Shown here: piece after piece, positions 1 through 64,000 of the stretch
Layout: each line of letters starts with the position of its first letter
How positions within the stretch are numbered: position 1 is the stretch's first letter
From: an uncultured Bacteroidales bacterium
GTDB lineage: Bacteria > Bacteroidota > Bacteroidia > Bacteroidales > Muribaculaceae
Reading direction: 5' to 3'
DNA: 64,000 bases
Assembly: GCA_902774055.1 (NCBI GenBank)
Contig: CACYGX010000005.1
Span: 248,001-312,000 of the forward strand
Made by a program: the position numbers and the translations under genes
Notes under the pieces: model-generated
Told to the model about the DNA's origin: nothing
The model's database searches: none
The model's input: only the letters and a program-made list of their open reading frames with translations

Positions 1-226
1 GTTGACCTTGCTCGGGCAAAGTATAGAATTCTTTGATCTGACTGGCTGCCTTGCTGATGCACCAGCACAGGAGCATGTTGAAACTCAGCCCTTTTCGCTT
101 GGCGATCCTGTAGAGACGTGTGACGTCAAAGGTCTTGGTGAGCGTCACCATTGGCATGGGTGATGACATCCACAGTTCAAACGCCTTGGCCCGGCTGGTG
201 TCCTTGGGGTTGACGACCTGTTTCAT
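1..226 (-). CDS. CatA-like acetyltransferase, N-terminal part
   Basis: The gene runs off the left edge; only about the first 75 residues are visible. They read like the N-terminus of the chloramphenicol acetyltransferase (CatA) family, with an early FELWMSSPMPMVTLTK segment followed by helices with FNMLLCWCISKA. The catalytic HHxxxDG motif lies outside the window, so activity cannot be judged. Chromosomal CatA-like proteins in Bacteroidales are usually uncharacterised and need not confer resistance. The ATG overlaps the stop of the upstream gene as ATGA, which implies translational coupling and a two-gene operon. Confidence 0.7.
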   Translation of the reverse strand, partial: MKQVVNPKDTSRAKAFELWMSSPMPMVTLTKTFDVTRLYRIAKRKGLSFNMLLCWCISKAASQIKEFYTLPEQGQ

Positions 227-948
227 TCAATCACAAAGCTGCGGGGATAGAAATCGCTGTAGAAACGGCCATCGGTTGCCGTGAACTTCAGCACGCAATA
301 ATTGGGATCTGTCACGCCGCCTGGATAGTATTGGGTGTCACCATCCCGCCAAATCATCTGCTTGCTGGCGGCATCGGTCAACACCTCCATGGTGCCACGC
401 AGCATCATGCCCTTGAAGCCGTCGGCATCGCAGAAATAAATGGATGCTTTGGAATTGGCCTTGTAATGGGCCACACGCAGGGAGAACGTGTTGGTCGTGA
501 AGTAGAACGTCTTGATGCCCTCACGCACACGAGGCGACAGCATGGCCTTGGTGCAAGGGAAACCCTCCTCATCTACCGATGATATAAAGGTGACGGGCAA
601 TGTGTCGGCCATCTTGGCAATTAGGTCTTTAACACCCATCAGGGCAGGATTCTCAGGGATAGCCTCACTGATGGTCATGTCCTTGCGCCAGCGTTTCAGG
701 TGGGGGAAATACATTTTCATCTGGCCGATATATTCCTCCCTGGAGATGGGCTGCGGCTGGCCCTTGTTGACCTCGTTGACAAACTGGGCGCAATGCTCAA
801 TCATCTCGTCCATCGTGCAGTCCTGCAAGAACTTGCCGTCCTTGTAGCAATAGATGCAATACTCCTCGTTCTTAGTGCCGTCGGCATTGGTGCCGAGCAG
901 TTCCTCGGTGAGCGGCATACCGCAGCTCTGACAAAATTTCTGTTCCAT
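223..948 (-). CDS. Zinc-ribbon plus pyridoxamine-phosphate-oxidase-fold protein
   Basis: A 241-residue two-domain protein. Residues 1-40 carry four cysteines in the order CQSCGMP...CIYC, matching the putative zinc-ribbon domain often fused to small flavin-binding proteins. From about residue 95 the sequence follows the pyridoxamine 5'-phosphate oxidase-like split barrel (VTFISSVDEEGFPCTKAML; later FSLRVAHYKANSKASIYF), a fold that binds FMN or F420 and reduces small molecules. The substrate is unknown. It is cytosolic, with no signal peptide. The stop overlaps the ATG of the CatA-like gene by 4 bp, so the two are probably co-translated. Confidence 0.78.
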   Translation of the reverse strand: MEQKFCQSCGMPLTEELLGTNADGTKNEEYCIYCYKDGKFLQDCTMDEMIEHCAQFVNEVNKGQPQPISREEYIGQMKMYFPHLKRWRKDMTISEAIPENPALMGVKDLIAKMADTLPVTFISSVDEEGFPCTKAMLSPRVREGIKTFYFTTNTFSLRVAHYKANSKASIYFCDADGFKGMMLRGTMEVLTDAASKQMIWRDGDTQYYPGGVTDPNYCVLKFTATDGRFYSDFYPRSFVIE

Positions 949-1027
949 TGTTTCTAAAATCTATTATCCTACCGACAAAGTTATAGAGAATTATCATTCA
1001 TGTCAATTCATTCACTCAAAAAAGCCG

Positions 1028-1297
1028 TCAAGGATGACGATGTGGCGGGAATTCCTTGACCGAGTTATAGACAACCACCTTGCGGTAGCCCCACTGCTCT
1101 CCCGTCTCGTCGGCGTTCTTGAACAGGGGCGTGCCCAGCAAGTGCTGGATATCGCTCTAGGTCATTCCCAATTCCACTTTGTTGATCTTAGTGGTATCGC
1201 GCGTGGCGATGCAACTGTCAAAAGCCAGGCTCATCACGAGCGTAAGCATCACCGCAACAATCATTTCTTTCACTTTCTTGATCGTCTAGTTAATCAT
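1028..1297 (-). pseudogene. Small BamE-like lipoprotein interrupted by amber codons
   Basis: Reading the minus strand gives a lipoprotein-like signal (VMLTLVMSLAFDSC) followed by NKVELGMT, a TAG stop at 1157-1159, then SDIQHLLGTPLFKNADETG, ending at a TGA at 1028-1030. GMTxxxVxxLLGxP is typical of SmpA/OmlA/BamE-like small lipoproteins, so coding similarity continues in frame on both sides of the stop. A second in-frame TAG at 1286-1288 lies just after an upstream ATG (1297), but translation could instead begin at the internal GTG or at the ATG at 1264. Most simply this is a recent nonsense pseudogene. The family assignment is by motif only. Confidence 0.5.
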
Positions 1298-1310
1298 TAA
1301 TAATGTTTCA

Positions 1311-3551
1311 TTACATTCTCGCCTTTTGCTTCTCGCCGGCGCCGGTACCGCGATACTTACTGTCTGCACTGTTGAACTTCCAGGTGAGGTCAAGGGAGAA
1401 GGTGCGGCGGGCGGGATTGCTGGTGTACAACTCGCGCGGACCATAGATGGTAGCACCGGCCTTGCTGGTGTTGAACAGGTCCATGCAGCGTGCGTCAACG
1501 GTCAGTGAGCCCATGCGGTGCAGGCTGATGTCCTTCTGCACTCCGATGCCGCTATAGAACCTGCTCTTGTTGATGCGGAAGTTGTCGTAGTCACCACGCG
1601 ATGTCACTTGCACCATGGCATTCAGGCGCCAGTTGTGCGGCAGCTCGATGTCGTTGTTCCACGTCAAGCCCAGATACGGGTGGTTCAGCGTGAGGATGGA
1701 ACCGTCGGCAGTCGGCGTCTTGTAGTTCTGGAAGATGGCAATCGCCGTCCATGTGGGATGCCAGCAGCCAAACACGGGCCTCAACGACGGCATGATGGTC
1801 AGTCGGTTATAGCTCTCCTTGCTGTTGATGGGATGCACCAAGCTGATGAGCGGATCATCTGACCCGGGATAAGGCTCGGTGGACATCGTCTCGGAATCCT
1901 TGATGCGTGCGTAGTTCAGCGTCAAGTTCATCCACTGGTAGGCGGCATTGAAGACCAGGCTGTGGGTATAGGTGGGCTTCAGGTAGGGATTGCCGCTCTG
2001 ATAGCTGTAACGGTTGATATACACGGTCGAGCTGGTGAGACTGCTGTAGGCGGGGCGCTGGATGTCGCGGCGGTAGGACAGCGACAGCTGCACCTTGCCC
2101 ACTGGAGCCGACACCACAAACGTGGGAAACCAGTCGCCATAGTCGCGGCACACCTCATCCTCGCGCTCATTGAAGTTGTAATAGTCGTTCTTCAGGTGCT
2201 CGTAGCGCAGACCCACCTGGGCGAATACCAGGCCGAAGCGGCGGCCGAACTCCACAAAGGCTGCAGTCGACGACTCGTTGATTTCAGTGTCAGTAGCCTT
2301 GACGGGAACACTTGCCGTTGCCGAGAACGAGTAGGCATCTGTGCGGTGGTTGTAGGAGTATTCACCGCCCGCCGACAGGTTGCCGTGCCAAACGGGGTAA
2401 CTCAGGATGAGCTTCGAGGCCCAGAAGTTATTGCGGCTGCTGGTGTTGCTCTCGATGCTGCGGCTGACGGTGGCGCCGTCCAGGACGGTTGCCTCGCTGG
2501 TGCTGCCCGGCGTCTCGGTGCGGTCAAACAGGCCGTCCACGTTCAGGTCAATGCCCAGGGAACCCACCTTGCCGGGGTGGCGGTCATACTTGTAGAAGGC
2601 ACCCATGCTGTGGTTGTCGTTGAACACATAGTTCATCTGCAGTTGTGGTGACAAGCCCTTCCAGATGTTCTTGCCCTCCTGTTTGAGAACGCTCTCCACG
2701 TGGTCAGGCCCCACATAATAAAACATGTGGTTTTCCTGCAACATTTTGGCGTGACCGTAGCGGCCCGCCCAGAACGAGGCGGTGATGTCAAATCCGCCAG
2801 TGCGGTAGTTCACATCCAGGTTATTGGTAATCGTGTGGCCATACTGGTACATGCCCGTCAGGTTATCCAGGAAGCTGAAGCCGTCGCCCTGGGCCTTCTT
2901 GAGCGTGATGCGCACCACGGCCTTTGTCGAGGCGGCATATCGGGCACCGGGATTCTGGATGACATCGATGTGCTGGATCTGGTCACTGCGCAGGCGGGAC
3001 AATTCGCTCACGTCCTGCACCTTGCGACCGTTGATATACACCTCGGCCTCGCCGCGTCCCAGTACCGCCACGGCGCCATCGCGCTTGGCCTCCAGCGACG
3101 GCACGCGGGCCAGTGCATCGGCCACGGTACCTGCCTTCTCAAGGATTGTCCCTTCGACAGTGGTGCGCATGGCTTCGCCCTTGACGCGGGTCTTGGGCAA
3201 CTGACTCTTGACGACCACCTCGCCCAGCAGCAATGCATCTTCCTGCATCTGGATGGTCAGTCCCTCGACAGCATTCAGGTATAGCGTCTTATAGCCGATG
3301 CACGACACCTTCAACAGGGCACCGCTATTCGGGGTAATGATCTGGAAACGTCCCATTTCATCGGTCATTGCGCCCTGAATAAAGGTCGAATCGGGCAAGG
3401 ACAGCAACACCACATTCACAAAGGGCATCGGTTCGCCCTTCTCGTCAAGCACCTTGCCGCCCATGTCAGGCGACTTGGCCATAGCACTCACTGCTACTAA
3501 CATCGCAGCCACCAAGGCTGCCAGTCTGAAACTCATCTTTTTCATAACCAA
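1311..3551 (-). CDS. Outer-membrane beta-barrel protein (TonB-receptor-like)
   Basis: A 746-residue protein with an N-terminal signal peptide (hydrophobic stretch ending AMAK near residue 26). A carboxypeptidase-D regulatory-like domain follows at about 30-110 (GGKVLDEKGEPMPFVNVVL), then a plug-like region with a VADALARVPSLEAKRDG segment, and a long aromatic-rich C-terminal barrel. This is the architecture of the outer-membrane beta-barrel family (PF14905 type) related to TonB-dependent receptors. Such proteins sit in the outer membrane; no substrate can be inferred because no SusD-like partner is adjacent. The start could instead be the ATG at 3545 (MKKMSF), which gives a more usual signal peptide. 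Confidence 0.85.
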   Translation of the reverse strand: MVMKKMSFRLAALVAAMLVAVSAMAKSPDMGGKVLDEKGEPMPFVNVVLLSLPDSTFIQGAMTDEMGRFQIITPNSGALLKVSCIGYKTLYLNAVEGLTIQMQEDALLLGEVVVKSQLPKTRVKGEAMRTTVEGTILEKAGTVADALARVPSLEAKRDGAVAVLGRGEAEVYINGRKVQDVSELSRLRSDQIQHIDVIQNPGARYAASTKAVVRITLKKAQGDGFSFLDNLTGMYQYGHTITNNLDVNYRTGGFDITASFWAGRYGHAKMLQENHMFYYVGPDHVESVLKQEGKNIWKGLSPQLQMNYVFNDNHSMGAFYKYDRHPGKVGSLGIDLNVDGLFDRTETPGSTSEATVLDGATVSRSIESNTSSRNNFWASKLILSYPVWHGNLSAGGEYSYNHRTDAYSFSATASVPVKATDTEINESSTAAFVEFGRRFGLVFAQVGLRYEHLKNDYYNFNEREDEVCRDYGDWFPTFVVSAPVGKVQLSLSYRRDIQRPAYSSLTSSTVYINRYSYQSGNPYLKPTYTHSLVFNAAYQWMNLTLNYARIKDSETMSTEPYPGSDDPLISLVHPINSKESYNRLTIMPSLRPVFGCWHPTWTAIAIFQNYKTPTADGSILTLNHPYLGLTWNNDIELPHNWRLNAMVQVTSRGDYDNFRINKSRFYSGIGVQKDISLHRMGSLTVDARCMDLFNTSKAGATIYGPRELYTSNPARRTFSLDLTWKFNSADSKYRGTGAGEKQKARM

Positions 3552-3592
3552 TGTATTTTTTGTATTGTTATTAATTTCCTAAATTCTAACTC

Positions 3593-4138
3593 CTAATTTC
3601 TAACCGTCACGCCACCAAAAAAGTTGCTGGCCACGATATGAAGGTTGGGTGCATCGGGGGTGATATGCCCACTGGTCTCGTTGCCTACCCCACCGATGAA
3701 ACTGTGGCTGTTGACGACAATATTCACATTGTCGGGCACAAAAAGCTCTGCACCGCCCAAGAAGGTGTGGATGTCAATTTCCTCGTCCTCGTTGATGACA
3801 GCTTCACGCAAGTCCAGGCGCAGCCCACCGCAAAAGGCATCAAGCCTCGCACCGTGGAACGTTTCGCCCCGATAGACATACTCATCGGCGCCCAGGCGCA
3901 CGGCACAGCAGATGCGCTTGCCATCCTCGCCTTGCGGCACGGGACGCTGAAGCCACTGCGACGGGTTCTTTTTAAAACTGTAAATGATTAGCTCTGCTCC
4001 AACGTAAAGAAGGAGAACCGGGCCAAAGTACTCTGTCCAGGAATGATCCCAATTCAGTTGAAAGATTCCCCACATGTCTGCCAGTCTCAAGAGGGCAGCC
4101 ACGATAAAAATGATTCCGATGATTGTTCTACGTGTCAT
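3593..4138 (-). CDS. LiaF-like membrane protein
   Basis: A 181-residue protein. Two hydrophobic segments near the N-terminus (IIGIIFIVAALLRLADM and FGPVLLLYVGAELIIYSF) are followed by a soluble beta-rich domain with repeated glycine turns (FCGGLRLDL, FLGGAELFVP, SFIGGVGN, FFGGVTV). This matches the C-terminal LiaF-like 'cell wall-active antibiotics response' domain. Homologues act as membrane sensors or inhibitors of envelope-stress regulators. It lies divergently next to a membrane LytTR regulator, a partnership that fits such a role, but this is inference. The intervening 275 bp holds spaced TTGTG repeats (see 4260-4310). Confidence 0.72.
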   Translation of the reverse strand: MTRRTIIGIIFIVAALLRLADMWGIFQLNWDHSWTEYFGPVLLLYVGAELIIYSFKKNPSQWLQRPVPQGEDGKRICCAVRLGADEYVYRGETFHGARLDAFCGGLRLDLREAVINEDEEIDIHTFLGGAELFVPDNVNIVVNSHSFIGGVGNETSGHITPDAPNLHIVASNFFGGVTVRN

Positions 4139-4259
4139 AGTTGTATGGTTTATTTGTTGTTTTCAGCTGTTGCCATGGGCTCAAGCTTTACGCACTGAGC
4201 ACTGCAAAGGAACTGCCAAACCCCTTGTTCAGCAAGTTTCTGGGATATTCTGCATAGTA

Positions 4260-4310
4260 TTGTGACGAATGACACGCATTGTGGGCTGAAATGCACATTT
4301 GTGATGAATG
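4260..4310 (+). promoter_or_regulatory. Three direct TTGTG repeats, candidate LytTR binding site
   Basis: TTGTGACGAATG (4260-4271) and TTGTGATGAATG (4299-4310) differ at one base. A weaker TTGTGGGCTGAAATG starts at 4279, giving spacings of 19 and 20 bp, about two helical turns. LytTR-domain regulators classically bind spaced direct repeats. The site lies between the LiaF-like gene and the LytTR gene. Assignment as the operator is inference. Confidence 0.35.
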
Positions 4311-4397
4311 GAATTGCCCGATTAGTGCTTTTTTGTACCGCCGCCTCTATAGAAAAGTTTCTTTCTTCTGTGAGCCTCTCATTCCGAAAAAACTATG

Positions 4398-4405
4398 TAA
4401 ATTTG
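4398..4405 (+). promoter_or_regulatory. -7 element TAAATTTG for the LytTR gene
   Basis: Matches the Bacteroidetes -7 consensus TAnnTTTG exactly. It lies only 9 bp before the chosen ATG (4414), so the transcript would be almost leaderless. No clear -33 TTTG is seen. Confidence 0.4.
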
Positions 4406-4413
4406 CATCCCGT

Positions 4414-5343
4414 ATGAGTCAAGGACAAAAAAACACGATCACGATACGTGTCGTCAGTACCGTCTTCACGGTATTGGCACTGGCGATTTTCAAACCCTTC
4501 GGATTGGAGGCCTGGCAGTGGGTGGGATTATTTCACCTGCTGGCGATGGGGGCGCTGGGTATCGTGAGCTGCTTTGTGACCGAGGGAATCCTGAAATTTA
4601 TTATCAAGAAGCCCAGGTCGCTTGATCAGGGTGTGGATTACATCATACGCCGCAACCTGTGGTTCCAACTCATCAACACCCCGCTGGTGGCACTCCTGAT
4701 TTGCCTGTACCGCCATTTCGTGATGAGCGACCTGGTGCCTGGCAACGTGCTTTCATGGAGCAACTTCTTAGAGACGCTGCTCATCATCGCCTTCTGCTCC
4801 TTCGCCATCGGCCTGTACTGGCGTTTCAAGTACCGTAGCAGGTATCTGGCTGCCGAACTGGAGGAGACACGCTTGCTGAATGAACGCTTGCAGTTGCTGC
4901 AAGAAAAAGCCGACCAACGCATGAAGGAGATCGCCGCTACCCCGCCTCGTGAGGTCGAACTTGCGGCACAGCCATCGGTTAGCCCTGTCACATCATTGCC
5001 ATCCACGATCACCCTCAAGGGTACTACCAGCGAGATGGTGACCCTTGAGATTGCCCACCTATTATATATCGAGGCCGTGGGAAACTATGTGAAAGTTTAT
5101 CATTGGCAAGATGGGCAAGTGCGCAACGACATGCTACGCGCCACCTCCAAGCAGATGGAGGAAGAATTGAGTGCCTACCCCATGATTGTCCGCTGCCACC
5201 GCGCTTTCCTGGTCAATCTGGGGCAGGTGGAGCGCATTATCTCCAACTCGGGCACCATGCAGCTGTGCATTAAGCACTGCAATGAGTCCATTCCCGTTTC
5301 TCGAAGCAATATGCCACACGTCAAGAAAGCCATCAACGGCTGA
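4414..5343 (+). CDS. Membrane-bound LytTR DNA-binding regulator
   Basis: A 309-residue protein. The first 135 residues contain about four hydrophobic helices (VFTVLALAIFKPFGL, LLAMGALGIVSCFV, LINTPLVALLICLY, LETLLIIAFCSFAIGLYW). A coiled-coil-like helix follows (ELEETRLLNERLQLLQEKA), then a linker and a C-terminal LytTR domain (LLYIEAVGNYVKVYHW ... MIVRCHRAFLVNLGQVERI). There is no receiver domain, so this is the membrane-anchored, single-component type common in Bacteroidetes. The reading frame stays open upstream to 4279, but the upstream codons show no signal-like or LytTR-like sequence; the ATG at 4414 is preferred because hydrophobic helix 1 follows it directly. It is divergent from the LiaF-like gene and may regulate it or itself. 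Confidence 0.85.
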   Translation: MSQGQKNTITIRVVSTVFTVLALAIFKPFGLEAWQWVGLFHLLAMGALGIVSCFVTEGILKFIIKKPRSLDQGVDYIIRRNLWFQLINTPLVALLICLYRHFVMSDLVPGNVLSWSNFLETLLIIAFCSFAIGLYWRFKYRSRYLAAELEETRLLNERLQLLQEKADQRMKEIAATPPREVELAAQPSVSPVTSLPSTITLKGTTSEMVTLEIAHLLYIEAVGNYVKVYHWQDGQVRNDMLRATSKQMEEELSAYPMIVRCHRAFLVNLGQVERIISNSGTMQLCIKHCNESIPVSRSNMPHVKKAING

Positions 5344-5504
5344 CACCCCTTTGTTCCCTCTCGTGGAAAAAAGGTGTGGAAAAAAGGGACGGTTCTTTTG
5401 ATGTAATTTTTTTGGAAAGATTGCTTTGTCTTAATGGTTATGTATGCTTTCATGGTAAATATGGTGTTTTTTTAAATCGTAAGAAGATACATACATGCCG
5501 CAGG

Positions 5505-5543
5505 AAAAACAAATAGTGCCAACAATCTATAGATTGTTGGCAC
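5505..5543 (-). terminator. Perfect 28-bp palindrome terminator of tRNA-Leu
   Basis: 5516-5543 is a perfect palindrome (12-bp arms GTGCCAACAATC around TATA). On the minus strand it directly follows tRNA-Leu and is followed by TATTTGTTTTT, a normal intrinsic terminator. Confidence 0.8.
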
Positions 5544-5547
5544 ACTG

Positions 5548-5631
5548 TACCCAGAGCCGGGGTCGAACCGGCACGGGTGTTACCCCATTGGTGTTTGAGA
5601 CCAACGCGTCTACCGATTCCGCCATCTGGGC
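5548..5631 (-). tRNA. tRNA-Leu (anticodon CAA)
   Basis: 84 nt that fold as a class II tRNA. The acceptor stem is GCCCAGA/TCTGGGT (G1-U72 wobble), and the anticodon stem-loop TTGGT-CTCAAAC-ACCAA gives anticodon CAA. There is a long variable arm (ATGGGGTAACACCCGT), a T-arm with GGTTCGACC and discriminator A. CCA is not encoded. It reads UUG leucine codons. Confidence 0.95.
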
Positions 5632-5666
5632 GTCGAAGCGGGTGCTGTTATTGGGAGTGGTCATAG

Positions 5667-5674
5667 TATATTTG
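5667..5674 (+). promoter_or_regulatory. -7 element TATATTTG for tcdA
   Basis: Exact TAnnTTTG, 25 bp upstream of the chosen tcdA ATG and divergent from tRNA-Leu. No convincing -33 at the usual spacing. Confidence 0.4.
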
Positions 5675-5698
5675 CGGTTAAAATCTATGTGCTCGAAT

Positions 5699-6433
5699 AT
5701 GGGGAATGATCAGAATAGAGTGGAGGAGAATCCGTTTGCTCGGACGGAGTTGATGCTTGGGGCTGAGGCGATGGAGCGGTTGGCCCAGAGCCGCGTGGCG
5801 GTGTTCGGCATTGGTGGCGTGGGCGGTTATGTGGTCGAGGCGCTGGCTCGTAGTGGGGTGGGGGCGCTGGACTTGATTGATGATGACACGGTGAGTGTGT
5901 CGAACATCAACCGACAGATTTTTGCCCTGCATAGCACCGTCGGTCGCGCCAAGGTTGATGTGGCTGCCGAGCGTGTTCGGGACATTAACCCGAAGTGCCA
6001 GGTGACAACGCACAGGATGTTTTATTTGCCTGAAAATGCCGATGAAATCGACCTTTCTTGCTTCGATTATGTGGTGGATAGCTTGGATACGATAACGGCC
6101 AAAATGGAGATTGCCCGGCGTTGTCTGCGCTTGGGTGTGACGCATATCTGCTCGATGGGTGCGGCCTACAAGATGGATCCGATGGCCTTTCGTGTGGCGG
6201 ACTTTGACTCGACGCGCATTGACCCGCTGGCGCGGATGTTGCGCAAGCTGTTGCACCGCGAGGGCATACATCACTTCAAGTGTGTGTATAGCGAGGAGGA
6301 GCCGCGGTTCAACCCTGATGTGCCTGTCTATGTCGATGGAAAAAAACAGCCGGGCAGTAACGCGTTTGTTCCTGCCGCGGCTGGTTTGTTGATCGCTCGT
6401 GAGGTGATTGTGGACCTCACGGCGGGTTCCTAA
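5699..6433 (+). CDS. tcdA: tRNA threonylcarbamoyladenosine dehydratase (ThiF/E1-like)
   Basis: A 244-residue E1-like enzyme that would adenylate t6A37 in tRNA and cyclise it to ct6A. The Rossmann nucleotide motif VFGIGGVGGYVVEALARSGV lies at about 30-50, followed by the conserved LIDDDTVSVSNINRQIFA and VVDSLDTITAKMEI. The overall order matches E. coli TcdA (CsdL), which is about 268 residues. The open frame extends upstream through tRNA-Leu to 5495, so a start after the tRNA is needed; ATGs at 5687 and 5699 are in frame and the second is preferred. With mtaB (50275) this window holds two separate t6A37-modifying enzymes. Confidence 0.85.
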   Translation: MGNDQNRVEENPFARTELMLGAEAMERLAQSRVAVFGIGGVGGYVVEALARSGVGALDLIDDDTVSVSNINRQIFALHSTVGRAKVDVAAERVRDINPKCQVTTHRMFYLPENADEIDLSCFDYVVDSLDTITAKMEIARRCLRLGVTHICSMGAAYKMDPMAFRVADFDSTRIDPLARMLRKLLHREGIHHFKCVYSEEEPRFNPDVPVYVDGKKQPGSNAFVPAAAGLLIAREVIVDLTAGS

Positions 6434-6457
6434 CCCCTAGTAGAGGCTAAATGTGCT

Positions 6458-8515
6458 TTATTTCTTCTTTGATTTCTTAGAGCCGCTGCTCTTGCTGGAT
6501 GAGCTAGACTTGCTTGACTTGCTGGTCTTGCTAGAGCTGCTGCCTTTACTCTCCTTGGAAGACGAACTGCTCTTGCTGCCTTTCTTATTGTCTTTTTTAT
6601 TGTCGCTGGCAGCGGCTTTACGGGCTTCTTCCTTGGTGGGAATTTTGATCTTCTCACCGGCTTTGATTTTGTTACCGTTCTCGATGCCGTTGGCGCGCTC
6701 GATGTCCTTGACCGATACGCCTGTCTTCTCGGCAATCTTGGTCAGCGACTCGCCCTTCTGGACAGTAACCTCGGAGGGCTGCTGAGGCTTGGACGATTTC
6801 TTGCCGTGGCGTCCCTTGGAGGCGGTGTGCTCGTCAGCTCTATCCTTCTTGCTGCTCTTGTAGGATTTGTCTTTATTATCCTTACTGCTGCTCTTTTCGG
6901 TATATTTGGCGTTGCGAGAGCGCCAAGTAGCCGAGTTGGTCTTAGCGGCATGTTGACGGGTGGCCTGTTCTTCGTTCTTGCTGGTGTTGCTCTTGCGCGA
7001 AGCCTTGGCTTTGGTTTCCTCATCGACATTGACCGTATATGAACCCTTGTAGGGAGCCTTGCTGGCAGCCTGGCGTTCGATGTTCTTCACCTCGTCGAAC
7101 TGAGCCTGCTCGACTTGTTCCTGCTCGGCCTGTTCCTCCTCGCTGGCGCGGGAATTATCGCTGGTCACCGCCATGATTTCGTCGTTGTCGGCGCTGGCGT
7201 TTGAATTGCTGTAGCTGGGGGCCTTCACTTTGAGGTTATCGCCGCGACGCACGCGCTCGCTGCTCATGCCATTGAGCGACATGAGTTCGTCGGTAGTCAT
7301 ATCATATTTTGCAGCGATCATCGAGAGTGTTTCGCCACGTTCGACCCTATGGTTGATGGTGCGCATGCTGGCTTCGGCATTGCGTCCCGAGATATACTCC
7401 TCGGCGGTAGATACCTGTCCTCCTGGCTCAACGACCTCGCGATGGGCATACAGGTCATCGCGGTAGTTGTCGATACTGTCTTGGCTCATGATGAAGCTAT
7501 ACACTTGCTGTGAGGGCAGCACGAGGGTGTAGGGATGGTTGTCACCCGGGATGACATCGGCGCGGAATTGCGGGTTAAAGGTGCGGATTTCCTCAATGGG
7601 GATGTTCAGCACCTGTGCAATCTGGGCGAAATGGATACGGCGGTTGACGGTGACGGTGTCGGTAATGAGCGGTTTGCTGGCGAGCGAGGGGCTGATGTTG
7701 TGCTGCTTGTAGTAGGTCATCGCATAGTTAGCGGCGATGAACGCGGGCACATAGCCACGGGTCTCGCGGGGCAGATAGTCATAGATGTCCCAGAAGTCGC
7801 CCGAGCCACCGTTGCGGTGCAGCGCCTTGTTGACGTTGCCGGGGCCGCAGTTATAGGCGGCTATGGCCAGCGACCAGTCGTTATAGATCTGATACAGGTT
7901 CTTGAGGTACTTGGCAGCCATGGCGCTGGAGCGATAAGGGTCACGGCGCTCATCGACGAGCGAGTTGATCTCCAGTCCCAGTCCCTTGCCGGTGCCGATC
8001 ATGAACTGCCACAGTCCCGCGGCGCCCACGCGTGAAACGGCGTTGGGGTCCATAGCGCTCTCGACGATGGGCAGGTATTTGAGTTCGAGCGGCAGACCCT
8101 CTTTCTCGAGCGCCTGCTCAAAGATGGGCATGTAGTACAGGCTCATGCCGAGCATTTCCTCGATGAGGGTGCGGCTGCGATAGACGTAGCGCTCGATATG
8201 CTTGCGGACCACCTGGTTGTAGGGCATCTCGATGACCGAGGGGATGGCCGCTAAACGCTTGATGTAGGTTTCCTCGCCCACTTCGCCCGGTGACTTGTTC
8301 TCCACATCGGCATCAAGCACGGTGTAGTTCTGCAAGTACCAGTTGGTCATCATCTTGTGCACATCGGTGTCAAAACTCTCGGGGAACACGATATCATCAT
8401 CGGTTATGGAGTTTTTGAGCGTCAGGATGTTGTTCTTCTCGCGCGGAGCTGCCAGCAGTGTCATCGCTGCCAGCGCGGTGGTGAGAACTAATGTGAGAAG
8501 TCGTTGTTTTGTCAT
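6458..8515 (-). CDS. MltD-like lytic transglycosylase with LysM domains
   Basis: A 685-residue protein that would cleave the MurNAc-GlcNAc bond of peptidoglycan in the periplasm or outer membrane. A signal peptide ends near LAAPRE (residue 23). The SLT domain at about 130-235 has the catalytic glutamate E152 in LKYLPIVESAMDP, then GAAGLWQFM and AIAAYNCGPGNV. LysM repeats follow at about 388-435 (VERGETLSMIAAKYDMTTDE) and about 575-620 (VQKGESLTKIAEKTGVSV). A basic/acidic linker lies between them. The last 60 residues are almost pure Ser/Lys (SKSSSSSKSSGSKKSKKK). It is the last gene of a parA-parB-DUF5683 block; the 27-bp gap to DUF5683 suggests co-transcription. Confidence 0.9.
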   Translation of the reverse strand: MTKQRLLTLVLTTALAAMTLLAAPREKNNILTLKNSITDDDIVFPESFDTDVHKMMTNWYLQNYTVLDADVENKSPGEVGEETYIKRLAAIPSVIEMPYNQVVRKHIERYVYRSRTLIEEMLGMSLYYMPIFEQALEKEGLPLELKYLPIVESAMDPNAVSRVGAAGLWQFMIGTGKGLGLEINSLVDERRDPYRSSAMAAKYLKNLYQIYNDWSLAIAAYNCGPGNVNKALHRNGGSGDFWDIYDYLPRETRGYVPAFIAANYAMTYYKQHNISPSLASKPLITDTVTVNRRIHFAQIAQVLNIPIEEIRTFNPQFRADVIPGDNHPYTLVLPSQQVYSFIMSQDSIDNYRDDLYAHREVVEPGGQVSTAEEYISGRNAEASMRTINHRVERGETLSMIAAKYDMTTDELMSLNGMSSERVRRGDNLKVKAPSYSNSNASADNDEIMAVTSDNSRASEEEQAEQEQVEQAQFDEVKNIERQAASKAPYKGSYTVNVDEETKAKASRKSNTSKNEEQATRQHAAKTNSATWRSRNAKYTEKSSSKDNKDKSYKSSKKDRADEHTASKGRHGKKSSKPQQPSEVTVQKGESLTKIAEKTGVSVKDIERANGIENGNKIKAGEKIKIPTKEEARKAAASDNKKDNKKGSKSSSSSKESKGSSSSKTSKSSKSSSSSKSSGSKKSKKK

Positions 8516-8542
8516 ATCGTCATGTTGTTAAGTTCAAAATTA

Positions 8543-9397
8543 TCAGAAGCTGAAGGCGCATTGCAGCCCCAGCGAGGGCAACCGCCCCCCAGTGACCCCG
8601 CTGTCGATGGCTGTCGGCGCCACGTCAAGGGTGAGGTCGGGCGAGATGTCAAAGTGGGCGAGCGAAGCGTCCACATAGGCATCCACAATATTTATCAGAT
8701 ACACGCCTACCATGGCGATAATGCAGATTTCGCGGTATCGCCGATAGTAGTCGCGCTTGTTTTTCATCGCCTTCTGCAGCCATGCCTTGTCCAGATCGCT
8801 CTCCTTGACAGTCGGCGGGAAAAAGTCCATGTAGCTGCGGGTATCGGGGTCATCGTCCATCACGTCGCGATACCCCTTGGAGTAATCCTTATACATGCGG
8901 TTGTTCCACGAGGCACCGTAGCTCAAGCCGACAAAGGCACCGACCACGATGGGAAGTTTCCAATAGCGGCGGTTGTAGATTTGTCCCAGGCCAGGGCACA
9001 GGGCCGACATCCACAACGCCCGTTGCGGGTCGGGATTGAAGGTGCGTATCTTGCCCATCGTGGGCGACACCGCAGTAGTGCTGTCCATGAGGATTTCCAC
9101 GCCCTCAATACCCCTGATAGAGTCGATTGAAGCAAAGGTGATGGTATCGCCCGAAGCATTGACCACTCGCACGGGGTTGCCATTACCAGCAGTGGCAACC
9201 GTGTCGCTCAAGATGATGGCCTTGCGGTTGTGGTGTTGAGCCTTGGGCTGCTCGGTGGATAACGACAAGGTATCGCCAGTAGCGGCAGGAGTGATGACCT
9301 CCTGGGCCACAGTTATGTTGCTGTTCCAAAGCAGGCACAGCCAAAGCGCGACAACAAGTCGGCGCCATCTCATGCGATATGTCGTCAGTTGTATCAC
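8543..9397 (-). CDS. DUF5683 membrane protein
   Basis: A 284-residue protein with an N-terminal signal-like hydrophobic stretch (LVVALWLCLLWNSNITVA) and a variable Ser/Thr-rich linker. The conserved DUF5683 core lies at about 130-260: WMSALCPGLGQIYNRRYWKLP, a hydrophobic helix, an acidic DDDPDTRSYM segment, and a second hydrophobic helix (ICIIAMVGVYLINIVDAYVD). Function is unknown. In Bacteroidetes it is regularly found between parB and a lytic transglycosylase, as here, suggesting an envelope role linked to growth or division. It is 11 bp downstream of parB. Confidence 0.8.
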   Translation of the reverse strand: MIQLTTYRMRWRRLVVALWLCLLWNSNITVAQEVITPAATGDTLSLSTEQPKAQHHNRKAIILSDTVATAGNGNPVRVVNASGDTITFASIDSIRGIEGVEILMDSTTAVSPTMGKIRTFNPDPQRALWMSALCPGLGQIYNRRYWKLPIVVGAFVGLSYGASWNNRMYKDYSKGYRDVMDDDPDTRSYMDFFPPTVKESDLDKAWLQKAMKNKRDYYRRYREICIIAMVGVYLINIVDAYVDASLAHFDISPDLTLDVAPTAIDSGVTGGRLPSLGLQCAFSF

Positions 9398-9408
9398 TAG
9401 AAAAACCT

Positions 9409-10290
9409 TCAGGCGTTTTTCAAATTGTCAAAGATACGAATTATTTTTTCTAGTTGAGCCTCGGTGGTGAAGGGGAATGTTATTTTTCCTTTACCCGACT
9501 TGTCACAAGTGAACTTCACCGGGACGCCAAATGTCGATGCCAGATGGTTCTGCAGAATTTGGTAGTCTTTAGCATTCAGTGACTTACCCTTCTCGGTTTG
9601 CCCTGCGCGTTCATCCATCGCTGCCTGTTGCATCTGCTTGGCACGCTGCTCGACCTGTCGCACCGATAAACCTTTTTTAATAGTTTCATTATATAATTTT
9701 AACTGTAACTTTGGGTCGTCGAGTGAGAGCAGGGCGCGGGCATGGCCCATATCCAGCGTGTGGTCATGAAGGCCGAGCTGAACCTCAGCGGGCAGTTTCA
9801 GCAATCTCAGGAAGTTGGCTATGGTGGCGCGCTTCTTACCGATGCGTTCACTCAGGCGTTCCTGTGTCAGGTGATATTGGTCGATGAGTTTGCGGAAGGT
9901 CAAGGCAATCTCAATGGCATTGAGGTCCTCTCGCTGGATGTTCTCGATAAGGGCCATCTCGGTCACCTCGCTGTCGTTGGCGGTCCTGATGTAAGCAGGC
10001 ACTGTCTCCAGTCCTGCCAGCAGGGCCGCGCGGTAACGGCGCTCACCCGAAATAATCTGGTAAGAATTGTCTCCCACGCTGCGCAGCGTCAGGGGTTGGA
10101 TGATGCCCAACTCACGGATGCTGGTAGCCAGTTCCTCGAGAGCCTCCTCGTCAAAGTTTTGGCGTGGCTGGTCGGGGTTGGGGGCTATCTGGTTGATGGC
10201 AATTTGATTGATGGCCGACGAGCCCTCGGTCTGGATGTCATCCATCGAGATGAGAGAGTCAAGTCCTTTGCCTAATGCACTACGTTTCAT
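9409..10290 (-). CDS. parB: Chromosome-partitioning protein ParB
   Basis: A 293-residue ParB/Spo0J-type CTPase-clamp protein. The N-terminal leader ALGKGLDSLI is the usual ParA-interacting motif, followed by the ParB/Srx domain with IQPLTLRS and ISGERRYRAALLAGL (box II), EMALIENIQREDLNAIE, and the central HTH (TQERLSERIGKKRATIANFLRLLKLP). The C-terminal dimerisation region ends in ITFPFTTEAQLEKIIRIFD. It loads at parS sites near the origin and works with ParA. It follows parA by 56 bp. Confidence 0.95.
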   Translation of the reverse strand: MKRSALGKGLDSLISMDDIQTEGSSAINQIAINQIAPNPDQPRQNFDEEALEELATSIRELGIIQPLTLRSVGDNSYQIISGERRYRAALLAGLETVPAYIRTANDSEVTEMALIENIQREDLNAIEIALTFRKLIDQYHLTQERLSERIGKKRATIANFLRLLKLPAEVQLGLHDHTLDMGHARALLSLDDPKLQLKLYNETIKKGLSVRQVEQRAKQMQQAAMDERAGQTEKGKSLNAKDYQILQNHLASTFGVPVKFTCDKSGKGKITFPFTTEAQLEKIIRIFDNLKNA

Positions 10291-10346
10291 ATAATTATAG
10301 AATAGTTAGATTTGTGTTCTTGTTTATTCGTCGCTACAGATTATTG

Positions 10347-11117
10347 TTAACGGCTTGGGTTCCTGGCGATGATTTCCTGTGCCAGTTGCATGTGGCTAGT
10401 GGCGCCGCGGCATGTCGGGTCATACTGGATGACGGGCAGGCCATGGCTGGGTGCCTCGCTGATGCGGATGTTGCGTGGAATCACGGTGTTGAACACCATG
10501 TCACCGAAGTGGCCCTTCAGCTCCTCAAAAATCTCGTTGGCGAGTCTCAACCTGGCGTCATACATGGTGAGCAGGAAGCCCTCGATGCGAAGGGCTGAAT
10601 TGAGTTTGCCCTTGATGATGCGTATGGTGTTGAGCAGCTTGCTGATGCCCTCAAGCGCAAAATACTCTGCCTGGACGGGAATGATGACGCTGTCGGCTGC
10701 CGTGAGGGCATTGACAGTGATCAATCCCAGCGAGGGACTGCAGTCGATGATGATGTAGTCATAGTCCTCCTTCACGTCGCGCAAGGCGGTCTGCAGGACG
10801 CGCTCACGTCCCTTTTTCTCAACGAGTTCCAATTCGGCTCCCACCAGGTCGATGCGCGACCCCAGCAGTTTGAGGCCTTCGACACAGGTGTCAACCGTAG
10901 CGCTACGCACGGGGTAGTCGTCCACCAGACACTCATAGATGGTCGATGACATGTTTTTAGGCTCAATGCCCAGTCCCGAGGTGGCGTTGGCCTGAGGGTC
11001 GGCATCGATGAGCAGCACCTGTTTGCCACTGGCTGCCAGGGCTGCCGACAGGTTGATAGAGGTCGTGGTCTTGCCCACGCCCCCCTTTTGATTGGCTATT
11101 GCTATTATCTTTCCCAT
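10347..11117 (-). CDS. parA: Chromosome-partitioning ATPase ParA (Soj)
   Basis: A 256-residue ParA/Soj ATPase with deviant Walker A (NQKGGVGKTTTSINLSAALA, residues 8-27), Walker A' (VLLIDADPQANAT) and switch region (DYIIIDCSPSLGLITVNAL). It drives origin segregation with ParB, whose gene follows. The upstream 160 bp holds two near-identical 27-28-bp direct repeats (see 11185-11276). ParAB usually lie near the replication origin, but nothing here identifies oriC. Confidence 0.96.
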   Translation of the reverse strand: MGKIIAIANQKGGVGKTTTSINLSAALAASGKQVLLIDADPQANATSGLGIEPKNMSSTIYECLVDDYPVRSATVDTCVEGLKLLGSRIDLVGAELELVEKKGRERVLQTALRDVKEDYDYIIIDCSPSLGLITVNALTAADSVIIPVQAEYFALEGISKLLNTIRIIKGKLNSALRIEGFLLTMYDARLRLANEIFEELKGHFGDMVFNTVIPRNIRISEAPSHGLPVIQYDPTCRGATSHMQLAQEIIARNPSR

Positions 11118-11184
11118 GTTTTGTTGTCATTTACTAGTATATCTGTGAACATCTGCAGTTGCTTATTCAGCATACAGTGCCTCA

Positions 11185-11276
11185 ATCATGATTTTCGGCT
11201 TGCACGATGTTTGGCTAACATCGGCGGCGCCTCAACCATCGAACCAAGCATCATGATTTCGGCTTGCACGATGTTT
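11185..11276. repeat. 27/28-bp direct repeat in the parA leader
   Basis: 11185-11212 and 11250-11276 share atcatgattt-(t)-cggcttgcacgatgttt with a single-base length difference. Both lie between the likely parA promoter and its ATG. Function unknown; possibly an autoregulatory site. Confidence 0.6.
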
Positions 11277-11419
11277 CACGGGTGCAAAGGAACATTTTTT
11301 TACTCAAAAAACCTCAAAAATTGCCGATAAAATCGCCGAAATGTTTAAAACTACCCATAAATGTTAATAACTCGTGGAACATTCCGTTTTTTATCGTTTT
11401 GGCGGCTTGAGGCTACTGG

Positions 11420-11548
11420 AAAAAGATGGCCTTGTCATCACGACAAGGCCACCAGTTGTAAACCTTAAAACATCTTTTTTAGCGGGTGATACCTATTCTA
11501 AAATTTACCCGCTTATGCTATGAAATGATACAAATTCTATTTTTTGAG
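11420..11548 (-). ncRNA. Candidate small RNA, about 130 nt
   Basis: On the minus strand a -7 element TACCTTTG lies at 11554-11561. Downstream are a hairpin AGCGGGT/ACCCGCT (11479-11511) and a strong intrinsic terminator: 10-bp stem TGGCCTTGTC/GACAAGGCCA at 11427-11451 followed by TCTTTTT. No open reading frame of note lies between. No -33 at consensus spacing was found, so expression is unproven. Confidence 0.4.
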
Positions 11549-11645
11549 GAAAGCAAAGGTACTATTTTTCTAGCAAAAACACATGCAAATGCTAGTGAAA
11601 ATCAACATTTAACTGTATTTTTTAGTGATTTGATGAAAAATGATG

Positions 11646-11653
11646 TACATTTG
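11646..11653 (+). promoter_or_regulatory. -7 element TACATTTG for the M6 gene cluster
   Basis: Exact TAnnTTTG about 95 bp upstream of the first M6 gene; no other match is closer. The three M6 genes follow with gaps of 39 and 63 bp, so this may drive the whole cluster. Confidence 0.4.
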
Positions 11654-11746
11654 CAGGCTGTGTTGACGGGTTTTGGACCATGAAGTGTTTCATAGCTCTT
11701 ACCACACATCTCGAGATTGAGAAACAAACTATAATTAACCGATAAT

Positions 11747-13969
11747 ATGAGAAAATTCTTTTTTTCGCTGTTTATGGCAGCTCTGATGGGGGCAAGTGCA
11801 CTAGCATGCCCCGCACACCGAGGCATGGTGCAAGTGCCTCAGCCCGATGGCACCTTGGTGACCATTCAACTCAATGGTGACGAGTTTTACAGTTTTAACA
11901 CCACATCTGATGGCTATACCATCAAGCTCAACAAGGCGGGCGCCTATGTTTACACCCAGCTCGAGGATGGCAAGCTGGTCGAGACCCAAGTGCTGGCCCA
12001 CGACGAGGGTCAACGCACAGCCGAGGAACTTGCGTTACTGGCTACAACACGCAAGCGCATTGTTGACCACGCTGGCGTGGAACAGGCAAACATGCGCCGC
12101 GCTAAACGCAACGTGGACTTGTCAAACTTTGACTTTGAAAACTTCCGTGGCCTGGTGATTTTGATTGACTTCTCCGATAAGAAGTTCACATCCGATAACC
12201 CCCAGTCTTTCTATACCGAGATGTTTAGCACCGAGAATCTCACCGGTTTCCATGATCCCGTCACCAATCGTGACGTGTCCTGCCCCGGTAGTGTGCGCGA
12301 CTACTTTAACGACCAGTCCAGGGGCGCTTTTAAGCCTCCCTTTGATGTATATGGCCCCTACACGTCGAGCCTTAAGGCCAGCCAGTGTAATAATAATGCA
12401 ACCACCATATTCTCAACAGCGCTCAAGAGGGCCAATGATGATATTGACTTCACCAGGTATGACAATAATAATGATGGCCGCGTGGATATGGTTTACTTCC
12501 TGGTTGCTGGTTACTCGGCAGCTAGCAATGGCGTTGAGACTGGCTACTTGTGGCCCCATGCATCATACCTGACAGGTCTCATCTACGATGGCAAGAGAAT
12601 GGACCGCTATGCCAGCTCTACCGAGCTCTATGGTTGGGAGAATACTCCCAGCACTGTAACTGTCGAGGGTATCGGCACCATCGCCCATGAGTTCAGCCAT
12701 GTGCTGGGTTTGCCCGACTTTTATGATACTGACTATGAGAGGTCAGGCGGTGAGAGCCATCATCCTGGTGAATGGGATGTGATGGCTGGAGGCGGTGACT
12801 TCAACTATGGCCGCTGCCCGGCTGGTTATACCCTGTATGAGCGCTATGCTCTCGGGTGGGCAAACCCCAAGGAGATCACCAAGCCCGGTACCCACTCGAT
12901 GGGGGCTGTGAATGTTACCCGTGAAGGTTTTATCCTGCGTTCACCTGTCCAGAACGAGTTCTTTACCATTGAGAACAGGCAGAAGACGGGTTGGGATACT
13001 TACATCCCTGGCCACGGCATGATTGTGACCCGTGTCGATAGTACGAACGTGAATGTATGGTATAACAATAAAATCAATTGCAATCCTGACCACAACTATT
13101 TTGAGATGCTGCGTGCCGGCAACTCGACCTCGGGCGACAGTGGTAGCGATGCGTTCCCCGGATCCAAGGGCAATCCCATGCTGACCAACGAAACCATGCC
13201 CAACCTCAAGACTTGGAATGGAACACCCAACAAATTCAATATTGTTGGCATTAGTGAGTCGGACGGTATTGTCTCGTTTACCGTGGTGAATGACGGCGAG
13301 ACCAAACGTCTTGTTGAGGACTTTGAGAATATGCCCGTTACCAGCACGACCAATGAGACCGACGTGGAAGGTGACTTTGCCAACTGGACCTTTGTCAAGG
13401 CTGGTGTTCGTGCACCAGGCGAGGGCAAGGCCGACGGCGAGAATAGTGTGATGATGAAATCGCCCTGCCAGATGTTCACAACCACTCCCATCTATTACAA
13501 TTGCTACATGGCCAGTATGAACGTGTACAATACGAGCTCAAGCGTGGCCAAGTACACACTTGAATACTCTATCGATGGTGGCGAGACCTGGAATAAGGCT
13601 ATGGCAGCTAATGGTACCGTTTCAAATGATGTAGCTAAGAATACATCTGCCACTTGCTACTGGCAGCTGAAACTGAATAACCACCAGGGTGCACAATTCC
13701 GTGTTAATCAGACGGCTACTAAGGACAAGACCACCTATGTAGACAATTTCACCATCTATTACAATGGCGAAGAGGGTGGTCCTCTGGACTATCCCATTGG
13801 CGACGTGAACGGTGACATGGAAGTGGGCATTGCCGATGTGAATGTCATTATCAACATCATCCTGGGTGGACAAGTCGAAGACGACGTTCTTGGCCGCGCC
13901 GATGTGAACGAAGATGGTGAAGTGGGCATTGCCGATATCAATGCTGTACTTGCCATTATTCTGAAATAA
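11747..13969 (+). CDS. Secreted M6 metalloprotease with dockerin-like C-terminus (copy 1)
   Basis: A 740-residue secreted zinc metalloprotease of the M6 (immune inhibitor A-like) family. The signal peptide ends near ASALACPAH. The N-terminal propeptide-like region (QPDGTLVTIQLNGDEFYS) is shared with the next two genes. The catalytic domain has the zinc motif HEFSHVLGLPDFYD (H314, E315, H318, with D as third-ligand candidate) and the WDVMAGG Met-turn. A jelly-roll-like region follows at about 530-670. The last 60 residues hold two dockerin-like EF-hand repeats (IGDVNGDMEVGIADVNVII and DVNEDGEVGIADINAVLAII). It is the first of three tandem paralogues. Confidence 0.9.
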   Translation: MRKFFFSLFMAALMGASALACPAHRGMVQVPQPDGTLVTIQLNGDEFYSFNTTSDGYTIKLNKAGAYVYTQLEDGKLVETQVLAHDEGQRTAEELALLATTRKRIVDHAGVEQANMRRAKRNVDLSNFDFENFRGLVILIDFSDKKFTSDNPQSFYTEMFSTENLTGFHDPVTNRDVSCPGSVRDYFNDQSRGAFKPPFDVYGPYTSSLKASQCNNNATTIFSTALKRANDDIDFTRYDNNNDGRVDMVYFLVAGYSAASNGVETGYLWPHASYLTGLIYDGKRMDRYASSTELYGWENTPSTVTVEGIGTIAHEFSHVLGLPDFYDTDYERSGGESHHPGEWDVMAGGGDFNYGRCPAGYTLYERYALGWANPKEITKPGTHSMGAVNVTREGFILRSPVQNEFFTIENRQKTGWDTYIPGHGMIVTRVDSTNVNVWYNNKINCNPDHNYFEMLRAGNSTSGDSGSDAFPGSKGNPMLTNETMPNLKTWNGTPNKFNIVGISESDGIVSFTVVNDGETKRLVEDFENMPVTSTTNETDVEGDFANWTFVKAGVRAPGEGKADGENSVMMKSPCQMFTTTPIYYNCYMASMNVYNTSSSVAKYTLEYSIDGGETWNKAMAANGTVSNDVAKNTSATCYWQLKLNNHQGAQFRVNQTATKDKTTYVDNFTIYYNGEEGGPLDYPIGDVNGDMEVGIADVNVIINIILGGQVEDDVLGRADVNEDGEVGIADINAVLAIILK

Positions 13970-14008
13970 TCATCAGTAAATACTAAAAGTGCAATTATAA
14001 GAAAAGTT

Positions 14009-16213
14009 ATGAAGAAAATATTGTTGTCATTCGTGTTAGGGTTGCTGTGCATTCATGCAGGCGCAATCCCTGCTGACCCTACACCCATACAAGTGACCCA
14101 ACCCGACGGGTCGAAGTTGACCTTGAGGTTGCAGGGCGATGAGTTTGTGCACTACACGACCACGCTCGACGGATATACTGTCCTGAAGAATGCTGACGGC
14201 TATTACACCTACGCCCGCCTTGACGGAGGGCGCTTGGTGGCCAGCGACTGCATCGCCCATGACCTCACGCAGCGCACCAGTGCCGACTATCTTGCCCTGG
14301 CTTCAATTCCTAAGGGACTTATCGGCGAGGAGCGCTTGCAGAGCGGCAGGCGCATGATGAATCGCCGCAATGGCGCGATGCGCCGTGTGGGTTCCGACGG
14401 CACGATGGATTACGACAATTTCAAGGGTTTGATTATTCTTATCAACTACACCGACAAGAAGTTCTCGATGTCCGAACCGAGTGATTTCTATAATGACATG
14501 GTCAATACCCCAAATTACACGGGCTACACGCTGAACGGGCGTCGTGTGTATATGACGGGTAGTGTGAGGGACTATTTCTACGATAATTCCAACCAGATAT
14601 TTGATCCGTCGTTTGACGTGGTAGGACCTTTTGATGTTTCCTACTCGTGCAGGTATCCCAATGGAACCAGCAATGCCGAGAATGTGTTCCTCGCTGCGCT
14701 GAGGGCCGCCGACGACACCGTGGACTATAGCAACTATGACACCGATGGCGACGGATATGTGGATATGGTATTCTTCCTGGTAGCGGGCTTTTCCGCCAAC
14801 TATTCTGGCAATGATGATTCCTATCTGTGGCCTCACATGCATTATCTTTACGATGCGCCCATTCTCGACGACATGGAGTTTGGCTTGTATGCTTGTTCGA
14901 CCGAGATTGCAGGCTGGGAGAACTACTATAGTGACGTGAATGGCATCGGAACCTTCTGCCACGAGTTTGGACACGTGTTAGGATTGCCCGACCTGTATGA
15001 TACCGACTACTCGGGCAGCGGTGGTGAAAGCCGCCACCCTGGCGACTGGTCAATCATGTCTGGTGGCAGTGGTGACAACTTCGGCCGCAATCCGGTGGGC
15101 TATTGCCTGTATGAGCGTTATGCGCTGGGATTCACGACACCCACCCTCATCTCTAGCCCTGGGCAGAAAGTGCTTGATCCGCTCGACACGAGCAATCAAG
15201 GTTTGCGCTTGAATACGCCCAACAAGCAGGAGTATTTCCTCATTGAGAACAGGCAGTCTGGCAAGTGGGACCGAAACTTGCCGGGCCATGGCATGCTGGT
15301 AGCGCGTGTTGACTCGAGTAATGTCCGTGCGTGGGAGTATAACGATGTGAATGTGAATCCTCATCGCATGTATTATTATTTGCTCCGCGCCCAGTATAGT
15401 GGACGGGATAGCGGCAGTGATCCCTTCCCTGGAACGGCCAATGTCACGGAGTTGACCAATTACACGAGTCCCAGTCTTCTCACGTGGAATCAACAATTCA
15501 ATGAGTATGCCATCAAGAATATTACCGAAAGCAATGGCAAGATCACTTTCATGGTCGAGGAGGATAACTCGATGAGGACAATGATTGAAGACTTCGAGGA
15601 TATGCCCTTGGCGGTGACTCAGTCCGATACCGGCGTTCAGGGTTTGTATGCTAAGTGGGACTTTGTCAAGTGTGGTGTGGAAAAGCCGGCTCAGGGTAGT
15701 TGCAATGGATCACAGGCTGTGGGTATGGTTAAACCCAGCCAGATCACGACAAGTGCTCCATTGTCTGTCACTCCCTTCAAGGTACAATTTACAGTATTTA
15801 ACCCCACGAGCAACGATGCTGGCTTCAAACTTTCCTATTCAGTTGACGAGGGTCAATCATGGCAAACAGCTTCAGAGGGCACGGTAACTGTCAAGGCGGG
15901 CACAAAGAGTAACATCATTTGTCAATTGCCAACCGACGCGCCCGTCATGTTGCGTATCAACCAGATGTCAGGAAACGCCAAGGCCAAATGCTACCTGGAT
16001 GACATCAAGTTGTACTATACCAATGTGGGACCCAGGGGAGACGTTGATGGCGACCGCGAAGTGACCATCAGTGACGTCAATGCGATCATCAACCTGATAT
16101 TAAGCAGTGACGCTACTGATGAACAGTTGACCCGTGCCGATGTCAATGAGGACGGCGAGGTCAACATCGGTGATATCAACATGCTCCTGGAACTGATACT
16201 GAACGCACAATAA
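14009..16213 (+). CDS. Secreted M6 metalloprotease with dockerin-like C-terminus (copy 2)
   Basis: A 734-residue paralogue of the preceding gene, 39 bp downstream. The signal peptide is MKKILLSFVLGLLCIHAGA. The propeptide begins IPADPTPIQVTQPDGSKLTL, and the zinc motif is HEFGHVLGLPDLYD (H318-H322) with WSIMSGG as Met-turn. The C-terminal pair of calcium-loop repeats reads RGDVDGDREVTISDVNAIIN and DVNEDGEVNIGDINMLLELI. It is closer to copy 3 than to copy 1 in the signal and propeptide (LGLLC, PADPTP, TQPDG), indicating successive duplication. Proteolytic targets are unknown; the family degrades host and matrix proteins. Confidence 0.9.
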   Translation: MKKILLSFVLGLLCIHAGAIPADPTPIQVTQPDGSKLTLRLQGDEFVHYTTTLDGYTVLKNADGYYTYARLDGGRLVASDCIAHDLTQRTSADYLALASIPKGLIGEERLQSGRRMMNRRNGAMRRVGSDGTMDYDNFKGLIILINYTDKKFSMSEPSDFYNDMVNTPNYTGYTLNGRRVYMTGSVRDYFYDNSNQIFDPSFDVVGPFDVSYSCRYPNGTSNAENVFLAALRAADDTVDYSNYDTDGDGYVDMVFFLVAGFSANYSGNDDSYLWPHMHYLYDAPILDDMEFGLYACSTEIAGWENYYSDVNGIGTFCHEFGHVLGLPDLYDTDYSGSGGESRHPGDWSIMSGGSGDNFGRNPVGYCLYERYALGFTTPTLISSPGQKVLDPLDTSNQGLRLNTPNKQEYFLIENRQSGKWDRNLPGHGMLVARVDSSNVRAWEYNDVNVNPHRMYYYLLRAQYSGRDSGSDPFPGTANVTELTNYTSPSLLTWNQQFNEYAIKNITESNGKITFMVEEDNSMRTMIEDFEDMPLAVTQSDTGVQGLYAKWDFVKCGVEKPAQGSCNGSQAVGMVKPSQITTSAPLSVTPFKVQFTVFNPTSNDAGFKLSYSVDEGQSWQTASEGTVTVKAGTKSNIICQLPTDAPVMLRINQMSGNAKAKCYLDDIKLYYTNVGPRGDVDGDREVTISDVNAIINLILSSDATDEQLTRADVNEDGEVNIGDINMLLELILNAQ

Positions 16214-16276
16214 TCGCACAGATATTAGATAAATCGTCATAAATACTTTAATCATAACACTGTAAATATCAAGATT

Positions 16277-18532
16277 ATGAAACATTCTCTTTTATTCATT
16301 ACCTTGGGGTTGCTGTGCCTGATCGCGCGAGCAGTCCCTGCCGACCCCACACCCGCACAGGTGACCCAACCTGACGGGACCACGCTCACTGTGGTATTGC
16401 ATGGAGATGAGTTCTTCAATTACCTGGCGACTAGCGACGGCTACACCGTGGTCAAGAACGAGAAGGGTTATTACACCTATGCTCGTCTTGAGGGCGACCG
16501 CCTGGTCGCTGGCGATATCATCGCCCATGACGTTGCTAACCGTAGTGCCAACGATTGGACAGCTCTTGCCAATTTGCCTAAAGGCTTAACTAACTCCGCT
16601 ATGGTGCAGAAGGGCAATAAACTGCTGAACCACCGCAATAACGTCCTCCGTGGCATTGGTGCAGGTGGACACATGGATTATAGCAAGTTCCGCGGCTTGA
16701 TCATCTTGATCAACTACACCGACAAGAAGTTTGACGACAACATCCCTTATAACTACACCCCCTATGACTTCTACAATGAAATGGTCAACAGCCAGGGCTA
16801 TACCGGTTACACCATGCCGTCGGGAACCAAGAAGGAGATGACGGGAAGTGTCCGCGACTTCTACTACGACAATTCTTTCCAGCAATTTGACCCCCATTTT
16901 GACATCTTGGGTCCTGTAGATGTGGGTTTTGTATCTACCGATGCCAATCAGATGAGCAACTGCGCCCCCATCTTCTTTGCCGCAATAGATTCCCTGGATT
17001 CTCAAGTGAACTTCAGCGACTATGATATCGACGAGGATGGCACAGTCGATATGGTGTTCTTCCTGGTTGCAGGTTGGGGCTCGGACTACAGCAGCAACAA
17101 CAGGCAATACCTGTGGCCCCACATGAACACCTTTGCGGAGTCACCTACGGTCGATGGTGTGAACTTCGGCTTGTATGCATGCTCTACTGGCATGACGGGT
17201 GCCGAACCCCAGTGGGGTAATGGCACCATCGGTGGTATTGGCACCTTCTGCCACGAGTTCAGCCATGTGCTGGGCTTGCCTGACTTCTATGATGCCGACT
17301 ACAGCGGGAGTGGTGGCCAGAGCCGCCATCCGTCCAACTGGTCGATCATGGCAAGTGGCTTTAAGGTCAATAACGGTTACGCTCCGGTGGGCTACAGCCT
17401 GTATGAGCGTTATGCACTGGGCTTTGCACAGCCCACACTCATCACGGGTGTGGATTCCTTGTCACTGGAGCCTGTGGATGTGTGCAATACGGGTTATCGC
17501 TTGAACACCAGTGTCGAGAACGAGTACTTCCTTATTGAGAACCGCCAGCAGACTGGCAGCAAGTGGGACAAGAGCTTGCCCGGCCACGGCATGCTGGTGT
17601 TCCGTGTCGATTCGACCGATGTGGACATCTGGGAGAATAACAAGGTCAACAACAACCCCAATCACATGTACTATGAGTTGCTCAGGGCCAGCTATAACAA
17701 CTTTAGCGATAGTGGACGTGACCCCTTCCCTGGCACCTACAATGTGACCACCATCTCTAACTTGACCGAGCCGAGCCTGCGCACATGGGCTGGCCAGTTG
17801 AATGCTTACAGCATTACCGACATTGCCGAGGCCGACGGCATCATCACCTTCAATGTGGTGGCCGATAGCACCAAGGCTTCTATCGAGAACTTCGAGAAAA
17901 TGCCTGTCGGAGAAACGCTCAACGAGTTGGCCGTTCCAGGTGTGTATGCCAACTGGGACTTCACTGCATGTGCCGTAGTCGATACCGCCCAGGTGGGTGT
18001 GGAATGTGGACACGTCGTTGCCATGAAGAATGGCAGCTACATCAGCACTGCCGAGAATCTGAACAAGATTCCCAATGTTGTGCGTTATAAAATTTATAAT
18101 CCCACTTCGGCCGCCGTAATGTTCACATTATATTATTCTATCAACAACGGTTCAAGGTGGCTCGAAGCCGATTATCCTAACACCGTATCGGTTCCTGCTG
18201 GCTCGTCGGTTGTTGCCACCGTTTCAACTGTGCCCACCACCGATCCCGTCATGCTGCGCATCAAGCAGACGTCGGGCAGCACCACCGAGTACTGCTATCT
18301 CGATGACATCACGCTCTATTATCAGTCCACCTGGACGCCTGAGATTGAGCTGATCATGGGTGACGTGAATGATGACGGCGAGTTCAGCATCAAGGACGTG
18401 TCGGCTCTCATCGATTATCTGTTGGATAGCGAGAACAATGTCATCAACATGGAGGCAGCTGACGTCAATGGCGACCATGAAGTTTCCATCAAGGACGTGA
18501 GCGCTATCATCGACATGCTGTTGAGCATGTAA
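16277..18532 (+). CDS. Secreted M6 metalloprotease with dockerin-like C-terminus (copy 3)
   Basis: A 751-residue paralogue, 63 bp after copy 2. The signal peptide MKHSLLFITLGLLCLIARA is followed by VPADPTPAQVTQPDGTTLT. The zinc motif is HEFSHVLGLPDFYD (H326-H330), with WSIMASG as Met-turn. The terminal duplicated calcium-loop module reads MGDVNDDGEFSIKDVSALID and DVNGDHEVSIKDVSAIID. Its DVSALIDYLL helix is nearly the same as in the C10 protease and LRR proteins downstream, unlike copies 1 and 2, so the module seems to be exchanged among unrelated enzymes. A terminator-like hairpin follows at 18583-18620. Confidence 0.9.
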   Translation: MKHSLLFITLGLLCLIARAVPADPTPAQVTQPDGTTLTVVLHGDEFFNYLATSDGYTVVKNEKGYYTYARLEGDRLVAGDIIAHDVANRSANDWTALANLPKGLTNSAMVQKGNKLLNHRNNVLRGIGAGGHMDYSKFRGLIILINYTDKKFDDNIPYNYTPYDFYNEMVNSQGYTGYTMPSGTKKEMTGSVRDFYYDNSFQQFDPHFDILGPVDVGFVSTDANQMSNCAPIFFAAIDSLDSQVNFSDYDIDEDGTVDMVFFLVAGWGSDYSSNNRQYLWPHMNTFAESPTVDGVNFGLYACSTGMTGAEPQWGNGTIGGIGTFCHEFSHVLGLPDFYDADYSGSGGQSRHPSNWSIMASGFKVNNGYAPVGYSLYERYALGFAQPTLITGVDSLSLEPVDVCNTGYRLNTSVENEYFLIENRQQTGSKWDKSLPGHGMLVFRVDSTDVDIWENNKVNNNPNHMYYELLRASYNNFSDSGRDPFPGTYNVTTISNLTEPSLRTWAGQLNAYSITDIAEADGIITFNVVADSTKASIENFEKMPVGETLNELAVPGVYANWDFTACAVVDTAQVGVECGHVVAMKNGSYISTAENLNKIPNVVRYKIYNPTSAAVMFTLYYSINNGSRWLEADYPNTVSVPAGSSVVATVSTVPTTDPVMLRIKQTSGSTTEYCYLDDITLYYQSTWTPEIELIMGDVNDDGEFSIKDVSALIDYLLDSENNVINMEAADVNGDHEVSIKDVSAIIDMLLSM

Positions 18533-18582
18533 TCTCCTGTTTGAATAGGGTTTCTTTGCATCGAGAAACCGAATCATTAAAT

Positions 18583-18630
18583 ATCAAATTGGGAATTCCT
18601 GACGGGGTTCCCAATTTGATTTCTCCCTAT
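18583..18630 (+). terminator. Hairpin terminator after the M6 cluster
   Basis: A perfect 13-bp inverted repeat (ATCAAATTGGGAA at 18583-18595, TTCCCAATTTGAT at 18608-18620). The T tract is weak (TTCTCCCTATT), so termination may be partial. Confidence 0.6.
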
Positions 18631-18674
18631 TGAAATCAGTTAACCTTTTATAACAATTTTTTTTCAGCAAATGT

Positions 18675-18705
18675 TTTGTCAGTTCGGATTTTGGTAGTAC
18701 TTTTG
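18675..18705 (+). promoter_or_regulatory. Consensus promoter P1 (TTTG-N19-TACTTTTG)
   Basis: -33 TTTG at 18675-18678 and -7 TACTTTTG at 18698-18705 with exactly 19 bp between them. The predicted start is near 18711. Confidence 0.6.
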
Positions 18706-18710
18706 CATCA

Positions 18711-18779
18711 AAGTTGGAAATATTAATACTATTCATCCTAAATGAACATCGCGTTGTGAAACGGGGTGTTTATTTTTTG
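18711..18779 (+). ncRNA. Candidate 68-nt RNA or attenuated leader
   Basis: It starts just after promoter P1 and ends in a hairpin AACATCGCGTT/AACGGGGTGTT (18745-18770, one mismatch and one G-U) followed by TATTTTTT. It contains no reading frame. It may be a small RNA or an attenuator for the downstream C10 protease gene. Confidence 0.4.
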
Positions 18780-18836
18780 CTCTTCACTGAAACATGTGAT
18801 AGTTAATGGATTTTTATAAGTTTTAGGACAAAAAAT

Positions 18837-18867
18837 TTTGGTGTTTCAGCTAATTGCTATAATTTTG
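18837..18867 (+). promoter_or_regulatory. Consensus promoter P2 (TTTG-N19-TAATTTTG) for the C10 protease
   Basis: -33 TTTG at 18837-18840 and -7 TAATTTTG at 18860-18867 with a 19-bp spacer. The predicted start is near 18873, leaving a 160-nt leader before the C10 protease gene. Confidence 0.6.
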
Positions 18868-18890
18868 CACGCGTCAAAAAGATAAAGATA

Positions 18891-18959
18891 ATGAGACAAA
18901 TACTGACCTTGGTTTTTGAACTTTGCCAACTCCCGTTCTCATGTATCGTGTTTTTTTGA
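18891..18959 (+). CDS. Possible 22-residue leader peptide
   Basis: ATG at 18891 to TGA at 18957 encodes MRQILTLVFELCQLPFSCIV plus FF, a hydrophobic peptide beginning about 18 nt after the predicted P2 transcript start. It ends in a poly-T stretch. It may be chance, since no ribosome-binding motif is clear and no attenuation hairpin directly follows. Confidence 0.2.
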   Translation: MRQILTLVFELCQLPFSCIVFF

Positions 18960-19035
18960 ATGTATATTTCAATAAGCGATTGTAATAGTACCTTCTTAAG
19001 AATTCTTGTATTATTAATCATATTGACATTTTATT

Positions 19036-20793
19036 ATGAAGAAATTACTTTTATTATTACCAATGTTTGCGTTATTTGCGCAAAGCATTGATGCAACGCC
19101 TATTACGCTGGATCAGGCTAAGGCCATTGCACAGCAGCAGCTTGCAAGCACTACTAAGTTTACTGCTTCCAATGCTAAGATGACCCTGAGCCATGCTGGC
19201 ATGAACATGAGGGGCACTGCTGATTACTATGTGTTTAACCGTGATGGTGGTCAGGGCTTCGTAATCGTTGCCGGTGACGACATGTCATCGCCTGTGCTGG
19301 GTTATAGCACCACTGGTACGTTTGACCTGAACACTGCTCCCGAACCCCTGAAAATGATGCTCAAGCAGTATCAGAACCAGATGGACTTGAAGCGCAGCAA
19401 CCACGAGACCACCAGGGCACCCCGCATCAACTATGACCTGCAGCCCTATGGCGTGACGCCCATCTGTGGTGACGTGCACTGGCATCAGTTCCCTCCCTAC
19501 AACAACAATTGTCCTGCTTCAAGCCATGCACTGACCTCTAACGGTCGCTGCTATGCTGGATGCGTGCCCGTGGCATTTGCTACGATTATGAAGGGTTTGC
19601 AGTACCCGACCCGCGGTTGTGGTGAGAATCGCTATACCTATATGTTGGATGGTCGCGAACAGACTGCTTATGCAAAATTCTATGACTATTCTTACAACTA
19701 TAGAGACATGAAGAATGGTTATGGCGAAAACGCTTGGAATGCCCAGGCTGTATCTGAACTGGTTTATGAAGTAGGTGTCGCTTTCCATACCATCTATTCA
19801 GGTGAGAGCAGTGATGCACTCCTCAGGAATGTGTTCCGCGGTATCATCGCTTTCTTTAACTTCAATGCCAATATCCAGTATGTACAGAAGTCCAGCTACG
19901 CCTATAATGAGCAGGCTTGGTATGACATGATGTACAACGAGATTGACAATCATCGCCCCGTTTATTACATGGGTTACAGGGTTATTGACAATAGCGGTAA
20001 CCAGTGCCACATTGGCCACGCATTTGTGCTGGACGGTTATGACAGCAACGGTAGGGTACATGTGAACTGGGGTTTCCAACCCGAGGAGTACAACTCTTAC
20101 TTTGATTGGGAACTGCTGTCACCGCGCGTCTACGGTGACACCCCCTATGAGCACGATCAAAAAGATGAGGGCTTCAACGCCGATCAGGCTGCTATCATCG
20201 GCCTCTGCGAGGATACTACCGGCATCGGTGGCGTTGTCGTTAAGAACGTGGATCTGGTAGCTGACACCATGCCCGCCAACGACCTGCGCATCAAGGTCAA
20301 CGTTCAGTCTCTGGGCGGTGTTTGGAACGGCAACCTGAGGTATGGTGTCGTAAGCCAGAACTCTGATGGCTCCTACAGCCCCGTTTTCTCCAAGACTGCT
20401 ACTAATGTAGAGATTCAAAGCGACAGTGTTGCTGTCCTCGACTTGAGTGGTGACTACTCGATGTATTATCTGACCCAGGGTCGTACCTACTATGTTGTAG
20501 TATGGACTCCTTACTTCTCCTACAGCTATGACTGGAACTGGTTCCTTGATGATCCCGTGCCCTTCACCGTTGGTGACTGGGTAACTCCTCCCGATCCTCA
20601 GTTCTTGCTTGGTGATGTAAATAACGATGAGGATGTGACTATCGCTGACGTATCTGCCCTGATCGACTACCTGCTGTCAGGTGATGGCACCGGCATCAAC
20701 CTGGATGCTGCTGACTGCAACGGCGCTGATGGAATCACCATCGCTGACGTTTCGGCCCTGATCGACTATCTGTTGACTGGCTCTTGGAATTAA
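19036..20793 (+). CDS. C10 (streptopain-like) cysteine protease with dockerin-like C-terminus
   Basis: A 585-residue secreted cysteine protease. The signal peptide ends near SIDATP. A Spi/C10-type propeptide follows at about 22-130 (FVIVAGDDMSSPVLGYS). The catalytic domain has Cys176 in YAGCVPVAFATIMK and His328 in GHAFVLDGYDSNGRVHVNWG, both typical of clan CA family C10. Two calcium-loop repeats close the protein: LGDVNNDEDVTIADVSALID and DCNGADGITIADVSALIDYL. In the second, the fifth loop position is Ala instead of Asp and there is an odd Cys, so calcium binding may be weaker. It has its own promoter and a strong terminator, so it is monocistronic. Confidence 0.92.
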   Translation: MKKLLLLLPMFALFAQSIDATPITLDQAKAIAQQQLASTTKFTASNAKMTLSHAGMNMRGTADYYVFNRDGGQGFVIVAGDDMSSPVLGYSTTGTFDLNTAPEPLKMMLKQYQNQMDLKRSNHETTRAPRINYDLQPYGVTPICGDVHWHQFPPYNNNCPASSHALTSNGRCYAGCVPVAFATIMKGLQYPTRGCGENRYTYMLDGREQTAYAKFYDYSYNYRDMKNGYGENAWNAQAVSELVYEVGVAFHTIYSGESSDALLRNVFRGIIAFFNFNANIQYVQKSSYAYNEQAWYDMMYNEIDNHRPVYYMGYRVIDNSGNQCHIGHAFVLDGYDSNGRVHVNWGFQPEEYNSYFDWELLSPRVYGDTPYEHDQKDEGFNADQAAIIGLCEDTTGIGGVVVKNVDLVADTMPANDLRIKVNVQSLGGVWNGNLRYGVVSQNSDGSYSPVFSKTATNVEIQSDSVAVLDLSGDYSMYYLTQGRTYYVVVWTPYFSYSYDWNWFLDDPVPFTVGDWVTPPDPQFLLGDVNNDEDVTIADVSALIDYLLSGDGTGINLDAADCNGADGITIADVSALIDYLLTGSWN

Positions 20794-20817
20794 TCTCCAA
20801 CAATAAAACCATAAATT

Positions 20818-20850
20818 CCTCATGCCCTCCAGGGTGTGAGGATTTTTTTT
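20818..20850 (+). terminator. Strong intrinsic terminator after the C10 protease
   Basis: Hairpin CCTCATGCCCT/AGGGTGTGAGG (20818-20841, two wobble pairs) followed by ATTTTTTTTT. Confidence 0.85.
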
Positions 20851-21014
20851 TATCTATTGATGTCCGGTAAAAAGCCCCGTGAGGGGCAATTAGATCATAG
20901 GCAGGTGGTGTAGCGAGGCGGAACCGAGCGTAACCCCTGCAATAGTGCCCCCCTTTGTTTTTAGTGTATCACGAAAAAATGACTTGTTTTGATGCGAATT
21001 TTGCAGTTTTTCAG

Positions 21015-21022
21015 TAATTTTG
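21015..21022 (+). promoter_or_regulatory. -7 element TAATTTTG for the polyferredoxin gene
   Basis: Exact TAnnTTTG, 47 bp upstream of the ATG. A TTTG lies upstream at a spacing of 23 rather than 19 bp. Confidence 0.4.
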
Positions 21023-21069
21023 CAGTTTCAATCCATATTATTAACCTATTTGCACAATTCTGAGTAATT

Positions 21070-22563
21070 ATGTTAAGAAAAATCCGCATAACGCTAGCAG
21101 CCATCATGATGGTCATGGTGACGCTGCTGTTTCTTGACGTGAGCGGGGTGCTGCATCATTACCTGTCGTGGACGGCACGCATCCAGTTCTTGCCTGCGGT
21201 ATTGGCACTCAACGTGGTCATTATCGTGGTGCTGGTGCTACTGACGCTCATCTTTGGCCGCATCTATTGCTCGGTCATCTGTCCGTTAGGCATCTTCCAG
21301 GATATCGTGTCGTGGATTCACGGCAAAAAGAAGAAAAACCGCTTCACGGCGAGCCCCGAGCGTCGCTGGTTGCGCTACGGCGTGTTGGTCCTGTTTATAG
21401 CAGCCCTGATTGCGGGTGTCAACTCGCTGGTAGTGCTGCTGGCCCCCTATAGCAGCTATGGTCGCATGGTGACCAACCTGTTGCTGCCCATTTATCAATG
21501 GGGCAATAACTTGCTGGCTTCGGTAGCCGAGCGCATGGACAGTTACGCCTTCTATAGCGTGGATGTGTGGATGAAGAGCCTGCCCACGTTCCTGATTGCA
21601 CTGGCCACCTTCATCATTATCGTAGTGCTGGCATGGCGTGGTGGACGCACTTATTGCAACACCATCTGCCCCGTGGGCACCGTCCTGGCACAACTGGCCC
21701 GTTTCTCATGGTTCAAGGTTTACTTTGATGCCGACAAGTGCAAGTCGTGTTCCCTGTGCACCAAGAACTGCAAGGCCTCCTGCATCGATTTCAAGACCCA
21801 CAAGGTGGACTACACGCGTTGTGTGACCTGTGGCAACTGCATCGAGAAGTGTAACTTTGGGGCGCTCCATTATGGCCGCCCCAAGGCTGTCGCTCAGCCT
21901 GTTGCTCCTGTCGCCGATGATCCATCGGGCACCGACGCCACCCGTCGCGCCTTCCTCGTGGGAACCGCTATTGTGGGCGCCGATGTCGCTCTGGCCCAGG
22001 CTGCCAAGAAAGTTGACGGTGGCCTTGCCATCATCGAGGACAAGAAACCCGCTAAACGTTCGACTCCATTGACGCCTCCAGGCTCGGTGAGCGCTAGCAA
22101 CTTCTACCAGCATTGCACCGCGTGCCAGTTGTGCGTTGCCAAGTGCCCGAACGGCGTCTTGCGTCCCTCGACCGACCCGCTGCACTTGATGCAGCCCGAA
22201 CTCAGCTTTGAGCGCGGCGCTTGCCGTCCCGAGTGTGTGGAGTGTTCCAGCGTGTGCCCCACAGGCGCCATCAAGCCCATCACCGTGGCCGAGAAATCCT
22301 CGACCATGCTGGGTCATGCCGTGTGGGTCAAGGACAACTGTCTGGTCATGACCGATGGTGTTAAATGCGGCAATTGTGCGCGCCATTGTCCCGCTGGTGC
22401 CATCATGATGGTGCCCAGCAATCCCAGTGACGAGACATCGCCCATGGTACCTGCCGTCAACAGTGCGATGTGCATCGGCTGCGGCACGTGTGAGTATGTG
22501 TGTCCTGTGCGCCCCTTCAGCGCCATCTATGTCGAGGGGCATGAAGTCCATAGCCAGATATAG
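21070..22563 (+). CDS. Membrane polyferredoxin (NapH/CcoG-like 4Fe-4S protein)
   Basis: A 497-residue integral membrane electron-transfer protein. The N-terminal half has about six transmembrane helices and two NapH-type CxxxCP motifs (CSVICPLG near 75, CNTICPVG near 200). A first ferredoxin pair is CKSCSLCTKNC and CVTCGNCIEKC. A linker with a hydrophobic AFLVGTAIVGADVALA segment follows. The C-terminal part has further 4Fe-4S motifs (HCTACQLCVAKCP, CVECSSVCP, CGNCARHCP, CIGCGTCEYVCPVRP). It would move electrons from the quinone pool or a cytosolic donor across or along the membrane. The Tat-exported Fe-S aldo/keto reductase starts 19 bp downstream and is the likely acceptor. Confidence 0.85.
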   Translation: MLRKIRITLAAIMMVMVTLLFLDVSGVLHHYLSWTARIQFLPAVLALNVVIIVVLVLLTLIFGRIYCSVICPLGIFQDIVSWIHGKKKKNRFTASPERRWLRYGVLVLFIAALIAGVNSLVVLLAPYSSYGRMVTNLLLPIYQWGNNLLASVAERMDSYAFYSVDVWMKSLPTFLIALATFIIIVVLAWRGGRTYCNTICPVGTVLAQLARFSWFKVYFDADKCKSCSLCTKNCKASCIDFKTHKVDYTRCVTCGNCIEKCNFGALHYGRPKAVAQPVAPVADDPSGTDATRRAFLVGTAIVGADVALAQAAKKVDGGLAIIEDKKPAKRSTPLTPPGSVSASNFYQHCTACQLCVAKCPNGVLRPSTDPLHLMQPELSFERGACRPECVECSSVCPTGAIKPITVAEKSSTMLGHAVWVKDNCLVMTDGVKCGNCARHCPAGAIMMVPSNPSDETSPMVPAVNSAMCIGCGTCEYVCPVRPFSAIYVEGHEVHSQI

Positions 22564-22582
22564 TTTTACTCCCTAGCAAGAC

Positions 22583-24040
22583 ATGATTATGAACGAGAAA
22601 CATCCCAAAAACAATAATAGCGGCAAGACATTGAGCCGCCGCACGTTCCTTAAGGCTTTAGGATTGGGCGCCGCCACTGCTGCCGCTCCCGTCATCGTGA
22701 GTTGCGCCACGGGAGATGACAAGAAAGGTCCCGCTCAGGAACCGCCCATTGGCAAGATGACCTACCGCGAGAACCCCAAGACCCACGAGAAAGTCTCCAT
22801 CCTGGGCTATGGCATGATGCGCCTGCCTGCCACCAACGGCAAACCCTTCGGGCGCGAGAACGACACCGAAATCGACCAGGAGATGGTCAACCGCCAGGTG
22901 GACTATGCCATCGAGCACGGAGTCAACTACTTTGACACGTCGCCTGCCTATTGCAAGGGCTTGAGCGAGCATGCCACGGGTATCGCACTGAGCCGTCACA
23001 AGCGTGACGAGTATTTCATAGCCACCAAGCTGTCCAACTTCTCGCCCGAGACCTGGTCGCGTGAGGCCAGCATCGAGATGTTCCAGAACTCCCTCAAGGA
23101 GTTGCAGGTGGACTATATTGACTACTTGCTGCTCCACGCCATCGGCGGCAGTGATGAAGATATGACGGCCATGGAGGTTTTTGAGGCCCGTTACATCGAT
23201 AACGGCATGCTTGACTACCTGATGGGGCAGCGCGAGAAGGGAGTAATACGCAACTTGGGCTTCTCTTATCATGGAGACATCGCCGTGTTTGACTACCTGC
23301 TGGCCAACCACGACAAGTACAAGTGGGATTTTGTACAGATTGAGTTGAACTACCTCGACTGGAAATTTGCCAAGGAGATGAACGAGGAGAATACCAATGC
23401 CGAGTACCTGTATGCCGAGTTGGACAAGCGCGGCATCCCCGCCGTCATCATGGAGCCCCTGCTGGGTGGACGTCTCGCCTCGTTGCCAAAGCCCTTGGCC
23501 AAAAAAATCCTTGCTGAAGACCCCGAGCGCACGCTCGCTTCATGGGCCTTCCGCTATGCCGGTTCATTCCCTCGAGTACTCACCGTCCTCAGCGGCATGA
23601 CCTATATGGAGCACTTGAAGGAAAACCTGTGCACCTATAGCCCGCTCGAGGAGTTGACCGACGAGGAAAAGGAATTCCTCTACGGCATTGCCGAGGAAAT
23701 CGTGGATTTCAACACCATCCCGTGTAACGATTGCAAGTACTGCATGCCTTGCCCCTATGGCATCGACATCCCAGGTGTGCTCACCCACTATAACAAGTGC
23801 ATTGCCGAGGACAATCTGACACGAGACCGCAAGGATCCCGACTATGCTCGTGCCCGCCGGGCCTTCCTCGTGGGATATGACCGCAGTGTGCCCCGCTTGC
23901 GCCAGGCCGACCACTGTATCGGGTGCGGCCAGTGTGTGAGCCACTGCCCGCAGCGCATCCAGATACCGCGTGAGATGGAACGCATCAACAACTACGTCGA
24001 AGCGCTGAAACGCAACATCGACCAAGGCCTCCAAGCCTAA
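22583..24040 (+). CDS. Tat-exported aldo/keto reductase with 4Fe-4S domain
   Basis: A 485-residue protein. It has a twin-arginine signal (SRRTFLKALGLGAATAAAPV) ending in VIVSC, which also looks like a lipobox, so it may be a Tat-dependent lipoprotein. The aldo/keto reductase barrel occupies about 60-370 (SILGYGMMRLP, GVNYFDTSPAYCKGLSEHA, YIDYLLLHAIGG). The C-terminus has a CNDCKYCMPCPYGIDIP motif and a ferredoxin motif CIGCGQCVSHCP. Cytosolic family members use NADPH; an exported one would need another electron source, and the polyferredoxin upstream could supply it. The second ATG (22589) may be the true start. Confidence 0.88.
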   Translation: MIMNEKHPKNNNSGKTLSRRTFLKALGLGAATAAAPVIVSCATGDDKKGPAQEPPIGKMTYRENPKTHEKVSILGYGMMRLPATNGKPFGRENDTEIDQEMVNRQVDYAIEHGVNYFDTSPAYCKGLSEHATGIALSRHKRDEYFIATKLSNFSPETWSREASIEMFQNSLKELQVDYIDYLLLHAIGGSDEDMTAMEVFEARYIDNGMLDYLMGQREKGVIRNLGFSYHGDIAVFDYLLANHDKYKWDFVQIELNYLDWKFAKEMNEENTNAEYLYAELDKRGIPAVIMEPLLGGRLASLPKPLAKKILAEDPERTLASWAFRYAGSFPRVLTVLSGMTYMEHLKENLCTYSPLEELTDEEKEFLYGIAEEIVDFNTIPCNDCKYCMPCPYGIDIPGVLTHYNKCIAEDNLTRDRKDPDYARARRAFLVGYDRSVPRLRQADHCIGCGQCVSHCPQRIQIPREMERINNYVEALKRNIDQGLQA

Positions 24041-24082
24041 TTTCAGTAATGTAACCATTAATTACTAATTCCGCCAACAGAA

Positions 24083-26656
24083 ATGAAAATTAAGAATATA
24101 CTTCAATCTTGCTTAAGAACGATGCTGTTCTTCGTCCTGCTTGGCACAGTTACCTCTGCCATGGCCTATGACTTCGAGGTGGACGGCATCTTCTATACAG
24201 CCAGCGGAACGACTGCCACAGTAACCTATGAAACCAGTGCCTACAACTCCTATAGCGGTGACATCATCATTCCCGAGACAGTTACATACAATGGAACAAC
24301 CTACACTGTCACTGCCATCGGTGATGAGGCATTCTTAGACTGCACAGGCTTGACAAGTGTCTCTATTCCTGTCACAGTAACCGCCATCGGTACGAAATTT
24401 GTACAGAATCCGGGTCAGTCATTTGCTAATTGTACAAGCTTGACTAGCATCGTCATTCCTGATAATGTGGAATGTCTTGGTAAGAATACGTTTTTAAATT
24501 GTTCAAACCTTTGGAGTGTTACCATCGGCAAATCTATTCATACTCTAAAATTAAAGAGAGGTAGTGTAGTATACAATGCGTTCCAAGGCTGTAACAATAT
24601 CACTTCCCTGACGTGGAATGCTATTATCTGTCGGGATATGGGTGGCATGGGCACAACAAATATTGAGCAAGTAACTATTGGGCCTGAAGTACAAGTAATC
24701 CCAAGTGAATTTGTGAAAGAGTCTAAGATATACGAGGTTACCATACCCAACTCAGTCACCACTATCGGTAACAGCGCTTTTGAAGCATGCACTTCACTCA
24801 CAAGCATCAATATCCCAAATTCGACGATTTCCATTGACAGCAAGGCATTTTACAACTGTTCAGGAACAGAGAATCTCAATATAGGCAATTCGGTTACCAG
24901 TATCGGAAATCAAGCATTTAGTGGTTGTGTTAATCTAAAAAGAGTCAATATTTCAAACCTCGGTGCCTGGTGTGGTTTTCAGTTTGAGAGTGTAACGGAT
25001 AACCCGCTTCATTATGCTGGAAACCTTTATCTAGACGGACAAGAACTAACCAATCTGGTTATCCCCGACACAATCACTGCAATCAACGCCTATGTGTTTG
25101 ATAACTGCAAGAGCATAACGAGTGTGACGATACCCAATTCGGTCACTGCCATTGGTGCGGCCGCATTCGAAGGTTGCGAGAATCTTACTAGAGTCGATAT
25201 CTCAAGCCTCGAAGCATGGTGCACTATCCAATTTGGATTTTCAGGAATATCTAACCCACTTTTTTATGCTCGACATATCTTTCTTAATAATCAGGAAATC
25301 AATAATTTAGTTATTCCTAATACAATTACAGTAATCAATGATTATACTTTTGAAAATTGTATTAGCATAACGAGCGTCACTATCCCTAATTCTGTCACTA
25401 TTATTGGTCCGTTTGCATTTTCAGACTGCTCTAGATTGACTTCTGTGTCTTTAGGCTCATCTGTTGATGGCATTGGGGATGGAGCATTTTTTGGATGCGT
25501 TGGATTGTCCAGTATTTCTATCCCCAATTCTGTCACCTACATCGGTTTTGAGGCTTTTGATTATTGTCAGGGACTGACAGAAGTCCTGATTCCGAGTTCC
25601 GTCAAATCTATAGGTTGGTGTGCTTTTTCTTATTGCTCTTTAACAAGCATTATTGTAGAAGAGGGTAACTCGGTCTATGATTCACGTGATCATTGTAATG
25701 CTGTCATCGAGACAGCGACCAACACGTTGATGATTGGGTGTAATTCAACGATTATTCCACGTTCAGTCACCAGTATAGATCCATATGCCTTTACTGGGGT
25801 TTCTGGAATGACCAGCATTTTTATTCCCAGTAGCGTCACGTCTATTGATATTGATGAAGATTATTATCGAAGTGGTCCGTTCTCTGGGTGTGATGCTTTG
25901 GTTTCTATCGTTGTGGAGGATGGCAATCCAGTCTATGACTCGCGCGACAATTGCAATGCTATTATTGAGACAGCAACAAATACACTGATTGTGGGGTGCG
26001 GAAGTACAATCATTCCAAACTCAGTCACCTCAATCGGCTACAATGCATTCGCTAACTGTACAGGGCTGACGAATGTCATCATTCCTAGTTCAATTACCTC
26101 AATCAACGATTTTGCATTCGCTGGCTGTACTAGTTTATCAAGCGTCACAATTCCCAACTCTATGATTGTTACGAATCCTTACACTGCCAGTGGATGGTTT
26201 ATGGGATGTACTGGTTTGACCAATGTTGTCATTGGTAGCGGAATGGATTATATGGGAATTATGTTCTTTAATTGTCCTAATATTACTAACGTGACCTGCC
26301 TAGCAACATCGCCACCGAATACTGATGACTTATGGAGTCAAATTGTGGACGGGCAAAAAGTCTACTTGAGTAACTTTGATCCAGAGGTGTACGAGCAGGC
26401 AGTCCTTTATGTTCCTGCCTCATCACTTGAGGCTTATCGGACTGCGCAGTACTGGAAAGATTTCCAAAGTATCAGGCCGCTGGGTGACGACGATGGTGAT
26501 GGTGCGTTAGGTATCGCTGACGTATCCAGTTTGATTGATAAACTACTGGCAGGAGATACCGATATTATGAATTCTCCTGGTGCCGACTTGGATGGCGACG
26601 GCCAGATATCAATCGCTGATGTATCTGCCCTCATCGATCTTCTCTTGAACTCTTAA
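24083..26656 (+). CDS. BspA-like leucine-rich-repeat surface protein with dockerin-like C-terminus
   Basis: An 857-residue secreted protein with a signal peptide ending near SAMAYD. About 25 LRR_5/BspA-type repeats of 22-24 residues follow (typical unit SVTIPNSVTAIGAAAFEGC). A pair of related segments resembling AWCTIQF and DSRDNCNAVIETATNT loops interrupts the repeat region. It ends in two calcium-loop repeats, LGDDDGDGALGIADVSSLID and DLDGDGQISIADVSALIDLL. BspA proteins bind fibronectin or other host ligands. There is no Por-type sorting domain; the dockerin-like pair occupies that place, as in the M6 and C10 proteases. Confidence 0.9.
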   Translation: MKIKNILQSCLRTMLFFVLLGTVTSAMAYDFEVDGIFYTASGTTATVTYETSAYNSYSGDIIIPETVTYNGTTYTVTAIGDEAFLDCTGLTSVSIPVTVTAIGTKFVQNPGQSFANCTSLTSIVIPDNVECLGKNTFLNCSNLWSVTIGKSIHTLKLKRGSVVYNAFQGCNNITSLTWNAIICRDMGGMGTTNIEQVTIGPEVQVIPSEFVKESKIYEVTIPNSVTTIGNSAFEACTSLTSINIPNSTISIDSKAFYNCSGTENLNIGNSVTSIGNQAFSGCVNLKRVNISNLGAWCGFQFESVTDNPLHYAGNLYLDGQELTNLVIPDTITAINAYVFDNCKSITSVTIPNSVTAIGAAAFEGCENLTRVDISSLEAWCTIQFGFSGISNPLFYARHIFLNNQEINNLVIPNTITVINDYTFENCISITSVTIPNSVTIIGPFAFSDCSRLTSVSLGSSVDGIGDGAFFGCVGLSSISIPNSVTYIGFEAFDYCQGLTEVLIPSSVKSIGWCAFSYCSLTSIIVEEGNSVYDSRDHCNAVIETATNTLMIGCNSTIIPRSVTSIDPYAFTGVSGMTSIFIPSSVTSIDIDEDYYRSGPFSGCDALVSIVVEDGNPVYDSRDNCNAIIETATNTLIVGCGSTIIPNSVTSIGYNAFANCTGLTNVIIPSSITSINDFAFAGCTSLSSVTIPNSMIVTNPYTASGWFMGCTGLTNVVIGSGMDYMGIMFFNCPNITNVTCLATSPPNTDDLWSQIVDGQKVYLSNFDPEVYEQAVLYVPASSLEAYRTAQYWKDFQSIRPLGDDDGDGALGIADVSSLIDKLLAGDTDIMNSPGADLDGDGQISIADVSALIDLLLNS

Positions 26657-26973
26657 CCACGAGGCATCTCATGTTTCTTGGCCCCATCCTAAGGGTAACC
26701 ATTGACCGAAATTATTTCGATTATCATGCCGTGTGACTATAGTAGACATGCGGCTTACTTTTATCCCATTCTAGGATTAAGCCGCCATTATGCTTACCGT
26801 TTTTAATAGTTAATAGGTATTATAACACTAAAATCCCTTTAATTTTAATAAGGTGTAAAACAAAAACTTGTAAAAAATATGTTTCACTTTCAGAAAAAGC
26901 AGTATATTTGCAGGCTGAAAAAGACGTTTGAAGTGAAATTTAACAAAATTTAATTAAATAATTAACAAATCAA
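26657..26973. other. 317-bp intergenic region before secDF
   Basis: It holds an 8-bp inverted repeat GCGGCTTA (26750-26757) / TAAGCCGC (26778-26785) with an inner ATCC/GGAT pair and no T tract, then an A/T-rich stretch and the secDF -7 element. No gene is seen. Confidence 0.5.
26903..26910 (+). promoter_or_regulatory. -7 element TATATTTG for secDF
   Basis: Exact TAnnTTTG, 63 bp upstream of the secDF ATG. Confidence 0.45.
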
Positions 26974-29900
26974 ATGCAAACTAAAGGTTTTATTCGAGTC
27001 CTTACCATTGCACTGTTGTTGATTTGCGCTTTCTACCTGTCGTTCACCTTTGTGAGCAATCACTATCAGAACAAGGCAGAGCAGAAGGCTCTCGCTGCTG
27101 CTGGCATCAAGAGTGCCGACACCAGCAATGAGAAGTACAAAGCAGCGCTCAATGAGTGTCTGGACTCCCTCGCCAACGAGAAGGTGTATCTTGGTTATTA
27201 CACCTTCCAGCAGGTTCGTGAAAAAGAGTTGGGCCTCGGCCTTGACTTGAAGGGTGGTATGAATGTGACACTGCAGATTTCGGTGCCCGACATCTTGCGC
27301 GCTCTCGCGAACAACAATCCCGACAAGAAGTTTAATCAAGCCATCGACAACGTGTCGAAGAACCAGACCGCTCAGGACGACTTTGTGGGCTCCTTCTGCA
27401 AGGAGTACAAGAAGCTGGCTCCCGAGGGCAGCCTGGCTCAGATCTTCCGCGGTATCGAGCGCGTTAAGGAGAAACCCAATGCTACCGACGCTGAGGTTCA
27501 GAACATCCTCAATGACGAGGTGAACAGCATGGTGGACAACTCCTACAAGGTGCTCCGCAACCGTATCGACCGTTTTGGCGTGGTACAACCCAATATCCAG
27601 AAACTGCAGAGCACGGGCCGCATCCTGCTCGAGCTTCCTGGTGTGAAAGAGCCCGAGCGCGTCCGCAAACTGTTGCAGGGTGCCGCTAACCTCGAGTTCT
27701 ACGAGACCTATACCTTGAGTGACGTGATTGGCGCGCTGCGTCAACTCAGTGACCAGGCACAGGCCAACAAGACCGTGGCTCAGAACCCCACCGAGGAGAC
27801 TACCGAGGAGGCTGCTCCCGCCGATGCTGCTGAGGCTAAGGCTGACAGCGCCGCTAAGGCTGCTGCCGACGAGGCCGCCAAGGCTGCTGCCGCTAAGCCC
27901 GCTAAGCAGGGCGAATTGACCCTTGCCCAAATGACCGGTTTTGAGGCTCTGGCAGGTGCAGGCGCTGGTTCTCCCGTCGTGGGTTATGTTGGTGTTGCCG
28001 ACACTGCTGCCGTTAATGCCATCATCCACTCGCCGGTTGCGAAGACCATTCTGCCCGCCGACCTCAAGTTGGCTTGGACCGTTAAGCCCGAGAAGGGACG
28101 TGACGGCCATGAGGTGTTCCAGCTCGTTGCCCTGCGCACTGTTAACGGCCAGCCCGTCCTGAACGGTGATGTCGTTACCCGTGCCACCAGCGAGTTTGAC
28201 AACCTCCAGGGTCAGGTCGTATCGATGAACATGAACGATGAGGGTGCCCGTCAGTGGAGCCGCATCACCGGTCAGAACATCGGTAAGGCTATCGCCATCG
28301 TCCTCGACGACCAGGTTTACTCGTTCCCCAATGTGAACAGCCAGATCGACGGTGGTCGCTCGCAGATCAGCGGTCGCTTCACCGTTGAGGAGGCAAACGA
28401 CCTTGCCAACGTGCTCGAGTCCGGTAAGATGGTAGCACGTGTTAACGTGGCTAGTGAGAGTGTGATTGGTCCGTCGCTGGGTAAGGAATCCATCGAGAAG
28501 GGTCTCCGCTCATTCATCATCGCCCTCGTGCTGTTGATGTTCTTCATGTGGTTCGCTTATGGCTGGCAGGCTGGCTCGATTGCTAACCTCGGTCTGTTGA
28601 TGAACCTGTTCTTCACCATCGGTATCCTGGCTTCGTTCCAGAGCGTGCTCACCCTGCCCGGTATCGCTGGTATCGTACTGACACTCGGTATGGCGGTGGA
28701 CGCCAACGTGCTTATCTTCGAGCGTTGTAAGGAGGAATTGCGTGCCGGTAAGGGCCTCAAGGCTGCCGTCAGCGATGGTTACAAGAATGCATTCTCGGCC
28801 ATCTTCGACTCCAACTTGACCACCATCATCACCGGTATCATCCTGATCCTGCTCGGTTCTGGTCCCATCCGCGGTTTTGCCGTTACCCTGGTAATCGGTA
28901 TTTGCTGCTCGTTCTTCACTGCAGTGTTCGCAACCCGTCTGGTGATGGAGCACTTCGTGAACAAGGGCACCTTCGACAAGATGACCTTCAGCACCAGCCT
29001 GACCCGCAACCTGATGCAGAACGTGAACTTCAACTTCATGGGCGCTGCCAAGAAGACCTCTGTCATCGTGCTCGCCTTGATCGCCATCATGGCTATCCTG
29101 TTCGCAGTTCGCGGTTTGAATCGTGGTATCGACTTCTCGGGTGGTCGCAACTATGTTGTACAATTTGACCATCCCGTCAAGACCCAGGCGTTGGAGGACC
29201 AGCTCAGAGATCTGCTGCCCGGTGCCAACACTTCGGTCATCACCATCGATAACGACACCAAGGTGCGCGTTTCGACCAACTACAAGATCGAGGACACCAG
29301 TGAGGGTATTGACGACCAGATCATGGACCTGCTCTATCAGGGCTTGAAGAGTGACCTCGGCTCGATGAGCAAGGCAGACTTCAGCATGTCAAACGAGAGC
29401 GTGGGCGTCGTATCGAGCGAGACCGTAGGTCCGAGCATCGCTAGCGACATGACCCGCCAGGCCGTTTGGGCAGTGCTCTTCTCTCTGCTCGCAATGGCAC
29501 TGTACATCCTGTTCCGCTTCCGCAACATCGCCTTCTCGATTGGTGCGTTGGCAGCAGTTGCCTTCACCTCATTTGTGGTAATCGGTTTCTACAACCTGCA
29601 CGGCCTGTTGCCCTTCTCTATGGAGATCGACCAGACCTTTATCGCCGCTATCCTGACTGTTATCGGTTATCAGGTGAACGATACCGTGGTTGTATTCGAC
29701 CGTGTGCGTGAGTACCGCACCCTGTATCCCAAGCAGGATCTGTACACCACCTTCAACAAGGCCCTGTGCAGCACCCTGTCACGAACCATGATGACCTCTA
29801 TCACGACCCTGCTCGTGCTGTTCATCATGTTGTTCTTCGGTGGTGAGTCAATCCGCAGCTTCATCTTCGCGATGATCCTCGGTGTTATCATCGGTACCTG

Positions 29901-29991
29901 CTCCTCACTGTTCATCGCTTCGCCCGTGGCTTACTGGATTGCCCGTCGCAGCGACAAGAAGGAGGCAGCTCTTGCAACCGCAAGGAAGTAA
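26974..29991 (+). CDS. secDF: Protein translocase SecDF fusion
   Basis: A 1005-residue fused SecD-SecF, as usual in Bacteroidetes. It is an inner-membrane, proton-driven accessory of SecYEG that pulls substrates out on the periplasmic side. TM1 is at about 9-30 and the SecD signature is GLGLDLKGGMNVTLQI at about 88-103. The large periplasmic P1 domain contains an Ala/Glu/Lys-rich low-complexity insert (about 268-312, EEAAPADAAEAKADSAAKAA). SecD TM helices 2-6 follow at about 510-660 (LTLGMAVDANVLIFER), then the SecF half from about 690 (RGIDFSGGRNYVVQF; VIGYQVNDTVVVFDRVRE). Codon use looks like a highly expressed gene. Confidence 0.95.
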   Translation: MQTKGFIRVLTIALLLICAFYLSFTFVSNHYQNKAEQKALAAAGIKSADTSNEKYKAALNECLDSLANEKVYLGYYTFQQVREKELGLGLDLKGGMNVTLQISVPDILRALANNNPDKKFNQAIDNVSKNQTAQDDFVGSFCKEYKKLAPEGSLAQIFRGIERVKEKPNATDAEVQNILNDEVNSMVDNSYKVLRNRIDRFGVVQPNIQKLQSTGRILLELPGVKEPERVRKLLQGAANLEFYETYTLSDVIGALRQLSDQAQANKTVAQNPTEETTEEAAPADAAEAKADSAAKAAADEAAKAAAAKPAKQGELTLAQMTGFEALAGAGAGSPVVGYVGVADTAAVNAIIHSPVAKTILPADLKLAWTVKPEKGRDGHEVFQLVALRTVNGQPVLNGDVVTRATSEFDNLQGQVVSMNMNDEGARQWSRITGQNIGKAIAIVLDDQVYSFPNVNSQIDGGRSQISGRFTVEEANDLANVLESGKMVARVNVASESVIGPSLGKESIEKGLRSFIIALVLLMFFMWFAYGWQAGSIANLGLLMNLFFTIGILASFQSVLTLPGIAGIVLTLGMAVDANVLIFERCKEELRAGKGLKAAVSDGYKNAFSAIFDSNLTTIITGIILILLGSGPIRGFAVTLVIGICCSFFTAVFATRLVMEHFVNKGTFDKMTFSTSLTRNLMQNVNFNFMGAAKKTSVIVLALIAIMAILFAVRGLNRGIDFSGGRNYVVQFDHPVKTQALEDQLRDLLPGANTSVITIDNDTKVRVSTNYKIEDTSEGIDDQIMDLLYQGLKSDLGSMSKADFSMSNESVGVVSSETVGPSIASDMTRQAVWAVLFSLLAMALYILFRFRNIAFSIGALAAVAFTSFVVIGFYNLHGLLPFSMEIDQTFIAAILTVIGYQVNDTVVVFDRVREYRTLYPKQDLYTTFNKALCSTLSRTMMTSITTLLVLFIMLFFGGESIRSFIFAMILGVIIGTCSSLFIASPVAYWIARRSDKKEAALATARK

Positions 29992-30045
29992 TTCCTGAAG
30001 AAACAGCATCGGTTGGCGTGAAGCCATGCCGGCCGATGCTTTGAT

Positions 30046-30117
30046 GCTCCTGTAGTTCAATGGATAGAATGGAGGTTTCCTAAACCTTAGATTTGGGTTC
30101 GATTCCCAGCGGGAGTA
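30046..30117 (+). tRNA. tRNA-Arg (anticodon CCU), integration target
   Basis: 72 nt. The acceptor stem is GCTCCTG/CGGGAGT with wobble ends, the anticodon stem-loop GAGGT-TTCCTAA-ACCTT gives CCU, and the T-arm contains GGGTTCGATTCCC. CCA is not encoded. Its last 14 nt plus 4 downstream bases are repeated at 36711-36728, marking it as the attachment site of the adjacent element. Confidence 0.95.
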
Positions 30118-30121
30118 CATC
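30104..30121 (+). repeat. attL, 18-bp attachment repeat
   Basis: TCCCAGCGGGAGTACATC covers the T-arm 3' strand and the acceptor 3' end of tRNA-Arg. The integration leaves the tRNA intact. Confidence 0.88.
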
Positions 30122-30130
30122 GATATTTTG

Positions 30131-30168
30131 CTAACAACCTAGTTATTAGGTAGTTAGCATATTTTTTA
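30131..30168 (+). terminator. Terminator now following tRNA-Arg inside the element
   Basis: CTAACAACCTA/TAGGTAGTTAG hairpin (30131-30157, one A-A mismatch) followed by CATATTTTTTA. It is element-borne and replaces the displaced host terminator. Confidence 0.65.
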
Positions 30169-30355
30169 CAAACATCGCAAGGAGAAAAGTTTCACAAAAG
30201 TATATAAAGAGGTTTATGTTATAAACTAATTTATATCACAAACTTAAAGATAAGTATCATATTATATTTCATTAGTCCATCATTAAACCTGATGCACCTG
30301 GGAAAGAATAGTATTTGTTTTGCGGATTTTGCCGTAAAAGTTGATAATCAACATC

Positions 30356-30389
30356 TATGCTGTTTATTAGTTTATGCTGTTTACTAGTT
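30356..30389 (+). repeat. 17-bp tandem repeat, two copies
   Basis: TATGCTGTTTATTAGTT then TATGCTGTTTACTAGTT, abutting, with one mismatch. Confidence 0.7.
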
Positions 30390-30488
30390 AACTGACTGGT
30401 TTTCAGTCGAAATGGAGCAAAATACCATAAACTTGTTGTATGGTTGTATAGTTTCTAACAGGATTGCGGAAAACCTTTAGAACATCTA

Positions 30489-30516
30489 TTTGACTTTTGA
30501 CTTTTGACGTTTGACT
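30489..30516 (+). repeat. Four tandem TTTGACT heptamers
   Basis: 30489-30495, 30496-30502, 30503-30509 (TTTGACG) and 30510-30516 abut exactly. Tyrosine integrases and excisionases often bind such short tandem arm sites near an attachment end; that function is inferred. Confidence 0.65.
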
Positions 30517-30649
30517 CTATTTAATTGGCTGATATTCAGCTATAAACGTGTGAATTTTGGTCAAAATGACCCCCTACACCCCCAAAAGGCAGAAATTTGC
30601 CGAGTATGTGACCCCCTGCCGAGATTTTTTAATTTTTTTCATTGGCCAC

Positions 30650-30682
30650 AAAAAAAGCCGTCCCGCTGTGAAGCGACACGGC
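30650..30682 (-). terminator. Minus-strand hairpin with T7 tract
   Basis: GCCGT...ACGGC (30657-30682) with inner CGCT-GTGA-AGCG. On the minus strand the stem is followed by TTTTTTT. The transcript it ends is not identified. Confidence 0.5.
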
Positions 30683-30923
30683 GATAAAAAGGAGGCCTCG
30701 GTTGTCAAGCGCAACAAATCACATTCAAAACGGCCTACTTTAGACCGCATCAGCAAAGATATAATAATGTTTTTGAATAGTCAAATTCTTTCCTCGATAT
30801 TTTTTGTTTAACTATCTGAATATAAAGCGGTAAACGTTTCTTGCTGGTCTTGTCGGTAATAAGCAAGAAATAATGGAAACGTCAATTTCCACTATAAAAT
30901 TTTTCCTCCCATTTTTCGGCTGT

Positions 30924-30931
30924 TAATTTTG
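30924..30931 (+). promoter_or_regulatory. -7 element TAATTTTG of the element's first operon
   Basis: Exact TAnnTTTG, with TTTT exactly 19 bp upstream at the -33 position; 36 bp before the ATG at 30967. Confidence 0.5.
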
Positions 30932-30966
30932 CGCTGAGGTTGTCAAATCAACCACCAGTTTTTATA

Positions 30967-31611
30967 ATGAGCGAAACGAAATTTATAATTTTAGAACAAG
31001 CGCGGCGCGATAACCGCTCCTTGCTTCGGATTGCTGTAGAAGCCGCGACCAGGGCGGCAAAAGCCCTCACGCTTCATGAGGATTTGCCAGGCATCTATGT
31101 CGACGAGCCAAGCGGGTACACCGTTGAGTGGCTGCAAAAGTCCATCGAGGTACACGTCAAGGCCATCAAGGACGACCCGACGCTCACAGCCGAGCAGCGA
31201 GCCGACTATCTTGGGCGCTGGCGCAACATACGTAAATCCGCAGCGCGCCATATTGACACCATCCAGCACTTTGTTAAAGAATGGCCGGAGGTCAAATGGT
31301 CGCGCGAGAGCGACGGTCTTTTTTATGTAACGCAAGATGAAATAGACCGCATAGCCGAGGCGCGGGCTACACTTCCAGTACCTGAGGTGCTACAGGAGCA
31401 ATGGGCGCGGCTTAACAACGTACTTGAGGAGTTGCGCCAGCTTCGGCAGTGGGAAACCGATAACAATCTTACACACCCCGAATTGCGGGCTATTTGCTCA
31501 ATGTCGGAGCGCACGTTTTATGACAATGCTTTAAGCGCACGGCTGTCGGCTGTTGCAGAGCGATACCGTCAACGCCAACAGAGATTACAAACACATTTAA
31601 ACATCATTTAA
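30967..31611 (+). CDS. Unknown helical protein of the element
   Basis: A 214-residue soluble protein with no family I recognise. It is charged and mostly helical by composition, with arginine-rich stretches (YLGRWRNIRKSAARHIDTIQ near 95-115) and a coiled-coil-like C-terminal half (LNNVLEELRQLRQWE). The short motif SMSERTFYDNA near 182 resembles the recognition helix of a small HTH. The frame can be extended to a TTG at 30940, but ATG 30967 lies at a better distance from the promoter. It starts a three-gene operon (gap 1 bp, then 4-bp overlap). Confidence 0.7.
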   Translation: MSETKFIILEQARRDNRSLLRIAVEAATRAAKALTLHEDLPGIYVDEPSGYTVEWLQKSIEVHVKAIKDDPTLTAEQRADYLGRWRNIRKSAARHIDTIQHFVKEWPEVKWSRESDGLFYVTQDEIDRIAEARATLPVPEVLQEQWARLNNVLEELRQLRQWETDNNLTHPELRAICSMSERTFYDNALSARLSAVAERYRQRQQRLQTHLNII

Positions 31612-31612
31612 T

Positions 31613-31852
31613 ATGGAAATTTCAAACGACCTGAAAATTAATCTTTTTGCCTGTTTGGGCAAACAGCTTGTTGATGTTCTTACCGCCGACGAACTCAAGG
31701 CCATCAACGCAATCAGTGAAAGATTATCGGCCGACCCCGAACTAGTTAAACGTTTCTCGCGTGGATATGTCAACGACTGCCTGTCCCGGTATGAGGAGCA
31801 GGAACGCAGAAGCAGAAATTATCAATCCCAGCTAAAAGCATCGATGCAATGA
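31613..31852 (+). CDS. Unknown 79-residue protein of the element
   Basis: A small soluble protein starting 2 bp after the upstream stop and overlapping the next gene by 4 bp (ATGA), so it is clearly part of a coupled operon. It has the segment LTADELKAINAISERLSADP and a basic, Arg/Gln-rich C-terminus (RYEEQERRSRNYQSQ). No family recognised. Confidence 0.65.
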   Translation: MEISNDLKINLFACLGKQLVDVLTADELKAINAISERLSADPELVKRFSRGYVNDCLSRYEEQERRSRNYQSQLKASMQ

Positions 31853-32223
31853 TTACCAGGCGAAACAAACTCAACTTGGACGCGAAGGAAGTACAGCTGG
31901 CTATCAGCTTTAGCTCCGCCGACGTTAAACATTGGCTCCGCGAGTATATGAGCCGTTGCAACGGTGGGGCGCTCACCGAGGATGAGGCCAAAACCTATTT
32001 TAGGGCCGATTATTTGAGTGAACAAGAAGTGCGTTATTGGAGCGAACGCGACCCAATGGTTTTCGGAAATTTTGATCAGCCCTGGCGGTCGAGGCTTAGC
32101 GGCTGGCTGTGGTCGCGCATACTAGCTGAAGGCTACCTTGTGCAGTCGAGCAGCGAGCCTGACAAGTATTACTACACGGACAAGGGAATTGCGCTGTATC
32201 GTCACAACTTTTCGCGTCGATAG
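31849..32223 (+). CDS. Unknown 124-residue protein, possible winged-helix
   Basis: Third gene of the coupled operon. The N-terminus is basic (MITRRNKLNLDAKEVQLAIS). The C-terminal half, with SRLSGWLWSRILAEGYLVQS followed by KYYYTDKGIALYRHNF, has the order of a small winged helix (helix, strand, basic wing), and the terminal YTDKGIALYRH resembles wing strands of DNA-binding replication or partition proteins. This is a structural guess, not a family match. Confidence 0.6.
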   Translation: MITRRNKLNLDAKEVQLAISFSSADVKHWLREYMSRCNGGALTEDEAKTYFRADYLSEQEVRYWSERDPMVFGNFDQPWRSRLSGWLWSRILAEGYLVQSSSEPDKYYYTDKGIALYRHNFSRR

Positions 32224-32440
32224 TTTTAGCCAACCCCCCTTAGTAAAGTTTCTTGCCGATTTTTGGTGGCAAAGGACAACGTTATACTATAATTTGCCCC
32301 AAATTATAGCAAAATACAAGGAAAAAGCCGAGTTTATAAAGAGAATTAATGGAAAATGGCAGCAAATCGCCATAATCCGTAAAATAAACCATTATTAACA
32401 GGGGTACGGGTACACCAAACCCCCATTAAAAACAAAATGT

Positions 32441-32731
32441 ATGTCGAATATGACAAAAACGGTTTATCAGATTGAGGCTGATGACCTGGAGCAGCTTATT
32501 ATTCGCGCTGTCGTTGATGCGATGTCGCAGTACTGCACCCCGTCTAACACACAGGCTGTCACAGATAGCCCGGAGATGCTTACACGCGATGAAGCCGCAA
32601 AGTTTCTTCACGTCACAACAGCGACGCTTTCTAACTGGGCAAAAGTCGGTTATTTGATCCCCACCCGAGTAGGTCGTCGAGTTCTGTATCCTGTTGAACT
32701 TTTGCGGCAATTCGCCACAAACAACAAGTAA
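32441..32731 (+). CDS. Excisionase-type helix-turn-helix protein
   Basis: A 96-residue protein. Residues about 45-92 (LTRDEAAKFLHVTTATLSNW, then a short loop, TRVGRRVLYPVELLRQF) match the MerR-like HTH_17/excisionase DNA-binding domain found in Bacteroidales mobile elements. It probably acts as a recombination directionality factor or as regulator of the replication gene immediately downstream (7 bp gap). A second in-frame ATG at 32450 is possible. Confidence 0.85.
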   Translation: MSNMTKTVYQIEADDLEQLIIRAVVDAMSQYCTPSNTQAVTDSPEMLTRDEAAKFLHVTTATLSNWAKVGYLIPTRVGRRVLYPVELLRQFATNNK

Positions 32732-32738
32732 ATTAACT

Positions 32739-34178
32739 ATGGAAAAAAAAGAAAGCGGCCATGAGCAGACCGCAGGAACGATGAAGAAGAATAACGAGGT
32801 TATTGACAGCACAAAGATAGTGCAAAATTTTGGCACTGGCAAGAGCGGAGCCAAAAATGTTACAACAATCTTTGCAAGTTCTCAACGGAATCTCCCGCCG
32901 CTTGGTGATGTCCTGAACGGCAAAACCGGAGAACTAGGCGCAAACGATTTTCCACCATCAGCCGAGGACTTGAAAAAGTTCCCCCTTTGGGGCTTGCCCC
33001 AGGAACTCCAAGACGTTATTATCGATGTGTCCAAGGGCTATAAATGCTCGCCCACCATCCCTGCTGTTGCAATGCTCGCTTCCGCTGCTGGGGCTATCGG
33101 AAAAGGAGCAGAAAGCACCATCGACAACCACCATAATTACCCGTCAATCTGGCCTGTCATTATAGGCACACCGTCGACAAGTAAGTCCGGCCCATCTAGT
33201 TTTTTTACTGACCCACTAGACGAGGCAGACGAACAGGTAGAAAAGACCTATAACGCAGATTTGGCCAACTGGATCAGTGGAGGTCGAAAGGGGCAAGAGC
33301 CTAAACTCCATCAAAGAGTAATCGGTGTTACATCGGACGAAAATTTGTTAAAGATATTGGCAGACAACAATGGAACAGGCTTTTTGAAACTTGACGAATT
33401 TGCGACAATGGCGGGCAGTTGGGGCAGATACTCAAAGAATGGTAACGGCTTAATACTTGGCATCCTTGAAAGCATATTCAGCCAGCAGAACACAAAAGTA
33501 TCTACTATTGCAAGAGGTACGGCAACAATCAAGAAGCCAGTATTAAGTATATTCGCCACAAGCAACCCCACGAACTTTCAGCGCATTTTCCGCTCGTTCC
33601 TAGCTGATAGTGGCGGTATATTTGAGAGGTTTTTGCCAGTCTTTGTAAGCAAGGTCAAGGGCGAGGAAAAGCGCAAGCGTCACAACATCAGCGAGCAGTC
33701 GCGGCAGGTGTGGCGGGAATACATAGACCGATTATTACACCTACCCCCAGGCGGGCTTGTATTAAAAGAGGCTTTAGGGGCGGCAGATTGGCGAATAAAA
33801 GCCGAGGACTATTGGCAACGATGCGGAGAGTTGGCCGAGGAGTGCGAGCCAAACCAGTTGGGCGAAATACAAGGTTCTTTGTACTGCAAAGCATCATACA
33901 CATTACATCGTATGTGTTTAATTGTAGCAGTATTGAAGGGCGAGGACACAATTAACGCGCTGACGATGCGGTATTCTGCCGAGGTTACCCAGTTCTTTCT
34001 AAACCATCAAATATCCGCCGCGGTCAAGCTGTTGCGCCCTGAAGACAACGCACCAAACAAGACGGAAACGATACGGTATTTGCTTCTTCATTACCCAGGG
34101 GCGAATGTGTCAAAGTTGGCCAGCGCGATCGGTGTAAGTCAGTCTTGGCTATCGGGCATCAAGAACGGCAGAAAATGA
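32739..34178 (+). CDS. DUF3987 replication-type protein (primase/helicase-like)
   Basis: A 479-residue protein of the DUF3987 family, common in Bacteroidetes mobile elements and phages and related to the helicase part of primase-helicases. Typical segments are PLWGLPQELQDVIIDVSKGY and AVAMLASAAGAIGKGAE, followed by WPVIIGTPSTSKSGPSSFF in place of a normal Walker A. This loop has lost the canonical GxxGxGKS pattern, though a Ser-Lys-Ser remains. Later GFLKLDEFATMAGSWGRY (Walker B-like LDEF) and SIFATSNPTNFQRIF (sensor 1-like) support an ATPase fold. The frame is open further upstream, but the ATG after the HTH gene is preferred. The symmetric heptamer array begins 9 bp after its stop. Confidence 0.82.
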   Translation: MEKKESGHEQTAGTMKKNNEVIDSTKIVQNFGTGKSGAKNVTTIFASSQRNLPPLGDVLNGKTGELGANDFPPSAEDLKKFPLWGLPQELQDVIIDVSKGYKCSPTIPAVAMLASAAGAIGKGAESTIDNHHNYPSIWPVIIGTPSTSKSGPSSFFTDPLDEADEQVEKTYNADLANWISGGRKGQEPKLHQRVIGVTSDENLLKILADNNGTGFLKLDEFATMAGSWGRYSKNGNGLILGILESIFSQQNTKVSTIARGTATIKKPVLSIFATSNPTNFQRIFRSFLADSGGIFERFLPVFVSKVKGEEKRKRHNISEQSRQVWREYIDRLLHLPPGGLVLKEALGAADWRIKAEDYWQRCGELAEECEPNQLGEIQGSLYCKASYTLHRMCLIVAVLKGEDTINALTMRYSAEVTQFFLNHQISAAVKLLRPEDNAPNKTETIRYLLLHYPGANVSKLASAIGVSQSWLSGIKNGRK

Positions 34179-34186
34179 TTATTATG

Positions 34187-34347
34187 GGTTATAGGTTATA
34201 CCTATTCTAAGATGTTGATTTTCAATTAAATATGGTATAACCTGACTATAACCCGATAAAAGAAGCGACAGCAAATTTTAGGTTATACCCAGGTTATAGA
34301 TTAAATATCTAAAAATCAGTTACTTAACGTAACTATAACCTATAACC
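34187..34347. repeat. Symmetric array of eight GGTTATA heptamers, candidate origin or operator
   Basis: Copies on the plus strand are at 34187 and 34194 (abutting) and at 34281 and 34292. Copies on the minus strand (TATAACC) are at 34236 and 34247 and at 34334 and 34341 (abutting). Within-pair spacings are thus 7, 11, 11 and 7 bp, with orientations ++ -- ++ --. The region is A/T-rich and directly follows the DUF3987 gene, as an iteron origin would. Alternatively it is an operator array. There is no gene in this 296-bp stretch. Confidence 0.65.
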
Positions 34348-34410
34348 TAAAATAATACGATAAACTGATTTCCGACTAAACAGGGTTTATAATTTCTTCA
34401 TTTTGACGAC

Positions 34411-34445
34411 AAAGGGAGTTACCGCGATGGTAGCCCCCTTTGTTA
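34411..34445. terminator. Bidirectional terminator between convergent genes
   Basis: AAAGGGAGTTACC/GGTAGCCCCCTTT hairpin (34411-34441, one mismatch and one wobble) flanked by T-rich and A-rich tails. It sits between the DUF3987 gene and the small minus-strand genes. Confidence 0.6.
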
Positions 34446-34474
34446 CTCTTGTCCTGGAATACTTAATTATCGTA

Positions 34475-34783
34475 CTAATTCGCTAGCCTCTTGCTTCGTG
34501 ATACACTATCAGCCCAGCGCAACCACTCAAAACCCGATAATCGGTGCAATTCGGTAAGACACTGAAAAAGAATTTCTATAGCCCCCTCGCTGATAGGCTT
34601 GCCAGTGATATTGTACTCCACTAGTGCTGTGTAGGCATCCGCTAGTAGCAACTGAATGTTGTTATACTCCTCGTCGCTGTTGATGGCAAATGCACCATCG
34701 TTTTTAGTACTCAGTGCTGCTGATACCTTGTCGTTAAACCTCTTGTCGTCCATTAAATGTTTTGCAATCGTTTCTGCTTCCAT
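34475..34783 (-). CDS. Unknown 102-residue protein, paralogue of the 61-residue protein
   Basis: An acidic helical protein. The segment YNNIQLLLADAYTALVEYNI with following amphipathic helix resembles YESMKIYLADAFVAVHKADM in the protein at 35036-35221. Both genes also share an identical initiation region (AAAACATTATGGAAGC). They are therefore likely diverged duplicates. No function is evident. It is the last of three small minus-strand genes downstream of the integrase promoter side. Confidence 0.6.
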   Translation of the reverse strand: MEAETIAKHLMDDKRFNDKVSAALSTKNDGAFAINSDEEYNNIQLLLADAYTALVEYNITGKPISEGAIEILFQCLTELHRLSGFEWLRWADSVSRSKRLAN

Positions 34784-34799
34784 AATGTTTTGGTTTTAG

Positions 34800-35030
34800 T
34801 TAGAGTTGTAATATATCCGTAATCGTTTCATCAGATAAATATGGCAAGTGACTAGAGTCTATCACGTCGTTGGGGTATTCCCAGCGGCCTGCCGTTTCAG
34901 GCCATTTTCGCATAAATTCATTTTGAATCCTCATCGATAAAAGAACAGCCGGACTATTATCTGAATAGCGTTTGTCCAAAAAGACGCGCATGGCAAGCTG
35001 ATCAAGCTTGTAATCTTCCACTAATCCCAT
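34800..35030 (-). CDS. Unknown 76-residue protein of the element
   Basis: A small soluble protein (MGLVEDYKLDQLAMRVFLDK...; C-terminus HLPYLSDETITDILQL). The composition is that of a real gene, and spacing to neighbours is tight (5 bp and 16 bp). No family recognised. Confidence 0.55.
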   Translation of the reverse strand: MGLVEDYKLDQLAMRVFLDKRYSDNSPAVLLSMRIQNEFMRKWPETAGRWEYPNDVIDSSHLPYLSDETITDILQL

Positions 35031-35035
35031 AATTC

Positions 35036-35221
35036 CTATTTTTTTGAGGATTCCTGCTTGTGTTCGTCCTCGACTATTGAATCAAGCATAACAAACAGGT
35101 TGCAAACGTTCTCACAATCGCGGGCGGGCATATCCGCTTTGTGTACGGCCACAAACGCATCTGCCAAATAAATCTTCATTGATTCGTAATCAACGGTGTT
35201 TAATAGTCTTTGAGCTTCCAT
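35036..35221 (-). CDS. Unknown 61-residue protein of the element
   Basis: A short acidic helical protein with YLADAFVAVHKADMPARD, similar to the 102-residue protein two genes downstream. It ends in a charged tail (EDEHKQESSKK). It lies 25 bp downstream of the integrase stop in the same direction. Confidence 0.55.
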   Translation of the reverse strand: MEAQRLLNTVDYESMKIYLADAFVAVHKADMPARDCENVCNLFVMLDSIVEDEHKQESSKK

Positions 35222-35246
35222 AATGTTTTAGTTAAATATTAGTATG

Positions 35247-36527
35247 TTAATTAACTCGTTTCTCCATTTCTTCAAACTGCTTCATCATGCGCTCGGCGTT
35301 CTCATCCTCGGACACTTTGATATAGCCTAGGAACGCCTTTTCGCTTGCATGGCCAGTTATTCTCATAATCATAAGAGTGGGGAAATTCCGAAGATACATA
35401 TTTGTCGCAAAACTTCTTCTTGCGGTGTGGACTTTCACACACTCCCACTGCTTATATCTTCTCACTACTCGTTGAACTTTACCGTTCTTCTTCTCGGTGT
35501 GGGTAATCTTGACTTCTCCATCAAGCCCAGCCAGTTTTGCTACTTCCTTGACATATTCATTTAGCTTCTGGTCGCTCATGGGATTGGGGACGCAGTAGTC
35601 ATACTTCTCCATTATGGCATGTACGACAGGAAAGACCGGGATAGTCGGCGTGGCTTGCGTCTTCTGTTGTTCAATCTTGAAATATTCCCTTCCGTTCCTA
35701 ATAACGATATTGTCTTTGTTCAGTTTACCTAGGTCGCTATATCGACAACCAGTCCAGCACAACAGGAGAAATTGATCCCTTGCTTTATCAAGATGTCCTG
35801 ATAATTCCAAGTTGGCTATCTTTGCGAGTTCATCTTCGTTCAGGTAGATATTGGCAATATCCTCTTTTTCTTTTTTGCATTCCTTATCGTGAAGCAGTTC
35901 GCATGATGCGCGCTGGGTAAAGGGTAACGAGTTGAGAACGGCTTTCAGATTCTTGATAAAGTAACCTACCGTATTTTTCTTGTAGCCTTTATTGTAGAGA
36001 AAGCTAACAAACTCATAATAGAATGTCCTGTCTAACTCGTTTGTTTCTTTGTCCTTGCCATCCAGGAACTCACACAACTGGGTATTTAATTGCCCATACT
36101 GAAACCTTGTGCGCTGGGCTATATTCCTAACCTCAGCGGCTTCAATGTAGGCTTCAACGGCTTCCATGAGCGTCTTTGGCTTCTCCACCTTTGGCGCATA
36201 CTTCTCAGGATAGAGAAACATATCTATCTCTTTCTTTAACCACTCCTTCGTTATCTCATCCTCGACGACTCCGGCTATCTTGTGCTTGATTGCGGCTTTC
36301 AAGTCTTCCAGCCGCTTGTTAGTGTTGGCAATCTCCATCTTATCTTTAGGAGAAATAAACTTGCTTGTGGTCTTCATTTCTCCCTTTTCGTCGTCCCAAT
36401 ATGTACGGAACACCGAAATACCATGTACTTTGCTTTGTACCTTCTTTGCGTTGCTGATAGTCAGCTTGAGAGTCACTTCGGGACGATCCCCGCCGCGCTT
36501 TCCGATAATGTAAGTGATTGTTGCCAT
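35247..36527 (-). CDS. Tyrosine-type site-specific integrase
   Basis: A 426-residue phage-type integrase. The N-terminal arm-binding region (to about 110) is followed by a SAM-like core-binding domain at about 120-215 (TLMEAVEAYIEAAEVRNIAQ). The catalytic domain shows Arg I in LLCWTGCRYSDLGKL, Lys in the beta-hairpin (KIEQQKTQATPT), the HTARRSFATNMYL box (His/Arg II), ITGHASEKAF (His III) and the nucleophile Tyr in LGYIKV. All key residues are present, so it should be active. It lies next to attR and recombines tRNA-Arg. Confidence 0.95.
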   Translation of the reverse strand: MATITYIIGKRGGDRPEVTLKLTISNAKKVQSKVHGISVFRTYWDDEKGEMKTTSKFISPKDKMEIANTNKRLEDLKAAIKHKIAGVVEDEITKEWLKKEIDMFLYPEKYAPKVEKPKTLMEAVEAYIEAAEVRNIAQRTRFQYGQLNTQLCEFLDGKDKETNELDRTFYYEFVSFLYNKGYKKNTVGYFIKNLKAVLNSLPFTQRASCELLHDKECKKEKEDIANIYLNEDELAKIANLELSGHLDKARDQFLLLCWTGCRYSDLGKLNKDNIVIRNGREYFKIEQQKTQATPTIPVFPVVHAIMEKYDYCVPNPMSDQKLNEYVKEVAKLAGLDGEVKITHTEKKNGKVQRVVRRYKQWECVKVHTARRSFATNMYLRNFPTLMIMRITGHASEKAFLGYIKVSEDENAERMMKQFEEMEKRVN

Positions 36528-36562
36528 AATAGTAGGGTTTATTGATGTTGTTTATTACACTG

Positions 36563-36570
36563 CAAAGGTA
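36563..36570 (-). promoter_or_regulatory. -7 element TACCTTTG for the integrase
   Basis: Exact TAnnTTTG on the minus strand, 36 bp upstream of the integrase ATG, with TTTC at the -33 position. Confidence 0.5.
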
Positions 36571-36710
36571 CAAAAAGTTTCACAAATGAGAAACATTTTT
36601 TTGATTTTATTTGATGTCGCTTTATTTTATTTTAACTTGAACTTAGTTTAATAGATTGTATTTCAGCAAATAAACATAAAACAAACCGAATAGGAAACAA
36701 AATCGGTTAC

Positions 36711-36728
36711 TCCCAGCGGGAGTACATC
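36711..36728 (+). repeat. attR, 18-bp attachment repeat
   Basis: Identical to 30104-30121; the preceding base differs (C instead of T), defining the left edge of the shared core. Confidence 0.88.
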
Positions 36729-36730
36729 AA

Positions 36731-36769
36731 AAGAAGCGCCATTAGTCACATCGACTGATGGCGCTTCTT
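36731..36769 (+). terminator. Original host terminator of tRNA-Arg
   Basis: A 17-bp stem AAGAAGCGCCATTAGTC/GACTGATGGCGCTTCTT (36731-36769, one mismatch) 2 bp beyond attR. It has a modest T content. Confidence 0.65.
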
Positions 36770-36855
36770 CCGTTGTGCCAGTTCCCGTAATTTTTTAGGC
36801 ACCTGTTGATTGCATATGGCTTCAGGAGAGTCTGCTGTAATGCTGTTGATGGTAC

Positions 36856-36880
36856 GTAGGGCCTCGCCTTGGCGTGGCCG
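36856..36880 (-). repeat. Dispersed 25-bp palindromic repeat, copy 1
   Basis: Reverse complement of CGGCCACGCCAAGGCGAGGC plus CCTAC. It has internal symmetry GGCC-GCC-GGC-GGCC. Identical copies are at 36962, 54085 and 60440. Confidence 0.8.
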
Positions 36881-36961
36881 CTGGGTGGGGCGGTGATCGC
36901 TTGCAGATAGACCTAATCCCTGTCTTTTACATGTATGTCCTGATGGCTTGTCCAGCAGTAA

Positions 36962-36986
36962 CGGCCACGCCAAGGCGAGGCCCTAC
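36962..36986 (+). repeat. Dispersed 25-bp palindromic repeat, copy 2
   Basis: Identical to copy 1 in opposite orientation, 81 bp away. Together they could form a long cruciform or transcript hairpin. Confidence 0.8.
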
Positions 36987-37057
36987 TGTCATAGTTAGGG
37001 GCACATAGTTCAGTAATGCGCCTAGATTTGTTATTGACCTGAAGATATGTAGACAGA

Positions 37058-37091
37058 AAAACGGTCGTCCCGTGACATGGGGCGACCGTTT
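37058..37091 (-). terminator. Terminator of the rubrerythrin operon
   Basis: AAACGGTCG...CGACCGTTT hairpin with an inner CCC/GGG; the minus strand continues TTTTT. Confidence 0.75.
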
Positions 37092-37115
37092 GTTAGGTAA
37101 GCGAGGGCTACTGTA

Positions 37116-37667
37116 TTACTTCTTGAAGAAGCGGTTGTACAGGCCGGTAAAGCCCTGGCCGTGGCGAGCCTCGTCGCGTGCCATCTCGTGAACGGTGTCG
37201 TGGATGGCATCGAGGTTCTGGGCCTTGGCGAGCTTGGCGATGCGGAACTTGTCCTCACAGGCGCCTGCCTCGGCTGCCATGCGTTTCTCCAGATTGGTCT
37301 TGGTGTCCCAAACGACCTCGCCCAGCAGTTCGGCAAATTTAGCGGCATGCTCGGCCTCCTCAAAGGCATAGCGCTTGAAGGCCTCGGCTACCTCGGGATA
37401 GCCCTCACGGTCGGCCTGGCGTGACATAGCCAGATACATGCCCACCTCAGAGCATTCGCCCTCGAAGTGTGCCTTGAGGCCAGCGAGGATTTCGGGGTCA
37501 ACGCCCTTGGCAACGCCGATAACGTGCTCGGCGGCATAGGTTACTTCTTCGTCTTCCTTGAGTTCCTTGAACTTCTCGGCGGGTTGTTTACACTGCGGAC
37601 ATTTCTCGGGAGGTGTGTCACCCTCGTGCACATAACCGCACACGGTGCAGATCCATTTTTTAGCCAT
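37116..37667 (-). CDS. Rubrerythrin with N-terminal rubredoxin domain
   Basis: A 183-residue peroxide-reducing non-haem iron protein of anaerobes. The N-terminal rubredoxin-like site has Cys7, Cys10, Cys23 and Cys26 ([20 protein letters not shown]). The diiron four-helix domain from about 50 has [32 protein letters not shown] and [11 protein letters not shown] carrying the Glu/His ligands. The rubredoxin site is at the N-terminus, the reverse of classical rubrerythrin. It would reduce hydrogen peroxide with electrons from rubredoxin; the mini-rubredoxin upstream in the operon is a candidate donor. Confidence 0.92.
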
Positions 37668-37755
37668 AATTGTTGATTAGTTGTTTTATTGCTTGATTTG
37701 TAAGTTAAACAGATAGTTGTTCTTTAAATAATAAATAATGTGCAAACAGCGGGTC

Positions 37756-37869
37756 TTACTCGGTCACTTCCTCAAAGTCCTCGGGTCCAACACCGCACAG
37801 TGGGCACTCTTCGGGGGGTGTGTCACCCTCATGGATGTAACCACACACAACGCATTTCCATTTCTTCAT
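37756..37869 (-). CDS. 37-residue rubredoxin-like protein
   Basis: A small gene encoding [20 protein letters not shown] followed by ECPLCG and an acidic tail. It has Cys6, Cys9, Cys22 and Cys25 in the same spacing as the rubrerythrin N-terminus next door, to which it is about 70% identical over 26 residues. At 37 residues it is shorter than a true rubredoxin (about 52), lacking the middle loop. It lies 88 bp upstream of rubrerythrin in the same direction, with its own -7 element at 37917-37924. It probably delivers electrons to rubrerythrin. Confidence 0.85.
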
Positions 37870-37916
37870 TGCCGTGAAAAAGTTTTAAATGGTTAATAAT
37901 ATTAATTTAGTGATTA

Positions 37917-37924
37917 CAAAGTTA
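37917..37924 (-). promoter_or_regulatory. -7 element TAACTTTG for the rubredoxin-rubrerythrin operon
   Basis: Exact TAnnTTTG on the minus strand, 47 bp upstream of the mini-rubredoxin ATG. Confidence 0.45.
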
Positions 37925-37973
37925 CAGCATAGGAAGCCTATATTCCAAATTTTTTATTGTTTTTTATGAAAAA

Positions 37974-38002
37974 TCCCTGCAAGGCGTTTTGCCCTGCAGG
38001 GA
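37974..38002 (-). terminator. Terminator of gap
   Basis: TCCCTGCAGGGC-AAAA-CGCCTTGCAGGGA hairpin followed on the minus strand by TTTTTCATAAAAAA. Confidence 0.8.
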
Positions 38003-38030
38003 ATGATAGGTTGTTAATCAATGAGGCAGA

Positions 38031-39095
<1,065 letters not shown>

Positions 39096-39132
39096 TTAAT
39101 GTAGTTATATAACTATTAGTTTATTTTTTTAC

Positions 39133-39140
39133 TATCTTTG
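39133..39140 (+). promoter_or_regulatory. -7 element TATCTTTG, divergent from gap
   Basis: Exact TAnnTTTG on the plus strand; mscL begins 180 bp downstream. The palindrome at 39151 would fall in the first bases of the transcript. Confidence 0.35.
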
Positions 39141-39150
39141 CAATGGCGTA

Positions 39151-39176
39151 ACTGTCATGACAGTCGCTTTGCGACT
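39151..39176. promoter_or_regulatory. Two overlapping palindromes between gap and mscL promoters
   Basis: ACTGTCATGACAGT (39151-39164) is a perfect 14-bp palindrome, overlapped by AGTCGC-TTT-GCGACT (39162-39176). They sit between a plus-strand -7 (39133) and the gap -7 (39178-39185), a position suited to a shared operator. Confidence 0.45.
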
Positions 39177-39177
39177 G

Positions 39178-39185
39178 CAAAGTTA
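39178..39185 (-). promoter_or_regulatory. -7 element TAACTTTG for gap
   Basis: Exact TAnnTTTG on the minus strand, 109 bp upstream of gap. Confidence 0.4.
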
Positions 39186-39319
39186 AGTAAAATTTTGATA
39201 TGACCTTGACTTTGAATGGCAAAATGCAGGTTTTATCACACAATTAAGATTGTTTAATACTCGCCAGAGATTGAGATTTAGTATTACATTATAATATTCA
39301 TTTTAAAATTGTAAGAATT

Positions 39320-39817
39320 ATGGGTTTTTTCAAAGAATTTAAGGAGTTTGCCATGAGGGGCAACGTGATGGACATGGCTGTCGGTGTTATCATCGGTGGT
39401 GCTTTTGGCAAGATTGTCTCTTCGCTTGTTGATGACGTGCTGATGCCTTTTGTCGGCCTGCTCACTGGCAACGTTGACTTAACTAGCCTGGAGTACAAGA
39501 TCAAGCCCGTTAGCAAGCTTGTTGAGGATGCCGCAAGCACTGTGGGGGCAGATGGCGCAGTCGAGGCTGTGACCGATGCTGCTAACAATGCAGCCGCTGC
39601 CGCAGGTATTGCTGGCGAGGCTACTGGTGCCGTTATCAAGTACGGTCTGTTCCTCCAGAACGTGATTGACTTCTTGATCATCGCACTGTGCATCTTCCTG
39701 ATGATTAAGGCTATGAACAAGCTCATGCCCAAGAAGGAAGAGCCCGAGGCTCCTGCTGGTCCCACTCAGGAAGAGCTCCTGACCGACATCCGCGACCTGC
39801 TCAAGGAGAAGAAGTAA
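39320..39817 (+). CDS. mscL: Large-conductance mechanosensitive channel MscL
   Basis: A 165-residue pentameric inner-membrane channel that opens on hypo-osmotic shock. The N-terminal amphipathic helix and TM1 signature are [20 protein letters not shown] and [20 protein letters not shown]2 is at about 112-135 ([20 protein letters not shown]), and the C-terminal helical bundle is [14 protein letters not shown]. The periplasmic loop (about 55-108) is some 30 residues longer than in E. coli MscL (136 residues in total) and is Ala-rich ([18 protein letters not shown]). Confidence 0.95.
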
Positions 39818-39847
39818 ATCTTTGCTTCTACTAGCATCATGCATCAA

Positions 39848-39888
39848 GCACGCCTGTGGCTCGAGGGCCGCGGGCGTGCCTTGTTGTT
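39848..39888 (+). terminator. Terminator of mscL
   Basis: GCACGCC/GGCGTGC hairpin with inner GTGGC/GCCGC, then TTGTTGTT. Confidence 0.7.
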
Positions 39889-39913
39889 ATGGGCCGTAGT
39901 GACATGGGCCGAC

Positions 39914-39946
39914 AAAAAAAAGGCTACGCCGCAGTGGCATAGCCTT
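39914..39946 (-). terminator. Terminator of the GerE regulator gene
   Basis: AGGCTATGCC/GGCGTAGCCT hairpin; the minus strand continues with eight T residues. Confidence 0.8.
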
Positions 39947-39974
39947 GAATCGTTTTAGGGTAGAGTTTTGTTAA

Positions 39975-40193
39975 TTAATCGTTGATCTTTAACAATCCTG
40001 TGCGGTATGCTTTGCCTATAAGCTCTGCAACGTTGCGGGAATTGGTTTTGCGCAACAATTGCTTGCGGTGATACTCCACAGTGTTTGAGGAGATGAATAT
40101 TTTCTCTCCGATTTCCTTGCTGTTATACCCTGATGACAGCAATTCGAGTACTTCCTTTTCTCTGGAAGTTAGTTCAATTTTGGGGGCACTCAT
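39975..40193 (-). CDS. Stand-alone LuxR/GerE-type HTH protein
   Basis: A 72-residue protein consisting almost only of a LuxR C-terminal HTH: LTSREKEVLELLSSGYNSKE, IGEKIFISSNTVEYHRKQLL, RKTNSRNVAELIGKAYRTGLL. It has no receiver or ligand domain, so DNA binding may depend on expression level or a partner protein. It is monocistronic with its own terminator. Target genes are unknown. Confidence 0.88.
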   Translation of the reverse strand: MSAPKIELTSREKEVLELLSSGYNSKEIGEKIFISSNTVEYHRKQLLRKTNSRNVAELIGKAYRTGLLKIND

Positions 40194-40448
40194 AAAATCA
40201 CGAATATTGATAAGATGCTAATTTTAACATACTTGCAAAAATATAAAGTAAAACCTATCAAACCAAACAAATTTGCAATAAATTAGGCAAAATGATATCA
40301 AAACTATTTCTTTCAGTAGAAAAATATGATTAAATGCAACCAATTGTTAGCATAAATAGGGTTTATAGAACCCATTTCCTCATTTTTGAAGGCCATTATT
40401 TTCGGTTATGAACAGTTGATAGGGGGCGTTTCCCTGGCCAATGCGGCG

Positions 40449-41870
40449 CTACAAGTCGATGATGGCGGTGTGGTCATTAATGATCGTCTCGTGCTTGGTG
40501 CCGATATCATTCCGGTCCTCGAGGATACTGCGTAGCACGAGCCTCGCGATGTCATAGATGCGGAGCCTCATCGCCGCCTTGGCCAGGGGCTTAAGGATTC
40601 CCCTGACGGTCTCATTGACCACATTGTCAACGCCCTTGATGAGTTGTTCCACGAGTTTGCGGTTATCGCTACCGCTCTCGTTGCCCTCGGCAAAGCTCAT
40701 ATAGGCTCGGGTGACCGGTTCCTGCAGGTGCTTGAGCAATAAGTCGGCAATGGCTTCGGGGGTGTCGGGTAGATTTACATATCTCATCATGAACGGGTGC
40801 TTGTTGCGATAGTTGTCGATGGCTTGGCTGATTTCAGACCAGTAGCGGTTCAGGACACCGCGGGTGATGGTGGGAATGCTTGCCGAGAACACGTTTCGGG
40901 CATTTTCGCCGAAATCGGGTTGTGAAGGCAGGCTGAACAGCGTGCGCGTGTGCAGTTGCATCTTGCCAGCCGTGGTGTTGCAGGTGGCGACGCGCCACTG
41001 GCAGGGGTAACCCACTGCCGCAGCAGTGGCAATCTCGACCATTTTGCCCTGGTGGTGGCTGATCTGGCAAACGTCACTGATGTGCAGGTGACCGGTGAAG
41101 ATGCCGTGCACACCAGCATCGATCAATCGCTGGCACAGCTGCTTGGCGCCATGTACCATATAGGGCGCTGCCAGCGTCTCCTCCATGTGGAAGTGGGGCA
41201 CCAGGTGATGATGCATCATGGCGATGACGTGTTTGCCGCTGGCGGTGGCACGTTCGGCCTGCTCGACCAGCCATTGCTGGCTAGAAGCATCGAGTGTACC
41301 GCTGGTTTTACAATGGTCCCTAGCATCTCCCCTCGAGACAAAGGTGTTGAACCGATCCATGCAGGCGTCAATGGCCAGGATGGTGAGGCGGTCGCTCACT
41401 TCGCGGCAATAACTCAAGGTGTCAGGATCTCGCAGCGACCGTTCATCATAGCCCATGTTGTGGTAGATGTCGGCAAACTCATTGCGGGTGATGGTGTCGG
41501 TGGGTGTGTCAACGTCCCCGTCATACACCTTGGCATCTGGATTGTTGATGTCGTGATTGCCAGGGACGACAAGTACCTGGATACCAGCATCCACAAGCCG
41601 CTGCAGTTGACAGGCCACTATCTGGTGGCTCAATCGCTCACCGTCCTTGGTGAGGTCACCCGTTACAAGCACCAGTTGGGGCTTGAGTTCCAGGATCTCG
41701 TTAACCAGTGTCTCAAGGATCTCAGGGCTTTCCTTGAGCATCTTGCGGTCGCGGTTCAAGTATTGCTGAAAAGCGTCCCCGTCCTTGATGAGCAATTCGG
41801 GCGCCATCACGTGCAGGTCGCTGATGATAGCGATTTTTACGATTGGGCTGGAGGAAGAAAGGGTATTCAT
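40449..41870 (-). CDS. Calcineurin-like metallophosphoesterase, cytosolic paralogue
   Basis: A 473-residue protein with the metallophosphoesterase signature in order: AIISDLHVMAPE, VLVTGDLTKDGE, VVPGNHDINN, IAMMHHHLVPHF and IFTGHLHISD. The substrate is not evident. The C-terminal 150 residues (from about 320) are helical and shared with the next gene upstream. No signal peptide is visible, unlike that paralogue, so this copy is probably cytosolic. The 35-bp gap to it suggests one operon. Confidence 0.85.
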   Translation of the reverse strand: MNTLSSSSPIVKIAIISDLHVMAPELLIKDGDAFQQYLNRDRKMLKESPEILETLVNEILELKPQLVLVTGDLTKDGERLSHQIVACQLQRLVDAGIQVLVVPGNHDINNPDAKVYDGDVDTPTDTITRNEFADIYHNMGYDERSLRDPDTLSYCREVSDRLTILAIDACMDRFNTFVSRGDARDHCKTSGTLDASSQQWLVEQAERATASGKHVIAMMHHHLVPHFHMEETLAAPYMVHGAKQLCQRLIDAGVHGIFTGHLHISDVCQISHHQGKMVEIATAAAVGYPCQWRVATCNTTAGKMQLHTRTLFSLPSQPDFGENARNVFSASIPTITRGVLNRYWSEISQAIDNYRNKHPFMMRYVNLPDTPEAIADLLLKHLQEPVTRAYMSFAEGNESGSDNRKLVEQLIKGVDNVVNETVRGILKPLAKAAMRLRIYDIARLVLRSILEDRNDIGTKHETIINDHTAIIDL

Positions 41871-41905
41871 TGTTTCTTTTTGTTGTATTTGGCGGGTGAG
41901 TCAAT

Positions 41906-43369
41906 TCACAAGCTGACCTTGAGGTGCAGATCGTTGGAATGGGACTCATCGGGAGCGCCCACGGCGTTGTGGTCCTCAAGAATGCTGCGAACCAGAGGTT
42001 CCAGCTTGGGATAGACATCGTGCTCAAAGAACTCCCACAGGTTATCGGCTTGACTTGGGGCAACTTCTTCTATTATGCCGCGGATGCCTCGCTTGCCCTC
42101 GTTGATGATGTCCTCGATGTCCTTCTCCTGCTCGTTGCCCTCGATGACCGCGAGCATGGAGCGGGAGAGCACTTCGCTCAAGTGGCGCAGCGCCAATTGT
42201 GTGGCCTGCTGGGGGGTCTCGGGCAGATACACCTTACTGCCGTTAGACTCGAGCATGGCCTTGATTTGGCCCATCTGGCCACCCAATTTGTTCCAGGCCT
42301 TGCCCGAAATCATCGCTGCCAAGCCAGGGGTGGAATTAATGATGCGTTGGCGACCCAGTTCTCGCAGGGTGGGGCAGGATGGTGTGGCGTTGAGCCAGCG
42401 GGTGTCGATGTCCAGCATGCTGTGCTTGCTGTCAAGCGCGGCTATACGCAGGGCAAATGGGTAACAGATGCTACTACCCGTAGCCACCTCGACGATGCTG
42501 TCGGTGCGGTTATTATAATATTGTGTAGCGGCATCAGTCACATGCAGGTGGCCAGTGAAAATCGTGTGGATGCCGGCCTGCATGAGTTGATAAGCGATGC
42601 TATTGTGGTCTTGGACGATGTAATTGGCCAGGAAACGCTCCTGCTGGTCAAAGTGGGGCACCAGGTGATGGTGCATCATGGCGATAACCTGCTTGCCCTG
42701 GCTCTTTGCTTTGCTGGCTTGGCCAATAATCCATTGCAGCGTTTCGGGCTTGATGCGTCCACCGTTATAATAGGTGTCAGTGCTGTCCCCACGACTGACA
42801 AGGGTGTTCTTCTCGTCCATGTTGCTGTCGATGCCGATGACGACCACGCCCTTGATGGGTTCGCAACAGTAACTGAGCGATGCGGGGTCGCGTTGGACGC
42901 CCTTGCCGTAGCCATAGTTGCTGTAAATCTGCGCAAACTCGTCACGGGTTACAGTGGCTACAGGCAGGGTTTTGTCGCCCTCAAAGCGGCGGGCGTAGGG
43001 ATTGTTGCAATCGTGGTTCCCAGGAATGACCAGCGGCTGGATGCCGTGTGATGCCATGCGGTCCAGGAATTGCACCATGCGTTCATGACTCGCGCGCTCG
43101 CCGTTATAGGTCAAGTCGCCCGTGAGCAGCACCACACTTGGCTTGATGTCTATAATGCTATCGGTGATGGCTGCCATGATTTCGTCACTCATGGCTACCA
43201 TTTTGGTATCTACACGGTCAACGTTGTCGATGGCAGAGCCTGGCATCACCAGTTCAGGACTGAGCAGATGGGGGTCGCTGATAATAACCATGCGATCGAC
43301 GGCGGTGTGGGCAGTACCTTCAAGTGCGAATAATGTGGATAGTATCATTATTAATAACGTCGTTTTCAT
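41906..43369 (-). CDS. Calcineurin-like metallophosphoesterase, exported paralogue
   Basis: A 487-residue protein with signal peptide MKTTLLIMILSTLFALEGTA. The metal-site motifs are IISDPHLLSPE, VLLTGDLTYNGE, VIPGNHDCNNPY, IAMMHHHLVPHF and IFTGHLHVTD. In the first motif the usual D-x-H is DPH. The protein parallels the downstream cytosolic copy over its whole length, a tandem duplication with changed localisation. Nucleotide, phospholipid or peptidoglycan-related phosphoesters are possible substrates; none can be inferred. Confidence 0.85.
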   Translation of the reverse strand: MKTTLLIMILSTLFALEGTAHTAVDRMVIISDPHLLSPELVMPGSAIDNVDRVDTKMVAMSDEIMAAITDSIIDIKPSVVLLTGDLTYNGERASHERMVQFLDRMASHGIQPLVIPGNHDCNNPYARRFEGDKTLPVATVTRDEFAQIYSNYGYGKGVQRDPASLSYCCEPIKGVVVIGIDSNMDEKNTLVSRGDSTDTYYNGGRIKPETLQWIIGQASKAKSQGKQVIAMMHHHLVPHFDQQERFLANYIVQDHNSIAYQLMQAGIHTIFTGHLHVTDAATQYYNNRTDSIVEVATGSSICYPFALRIAALDSKHSMLDIDTRWLNATPSCPTLRELGRQRIINSTPGLAAMISGKAWNKLGGQMGQIKAMLESNGSKVYLPETPQQATQLALRHLSEVLSRSMLAVIEGNEQEKDIEDIINEGKRGIRGIIEEVAPSQADNLWEFFEHDVYPKLEPLVRSILEDHNAVGAPDESHSNDLHLKVSL

Positions 43370-43390
43370 AATCTTATCCTGCTATTGCAT

Positions 43391-44626
43391 TTATTGTGCC
43401 AACTGATTGATGATGAAGCCCGCGCGCTCCAGATGGCGCCAAAATGCGGGATAAGACTTGTCCACCACGGCGGCATCGGTAACGATGAGTCCTGGGAAAC
43501 GCACCGCCGCTGGGGCAAACGCCATGGCCAGCCGGTGGTCACCATGAGGGTCGATGACAGGAGGCTCTTGAGCGACGGCAACACGCTCGCCATACCATGA
43601 GATGGCATCCTCGCCTTCGATTTTGAGGACGTAACCCAATTTGAGCAATTCGTCACGCAGGGCCTCCACGCGGTTGCTCTCCTTGATGTGTAGCGTTCGC
43701 ACTCCAGTCATGCGGAACGAACGTTCCAGCAAGCACAACAGCACTACCCATGAGGGCACCAGGTCGGGCGTGGCTGCCATGTCGGCAAAACACGAACAGC
43801 AGCAGCCGATGAAATGGCTTGTGTCGAGGGTCGCGCCCTTGGCGTCAAAGTGTGTGTCAATGCCCAATTTCCTGCCCAGTTCCACCAGGTGGGCGTCCCC
43901 TTGGATGCTGTCGGCTGTCAATCTCTCGAGCGATAGCGACGAGTTGGGTATCAAGGCTGCAAGGGCATACCACGGTGCGGCTGCACTCCAGTCGGTCTCG
44001 ACCTGGTAGTCGTTGCCCTTGTAACCATTGCCGATGGTAATGGTTGCTGATGTGATATCGACTTGTGCACCCATGGCTGTCATCACCGCTGCTGTCATGT
44101 GGATATAGGGCATCGAGACGATATTTCCCGTGAGGTGGATTGTGCCGCCACCAATGTCGGGCAGTATCATCATGACGGCTGAAATAAACTGGGAACTGAT
44201 GCCGCCGTCCATTTCCACGTGCCCGCCGACCATTGTCGTGCCCGTGATGCGCAAGGGCGGAAATCCGTCCTCACCCAGGTAGTCGATATGTGCTCCCATC
44301 GACCGCAGGGCATTGACCAACGGGCCGATGGGACGCTGCCGCATACGTTCGATACCGTCAAGGGCCACCACGCGGCCTTCACGAGATGCAAAGTAAGCTG
44401 TCAGGAACCGCATGGCAGTGCCAGCCGCTCCCACGTTGATCTCATCCTTGTCTTGTGACAGGGCATCGACCATGACCCGTGAGTCGTCACACAGGGCTGG
44501 GTTTAGCACCATAGGATCGCCTTGACACAGAGCCGCGATGAGCAGGGCACGGTTTGAGATGCTCTTGGATGCGGGCAGTGGGATGCTTGCACAGGCCTGT
44601 TGTGGTGCGGTGAGTTGCAGGTTCAT
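43391..44626 (-). CDS. aroA: 3-phosphoshikimate 1-carboxyvinyltransferase (EPSP synthase)
   Basis: A 411-residue enzyme of the shikimate pathway that joins phosphoenolpyruvate to shikimate-3-phosphate. Motifs: LPASKSISNRALLIAAL (substrate binding, about 17-33), GAAGTAMRFLTAYFA (about 86-100), IDYLGEDGFPPLRITG and HIKESNRVEALRDEL. It is slightly shorter than E. coli AroA (427), as in other Bacteroidetes. The stop is 21 bp upstream of the exported phosphoesterase gene. Confidence 0.93.
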   Translation of the reverse strand: MNLQLTAPQQACASIPLPASKSISNRALLIAALCQGDPMVLNPALCDDSRVMVDALSQDKDEINVGAAGTAMRFLTAYFASREGRVVALDGIERMRQRPIGPLVNALRSMGAHIDYLGEDGFPPLRITGTTMVGGHVEMDGGISSQFISAVMMILPDIGGGTIHLTGNIVSMPYIHMTAAVMTAMGAQVDITSATITIGNGYKGNDYQVETDWSAAAPWYALAALIPNSSLSLERLTADSIQGDAHLVELGRKLGIDTHFDAKGATLDTSHFIGCCCSCFADMAATPDLVPSWVVLLCLLERSFRMTGVRTLHIKESNRVEALRDELLKLGYVLKIEGEDAISWYGERVAVAQEPPVIDPHGDHRLAMAFAPAAVRFPGLIVTDAAVVDKSYPAFWRHLERAGFIINQLAQ

Positions 44627-44677
44627 TGTTCAGTTATTAGAATCGTTGTTGAGAAACAGCATCTTGTGTCTCGTTAG

Positions 44678-45256
44678 TCATCCCTTTGGGAGATAATCTG
44701 TCATGTCCTCGGTGGGTACTGGTTCAATGAGGTCGCGGTAGAGCTTGAGGGAATCGCTGGGCATTTTCTCGCTCCCCAAGACCAGTGGCATCAGGTCGAG
44801 GGTGAACTCGTAAGGCTTGTTGTTCAACATGTGCTCGGTACCGAAGGTGTCCATGTCGGGATTGAAGGCATAGAGCAGATTTAGACCGATGCTCAAGATG
44901 AACGCATACTTGAACATAAACAGCAGTGAGCCGCCCAGTTTATCAATAAACCCCAGGTTTACTGACCTTAAAGCACCCTTGAACAACCTCATTACCAGCC
45001 TGATGGCTACGAGCACGAGCAGGAAGGTAAATGCCAGCGCTACGGTCTTGACGGTGATGCTCGACAGTGGCCATGAGGCGGCACTGGGCACGATGGCCAG
45101 GAAAAGGTCCCTAGCTGCGTCGCCGCACTTGTAGCACAACACCATCGCCACCACCCACGAGATGAGTGACGACAACTGCCCGATGAGGCCCTTGCGGTAG
45201 CCTAGCACCAGACCGCCCAGCACAATCAGCAGGATGATAGCGTCAACAATGGTCAT
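44678..45256 (-). CDS. CvpA family membrane protein
   Basis: A 192-residue protein with four hydrophobic helices: IILLIVLGGLVLGYRKGLIG, LISWVVAMVLCYKCG, ALAFTFLLVLVAIRLVMRL and LLFMFKYAFILSIGLNLLYA. The glycine-rich G-x-x-x-G-Y-R-x-G start is typical of CvpA. The family is linked to colicin V production and envelope homeostasis, but its biochemical role is unknown. Confidence 0.88.
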   Translation of the reverse strand: MTIVDAIILLIVLGGLVLGYRKGLIGQLSSLISWVVAMVLCYKCGDAARDLFLAIVPSAASWPLSSITVKTVALAFTFLLVLVAIRLVMRLFKGALRSVNLGFIDKLGGSLLFMFKYAFILSIGLNLLYAFNPDMDTFGTEHMLNNKPYEFTLDLMPLVLGSEKMPSDSLKLYRDLIEPVPTEDMTDYLPKG

Positions 45257-45310
45257 ATCGCAATTGTTATTGTTTGTGGAAACGCAAAGTGTTGCGCTCC
45301 AGTGAGTGGA

Positions 45311-46057
45311 TTAATCAGCATTCAGGAGGATCTCATCTAACCATCCATCCTTGTGGAAACGGCACAGGTCCACATAGGAATCGATGCCGGGAATAATCCC
45401 CGATTCGCTATATTGCCAGATGGTGTACTCCCCCTCCCAATTGATTTCGGGTTCGGCGCTGGAATAGCGTCCGATGTACAAATGGTGCTTGTTGAAATGG
45501 GGGGTCAGATTTTTGTTGTAAAACCCCATGGTACTGTAAATCATGGGCTGTACACCATAGTGTCGCTCAACAAGTTCACAGAACTTGTCCACACTGTCGA
45601 TGAGCTGGCTGCGGGACCAGTTGCCGCGCACCTCGACATCGAGCATCGGAATCAGGTCCTGGATGGACTTGAGGGCAAACGAGGAGAAGTTCTCAAACTG
45701 CTCATCGATAGTCGAGGTGGAACTGAGGTAGTGGTAACTGCCCACGAGCAGGCCGTGGCGCCTCGCTTGGGTGATATTGTGGGCGTAGTGGGGCGAACGG
45801 TAGGTGGAACCCTCGGTGGCTTTGATATAGACAAAACGGATGTCCTTGTCGCTGCTCACCTTTTCCCAGTCAATATAGCCCTGATAGCTAGAAATGTCGA
45901 TGCCGTCATACTTGGCCTCGGCATTACGTGGGGCGATGTTGCGGGAGCCTGATTTCTTGTTGATAGCCCCTTGGCAGGCACACAACATGACCATGGCCAC
46001 CATCAGCGCCATTGCTGTCAGCGGTGCTGGATGCTGGCTATGGTGCAGGTTAATCAT
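45311..46057 (-). CDS. GH25 muramidase, lipoprotein
   Basis: A 248-residue lysozyme-like enzyme of glycoside hydrolase family 25. The start at ATG 46057 overlaps the stop of the upstream GH25 gene by 8 bp and gives a lipoprotein signal ending LMVAMVMLCAC. Catalytic-domain motifs: YDGIDISSYQGYIDWEKV, FVYIKATEGSTYRSP, LLVGSYHYLSS, LIPMLDVEVRG and EYTIWQYSESG. The frame is open further upstream inside the neighbouring gene, but that extension has no signal peptide. It would cut peptidoglycan between MurNAc and GlcNAc. Confidence 0.9.
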   Translation of the reverse strand: MINLHHSQHPAPLTAMALMVAMVMLCACQGAINKKSGSRNIAPRNAEAKYDGIDISSYQGYIDWEKVSSDKDIRFVYIKATEGSTYRSPHYAHNITQARRHGLLVGSYHYLSSTSTIDEQFENFSSFALKSIQDLIPMLDVEVRGNWSRSQLIDSVDKFCELVERHYGVQPMIYSTMGFYNKNLTPHFNKHHLYIGRYSSAEPEINWEGEYTIWQYSESGIIPGIDSYVDLCRFHKDGWLDEILLNAD

Positions 46058-47603
46058 TGTCGGCCGAACTCTTATTGGTTTTGCGGCCCTTGTTTTTCGA
46101 GGCGCGGATGCTGTCGTTGCGCTGTGACTGCGACAACTTGGATGATGAGGTCTGCAACAGGCTAGTGGATTTGTTGGACTTGCCTGTTGAACTCTTCTTG
46201 GCTTTCTCCTCACGGGTCTTTTCCTCACGTGCTTTTTTGGCAGCGGCTTTGCGTTTAGCCTTTTCCTCAGCCTCCTTCTTGAGGGCGGCTTCGTGGGCTT
46301 GCTGGCGGGCCTTTTCCTTCTTCAGGCGCTCGGCCTTTTCCTGGGCCTTCTTGGCCTCTTCAGCCTTTTTCTTGGCCTCTTCTTCGGCTAACTTCTTGCT
46401 GCGTTCCTTGGCCTTCTTTTCTTTATCGGCCTGTCGTTGGGCTTCTTCTTGCTGCCGCTTGGAAGGCTTGGGAGCTTCCTTGGCCTTCTGCTCGGTGAGG
46501 TTCACGCTTGTCGGTTTTTCCTTGCGGTCCACAGCGTCGTGCACACTGCTTTTGGGCTTGTGCTTGCTGGGATGATACAGGATGTCATTAATAGAGCAAC
46601 CCTTGTTGAAGCGACTCAGGTCCACCTCTCCCGCGTTACCCTTGACGGCGGGCTTGAAGACACCGCAGTCTGAGAATTGCCACATAATCCATCGGTAGCC
46701 GATATTGGGCTGAATGTTGCTGTATTTGGCGATGAAAAGGGGATAGTCGGCAAATGCGCGACCCAGATGCTTGGTGAAGAACTTCTCACTCGTGTAAATC
46801 AAGGGCTTGCAGCCGTAGTAGTCTTCTACCAGGTCGGCAAACACCTTGAGGCTGTCTCGCAACTGTTGGGAAGACCAGCGTCCTGTAACCTCGATGTCGA
46901 TGACGGGCAACAAGTCTTGCTCCTCGCGGTTGGCTGTGCGGATGAAGTTCTGGAACTGTGTCGTTGCGCTGCTCTTGGTGGACAAGAAGTGGTAACTTCC
47001 CACCTTGAAACCATGCTTGCGGGCGTTGCGGATGTTCTCCTTGTAGCGGGGGTCAACATAGTCGCTGCCCTCGGTCGCCTTGATATAGACAAATTTGATC
47101 TTAGAGTAGTTCTTGAGTTGTGCCCAGTCGATGGTTCCTTGATGTTTCGACACATCAATGCCGTCAAACTGCACCTTCTCGGGGTTGAGGGTCTGTTTGG
47201 GCGGTTTGACGGGGGCTGCCTTGGCTGCTGAGTCCGAGTCCGCTTTAGAAACGGGTTTGTTGGCAGGCTTATTATCCGCAGGCTTAGCGGCAGCTTGCTG
47301 CTGGGCTGCGGGTTTGGCGGGCTGCTGTTGAACTGCAGGCTTAGTGGACTGCTGTTGGGCCGCGGGCTTGGCTTGCGGTTGTTGGGCAGCGGGCTTTTCT
47401 TCTTTCTTGTTGGAGTTCTTGGCGTCTTTCTTGTTGTCCTTGGTCTCGGACTTCTTTTTATCGTCGTTTTTCTTGTCTTTTTCTTTCACACGGGTGCGCG
47501 TGGGCTTGTTGATGTCAGTAGCCTGCTGAGCCACCGCACCATTCGTTGTGAATGTGGCGAGTAAAATGATAATAAATAAATGATATATGATCGTTGGACG
47601 CAT
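46050..47603 (-). CDS. GH25 muramidase with Lys/Glu/Ala-rich tails
   Basis: A 517-residue secreted enzyme. The start at ATG 47603 gives signal peptide MRPTIIYHLFIIILLATFTT. A low-complexity linker follows (Lys/Asp-rich, then repeats of KPAAQQQ). The GH25 domain lies at about 140-335 (FDGIDVSKHQGTIDWAQL, FVYIKATEGSDYVDP, KVGSYHFLSTKS, LLPVIDIEVTG, YRWIMWQFSDCG). A 180-residue highly charged coiled-coil-like tail (EEEAKKKAEEAKKAQEKAE) ends the protein. The gene pair with the lipoprotein GH25 is translationally coupled. The two GH25 domains are clearly paralogous. Confidence 0.9.
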   Translation of the reverse strand: MRPTIIYHLFIIILLATFTTNGAVAQQATDINKPTRTRVKEKDKKNDDKKKSETKDNKKDAKNSNKKEEKPAAQQPQAKPAAQQQSTKPAVQQQPAKPAAQQQAAAKPADNKPANKPVSKADSDSAAKAAPVKPPKQTLNPEKVQFDGIDVSKHQGTIDWAQLKNYSKIKFVYIKATEGSDYVDPRYKENIRNARKHGFKVGSYHFLSTKSSATTQFQNFIRTANREEQDLLPVIDIEVTGRWSSQQLRDSLKVFADLVEDYYGCKPLIYTSEKFFTKHLGRAFADYPLFIAKYSNIQPNIGYRWIMWQFSDCGVFKPAVKGNAGEVDLSRFNKGCSINDILYHPSKHKPKSSVHDAVDRKEKPTSVNLTEQKAKEAPKPSKRQQEEAQRQADKEKKAKERSKKLAEEEAKKKAEEAKKAQEKAERLKKEKARQQAHEAALKKEAEEKAKRKAAAKKAREEKTREEKAKKSSTGKSNKSTSLLQTSSSKLSQSQRNDSIRASKNKGRKTNKSSADND

Positions 47604-47647
47604 AGTCAATATAGTAAATTGGGTGTTCCTTTTGCCGAAGTTGGCCG

Positions 47648-47655
47648 CAAAGTTA
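47648..47655 (-). promoter_or_regulatory. -7 element TAACTTTG for the GH25 operon
   Basis: Exact TAnnTTTG on the minus strand, 44 bp upstream of the GH25 start. Confidence 0.45.
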
Positions 47656-47818
47656 AGAATAAAACCGCGAACGGCCATATTGAAACTATGAAAACTTCTT
47701 AGAAAAAGTGTTAATCCACTATGAGTGTGATGACGCTCAATAGGTGCTCTACAAGCCGCTTTTTCATAAAAAATGCGAAAAACGCAGTCCATTAGTGGCA
47801 TTTGTGAGCAAATATCAT

Positions 47819-47826
47819 TATCTTTG
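47819..47826 (+). promoter_or_regulatory. -7 element TATCTTTG for rnr
   Basis: Exact TAnnTTTG, 40 bp before the rnr ATG; it supports the start at 47867 over earlier codons in frame. Confidence 0.45.
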
Positions 47827-47866
47827 TAGGTTAAACGGTTTGAATTTAAAACAACGATACAAGAAT

Positions 47867-50278
47867 ATGGCAAGAAAAAGCGGACTGCAATCTTTGAGAC
47901 TAGAGCGTCGTGAGTTTCACGATAGGGTCATCAATTTTTTTAATGAGCAAGGCGAGGCTCCGTTCAACTACAAGCAGGTGTCGGCAGCTGTGGGTGCCAA
48001 TACGCCCAAGCGACGCACTGTGATTGTTGAGATACTTGAGCAACTGGCAGTTGACGGTTTCCTGGTCCAGGTGGGCCCAGGAAGTTATAAGGCTGCTAAC
48101 CGCTCGTCGGTGGCCGAGGGTATTTTCATTCGTCGTAGCAACGGCAAGAACAGTGTGGACACTGCCAGCGATGACGGATTGCCCATCATGGTCGCCGAGC
48201 GCAACTCGATGCACGCCCTGAATGGTGACCGTGTGCTGGTGCACATCAGTGCGGCCCGTCATGGCCTGGAGCCCGAGGCCGAAGTGGTCAAAATCCTTGA
48301 ACGCAAGGAGCAGGTCTTTGTAGGAACCCTGCAGGTGCTCAAGTATTTTGCCCAACTGGCGACCGACAGTAAGTTCCTGGCGACCGATATCTTTATCCCG
48401 CTGGACAAACTCGCTGGCGGCAAGACTGGCGACAAGGTGGTTGTCAAGATTGTTGACTGGCCCGAGAGTTCCAACACGCCCATCGGCGAGGTCGTTGACG
48501 TGCTGGGCGTGGCGGGCGAGAACAATGCCGAGATTCATGCCATCCTCGCCGAGTTCGGCTTGCCCTACAAGTATCCCGAGAATGTTACCGAGGCTGCCGA
48601 GGCCCTGGATGCGGGCATCACGCCCGAAGAGATTGCCCGTCGCCGTGACATGCGCGATGTGACCACATTCACCATCGACCCCGCTGACGCCAAGGACTTT
48701 GACGATGCCCTGTCAATAGAGAAACTCAAGAATGGCAATTGGGAAATCGGCGTGCACATCGCCGACGTGAGCCACTATGTGATGCCTGGTTCCATCATCG
48801 ACAAGGAGGCCTATGAACGTGCCACCTCGGTCTATCTGGTGGACCGTACCATCCCCATGCTGCCCGAGAAACTGTGCAACAACATCTGCTCGTTGCGCCC
48901 CGATGAGGACAAACTCACCCACTCGGTGGTCATGGAGATGGATGCCGAGGCCAAGGTGAAGAAATACAAAATCTGCCATACGGTTACCCGCAGTAACAGG
49001 CGCTTCTCCTATGAGGAAGCACAGCAAATCCTGGAAACCGGTAAGGGCGACCTGGCCGACGAACTCGCTGTGCTCAATGACATGGCCAAGAAATTGCGCG
49101 CCCGCCGTTTTGACGAGGGCGGCTCGGTGTCCTTCAACCGCGAAGAGAAGAAATTTGAGATCGACGAGACGGGCAAGCCTACGGCTGTCCATATCCACGT
49201 GGCCCAGGATGCCAACAAACTCATCGAGGAGTTTATGCTCCTTGCCAACTGCAAGGTGGCCGAGCACATCGGCAAGGTAGCCAAGAACAGAACCGCTAAG
49301 GCCTTTGTCTATCGTGTCCACGACCAGCCTGACTTGGACAAGTTGCAGAATTTTGCCGACATTGCCGCTCATTTCGGTTACAAGGTGCGCACCAAGGGCT
49401 CTGGCCGCGACATCAACAAGTCTATCAACAAGATGCTGGAGCAGGCCAAGGGCAAGCCCGAGGAGGAGATGCTCGCCATCCTTGCTATCCGCTCAATGGC
49501 CAAGGCCATCTACAGCGCAACCAACATCGGCCACTATGGCCTGGCGTTTGACTACTATACCCACTTCACCTCGCCCATCCGTCGCTATCCCGACTTGACG
49601 GTACACCGCCTGCTGGACAAGTATGCTGCGGGCGAGAAGAGCGTTGATCCCGTCAAACTCGAGGAGCAGTGCAAGCACATGAGTGCCCAGGAACAGTTGG
49701 CAGCCAATGCCGAGCGTGCCTCCATTAAATACAAGGAGGTTGAGTACATGGGCCAGCGCTTGGGTGGCGTTTTCACGGGTCACGTTTCTGGTGTGACCGA
49801 GTGGGGTCTGTATGTCGAACTTGACGAGACCCATTGCGAGGGTTTGGTGGGCATCCGTGGCCTGGACGATGACTTCTATGAGTTCGATGAGAAGAATTAC
49901 TGCATTCGCGGTCGCCGTCGTGGCAAGGTTTATCGATTGGGCGATCCCATATCCATCCAGGTGGCACGAGCCGACCTGATTAAAAAGCAGTTGGACTTCG
50001 TTCTTGTGGACAAGGAAAATCCTGCCAACACTCACCGCATTGACCGTGAGCCCATTACCGAGCAGAACAGTCGCAGCGTGGGTGGCCGCCTCTCGCGAGA
50101 CGAGCGTCAGCGCTTGCAATATGAGGGCGGTAGCGCATCGCGTCGGCAGCAGCGCGGCAGTCGTGGTAACTCTACACGCCGTCAGGTGCAGGAAGCAAGA
50201 AACTCCAGTAAATCCGGCAGGCCCGGTTCTTCGAGAAAATCTGGCCGCTCGGGCAAACCCCGTGGCCGCAAGAGATGA
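47867..50278 (+). CDS. rnr: Ribonuclease R
   Basis: An 803-residue 3'-5' exoribonuclease (RNB/RNase II superfamily). The N-terminal HTH-like region has FFNEQGEAPFNYKQVSAAVG and cold-shock domains follow. The RNB catalytic domain has the aspartate cluster FTIDPADAKDFDDALS (about 265-280) and IADVSHYVMPGSIIDKEAYE, and ends with FTSPIRRYPDLTVHRLLDKY. An S1 domain (FTGHVSGVTEWGLYVELDE) and a basic Arg/Ser-rich tail close the protein. It degrades structured RNA. The upstream frame is open to 47744, but the -7 element lies within that stretch. The stop overlaps mtaB by 4 bp. Confidence 0.94.
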   Translation: MARKSGLQSLRLERREFHDRVINFFNEQGEAPFNYKQVSAAVGANTPKRRTVIVEILEQLAVDGFLVQVGPGSYKAANRSSVAEGIFIRRSNGKNSVDTASDDGLPIMVAERNSMHALNGDRVLVHISAARHGLEPEAEVVKILERKEQVFVGTLQVLKYFAQLATDSKFLATDIFIPLDKLAGGKTGDKVVVKIVDWPESSNTPIGEVVDVLGVAGENNAEIHAILAEFGLPYKYPENVTEAAEALDAGITPEEIARRRDMRDVTTFTIDPADAKDFDDALSIEKLKNGNWEIGVHIADVSHYVMPGSIIDKEAYERATSVYLVDRTIPMLPEKLCNNICSLRPDEDKLTHSVVMEMDAEAKVKKYKICHTVTRSNRRFSYEEAQQILETGKGDLADELAVLNDMAKKLRARRFDEGGSVSFNREEKKFEIDETGKPTAVHIHVAQDANKLIEEFMLLANCKVAEHIGKVAKNRTAKAFVYRVHDQPDLDKLQNFADIAAHFGYKVRTKGSGRDINKSINKMLEQAKGKPEEEMLAILAIRSMAKAIYSATNIGHYGLAFDYYTHFTSPIRRYPDLTVHRLLDKYAAGEKSVDPVKLEEQCKHMSAQEQLAANAERASIKYKEVEYMGQRLGGVFTGHVSGVTEWGLYVELDETHCEGLVGIRGLDDDFYEFDEKNYCIRGRRRGKVYRLGDPISIQVARADLIKKQLDFVLVDKENPANTHRIDREPITEQNSRSVGGRLSRDERQRLQYEGGSASRRQQRGSRGNSTRRQVQEARNSSKSGRPGSSRKSGRSGKPRGRKR

Positions 50279-51588
50279 GCAGTACGTCTCCACATAGGGT
50301 AAAACTAGAGACGTTGGGCTGCAAACTCAACTTCTCGGAGACTGCCACCATGCAATCGTTACTTGCCGAGCATGGCATCATGCCTGCCGCTCGTGGCGAG
50401 GTGCCCGACGTGTGTGTCGTCAACACCTGCAGTGTGACAGCCCTCGCCGATAGCAAATGCCGCCAGCACATCCGCCACCTTATCCGTCAGTTCCCTGATG
50501 CTCTGATGGTGGTCACTGGCTGCTATGCTCAGCTCAAGGGCAAGGAGATTGCCGAAATTCCTGGTGTAGATATCGTCTTGGGTAGCGAACACAAGGCTGA
50601 CATCGCCCGCTATATCCTGCAGTGGTTTGAAGACAGGCAGCAACGCTTGGAGGTGACTCCGTCGCTGGATATCCGCACTTTTTCGCCCTCATGCGACCGT
50701 GGCGATCGCACTCGCTACTGGCTCAAGGTGCAGGATGGCTGTGACTACTGGTGCAGTTATTGCACCATTCCCGCAGCCCGCGGTCGAAGCCGCAGCGGCA
50801 CCATAGTACAACTCACGGCCCAGGCTCGCGAGGTGGCAGCCGAGGGTGGCAAGGAGATTGTCATCACGGGCGTGAATATCGGTGACTTTGGCAAAAATAC
50901 AGGCGAGAACTTTCTCGATTTGCTGAAATCGCTCGATGAAATCGAGGGAATTGAGCGTTACCGCATCTCTTCGATCGAGCCCGACTTGCTGACCGACGAC
51001 ATTATTGACTGGTGTTCACGCTCGCGGGCTTTCATGCCGCATTTCCATATTCCGCTGCAGAGTGGCAGCGACCCCGTGTTGAAGTTGATGCGTCGCCACT
51101 ATGACCGACAGTTGTTTGCCGACAAGGTGCAGCGTTGCCGTGAGTTGATGCCCGACTGCTTCATCGGTGTGGACGTGATGGTGGGCACACGTGGCGAGAC
51201 GCCTGAACTGTTCGAGGATAGCTATAACTTCATCAAGTCCCTTGATGTCCAGCACCTGCATGTGTTCCCCTACAGCGAGCGCCCCGGCACCATGGCCCTG
51301 CGCATCCCTTATATTGTCACCCAGCAGGACAAGCAGCAGCGGGCGGCCCAGATGATTGCCCTGAGTGACGAGAAACAGGCCGAGTTCACGCGCCGTTACT
51401 TGGGCACCGTGCGTCCCGCCTTGCTGGAGCATGGTCGCGGCAAGGGCATGATGCACGGCTTCACCGACAACTACATTCGCGTGAATGTGGAGCCAGACAT
51501 GAGCCTGGCCAACCAGATCGTGAATGTGAAACTTCTGACCCTCAACGACGACCTCACCGTCGATGCCCAAGTCATACCCACTTTATAA
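50275..51588 (+). CDS. mtaB: tRNA t6A37 methylthiotransferase MtaB
   Basis: A 437-residue radical-SAM enzyme converting t6A37 to ms2t6A37. The N-terminal UPF0004 domain has LETLGCKLNFSETATMQSLL, VVNTCSVTALADSKCRQHIR and VTGCYAQLKGKEIAEI (three cluster cysteines). The radical-SAM motif CDYWCSYC has Cys156, Cys160 and Cys163. HIPLQSGSDPVLKLMRRHY and FPYSERPGTMA follow, with a C-terminal TRAM-like domain. ATG overlaps the rnr stop (ATGA). It shares substrate tRNAs with TcdA, encoded at 5699. Confidence 0.93.
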   Translation: MSSTSPHRVKLETLGCKLNFSETATMQSLLAEHGIMPAARGEVPDVCVVNTCSVTALADSKCRQHIRHLIRQFPDALMVVTGCYAQLKGKEIAEIPGVDIVLGSEHKADIARYILQWFEDRQQRLEVTPSLDIRTFSPSCDRGDRTRYWLKVQDGCDYWCSYCTIPAARGRSRSGTIVQLTAQAREVAAEGGKEIVITGVNIGDFGKNTGENFLDLLKSLDEIEGIERYRISSIEPDLLTDDIIDWCSRSRAFMPHFHIPLQSGSDPVLKLMRRHYDRQLFADKVQRCRELMPDCFIGVDVMVGTRGETPELFEDSYNFIKSLDVQHLHVFPYSERPGTMALRIPYIVTQQDKQQRAAQMIALSDEKQAEFTRRYLGTVRPALLEHGRGKGMMHGFTDNYIRVNVEPDMSLANQIVNVKLLTLNDDLTVDAQVIPTL

Positions 51589-51600
51589 TTTAATGTGTTG

Positions 51601-52629
51601 ATGAAACGAGTTGCTGTCATCATATTGAACTGGAACGGAGTCGATCTGCTGCGTCATTACTTGCCCACAGTGATTGCGGGAACCGATGACTCTATTGCCG
51701 ACATCATTGTTGCCGACAACGGCAGCTCCGATGGGAGCGTGCAGTTGCTTCACGAGGAGTTCCCAGGGATTAAAGTATTGAAGTTTGAACAGAATTACGG
51801 TTTTGCCGAGGGCTATAACCTGGCTATCGGCCAAACCATGTACCCCTATACCGTGCTGCTGAACAGCGACGTGCGCACGCCTGACGGCTGGCTCAATCCG
51901 TTGCTGGACTATATGGAAACCCACCCCCAAGTGGGTGCTGTGATGCCCAAGTTGCTGCACGACAGCGAGGACGACTCAGCGATGTTTGACTATGCTGGTG
52001 CTGCTGGCGGTTACATCGATTGCCACGGCTATCCCTATTGCCGCGGGCGCGTGTTTGAGTATGTCGAGGACGACCATGGGCAGTATGACGACGTCCCCAA
52101 GAGCGTTTTTTGGGCTACAGGCGCGTGCATGATGGTGCGCAGCCAGCTCTATCAGGACGTTGGCGGCTTGGATAAGGATTTCTTTGCCCACATGGAGGAA
52201 ATCGACCTGTGCTGGCGCATCCGCTTGGCGGGCAATGACTTGATGATGATTCCGTCGAGCCACGTCTATCACTTGGGCGGCGGCAGTTTGGCCTATGGCA
52301 ACCCCAGGAAGACTTACCTCAACTTCCGTAACAACCTGCTGTTGTTGCACAAGAACCTGCCCCAAGACGAGGGCAAGCGCCTGTTGCTGGTGCGCCGCTT
52401 GATGGATGCTCTCGCCTTTGGCATGGCCTTGGCTAAATTCCACTTCGGTGACGCCAGGGCGATTATCCGTGCCCACCGCGACTTCCGTAAGATGAGAAAA
52501 AACTACACTTCACAGCCCACTGTCAACCTGTTGAGGCAACTCCCCGAGGAACGCGTCAACATCATCACCGCCCACTACCTGCGTGGCGTGAAACGCTTCA
52601 CCGACCTGGAAATTCCAACTAAAAACTAA
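51601..52629 (+). CDS. Family 2 glycosyltransferase
   Basis: A 342-residue GT-A-type transferase. VAVIILNWNGVDLLRHYLPT opens the nucleotide-sugar fold; DNGSSDGSVQLL and GFAEGYNLAIG are typical of WcaE/rhamnosyltransferase-like GT2, and LLNSDVRTPDGWL provides the acidic metal site. DFFAHMEEIDLCWRIRLAG is the family ED-x-D-like acceptor region. It ends with an amphipathic region near 240-300 that may touch the membrane. The acceptor is unknown. It starts 12 bp after mtaB; GTG and TTG codons just upstream are alternative starts. Confidence 0.88.
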   Translation: MKRVAVIILNWNGVDLLRHYLPTVIAGTDDSIADIIVADNGSSDGSVQLLHEEFPGIKVLKFEQNYGFAEGYNLAIGQTMYPYTVLLNSDVRTPDGWLNPLLDYMETHPQVGAVMPKLLHDSEDDSAMFDYAGAAGGYIDCHGYPYCRGRVFEYVEDDHGQYDDVPKSVFWATGACMMVRSQLYQDVGGLDKDFFAHMEEIDLCWRIRLAGNDLMMIPSSHVYHLGGGSLAYGNPRKTYLNFRNNLLLLHKNLPQDEGKRLLLVRRLMDALAFGMALAKFHFGDARAIIRAHRDFRKMRKNYTSQPTVNLLRQLPEERVNIITAHYLRGVKRFTDLEIPTKN

Positions 52630-52672
52630 GGACTAAGGACTGAGGACTAAGGACTAAAAACTAAACAACAAT
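52619..52672 (+). repeat. Tandem CTAAGGA repeats upstream of the aldo/keto reductase
   Basis: ACTAAGGACTAAGGACTGAG and following bases form four to five near-identical 7-bp units spanning the glycosyltransferase stop and ending 10 bp before the next ATG. Similar short CTAGGGA/CTAGAAA units precede the DUF3098 and truB start codons. Confidence 0.6.
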
Positions 52673-53791
52673 ATGAGAAAGCTTGGATTTGGATTGATGC
52701 GTCTGCCGCTGGTAAACCCCGATGACCAGTCGAGTATTGACATTGAGAAGTTTAAGGCGATGGCCGACAGGTTCATCGAGCGTGGTTTCACCTACTTTGA
52801 CACGGCCTATCCCTATCACGGCGGCAAGAGCGAGGAAGCGTTGCGCGAGGCCGTTGTTAAGCGATATCCGCGCGAAGCCTTCACGGTGACCAGCAAGATG
52901 CCCGTCTGGGCCATCAAGGAACAGGACGACTTGGAGCGCATCTTCAACGAGCAGCTAGAGCGCTGCGGCGTGGATTACTTTGACTACTACTGGCTGCATG
53001 CCCTCAACCGCGAGCGCGTCGAGGTGATGGACCAGATGGACGGTTGGGGCTTTATTGTCCGCAAGAAGGCCGAAGGCAAGATACGCCACGTAGGCTTCTC
53101 GTTCCACGACGACTCGGCGTTGCTGCGCGAAATCCTGGAGAAACATCCCGACATGGAATACGTCCAGTTGCAGATCAACTACCTCGACTGGGACAGTCCC
53201 GCCATCGAGAGCAAGACCTGCTATGACCTGTGTGTCAAGCACGGCAAGCCCGTCATCGTCATGGAGCCTGTCAAGGGCGGTTCGCTTGCCCGTGTCCCTG
53301 AGGCCATCGAGCGCTTGTTCAAGGACTATAATCCCGATGCCAGCCCCGCGTCGTGGGCCATCCGCTACTGCGCTTCGTTGCCCAATGTGTTGACCGTCCT
53401 CAGTGGCATGAGCACCATGGAGCAGCTCGATGACAACACCACCTATATGCAGGATTTCCAACCCCTCAACGACGAGGAACAGGCCATTATCGCCCAGGCG
53501 ACCCAAGTGATCCGCGACGCCATTGCCATCCCTTGCACCGCCTGCCGCTACTGCGCTGAAGGCTGTCCGCAGCAGATTGCCATTCCCGAGTACTTCAACC
53601 TGTACAACATCGTGCAGCAGTTCCCCGAGTTGAAGAGTAACAGCAAGCTCTATCATGACCTGATCGCCAAGAGCCACGGCCTTGCCAATGAGTGCCTCGA
53701 GTGTGGCCAATGCGAGGCCCAGTGCCCCCAGCACATCGACATCATCGACAACCTCAAACTCGTCGCCGAGACCTTCGAAGAGGTAAAATAG
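52673..53791 (+). CDS. Aldo/keto reductase with C-terminal 4Fe-4S domain
   Basis: A 372-residue cytosolic relative of the Tat-exported enzyme at 22583. The barrel has KLGFGLMRLPL, TYFDTAYPYHGGKSEEALRE (catalytic Asp/Tyr) and FDYYWLHALNRE. The C-terminus has CTACRYCAEGCPQQIAIPEY and CLECGQCEAQCPQHIDI, two cysteine motifs. It lacks a signal peptide. Members of this family reduce aldehydes or ketones; which donor feeds the clusters is unknown. Confidence 0.9.
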   Translation: MRKLGFGLMRLPLVNPDDQSSIDIEKFKAMADRFIERGFTYFDTAYPYHGGKSEEALREAVVKRYPREAFTVTSKMPVWAIKEQDDLERIFNEQLERCGVDYFDYYWLHALNRERVEVMDQMDGWGFIVRKKAEGKIRHVGFSFHDDSALLREILEKHPDMEYVQLQINYLDWDSPAIESKTCYDLCVKHGKPVIVMEPVKGGSLARVPEAIERLFKDYNPDASPASWAIRYCASLPNVLTVLSGMSTMEQLDDNTTYMQDFQPLNDEEQAIIAQATQVIRDAIAIPCTACRYCAEGCPQQIAIPEYFNLYNIVQQFPELKSNSKLYHDLIAKSHGLANECLECGQCEAQCPQHIDIIDNLKLVAETFEEVK

Positions 53792-53848
53792 AGAAGGATT
53801 ATTTTTGCAAGCCAGAGGCTTGCAATACCTCGACGGTGAAGAGGCGTC

Positions 53849-53977
53849 AAAAAGCAATGGGTGCGTTTTTACCTTCGTTTTTATAACCCATTGATTTCCA
53901 GTGTTTCCTTTGAGGGTTCCATTCAAAATAGGGTGGAGCGGAACTGTTAATGAAGTGTTAAAAGCATTATAGTCCTC
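53849..53977 (-). ncRNA. Candidate minus-strand small RNA, about 129 nt
   Basis: -7 element TACCTTTG lies at 53984-53991 on the minus strand. The transcript would end in the hairpin CAATGGGT/ACCCATTG (53855-53893) followed by CTTTTTG. No reading frame of note. No -33 at 19 bp was found. Confidence 0.4.
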
Positions 53978-54084
53978 ATAGTGCAAAGGTAGGACAAACT
54001 CCATCATCCTACTATGCCAAAAAGTTTGGGGCCCTACTGGACGGGCTGGATGGACTGGACCGCCGCTGACGCGGCTCAACTGGA

Positions 54085-54109
54085 CGGCCACGCCAAGGCG
54101 AGGCCCTAC
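54085..54109 (+). repeat. Dispersed 25-bp palindromic repeat, copy 3
   Basis: Identical to 36962-36986; followed by AAGCGTTCGAA, which recurs as AAGCATTCGAA after copy 4. Confidence 0.8.
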
Positions 54110-54205
54110 AAGCGTTCGAAGGGCTAACATTTTTGCTGTTTTTATGAGGTATCTATGAATAGTAATTAATTAAGGGCGCAAAAAGTAATAAAAACGCAAA
54201 AATAC

Positions 54206-54236
54206 TTTGTTCATTCGAAAATAGTGAGTAATTTTG
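54206..54236 (+). promoter_or_regulatory. Consensus promoter of RNA unit A (TTTG-N19-TAATTTTG)
   Basis: -33 TTTG at 54206-54209 and -7 TAATTTTG at 54229-54236 with a 19-bp spacer. The predicted start is near 54242. Confidence 0.65.
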
Positions 54237-54254
54237 CACCGTCTAATTGTTACC

Positions 54255-54344
54255 ATGAACCGTAGTGTGACATGGTTGCAAGAAGACATCGCAGTCATGC
54301 GATACTTTTTGATTCTTGTTTCGGAAAAATCGGCAATTTTTTAA
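54255..54344 (+). CDS. Doubtful 29-residue reading frame inside RNA unit A
   Basis: ATG-to-TAA frame encoding MNRSVTWLQEDIAVMRYFLI and nine more residues, starting 13 nt after the predicted transcript start. The second half lies in the repeated 50-bp segment, where unit B has no corresponding frame. Probably not a protein gene, though a leader peptide is possible. Confidence 0.18.
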   Translation: MNRSVTWLQEDIAVMRYFLILVSEKSAIF

Positions 54345-54357
54345 GAAGCAATCAAGA
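54308..54357 (+). repeat. 50-bp direct repeat, copy in unit A
   Basis: It matches 54875-54925 except for one inserted A. It begins TTTGATTCTTGTTTCGG and ends AAGAAGCAATCAAGA; its ends TTGATT and AATCAA can pair. Confidence 0.85.
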
Positions 54358-54874
54358 AAAGTTCAACTGGAATAGGATTGAATCTGTATTACATTCTAAC
54401 ACGTGGACTTTTAGCTTGCCAATGATTGCTTAGGTGTTTGCCGATACCTCCGAAACATTGGCACGGGCATAGAAGTCCATGTTTTTTTCAAAGGTATCCA
54501 TGACATGAATGATTACTATGAGATATAATCAGTGCTAATGCTGAATTTGGTCAAAAAATACAAACTAAACCGCTGTATATCAGCGGGTTTTACCCCCCCC
54601 TCACAGTCGTTCTCAAATGTGAGGATGTGGTACGATGTTCCATTTTCGGTACTGGATTCTTCTTGCCCGGATGCCTTCATCGGGGTAAAGTGTTTGTGCA
54701 ATACATTAATGTGTGTTGCGGCCGTTCTCGTGACAGCGACATGGCAGTCGCCGGCAGATGCTTCGGTGTCATGTCTTCAATTCATGGATGAATGGAGTAA
54801 TTGTGTGTTCATGCTAGCTTAAATGCCTATGTAAAAACCTGAAATCATCAGACTACATATCTACACATCTTTTA

Positions 54875-54925
54875 TTTGATTCTTGTTTCGGAAAAATCGG
54901 CAAATTTTTTAAGAAGCAATCAAGA
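54875..54925 (+). repeat. 51-bp direct repeat, copy in unit B
   Basis: Second copy, 567 bp downstream of the first. Almost complete conservation between copies while flanks diverge points to selection on RNA or DNA structure, or to recent duplication. Confidence 0.85.
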
Positions 54926-55051
54926 GTGAGATAATTGACCCCAATCCACGTGTGCGCGCGGACTTATATCTCTAGCTCGACAAAGTAATTGATTGCCTAA
55001 AAACCGATGGAAACCGAAACGTGAGCTCAAGATAAAGAGTCCGCGTTTTTT
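54875..55051 (+). ncRNA. Structured RNA unit B with terminator
   Basis: It contains the 51-bp repeat followed by a rod hairpin: CGCGGACT (54957-54964)/AGTCCGCG (55038-55045), TATCT (54967-54971)/AGATA (55030-55034), AGCTC (54974-54978)/GAGCT (55023-55027), then TTTTTT. The loop keeps TTGATTGCCTA and CCGAT...CCGAAAC as in unit A although stem sequences differ. CCGAT (55004-55008) and CCGAAAC (55014-55020) are complementary to ATCGG (54896-54900) and GTTTCGG (54885-54891) of its own repeat. The -7 candidate (TTTATTTG) is imperfect, so unit B may be read from upstream. It lies 106 bp before the 1567-residue gene. Confidence 0.5.
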
Positions 55052-55108
55052 ATTGTATGTGGTGATCTCAGCAAATATAACTCGTTAACCAGACGCTATA
55101 TATTATAT

Positions 55109-55116
55109 TAATTTTG
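55109..55116 (+). promoter_or_regulatory. -7 element TAATTTTG for the 1567-residue protein
   Basis: Exact TAnnTTTG, 40 bp before the ATG and after the terminator of unit B. Confidence 0.45.
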
Positions 55117-55156
55117 ATTTTTTTGTAACATTAATAATAACTAAATCAGACGAAAG

Positions 55157-58100
55157 ATGAAATTATTTACTCTTGCACGTCTCATGGTTGTGATAGCAAT
55201 CATGAGTCTCGCGGCTCAATTACAGGCCGCGCAAGTCTTTCTTGATGCTCAGGCTCCGTACAGCGACAGCAATCCGCAGTGGAAAGTATGGGCCTGGGCC
55301 GATGGCCAAAATGGCTATTGGGTACAAGGCAATGACATTGTCGTCTTGAGCAATGGTCTCATTGAGGCTACGGTCAACGAAGACAACTTCCAGTTTGTCC
55401 GTTGTAGCTCTGACGGCAACACGGAGTGGAACCGTACTGTAAACCTGAGAACTGTTGCCGACGCTACCTACACCATCACCGGTTGGGGCAGTGGCGGTGG
55501 AATGACGGTCGATGTGACCAATCCCACCTACAACACTGTGACCCTTGACCTGTCGAAGGTGAGCGAGACGGACAATGTGTGGTATGCGTGGGCTTTTGCT
55601 ACGGGCGGTAACGGTTCGTGGGTTGCCGGCACGCAATCGGGCAACGATATTGAATTCAACGTTGCCAGTCTCAAGGACAAGGTTATCTTTGTCCGCATGA
55701 ATGCCAATGGCGCTCCCTCATGGAATAATGGCGTCAAGTTGAACCAGACCGATGACCTGACGTTACAGCCTGATGGCACATACGTTATCACCAACCTGGA
55801 AAGTACCAACATGACTGGTTACTGGAAAACCTCGGTTTGGCATCAGGATCCCAATGGTGACCCGGATTCTTACTTGGGCAATCGCCGAGCTCTCGTTGGC
55901 CGCCATTGCATGGTTAACAAGCTCATCAATGTGGTGGGCGTAGGATCTTGGATTACCGATCTCAACAACCTCGTTGATGAGGACTTGAGCAACTATGCCA
56001 CCTTCCCCAAGATTGCTGATGTGGGCGTGGGTGTGAACCCCGTGACCAGTGTGCGTGATACCAAGAATCACTACGCTGCCGGTACAACCGCAGGCTTCAA
56101 TGTGGTGCTGGCAGCTGATGCGTCATTGCTTGGCCTTGATTTGGCCAACTGCTTTGCCATCGCGTTCTATCTTGAAGGCGAATTGCAGCAGACCGTGGCC
56201 GTCGATGCAGGTCAAGCCTTCGGTGGCATCGGCCTGTCATTGATTACCTTGCCGGGTTCAGACGAAGTCAGTCTTGACATCTCGGCAACGGCTCCTTGTG
56301 AGTTCGATGAAATCGCGTTGATGCCTGCTGGTGTGCAAGCCGATGTTGCCAGCGCAGCCAGCATTCGTTATGCCTTTGTGGGCGACCTTATTAAGCATAC
56401 CATCACCCAAACTTCAATGCAGAACTATGCTGAAGATCATGGTCGCCTGCCGTTCACTCTCGACCAGGGTGTTATACCACGTGATGGAAGGGAAAATGGT
56501 ATAATATTAGTTGGATACGGTTACTGGGCAGGTAGTGACCTGATTAACGATGACTTGACAGATGGTGTGGCCTGGGGATTGCTTTCGGTAGGAACAGCAA
56601 TGGATGCTCGAATCGGTGCCGCTATGAACCGTCAAGATCCTGATCAGTCTCAGCCCTTCAAGGCAGGCTCAACTGTGGGCTTTAGTTATGGTAGTGGTAG
56701 CCTCTTAAACCTCCCCTTGGGTGATGCGATTCGCATCAGGCTTTATGAAGGTCACTGGGTAGAAAAATCATCACTTGTTTATGGTACCTACTATGAGTAT
56801 GAGGAAACTGAAGTACAAGACGAGAGCGTGAAGATTAATGTTTTGTCGCTTAAATTGATTCATGGTGGTGATTACCAGGTGACCATCACTGCCGATCATG
56901 ACTTCTCGCATGCGCGCATTTCGTTCCCCACAGGATTGAATCTTAACGTTGGTGGCACTAAGGTGAAATATGCCTTCATTTGTGATCCTGTTGAGGGTTA
57001 TCACAAGTGCAACCTGGGCGTGAGCGCTAATGTGGCCCTGTGTGCCGACGATACCCAGTATCAGTTGACCGCCAATGGTGGTGTTCCTGTTACCTGGACG
57101 CTGGTTGATGCTCCTGCTGGTTCCACCGCTACTGTGGATGCTCAGACGGGTCTGCTCACTGGCATCGATGTTGAGGGTGAGTATCGCGTTCGCGCTACCG
57201 CTGCCGATGGCTGCTATGACGAGATCGTAGTGAAGAGCGGTCTGGATTTCGATACCCGCTGCGACATGCCCATCTCTGGTGATGAGACAGAGTATGTTTT
57301 GAGCGAAGAGCTGCCTGGCGCTGATGGTGCCCTGATTAATATCAACGGCTACCTGCTGAACAAGGAGAACGTGCTCAATGCCAACTATAATGACTATGCC
57401 ACCTTCAACAGCGCGCTTGACGCTACCGTCGTCGAGAACCTGCCCATCGTGGGTGTGAAGAAGGTAAATGGCAATTTCTCCACTGGCTCCAAACGCCGTG
57501 TGGGCTTCGTGGTAGAGACCAAATCGACGGGCCTGAGTGCTGACGTTGCCGACCTGTTCAATATCCGCTGCTACAAGAACGGCGTGAGGACCTATTGGAA
57601 AGTGATTGACGAGACCAACGTGGTTAAAGCCAAGGTCATCGGCTCTGATAAGGTGCAGAAACTGCGCTACTCTATCGAGGTTCCCGCCGGTGTGGAATTT
57701 GACGAGTTCGCATTGTGGAAGAGCGGTGTGCTCGATCTTGAAATTGAGCGCTTCAAGGTTTACTACGCCTTTGACGAGGACGCCGAGGGTCAGGATGCTC
57801 CCGACGACTGTGGCGACCCGCTGGGTTGTGCAGGAAAGATGGTTTCCATCTATGACAACGCTACGCTGAACAGCAACGAGATCCAGTTTGCCGGTGCTAT
57901 CAATGCCGCCAATGTGGTCGATAACCTGAGCTTCCTGGTAGATGATGATTTAAATACCGGTGTCAGTGTGACCAATACTGTATCGGCTGGTAACGGCATC
58001 GTGTTTGCCGTTGACCTGGGCCGTGTTTACAGCCCGAGGCACCAGATTGGTATCGTGCTTGACAGCAAGACTTATCTTGCTAACGCTAAGGTAGGTAACT

Positions 58101-59860
58101 GGCTGACCATCAAAACCTATCGCAATGGCGTGAGAATGGATTCGATTAGCGATTGGGGCGTCATTGGCGTCAATGTCATTGGCTATGGCGACAAGAGCTA
58201 CTTGTATCTGACTCCCACCATGCCCTATGACGAGGTGCGCATTACCGTTGCTGCCCTTGTTGATGCGTTGGACTTTGACACCAAGTACTTCGGTATCTTT
58301 GTCCGCAGCGACTATGACGGTGACGGCACGCCCGACTGTCAGGACGACTACATCTGTCCCAACCCGCTCGGCGTTGACGTGAGATACGAGAGCGAGTTTG
58401 ATGCCGTTAACGAGCGTAACCTGTACAAGAACACTGTTAAGGTTTACAACCTGCCTGACTCTCCCGTGATGGTTGAACAGTTGACCGAGGGTTCAGAAAT
58501 CAGGGTTTATCGTGTGGACAATGATGCGCTGGTAGGTACCGCCACCGTGACTGGTGTTACCACCAACCAAGACGGCTCTTACAGCATCGCTTACAGCAAT
58601 ACTCCTAACTCCTCGAGTCAGGATCACGTGGATGCTAACCGTTATCCCGATGCGACAGGCACCCTTACTGCCGATGAATGGGGATATGTGAACTTTGAGG
58701 ACCTGTTTATCCTTGACCAGTTCTCGGCTCCCACCAGCACTAACATGCACAGCACTGACTATCACTACAAGGCTATCTTGATCAATAACCTGAGGAGTCA
58801 GCGCACCGAGAGCCAAGTGATGGAGGTTCCCGTCCTGAAGACCGCACATGTGGCGAATGCCGCAACATTCACCCTGGAAGATGTCCAGAGCGACACCGAT
58901 CACCACCTGGCTAACGCCCCCGTCGATATCTATGTGCAGATGAAGAATGACCTGGATATCCAGAGGTATGAGGCCCTCAGGGTTGCCAACAATGCCGCAG
59001 AAACTGTGGCTGCCGCTACCCGCGTCGATGACCTTACCTTTGCAAGAACGAGCAAGCAAGAGGATGGCCAGATGAAGAATTGGGGTACTGTAGTCTTCTC
59101 AAATGTAGATGACGTGCAGACCGTTGTCCTGCGTGACAGTACGATGCAGTCGCTGGCTGAATATGTGCCCACCATCTTCGCTTACACTCCCAGCTATGAT
59201 AAGGTGAATAAGGATCAGATTGTCCTGAGTTCTTATGGTGCTGACCGCTTGACCGACGACATAGCACACTTGAACATGTCGGTAATGGCCGTCGAGAAGT
59301 CAGAGCCTTACAATGGCTACAGGTCCTATACCGCCGACATCTCGTTGAACGGTCAAGTACCCAACGACATGGAGCAATACTATTATCGCATCTGGCGTGT
59401 AATGCCCGATGGATCAGAGGTGCTGCTCAATACCCTCGAGAGCCAGAGTGGTGGCACAGGCGAATCGGCCTGGGCTCAGAACTACGAAGCGTTGAAGGGT
59501 ACTTATCCTGGCGCGACAATCAGCGTGCGCGACATCTTCGCCGCTCCCTCGATTGGTGAGGGTGAGTCACTGACTATTTCCTATATCGCTCGCTTGTATG
59601 CCGAGAAAGAACTTCCCAGCCTGCAGTTAAGGAACAGGGCTGGTGGCTCGGGCTATGGCATTGCACCCGCTGGCGGTTCAGGCGAATGGAATGATGGCAC
59701 CCCGACCGGCGTCAACGAGATGACCAGTGCTTTGGTACCCATGAAGACGACGTATTACAACGCTCTGGGTATGAGTTCAAGCACTCCATTTGATGGATTA
59801 AATATTATTGTAATTCAATACACTAACGGAAAAACCGTGGTTCAAAAACACACGTATTAA
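55157..59860 (+). CDS. 1567-residue secreted multidomain protein of unknown function
   Basis: The signal peptide ends near LAAQLQAAQ. Residues about 25-220 hold two related Trp-rich domains (VWAWADGQNGYWVQG and WYAWAFATGGNGSWVAG) resembling carbohydrate- or starch-binding modules. Residues about 240-900 contain three beta-sandwich-like units, each with a VDEDLSNYATF- or VDDDLNTGVSV-like segment and a conserved 'G..V....L' core. A segment DYDGDGTPDCQDD near 1055 looks like a thrombospondin type 3-like calcium loop. The last 35 residues (TTYYNALGMSSSTPFDGLNI ... NGKTVVQK) resemble C-terminal sorting-like segments of Bacteroidales secreted proteins. There is no dockerin-like module. Adhesion or glycan binding is plausible; no enzyme domain is seen. 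Confidence 0.8.
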   Translation: MKLFTLARLMVVIAIMSLAAQLQAAQVFLDAQAPYSDSNPQWKVWAWADGQNGYWVQGNDIVVLSNGLIEATVNEDNFQFVRCSSDGNTEWNRTVNLRTVADATYTITGWGSGGGMTVDVTNPTYNTVTLDLSKVSETDNVWYAWAFATGGNGSWVAGTQSGNDIEFNVASLKDKVIFVRMNANGAPSWNNGVKLNQTDDLTLQPDGTYVITNLESTNMTGYWKTSVWHQDPNGDPDSYLGNRRALVGRHCMVNKLINVVGVGSWITDLNNLVDEDLSNYATFPKIADVGVGVNPVTSVRDTKNHYAAGTTAGFNVVLAADASLLGLDLANCFAIAFYLEGELQQTVAVDAGQAFGGIGLSLITLPGSDEVSLDISATAPCEFDEIALMPAGVQADVASAASIRYAFVGDLIKHTITQTSMQNYAEDHGRLPFTLDQGVIPRDGRENGIILVGYGYWAGSDLINDDLTDGVAWGLLSVGTAMDARIGAAMNRQDPDQSQPFKAGSTVGFSYGSGSLLNLPLGDAIRIRLYEGHWVEKSSLVYGTYYEYEETEVQDESVKINVLSLKLIHGGDYQVTITADHDFSHARISFPTGLNLNVGGTKVKYAFICDPVEGYHKCNLGVSANVALCADDTQYQLTANGGVPVTWTLVDAPAGSTATVDAQTGLLTGIDVEGEYRVRATAADGCYDEIVVKSGLDFDTRCDMPISGDETEYVLSEELPGADGALININGYLLNKENVLNANYNDYATFNSALDATVVENLPIVGVKKVNGNFSTGSKRRVGFVVETKSTGLSADVADLFNIRCYKNGVRTYWKVIDETNVVKAKVIGSDKVQKLRYSIEVPAGVEFDEFALWKSGVLDLEIERFKVYYAFDEDAEGQDAPDDCGDPLGCAGKMVSIYDNATLNSNEIQFAGAINAANVVDNLSFLVDDDLNTGVSVTNTVSAGNGIVFAVDLGRVYSPRHQIGIVLDSKTYLANAKVGNWLTIKTYRNGVRMDSISDWGVIGVNVIGYGDKSYLYLTPTMPYDEVRITVAALVDALDFDTKYFGIFVRSDYDGDGTPDCQDDYICPNPLGVDVRYESEFDAVNERNLYKNTVKVYNLPDSPVMVEQLTEGSEIRVYRVDNDALVGTATVTGVTTNQDGSYSIAYSNTPNSSSQDHVDANRYPDATGTLTADEWGYVNFEDLFILDQFSAPTSTNMHSTDYHYKAILINNLRSQRTESQVMEVPVLKTAHVANAATFTLEDVQSDTDHHLANAPVDIYVQMKNDLDIQRYEALRVANNAAETVAAATRVDDLTFARTSKQEDGQMKNWGTVVFSNVDDVQTVVLRDSTMQSLAEYVPTIFAYTPSYDKVNKDQIVLSSYGADRLTDDIAHLNMSVMAVEKSEPYNGYRSYTADISLNGQVPNDMEQYYYRIWRVMPDGSEVLLNTLESQSGGTGESAWAQNYEALKGTYPGATISVRDIFAAPSIGEGESLTISYIARLYAEKELPSLQLRNRAGGSGYGIAPAGGSGEWNDGTPTGVNEMTSALVPMKTTYYNALGMSSSTPFDGLNIIVIQYTNGKTVVQKHTY

Positions 59861-59966
59861 TGTCTTTTTAAATAAAAAGAAGTTAGTAATTTTTCATCAT
59901 TATCCTAAAAGTGTGGGGGCATGTCGTGAAGACATGCTCCCATTTTAATTATCGCGCAGTGCGCGC

Positions 59967-60014
59967 GAGAAATCGAGAAAATATTATTGTGCAGGAAAAA
60001 ACGTCGGAGATGTT
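59967..60014 (+). repeat. 48-bp direct repeat, first copy
   Basis: Begins GAGAAATCGAGAAAATAT and ends GGAGATGTT; the second copy at 60332 has about 40 of 48 positions the same. Confidence 0.7.
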
Positions 60015-60331
60015 GGCGGTTCGAAGAACCGATTTCAATGATAAAGACCATGCAAGAACCTCGGAGAGGTTCGCAGCTTGGTCGCAGTACTGAATGAGGC
60101 AAGTGCCTCGAAGAGGACCACACACTCCAGGCTAGGGAAATGTCGCAGTTAGTGGCCCCTTTCAGGGCCCGTTATTACTGTCCTGACGGTCCCCAGGCTA
60201 CACAGACCTCCGGCCTGTGCACCCTGGGGTTTGTGCAATTCAAGGCCGCTGGCCTTGTGCAGGCCTTCGACCTGCTTGGACACAACAATCGCAATTAATG
60301 ACTTCACATCGTGTCTCAATGCAGAAAACAG

Positions 60332-60379
60332 GAGAAATCGAGAAAATATCAGTGTCCAGGAAAAAACATTGGAGATGTT
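60332..60379 (+). repeat. 48-bp direct repeat, second copy
   Basis: Same orientation, 365 bp after the first copy. Differences cluster in the middle (ATTGTGCAGG versus CAGTGTCCAGG). Confidence 0.7.
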
Positions 60380-60439
60380 TTTATCGGACATCCTGATGTT
60401 TTTTATAGTACCTTCGGTTCTTGTGATCGGGAGTAGGTA

Positions 60440-60464
60440 CGGCCACGCCAAGGCGAGGCCCTAC
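60440..60464 (+). repeat. Dispersed 25-bp palindromic repeat, copy 4
   Basis: Identical to copies at 36962 and 54085. Followed by AAGCATTCGAA as after copy 3. Confidence 0.8.
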
Positions 60465-60633
60465 AAGCATTCGAACCGACAACATCGATGTGTTCCATAG
60501 GCACCAATTGGTTTTTATGCACTTTTTGATTTCTCGGGCGCTAGGCCGATTAAAACCGCGTCAAGGGGGAGTTTTGCAGCACCTGCCTGGCTGTCGTTGG
60601 CCTCCACAAAACTCAAAAAAAGGGTTAAAAGTA

Positions 60634-60664
60634 TTGACAAGGGCCGCTCGATGTTGTATTTTTG
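60634..60664 (+). promoter_or_regulatory. Promoter of the DUF3098-uppP-truB-queA operon
   Basis: TTG at 60634-60636, a 20-bp spacer and TATTTTTG at 60657-60664, about 80 bp before the first ATG. Confidence 0.5.
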
Positions 60665-60743
60665 CACCAAATTGCGGAACTATGTGCTATAGCGCGCTAT
60701 TACCGCAACCGCAAACTAGGGACTTAAACTAGAAACTATTAAA

Positions 60744-61007
60744 ATGGCTAAAGAAGAAAAGAAAGCACAAGTTGAGAACAAGGAGAAGGGCAAAGTGTCC
60801 TATCCGTTAACAAAAATCAATTTCATTCTTATGGGCGTCTGCCTGCTGTTGATCATCATTGGCTTCTGGCTGATGACGGGTGATGCCAATGTGGGCGAAA
60901 CGTTCAACAAGAACCTGTTTGAGAGCAGCCGTGTCACCACGGGCCCGATTATCGCCTTCCTGGGCTTTGTGCTCATGGCATTCGCCATTATTTACCGCAA
61001 GAAATAG
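60744..61007 (+). CDS. DUF3098 membrane protein
   Basis: An 87-residue protein with a charged N-terminus (AKEEKKAQVENKEKGKVS) and two transmembrane helices: INFILMGVCLLLIIIGFWLM and TTGPIIAFLGFVLMAFAIIY. A conserved GDANVGETFNKNLFESSR loop lies between them. It matches DUF3098, a Bacteroidetes-specific family usually encoded between ftsX and uppP, hinting at an envelope or division role. Function is unknown. Confidence 0.88.
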   Translation: MAKEEKKAQVENKEKGKVSYPLTKINFILMGVCLLLIIIGFWLMTGDANVGETFNKNLFESSRVTTGPIIAFLGFVLMAFAIIYRKK

Positions 61008-61147
61008 GGTTTATTTAGGCTTTAGGTTTTAGGCTTGATTATCAAACAACTAAAACAACTATGAACAATAGTAACAACATTTTTAGTTTTAAGTTGTATA
61101 TGTTGTTGTTTGTTGTTCAAGTTGTTTGAAAAACTGAAAACTGAGAT

Positions 61148-61963
61148 ATGGATTGGATTCAAGCGCTGATTCTGGGTATTGTCCAGGGTCTTACCGAATA
61201 CCTGCCCGTGAGCAGTAGCGGCCATCTGGCGATTGGCAGTTACCTGTTTGGCATCGAGGGCGCCGACAACTTGGCGTTCACGGTGCTGGTGCATGTCGCT
61301 ACCATTCTCAGCACCTTTGTCGTGTTGTGGAGCGAGATTGACTGGATTTTAAAGGGTCTGTTCAAGTTCAAGATGAACGACGAGACGAAGTATTTCCTCA
61401 ACATCCTGGTGTCGATGATTCCCGTGGGCATCGTCGGCCTGTTCTTTAAGGACAAGGTCGAGGAGATATTCGGCAGCGGCCTGCTCATCGTGGGTTGCAT
61501 GCTGTTGCTCACTGCCGCCTTGTTGATCTTCTCCTACTATGCCAAACCGCGTCCCAAGGAGAAAATCTCGTGGAAGGACGCCTTTATCATCGGCATCGCA
61601 CAGGCGTGTGCCGTGATGCCGGGCCTGTCGCGCTCGGGTAGCACCATCGCTACGGGTCTGTTGCTGGGCAACAAGAAGGAGTCGCTCGCACAGTTCTCGT
61701 TCCTGATGGTCATCCCGCCCATCCTGGGTGAAGCCTTGCTCGATGTGCTCAAGGCCGTCAAGGGCGAGGAAGCCTTTGGTGGCATCGACACGTTGCCGCT
61801 GATTGTGGGCTTCGTGGCCGCCTTTGTTGCCGGCTGCCTGGCTTGCAAGTGGATGATCAACATCGTCAAGAAGGGCAAACTCGTGTGGTTTGGCGTCTAT
61901 TGCATCGTCGCTGGCCTTGTTGCCATCGCCTTGTCGCAACTGATGCCCGCCCCCGCCCTGTAA
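61148..61963 (+). CDS. uppP: Undecaprenyl-diphosphatase
   Basis: A 271-residue integral membrane enzyme (BacA/UppP) that dephosphorylates undecaprenyl diphosphate to recycle the lipid carrier for peptidoglycan and O-antigen. Motifs: [20 protein letters not shown] (10-29) and [20 protein letters not shown] (about 156-175), which carry the catalytic Glu, Ser/His and Arg. About eight hydrophobic helices are present. Overexpression of the family is known to give bacitracin tolerance. It is separated from DUF3098 by 140 bp. Confidence 0.95.
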
Positions 61964-62030
61964 GGGATAAAAGATAATAGATGGCTGATGCCAGCTAGGG
62001 ACTAGAAACTAAGGACTAGGGACTTAAACA

Positions 62031-62882
62031 ATGCTTAACCCGATAGAAGGCGAAATATTCTGTATCGACAAGCCGCTCAGGATGACCTCCTTTGCCGCGG
62101 TCAAGAAGGTGCGTGCCGTCTTGCGCACCCACTTGAAGACGCGTAGCGTCAAGGTGGGCCACGCCGGCACCCTCGACCCGCTGGCGACGGGCGTGCTGCT
62201 GCTGTGCACAGGCCATGCCACCAAGCGCATCGATGAGTTGCAGGCGGGTGTCAAGGAATATATCGCCGACCTGAGGTTGGGCGCCACCACGCCCAGCTTT
62301 GACCTGGAGACCGAGGTGGATGCCACCTATGAGTGGCAGCACATCGACCGCAACCTTATCGACCGCGTGCTGCAGGAGCAGTTCACGGGTAGCATCGAAC
62401 AGGTGCCGCCCTCGTTCTCGGCCTGCAAGATCGACGGCAAACCCGCCTACAAACTGGCGCGTAAGGGACAGGACGTGGAAATCCGCCCCAAGACGCTTGT
62501 CATCGACGAGATTGAGGTCTTGCATTGCGGCTTGCCCGAGGAGCCTACGCTCCAAATACGCGTGGTGTGCAGCAAGGGTACCTATATTCGCGCCTTGGCC
62601 CGCGACATTGGCGTGGCCCTGGGCAGCGGTGCCCACTTGACTGCCCTGCGCCGCACCCGTGTGGGCGACATCACCATCGACAAGTGCCTCACCCTTGAGC
62701 AACTGGTCGAGAAACTCGATGGTGAGACCTACGTTTCGCCCGAACAGGCTGCCGCCGAACGGCTGGAGCGTGAGCGCCAGGAGAACCGTGAGCGCGCTGC
62801 CCGTCAAAAGGCAGAACGTGCCGCCCGCCAACAAGCGAAAAAATGTGATGTCCCACCCAAACGGACTTCACAGATCAAATAA
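62031..62882 (+). CDS. truB: tRNA pseudouridine(55) synthase
   Basis: A 283-residue enzyme isomerising U55 in the tRNA T-loop. It has IDKPLRMTSFAAVKKVR and the catalytic motif GHAGTLDPLATGVLLLCTG with Asp49, then QVPPSFSACKIDGKPAYKLA and CSKGTYIRALARDIG. The last 40 residues form an Arg/Ala/Gln-rich basic tail beyond the catalytic core. Short CTAGGGA-type repeats (61996-62028) precede its ATG. Confidence 0.95.
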   Translation: MLNPIEGEIFCIDKPLRMTSFAAVKKVRAVLRTHLKTRSVKVGHAGTLDPLATGVLLLCTGHATKRIDELQAGVKEYIADLRLGATTPSFDLETEVDATYEWQHIDRNLIDRVLQEQFTGSIEQVPPSFSACKIDGKPAYKLARKGQDVEIRPKTLVIDEIEVLHCGLPEEPTLQIRVVCSKGTYIRALARDIGVALGSGAHLTALRRTRVGDITIDKCLTLEQLVEKLDGETYVSPEQAAAERLERERQENRERAARQKAERAARQQAKKCDVPPKRTSQIK

Positions 62883-62909
62883 AGACACAAAACCAATCAT
62901 AACCGTATC

Positions 62910-62941
62910 GCCTTAACGGCTTGGCTAAAGGCCAATAAGGC
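62910..62941 (+). promoter_or_regulatory. Hairpin in the truB-queA gap
   Basis: GCCTTA (62910-62915)/TAAGGC (62936-62941) enclosing TTGGC (62921-62925)/GCCAA (62931-62935) with a 5-nt bulge. No T tract follows, so it is not a clear terminator; it may act on queA translation or mRNA stability. Confidence 0.3.
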
Positions 62942-62970
62942 AATGCAAACCAACAACTTATAAATAATAT

Positions 62971-64000
62971 ATGAAACTTTCAGAATTCAATACCAAGATG
63001 CCTGAGGAGCTCATTGCCTCCTATCCTGCTCCCGTGCGTGACGAGTCTCGACTGATGGTGTTGCACAAGCGCAGTAACCAGATTGAGCATCGCGTGTTCA
63101 AGGAGATTCTTGAGTATTTCAACCCCCATGACATGTTTGTGTTCAACGATACCCAGGTGTTCCCTGCCAAATTGTTCGGCAACAAGGAAAAGACGGGCGC
63201 CCGCATCGAGGTGTTCCTGCTCAGGGAGTTGAACCCCAACAACAAACTGTGGGACGTGCTCGTGGAACCTGCCCGCAAGATACGCATCGGCAACAAGCTG
63301 TACTTTGGCTTGGACGACTCGATGGTGGCCGAGGTCATCGACAATACGACTTCTCGCGGCCGCACCCTGCGTTTCCTCTATGACGGCGACCATGACCAGT
63401 TCAAGAAGGACCTGTATAACCTGGGTCACACGCCGTTGCCCTATTACATCCAGCGCGATGCCGAGCCCGAGGATGCCGAGCGTTATCAGACCATCTTCGC
63501 CAGCAAGGAAGGTGCCGTGGTGGCTCCCGCCGCCGGCCTGCACTTCTCGCGCGAATTGATGCGCCGCATGGAGATCCGGGACATTGACCGTGACTTCATC
63601 ACGATGCATGTCAGCCTGGGCAGTTACCGCGACATCGATGTTGAGGACTTGACCAAGCACCGCATGGACAGTGAGGAGATGGATGTGAGCGTCGAACTGG
63701 CCGAGAAAGTTAACGCCCTGCGCGATGGTGGCAACAAGGTGTGCGCTATTGGCACGTCGGTTTTGCGCGCCTTTGAGACCTGCGTGGGTATGAATGGCCA
63801 CATCAAGCCCTATGGCGGATGGAGCAACAAATTCTTGTTCCCGCCCTACGAGTGCACGACCTGTGACGCCCTGGTGACCAACTTCCACATGCCTTACTCC
63901 ATCATGCTGATGGCACAGGCCTCGTTTGGTGGCTATGAACAGACGATGAACGCCTATCAGGTAGCCATCGAGGAGAAATACCGCTTTGGCGCCTACGGCG
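62971..64000 (+). CDS. queA: S-adenosylmethionine:tRNA ribosyltransferase-isomerase, truncated by window
   Basis: The first 343 residues are present and the frame runs off the right edge. QueA converts preQ1-tRNA to epoxyqueuosine-tRNA. Motifs: SEFNTKMPEELIASYPAPVR, RDESRLMVLHKRS, FVFNDTQVFPAKLFGNK, PLPYYIQRDAEPEDAERYQT, GAVVAPAAGLHFS and AIGTSVLRAFE. The ATG at 62971 gives the standard N-terminus. It follows truB, as usual in Bacteroidetes. Confidence 0.95.
   Translation, partial: MKLSEFNTKMPEELIASYPAPVRDESRLMVLHKRSNQIEHRVFKEILEYFNPHDMFVFNDTQVFPAKLFGNKEKTGARIEVFLLRELNPNNKLWDVLVEPARKIRIGNKLYFGLDDSMVAEVIDNTTSRGRTLRFLYDGDHDQFKKDLYNLGHTPLPYYIQRDAEPEDAERYQTIFASKEGAVVAPAAGLHFSRELMRRMEIRDIDRDFITMHVSLGSYRDIDVEDLTKHRMDSEEMDVSVELAEKVNALRDGGNKVCAIGTSVLRAFETCVGMNGHIKPYGGWSNKFLFPPYECTTCDALVTNFHMPYSIMLMAQASFGGYEQTMNAYQVAIEEKYRFGAYG

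What the first reader, a model, noticed from the sequence alone, without database searches (positions are those of the whole stretch)
54206..55051. Two tandem units of an apparently undescribed structured RNA with a conserved loop-repeat complementarity
Both units consist of a nearly identical 50-bp 5' segment, a variable stretch, and a rod hairpin beginning GGACTT and ending in an AGTCC stem strand plus T6-T7. Stem sequences differ between units but pair within each: GCCAATG/CATTGGC versus AGCTC/GAGCT plus TATCT/AGATA. The apical loops keep GATTGC[C/T]TA and CCGAT...CCGAAAC. In both units the 5' repeat carries GTTTCGG-N4-ATCGG, the exact reverse complement of CCGAT-N4/5-CCGAAAC in the loop. 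This could be a pseudoknot, a terminator/antiterminator switch, or cross-pairing between units. Unit A has a perfect Bacteroidetes promoter. They precede a large surface-protein gene.
Basis: partly seen in the sequence, partly recalled or inferred. Interest (0 to 1): 0.75.

Follow-up and report, generated by a model that had tools for sequence, protein, structure and literature searches.

The report
Phylum-wide RNA switch ahead of genes
The two repeats belong to a large, apparently unnamed family of folded RNA leaders in Bacteroidota that look able to choose between stopping and continuing transcription of the gene that follows, often one for a surface protein, lipoprotein or restriction enzyme.

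Summary
In detail: two tandem units (A 54240-54488, B 54823-55063), each with a conserved 5' segment complementary to the apical loop of a terminator-like rod. They belong to an RNA family matched in 22/101 genomes of the genus and 86/397 of the family (model R1, E<=0.01), and 155/393 of the order and 32/296 of a phylum sample (model R2, E<=0.001), with up to 26 copies in one of 12 genomes counted. No Rfam family matched the element in the window or 34 relatives (E<=1). Covariation is massive: 187 compensatory cells, 49.5 in shuffles. A TAnnTTTG promoter lies upstream in 103/127 (7.7 expected) and a same-strand ORF follows in 84/88 (mirror control 43/88), often exported, sometimes restriction-modification. 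Four strands show attenuator logic: 1:2, 2:3 and 3:4 prefer their own element's partner; control combinations 1:3 and 2:4 do not. In 48 of 128 members a start-stop mini-ORF lies upstream. Best reading: a cis-acting transcription attenuator of unknown trigger. Termination and regulation are inferred; no transcript data were available.

The parts
54206..54236 (+). Bacteroidota-type promoter of unit A: TTTG (54206-54209), 19 nt, TAATTTTG (54229-54236); transcript start inferred near 54240
   Evidence: sequence; TAnnTTTG lies upstream of 103 of 127 elements, 7.7 expected
54252..54276 (+). 5' hairpin ACCATG...CATGGT of unit A, in the place where many relatives carry the start-stop mini-ORF
54291..54323 (+). 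unit A strand 1, with TTCTTG at 54313-54318
   Evidence: best 1:2 duplex -15.4 kcal/mol with 54345-54370; its register is shifted from the family's TTCTTG:CAAGAA, which is also present
54318..54353 (+). unit A conserved 5' segment with PA5' GTTTCGG, PB5' ATCGGCAA, PC5' GCAATC
   Evidence: segment:loop duplex -29.7 kcal/mol; covariation of PA, PB, PC in relatives
54353..54370 (+). unit A strand 2 (CAAGAAAAGTTCA...)
   Evidence: 2:3 duplex -12.2 kcal/mol, AAAAGTTCA with TGGACTTTT
54400..54424 (+). unit A strand 3, 5' arm of the terminator-like rod (ACGTGGACTTTTAGC...GCCAATG)
   Evidence: 3:4 duplex -33.3 kcal/mol
54424..54456 (+). unit A apical loop: PC3' GATTGC, small hairpin AGGT(GTTTGCCGAT)ACCT carrying PB3', PA3' CCGAAAC
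54456..54488 (+). unit A strand 4, 3' arm with AAGTCCATG, and T-run: intrinsic-terminator-like
54489..54822 (+). A-B spacer: poly-C tract 54593-54600, small ORF and further predicted hairpins aligned in five genomes
   Evidence: alignment A6 and its fold
54823..54834 (+). mini-ORF of unit B: ATG CCT ATG TAA
   Evidence: family statistics
54852..54859 (+). unit B outer helix 5' strand ACTACATA; partner TATGTGGT at 55056-55063, after the T-run
   Evidence: sequence, compared by eye with other B units
54867..54886 (+). unit B strand 1
   Evidence: 1:2 duplex -14.4 kcal/mol, family register ATTCTTG:CAAGAGT
54885..54923 (+). unit B conserved 5' segment
   Evidence: segment:loop duplex -24.4 kcal/mol
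54920..54943 (+). unit B strand 2 (CAAGAGTGAGATAATTGA)
   Evidence: 2:3 duplex -12.0 kcal/mol
54955..54982 (+). unit B strand 3, 5' arm of the rod (CGCGGACTTATATCT...AGCTC)
   Evidence: 3:4 duplex -31.2 kcal/mol
54990..55021 (+). unit B apical loop (GATTGCC...CCGAT...CCGAAAC)
55020..55051 (+). unit B strand 4, 3' arm ...AGAGTCCGCG, and T6 run
55157..59860 (+). gene presumed to be controlled: 1567-aa protein with a signal-peptide-like start, no Pfam match
   Evidence: a similar N-terminus follows unit B in L040, L042, L044, L064

Best explanation
Each unit is a cis-acting transcription attenuator in the 5' leader of a messenger RNA. RNA polymerase starts at the promoter and makes four strands in order. 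Strand 1 first pairs with strand 2. That rod keeps strand 3 busy, so strand 4 cannot form the 3:4 terminator and transcription continues; in compact members strand 4 and its U-run can then pair with the A-run beside strand 1 and with a GGACT motif further on. If 1:2 is kept, 3:4 plus the U-run forms and transcription stops before the gene. Shown by comparison: transcription context, the helices, and the preference of 1:2, 2:3 and 3:4 for partners of the same element. Inferred: that 3:4 terminates in the cell, that the choice is regulated, and the order of folding. Unknown: the trigger. In this window promoter, A, B and gene form one series, so two terminators would gate one surface-type gene; both have the terminated fold as their predicted minimum.
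For: Covariation on 41 aligned compact members: rod, outer helix and AGTCC:GGACT together 53 pairs, 93.1% of cells paired, 187 cells changed on both sides (shuffled 49.5, sd 6.0; 0/500); slid versions pair in 37-46%. Terminator helix 96.6% paired, with little variation; 1:2 helix segments 92-98% paired, and together with 3:4 and the small hairpin 32 compensatory cells (shuffled 8.1; 0/500). Own versus foreign partner on 124 of 128 non-redundant elements: 1:2 -18.2 v -13.2, 2:3 -16.4 v -13.6, 3:4 -19.4 v -14.9 kcal/mol; controls 1:3 -6.1 v -6.0 and 2:4 -8.9 v -8.8. Prefix folding: 1:2 in 118 of 124 when strand 2 is out, 2:3 in 86 of 124 once strand 3 is out and in 119 of 124 just before strand 4. 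Promoter in 103 of 127 (7.7 expected); same-strand ORF within 400 nt in 84 of 88 v 43 of 88 in the mirror control; signal-peptide-like 55 v 8. Window strands can pair likewise.
Against: No transcript or termination data were available. Unconstrained full-length folding gives the 2:3 state in 111 of 124 and 1:2 with 3:4 in only 9, so most members may read through by default; with constraints the terminator state is lower in 40 of 124. The 3:4 helix varies little in the main alignment: 3 of 8 pairs never vary. The helix AGTCC:GGACT lies after the T-run and cannot steer termination there. The 1:4 pairing has only weak own-partner preference (-9.0 v -7.7). In window unit A the best 1:2 duplex is not in the family register. 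Downstream genes share no family, which is odd for a ligand-specific switch. The crude terminator scan flagged neither rod (it allows loops of 3-8).
Confidence: 0.75

Rival explanations
1. The leader acts on translation or messenger stability rather than on termination: the rod and the start-stop ORF or 5' hairpin shield the messenger's 5' end, and the U-run is conserved because it pairs with the A-run.
For: U-run:A-run helix 90.5% paired; AGTCC:GGACT, after the T-run, covaries; most members fold into the read-through form; a start-stop ORF or a hairpin often sits near the inferred start.
Against: 3:4 shows own-partner preference and 1:3 and 2:4 do not; unit B keeps the T-run without an A-run; the rods of A and B are very stable.
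Confidence: 0.12
2. It is an independent small RNA with its own promoter and terminator that merely lies before genes.
For: Promoter, terminator-like end, strong fold.
Against: Usually just upstream of a same-strand ORF: found within 400 nt for 118 of 128, median 66.5 nt to the ATG, 84 of 88 v 43 of 88 mirror; covariation continues past the T-run to GGACT; pairing segments differ from copy to copy within one genome.
Confidence: 0.07
3. It is a DNA element (recombination site, repeat or transposon end) whose inverted repeats only look like RNA helices.
For: Many copies per genome, varied neighbours, some hits close to contig ends, four viral contigs carry it, and in one of these (L245) a DDE transposase gene ends just upstream.
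Against: Consistent orientation and distance to promoter and gene; G-U pairs accepted in many helices; no transposase or recombinase among the 25 families listed of 63 (Pfam) and of 251 (NCBIfam) for downstream proteins (upstream proteins were not scanned except in L245); each copy pairs best with itself.
Confidence: 0.04
4. Trigger (not exclusive of the best explanation): a classical leader-peptide attenuator. A ribosome at the start-stop ORF reports on translation and so sets the fold.
For: 48 of 59 elements with the [GAT][CT][CT][TA]ATG motif have a stop at codon 2 or 3, with all three stop codons used; 56 of 76 v 18.2 shuffled, frames 51/10/13.
Against: 69 of 128 elements lack that motif, and most of the relatives from the phylum sample lack such an ORF; three copies in one genome keep the ATG with a longer ORF (L214, L218, L220); the ATG lies a median 35 nt before strand 1, beyond a ribosome footprint (footprint size recalled).
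Confidence: 0.15
5. Trigger (not exclusive of the best explanation): a diffusible ligand or an RNA-binding protein recognises the conserved unpaired core (A letters before PB, AATTT after it, GGT..ACC hairpin), so this is a riboswitch-like or protein-controlled regulon.
For: Core letters next to PB stay conserved while PB itself is exchanged in distant relatives (read by eye); the GGT:ACC hairpin covaries; many copies per genome.
Against: No binding evidence; downstream genes share no pathway that I could see.
Confidence: 0.4

Closest known systems
Leader-peptide transcription attenuators (trp type)
   Same: Four strands with 1:2 and 3:4 against 2:3, a U-run after 3:4, and in many members a tiny ORF upstream.
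   Different: The ORF has one or two codons and lies before strand 1; the loops of 1:2 and 3:4 are complementary and become the body of the antiterminator rod; the genes are not biosynthetic. The trp comparison is recalled knowledge.
tetQ translational attenuator of Bacteroides (Wang et al. 2005, seen only as cited in passages of PMC5418344)
   Same: A Bacteroides leader listed among attenuators; its very short leader peptide is recalled, not read here.
   Different: tetQ is listed there as translational control by tetracycline; the present element ends in a terminator-like rod and precedes many unrelated genes.
DUF805b RNA (Rfam RF02914)
   Same: Orphan cis-regulatory motif in the same position class; in genome G562 it lies between element and start codon in 7 of the 11 leaders searched at E<=1 (3 above the gathering score; 17 leaders were fetched).
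   Different: 35 nt, 30 nt downstream of the element in L225; no overlap.
Flavo-1 and other Bacteroidetes motifs of Weinberg et al. 2010 (PMC2864571, passages incl. part of Table 1)
   Same: Computationally found structured RNAs of the same phylum.
   Different: At E<=1 no Rfam family matched the element in the window or in 34 relatives; at E<=5 gave three chance-level matches (E 3.8-4.5), two of them touching unit B.
3161 candidate RNAs of human microbiomes (PMC8040213, passages)
   Same: Include Bacteroidetes candidates predicted to be terminators.
   Different: Their sequences are in supplements that could not be opened, so an unnamed counterpart there cannot be excluded.

Membership tests
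Transcription attenuator (1:2 / 3:4 versus 2:3) | Two mutually exclusive folds supported across relatives | tested here: met
   with controls 1:3 and 2:4
Transcription attenuator (1:2 / 3:4 versus 2:3) | Leader between promoter and gene on the same strand | tested here: met
   promoter 103 of 127; ORF 84 of 88 v 43 of 88
Transcription attenuator (1:2 / 3:4 versus 2:3) | Premature termination that changes with a signal | not testable with these tools
   no transcript data
Leader-peptide attenuator | Short translated ORF overlapping strand 1 | tested here: not met
   start-stop ORF in 48 of 128 by motif, median 35 nt before strand 1, no overlap; absent from most relatives of the phylum sample; translation not testable
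Riboswitch | Conserved aptamer core | tested here: inconclusive
   conserved unpaired letters near PB and the GGT:ACC hairpin, partly read by eye
Riboswitch | Direct ligand binding | not testable with these tools
   none
Known Rfam family | Score above a family's gathering threshold over the element | tested here: not met
   above gathering only neighbours hit (tRNA, FopS, DUF805b)
Trans-acting small RNA | Transcript independent of the downstream gene | tested here: inconclusive
   position and covariation past the T-run argue against; no RNA data
Mobile element end | Neighbouring transposase or recombinase | tested here: inconclusive
   none among the 25 listed of 63 Pfam and 251 NCBIfam families for 113 downstream proteins; upstream proteins not scanned, except L245, which has a transposase

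The most novel reading that the evidence does not exclude
A gene-independent RNA switch shared across Bacteroidota, with each copy privately recoded so that it folds only with itself, coordinates a whole accessory regulon (surface LRR proteins, lipoproteins, SusC receptors, restriction-modification enzymes, phage-borne lipoproteins) in answer to one common cellular signal, using a four-strand exchange in which the complementary loops of two hairpins start the isomerisation.
Probability: 0.35. Interest if true: 0.93.

Novelty: new variant of a known kind. Interest (0 to 1): 0.82.

Why it matters
If right, many surface, lipoprotein and restriction genes in one of the main gut phyla sit behind a common RNA switch that Rfam does not name. 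It would make the question of how Bacteroidota tune surface and defence genes directly testable, offer a self-contained control part, and possibly reveal a new signal, since genes with nothing else in common carry it. The start-stop ORF is itself unusual as a conserved bacterial leader feature (judged from memory and one literature search).

Tried and rejected
Rfam at permissive E-values gave only chance matches in the window. blastn of the window region and of one compact member found nothing in the phage and plasmid records, although an exact pattern found four viral contigs; a second pattern found none.

Considered and dropped: bridge or omega RNA of a transposon (no such protein among the downstream families listed; upstream not scanned); antisense or toxin-antitoxin RNA (both units on one strand, paired with their own loops); cross-pairing as a general mechanism. 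Contig-end positions of some hits suggested insertion sequences; repetitive surface genes downstream could also break assemblies (inference).

Rows dropped: one search gave 110 matches, of which 16 on the opposite strand of the same places were left out; the 94 kept include weak ones. The pair counts (A3) use 41 of these 94 (left out: near-duplicates above 0.90, window-type A and B units, diverged or misregistered members), which favours alignable sequences; A1 is 13 units chosen by hand. Of 180 gathered elements, 128 non-redundant remain after removing near-duplicates (above 0.88) and L091, L098, L112 and L173; L059 and L061 had been dropped earlier as doubtful; of the window only unit B is among the 128. 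lose 4 more (L050, L051, L129, L054) because a pattern for strand 3 failed; of 17 fetched copies each, 12 (G683) and 15 (G562) are. In one search, 40 of 128 lacked 500 nt on both sides. One search used 144 gathered, 101 non-redundant. The signal-peptide test is crude. Shuffles do not remove relatedness. The genus and family tallies at E<=0.01 contain a few doubtful matches, for instance inside a coding repeat (L061).

Paper searches (open-access library only; two returned nothing): no listing or passage that I saw describes this element. PMC2864571, PMC8040213, PMC7366714 and PMC5418344 were seen as passages, PMC9723704 as passages and its section 19, the rest as listings. Supplements could not be opened.

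Full report
What was claimed and what is there. The window holds two tandem units before a 1567-aa surface-type gene without a Pfam match. Their 5' segments match as a 35-nt block at 97% and a 23-nt block at 100%. Each is complementary to the apical loop of the following rod (-29.7 and -24.4 kcal/mol), the rods end in T7 and T6, and both fold better than all 200 shuffles (z -4.93 and -3.19). Unit A has TTTG-N19-TAATTTTG at 54206-54236; from 54151 to 54900 no other TAnnTTTG was found, so B is probably reached by read-through from A.

Relatives. A DNA search and a pattern search found A+B pairs and single compact units in other genomes. In one of these (L035) the segment reads GCTTTCTA and the loop TAGAAAGC in place of GTTTCGG and CCGAAAC: both sides changed, pairing kept. 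A covariance model of 13 units (R1) found matches in 22 of 101 genomes of the genus and 86 of 397 of the family (E<=0.01, the window's genome included). A second model of 52 units (R2) found 155 of 393 genomes of the order and 32 of 296 of a phylum sample, 4 of them outside the window's class (E<=0.001). In a closer count of 12 chosen genomes, 11 had matches, with 26, 21, 18, 17, 10, 7, 7, 4, 3, 2 and 1 copies (E<=1e-4). The window's genome has 4: units A and B, one before an EcoRI-type methylase gene (L240) and one before a BspA-type LRR gene (L241). At E<=1 no Rfam family matched the element in the window or in 34 relatives; at gathering, none did in 20 loci, two of them among the 34. Genomes outside the phylum were not searched, apart from the viral, phage and plasmid collections.

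Structure. On 41 aligned compact members the rod (PA, PB, PC, PD, PE), the outer helix and the AGTCC:GGACT helix make 53 pairs: 93.1% of cells pair, 187 cells changed on both sides against 49.5 (sd 6.0) in shuffles, and slid controls pair in 37-46%. In PA the innermost pair occurs as GC 19, UA 7, CG 6, AU 5, GU 2. RNAalifold, given no structure, found PA, PB, PC and PE; 20 of its 26 pairs include a compensatory change. The 5' hairpin CTTG:CAAG is 93.1% paired with 14 compensatory cells against 2.6, and extends into an 11-bp helix AGCGTTAGCTT:AAGTTGATGCT, mostly by one-sided changes. The terminator helix is 96.6% paired but varies little.

Four strands. Call strand 1 the region of AGCGTTAGCTT...TTCTTG, strand 2 CAAGAGTAAAAGTTGATGCTCACG, strand 3 CGTGGGCTTTTACTC, strand 4 AGTCCACGTTTTTT. 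On 124 of 128 non-redundant elements, duplex energies with the own partner exceed those with partners from other elements for 1:2 (-18.2 v -13.2), 2:3 (-16.4 v -13.6) and 3:4 (-19.4 v -14.9); 1:4 is weak (-9.0 v -7.7); the two combinations that an attenuator should not use show nothing (1:3 -6.1 v -6.0; 2:4 -8.9 v -8.8). Segment and loop pair at -23.3 with their own partner and -12.2 with others; the own loop is best of all 124 in 73, and within two genomes in 11 of 12 and 14 of 15 copies. The same strands can be read in both window units, with a shifted 1:2 register in A.

Order and balance. In minimum-energy folds of growing transcripts, 1:2 is present in 118 of 124 once strand 2 is complete; 2:3 in 86 of 124 once strand 3 is out and in 119 of 124 just before strand 4; at full length 111 of 124 keep 2:3 while 9 show 1:2 with 3:4. 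With constraints, the terminator state is lower in 40 of 124 and the median gap is 3.25 kcal/mol in favour of the rod. So the states lie fairly close and most members are predicted to read through unless 1:2 is held; units A and B of the window differ, their predicted minimum containing the terminator rod.

Context. TAnnTTTG lies within 110 nt upstream in 103 of 127 elements (7.7 expected). A same-strand ORF of at least 70 aa starts within 400 nt in 84 of 88 (mirror control 43 of 88), with a signal-peptide-like start in 55 against 8; over all 128, such an ORF was found for 118, median 66.5 nt to the ATG, 81 signal-like. The 113 downstream proteins scanned share no family: BspA-type LRR 9, TonB plug 5, T9SS tail 4, TerB 4, and many with one to three, among them restriction-modification proteins. 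Four viral contigs carry the element, each followed by a same-strand ORF; in three the ORF starts like a lipoprotein, and in the fourth (L242) such an ORF comes next. In L245 a DDE transposase gene lies just upstream.

Start-stop ORF. By motif, 59 of 128 elements have [GAT][CT][CT][TA]ATG 18-60 nt before strand 1, and in 48 of these the second or third codon is a stop (TAA 37, TAG 8, TGA 3); 11 do not fit and 69 lack the motif. In an earlier set, 56 of 76 elements with an ATG there (of 101) have a stop at codon 2 or 3, against 18.2 in shuffles (maximum 29 in 1000), and the frames score 51, 10 and 13. Several diverged members have a small hairpin in that place instead, and most relatives of the phylum sample have no such ORF. 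It is a frequent add-on, not part of the core. An alternative reason for part of the pattern is a TATGT:ACATA stem.

Mechanism. The simplest account is a transcription attenuator in the messenger leader, as set out in the best explanation. Shown by comparison: the helices, their mutual exclusion by shared strands, their private pairing and their place between promoter and gene. Inferred: termination itself, regulation and the folding path. The trigger is unknown; a protein or ligand acting on the conserved core seems more likely to me than the mini-ORF, because the core is wider spread.

Known or new. It works like a trp-type attenuator but fails one feature of that family (an ORF overlapping strand 1). 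It is not any of the Rfam families tested. DUF805b, an orphan cis-regulatory motif, lies just downstream in 7 of 11 leaders searched in one genome (3 above gathering) without overlap. Ten searches of the open-access library showed me no description; unnamed entries in the supplement of PMC8040213 could not be checked.

Noticed in passing
window 54593-54600 and the A-B spacers of L036, L024, L038, L025: A poly-C tract of varying length lies in a small ORF between A and B in these five genomes (interrupted by an A in L036); slippage could shift the frame, or assemblies err.
   Followed up: partly
window 54715-54772: Further predicted hairpins in the A-B spacer (GTTGCGGCCGTTC...CGTGAC and ATGGCA...TGTCAT) keep much of their pairing in five genomes; weak support with five sequences.
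   Followed up: partly
L084 1029-1098, minus strand: FopS small RNA (RF04319, E 5.6e-9) about 400 nt upstream of an element, on the opposite strand.
   Followed up: no
L225 449-484, L231 464-499, L238 1395-1430 and others of genome G562: DUF805b RNA lies between the element and the start codon in 7 of 11 leaders searched of this genome.
   Followed up: partly
L242-L245: Four viral contigs carry the element before small exported-type ORFs, as in cargo cassettes of prophages; L245 also has a transposase gene just upstream.
   Followed up: partly
L240 and L236, L239: Elements precede DNA methyltransferase genes: EcoRI type in the window's genome, MmeI-like and N6_N4 type in G562.
   Followed up: partly
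L164, L167, L171, L178, L180: In one family (f124) of the same class the element precedes genes that look like SusC-type receptors (L164 confirmed; the others by their similar start), without the start-stop ORF and without an obvious GGACT motif.
   Followed up: partly
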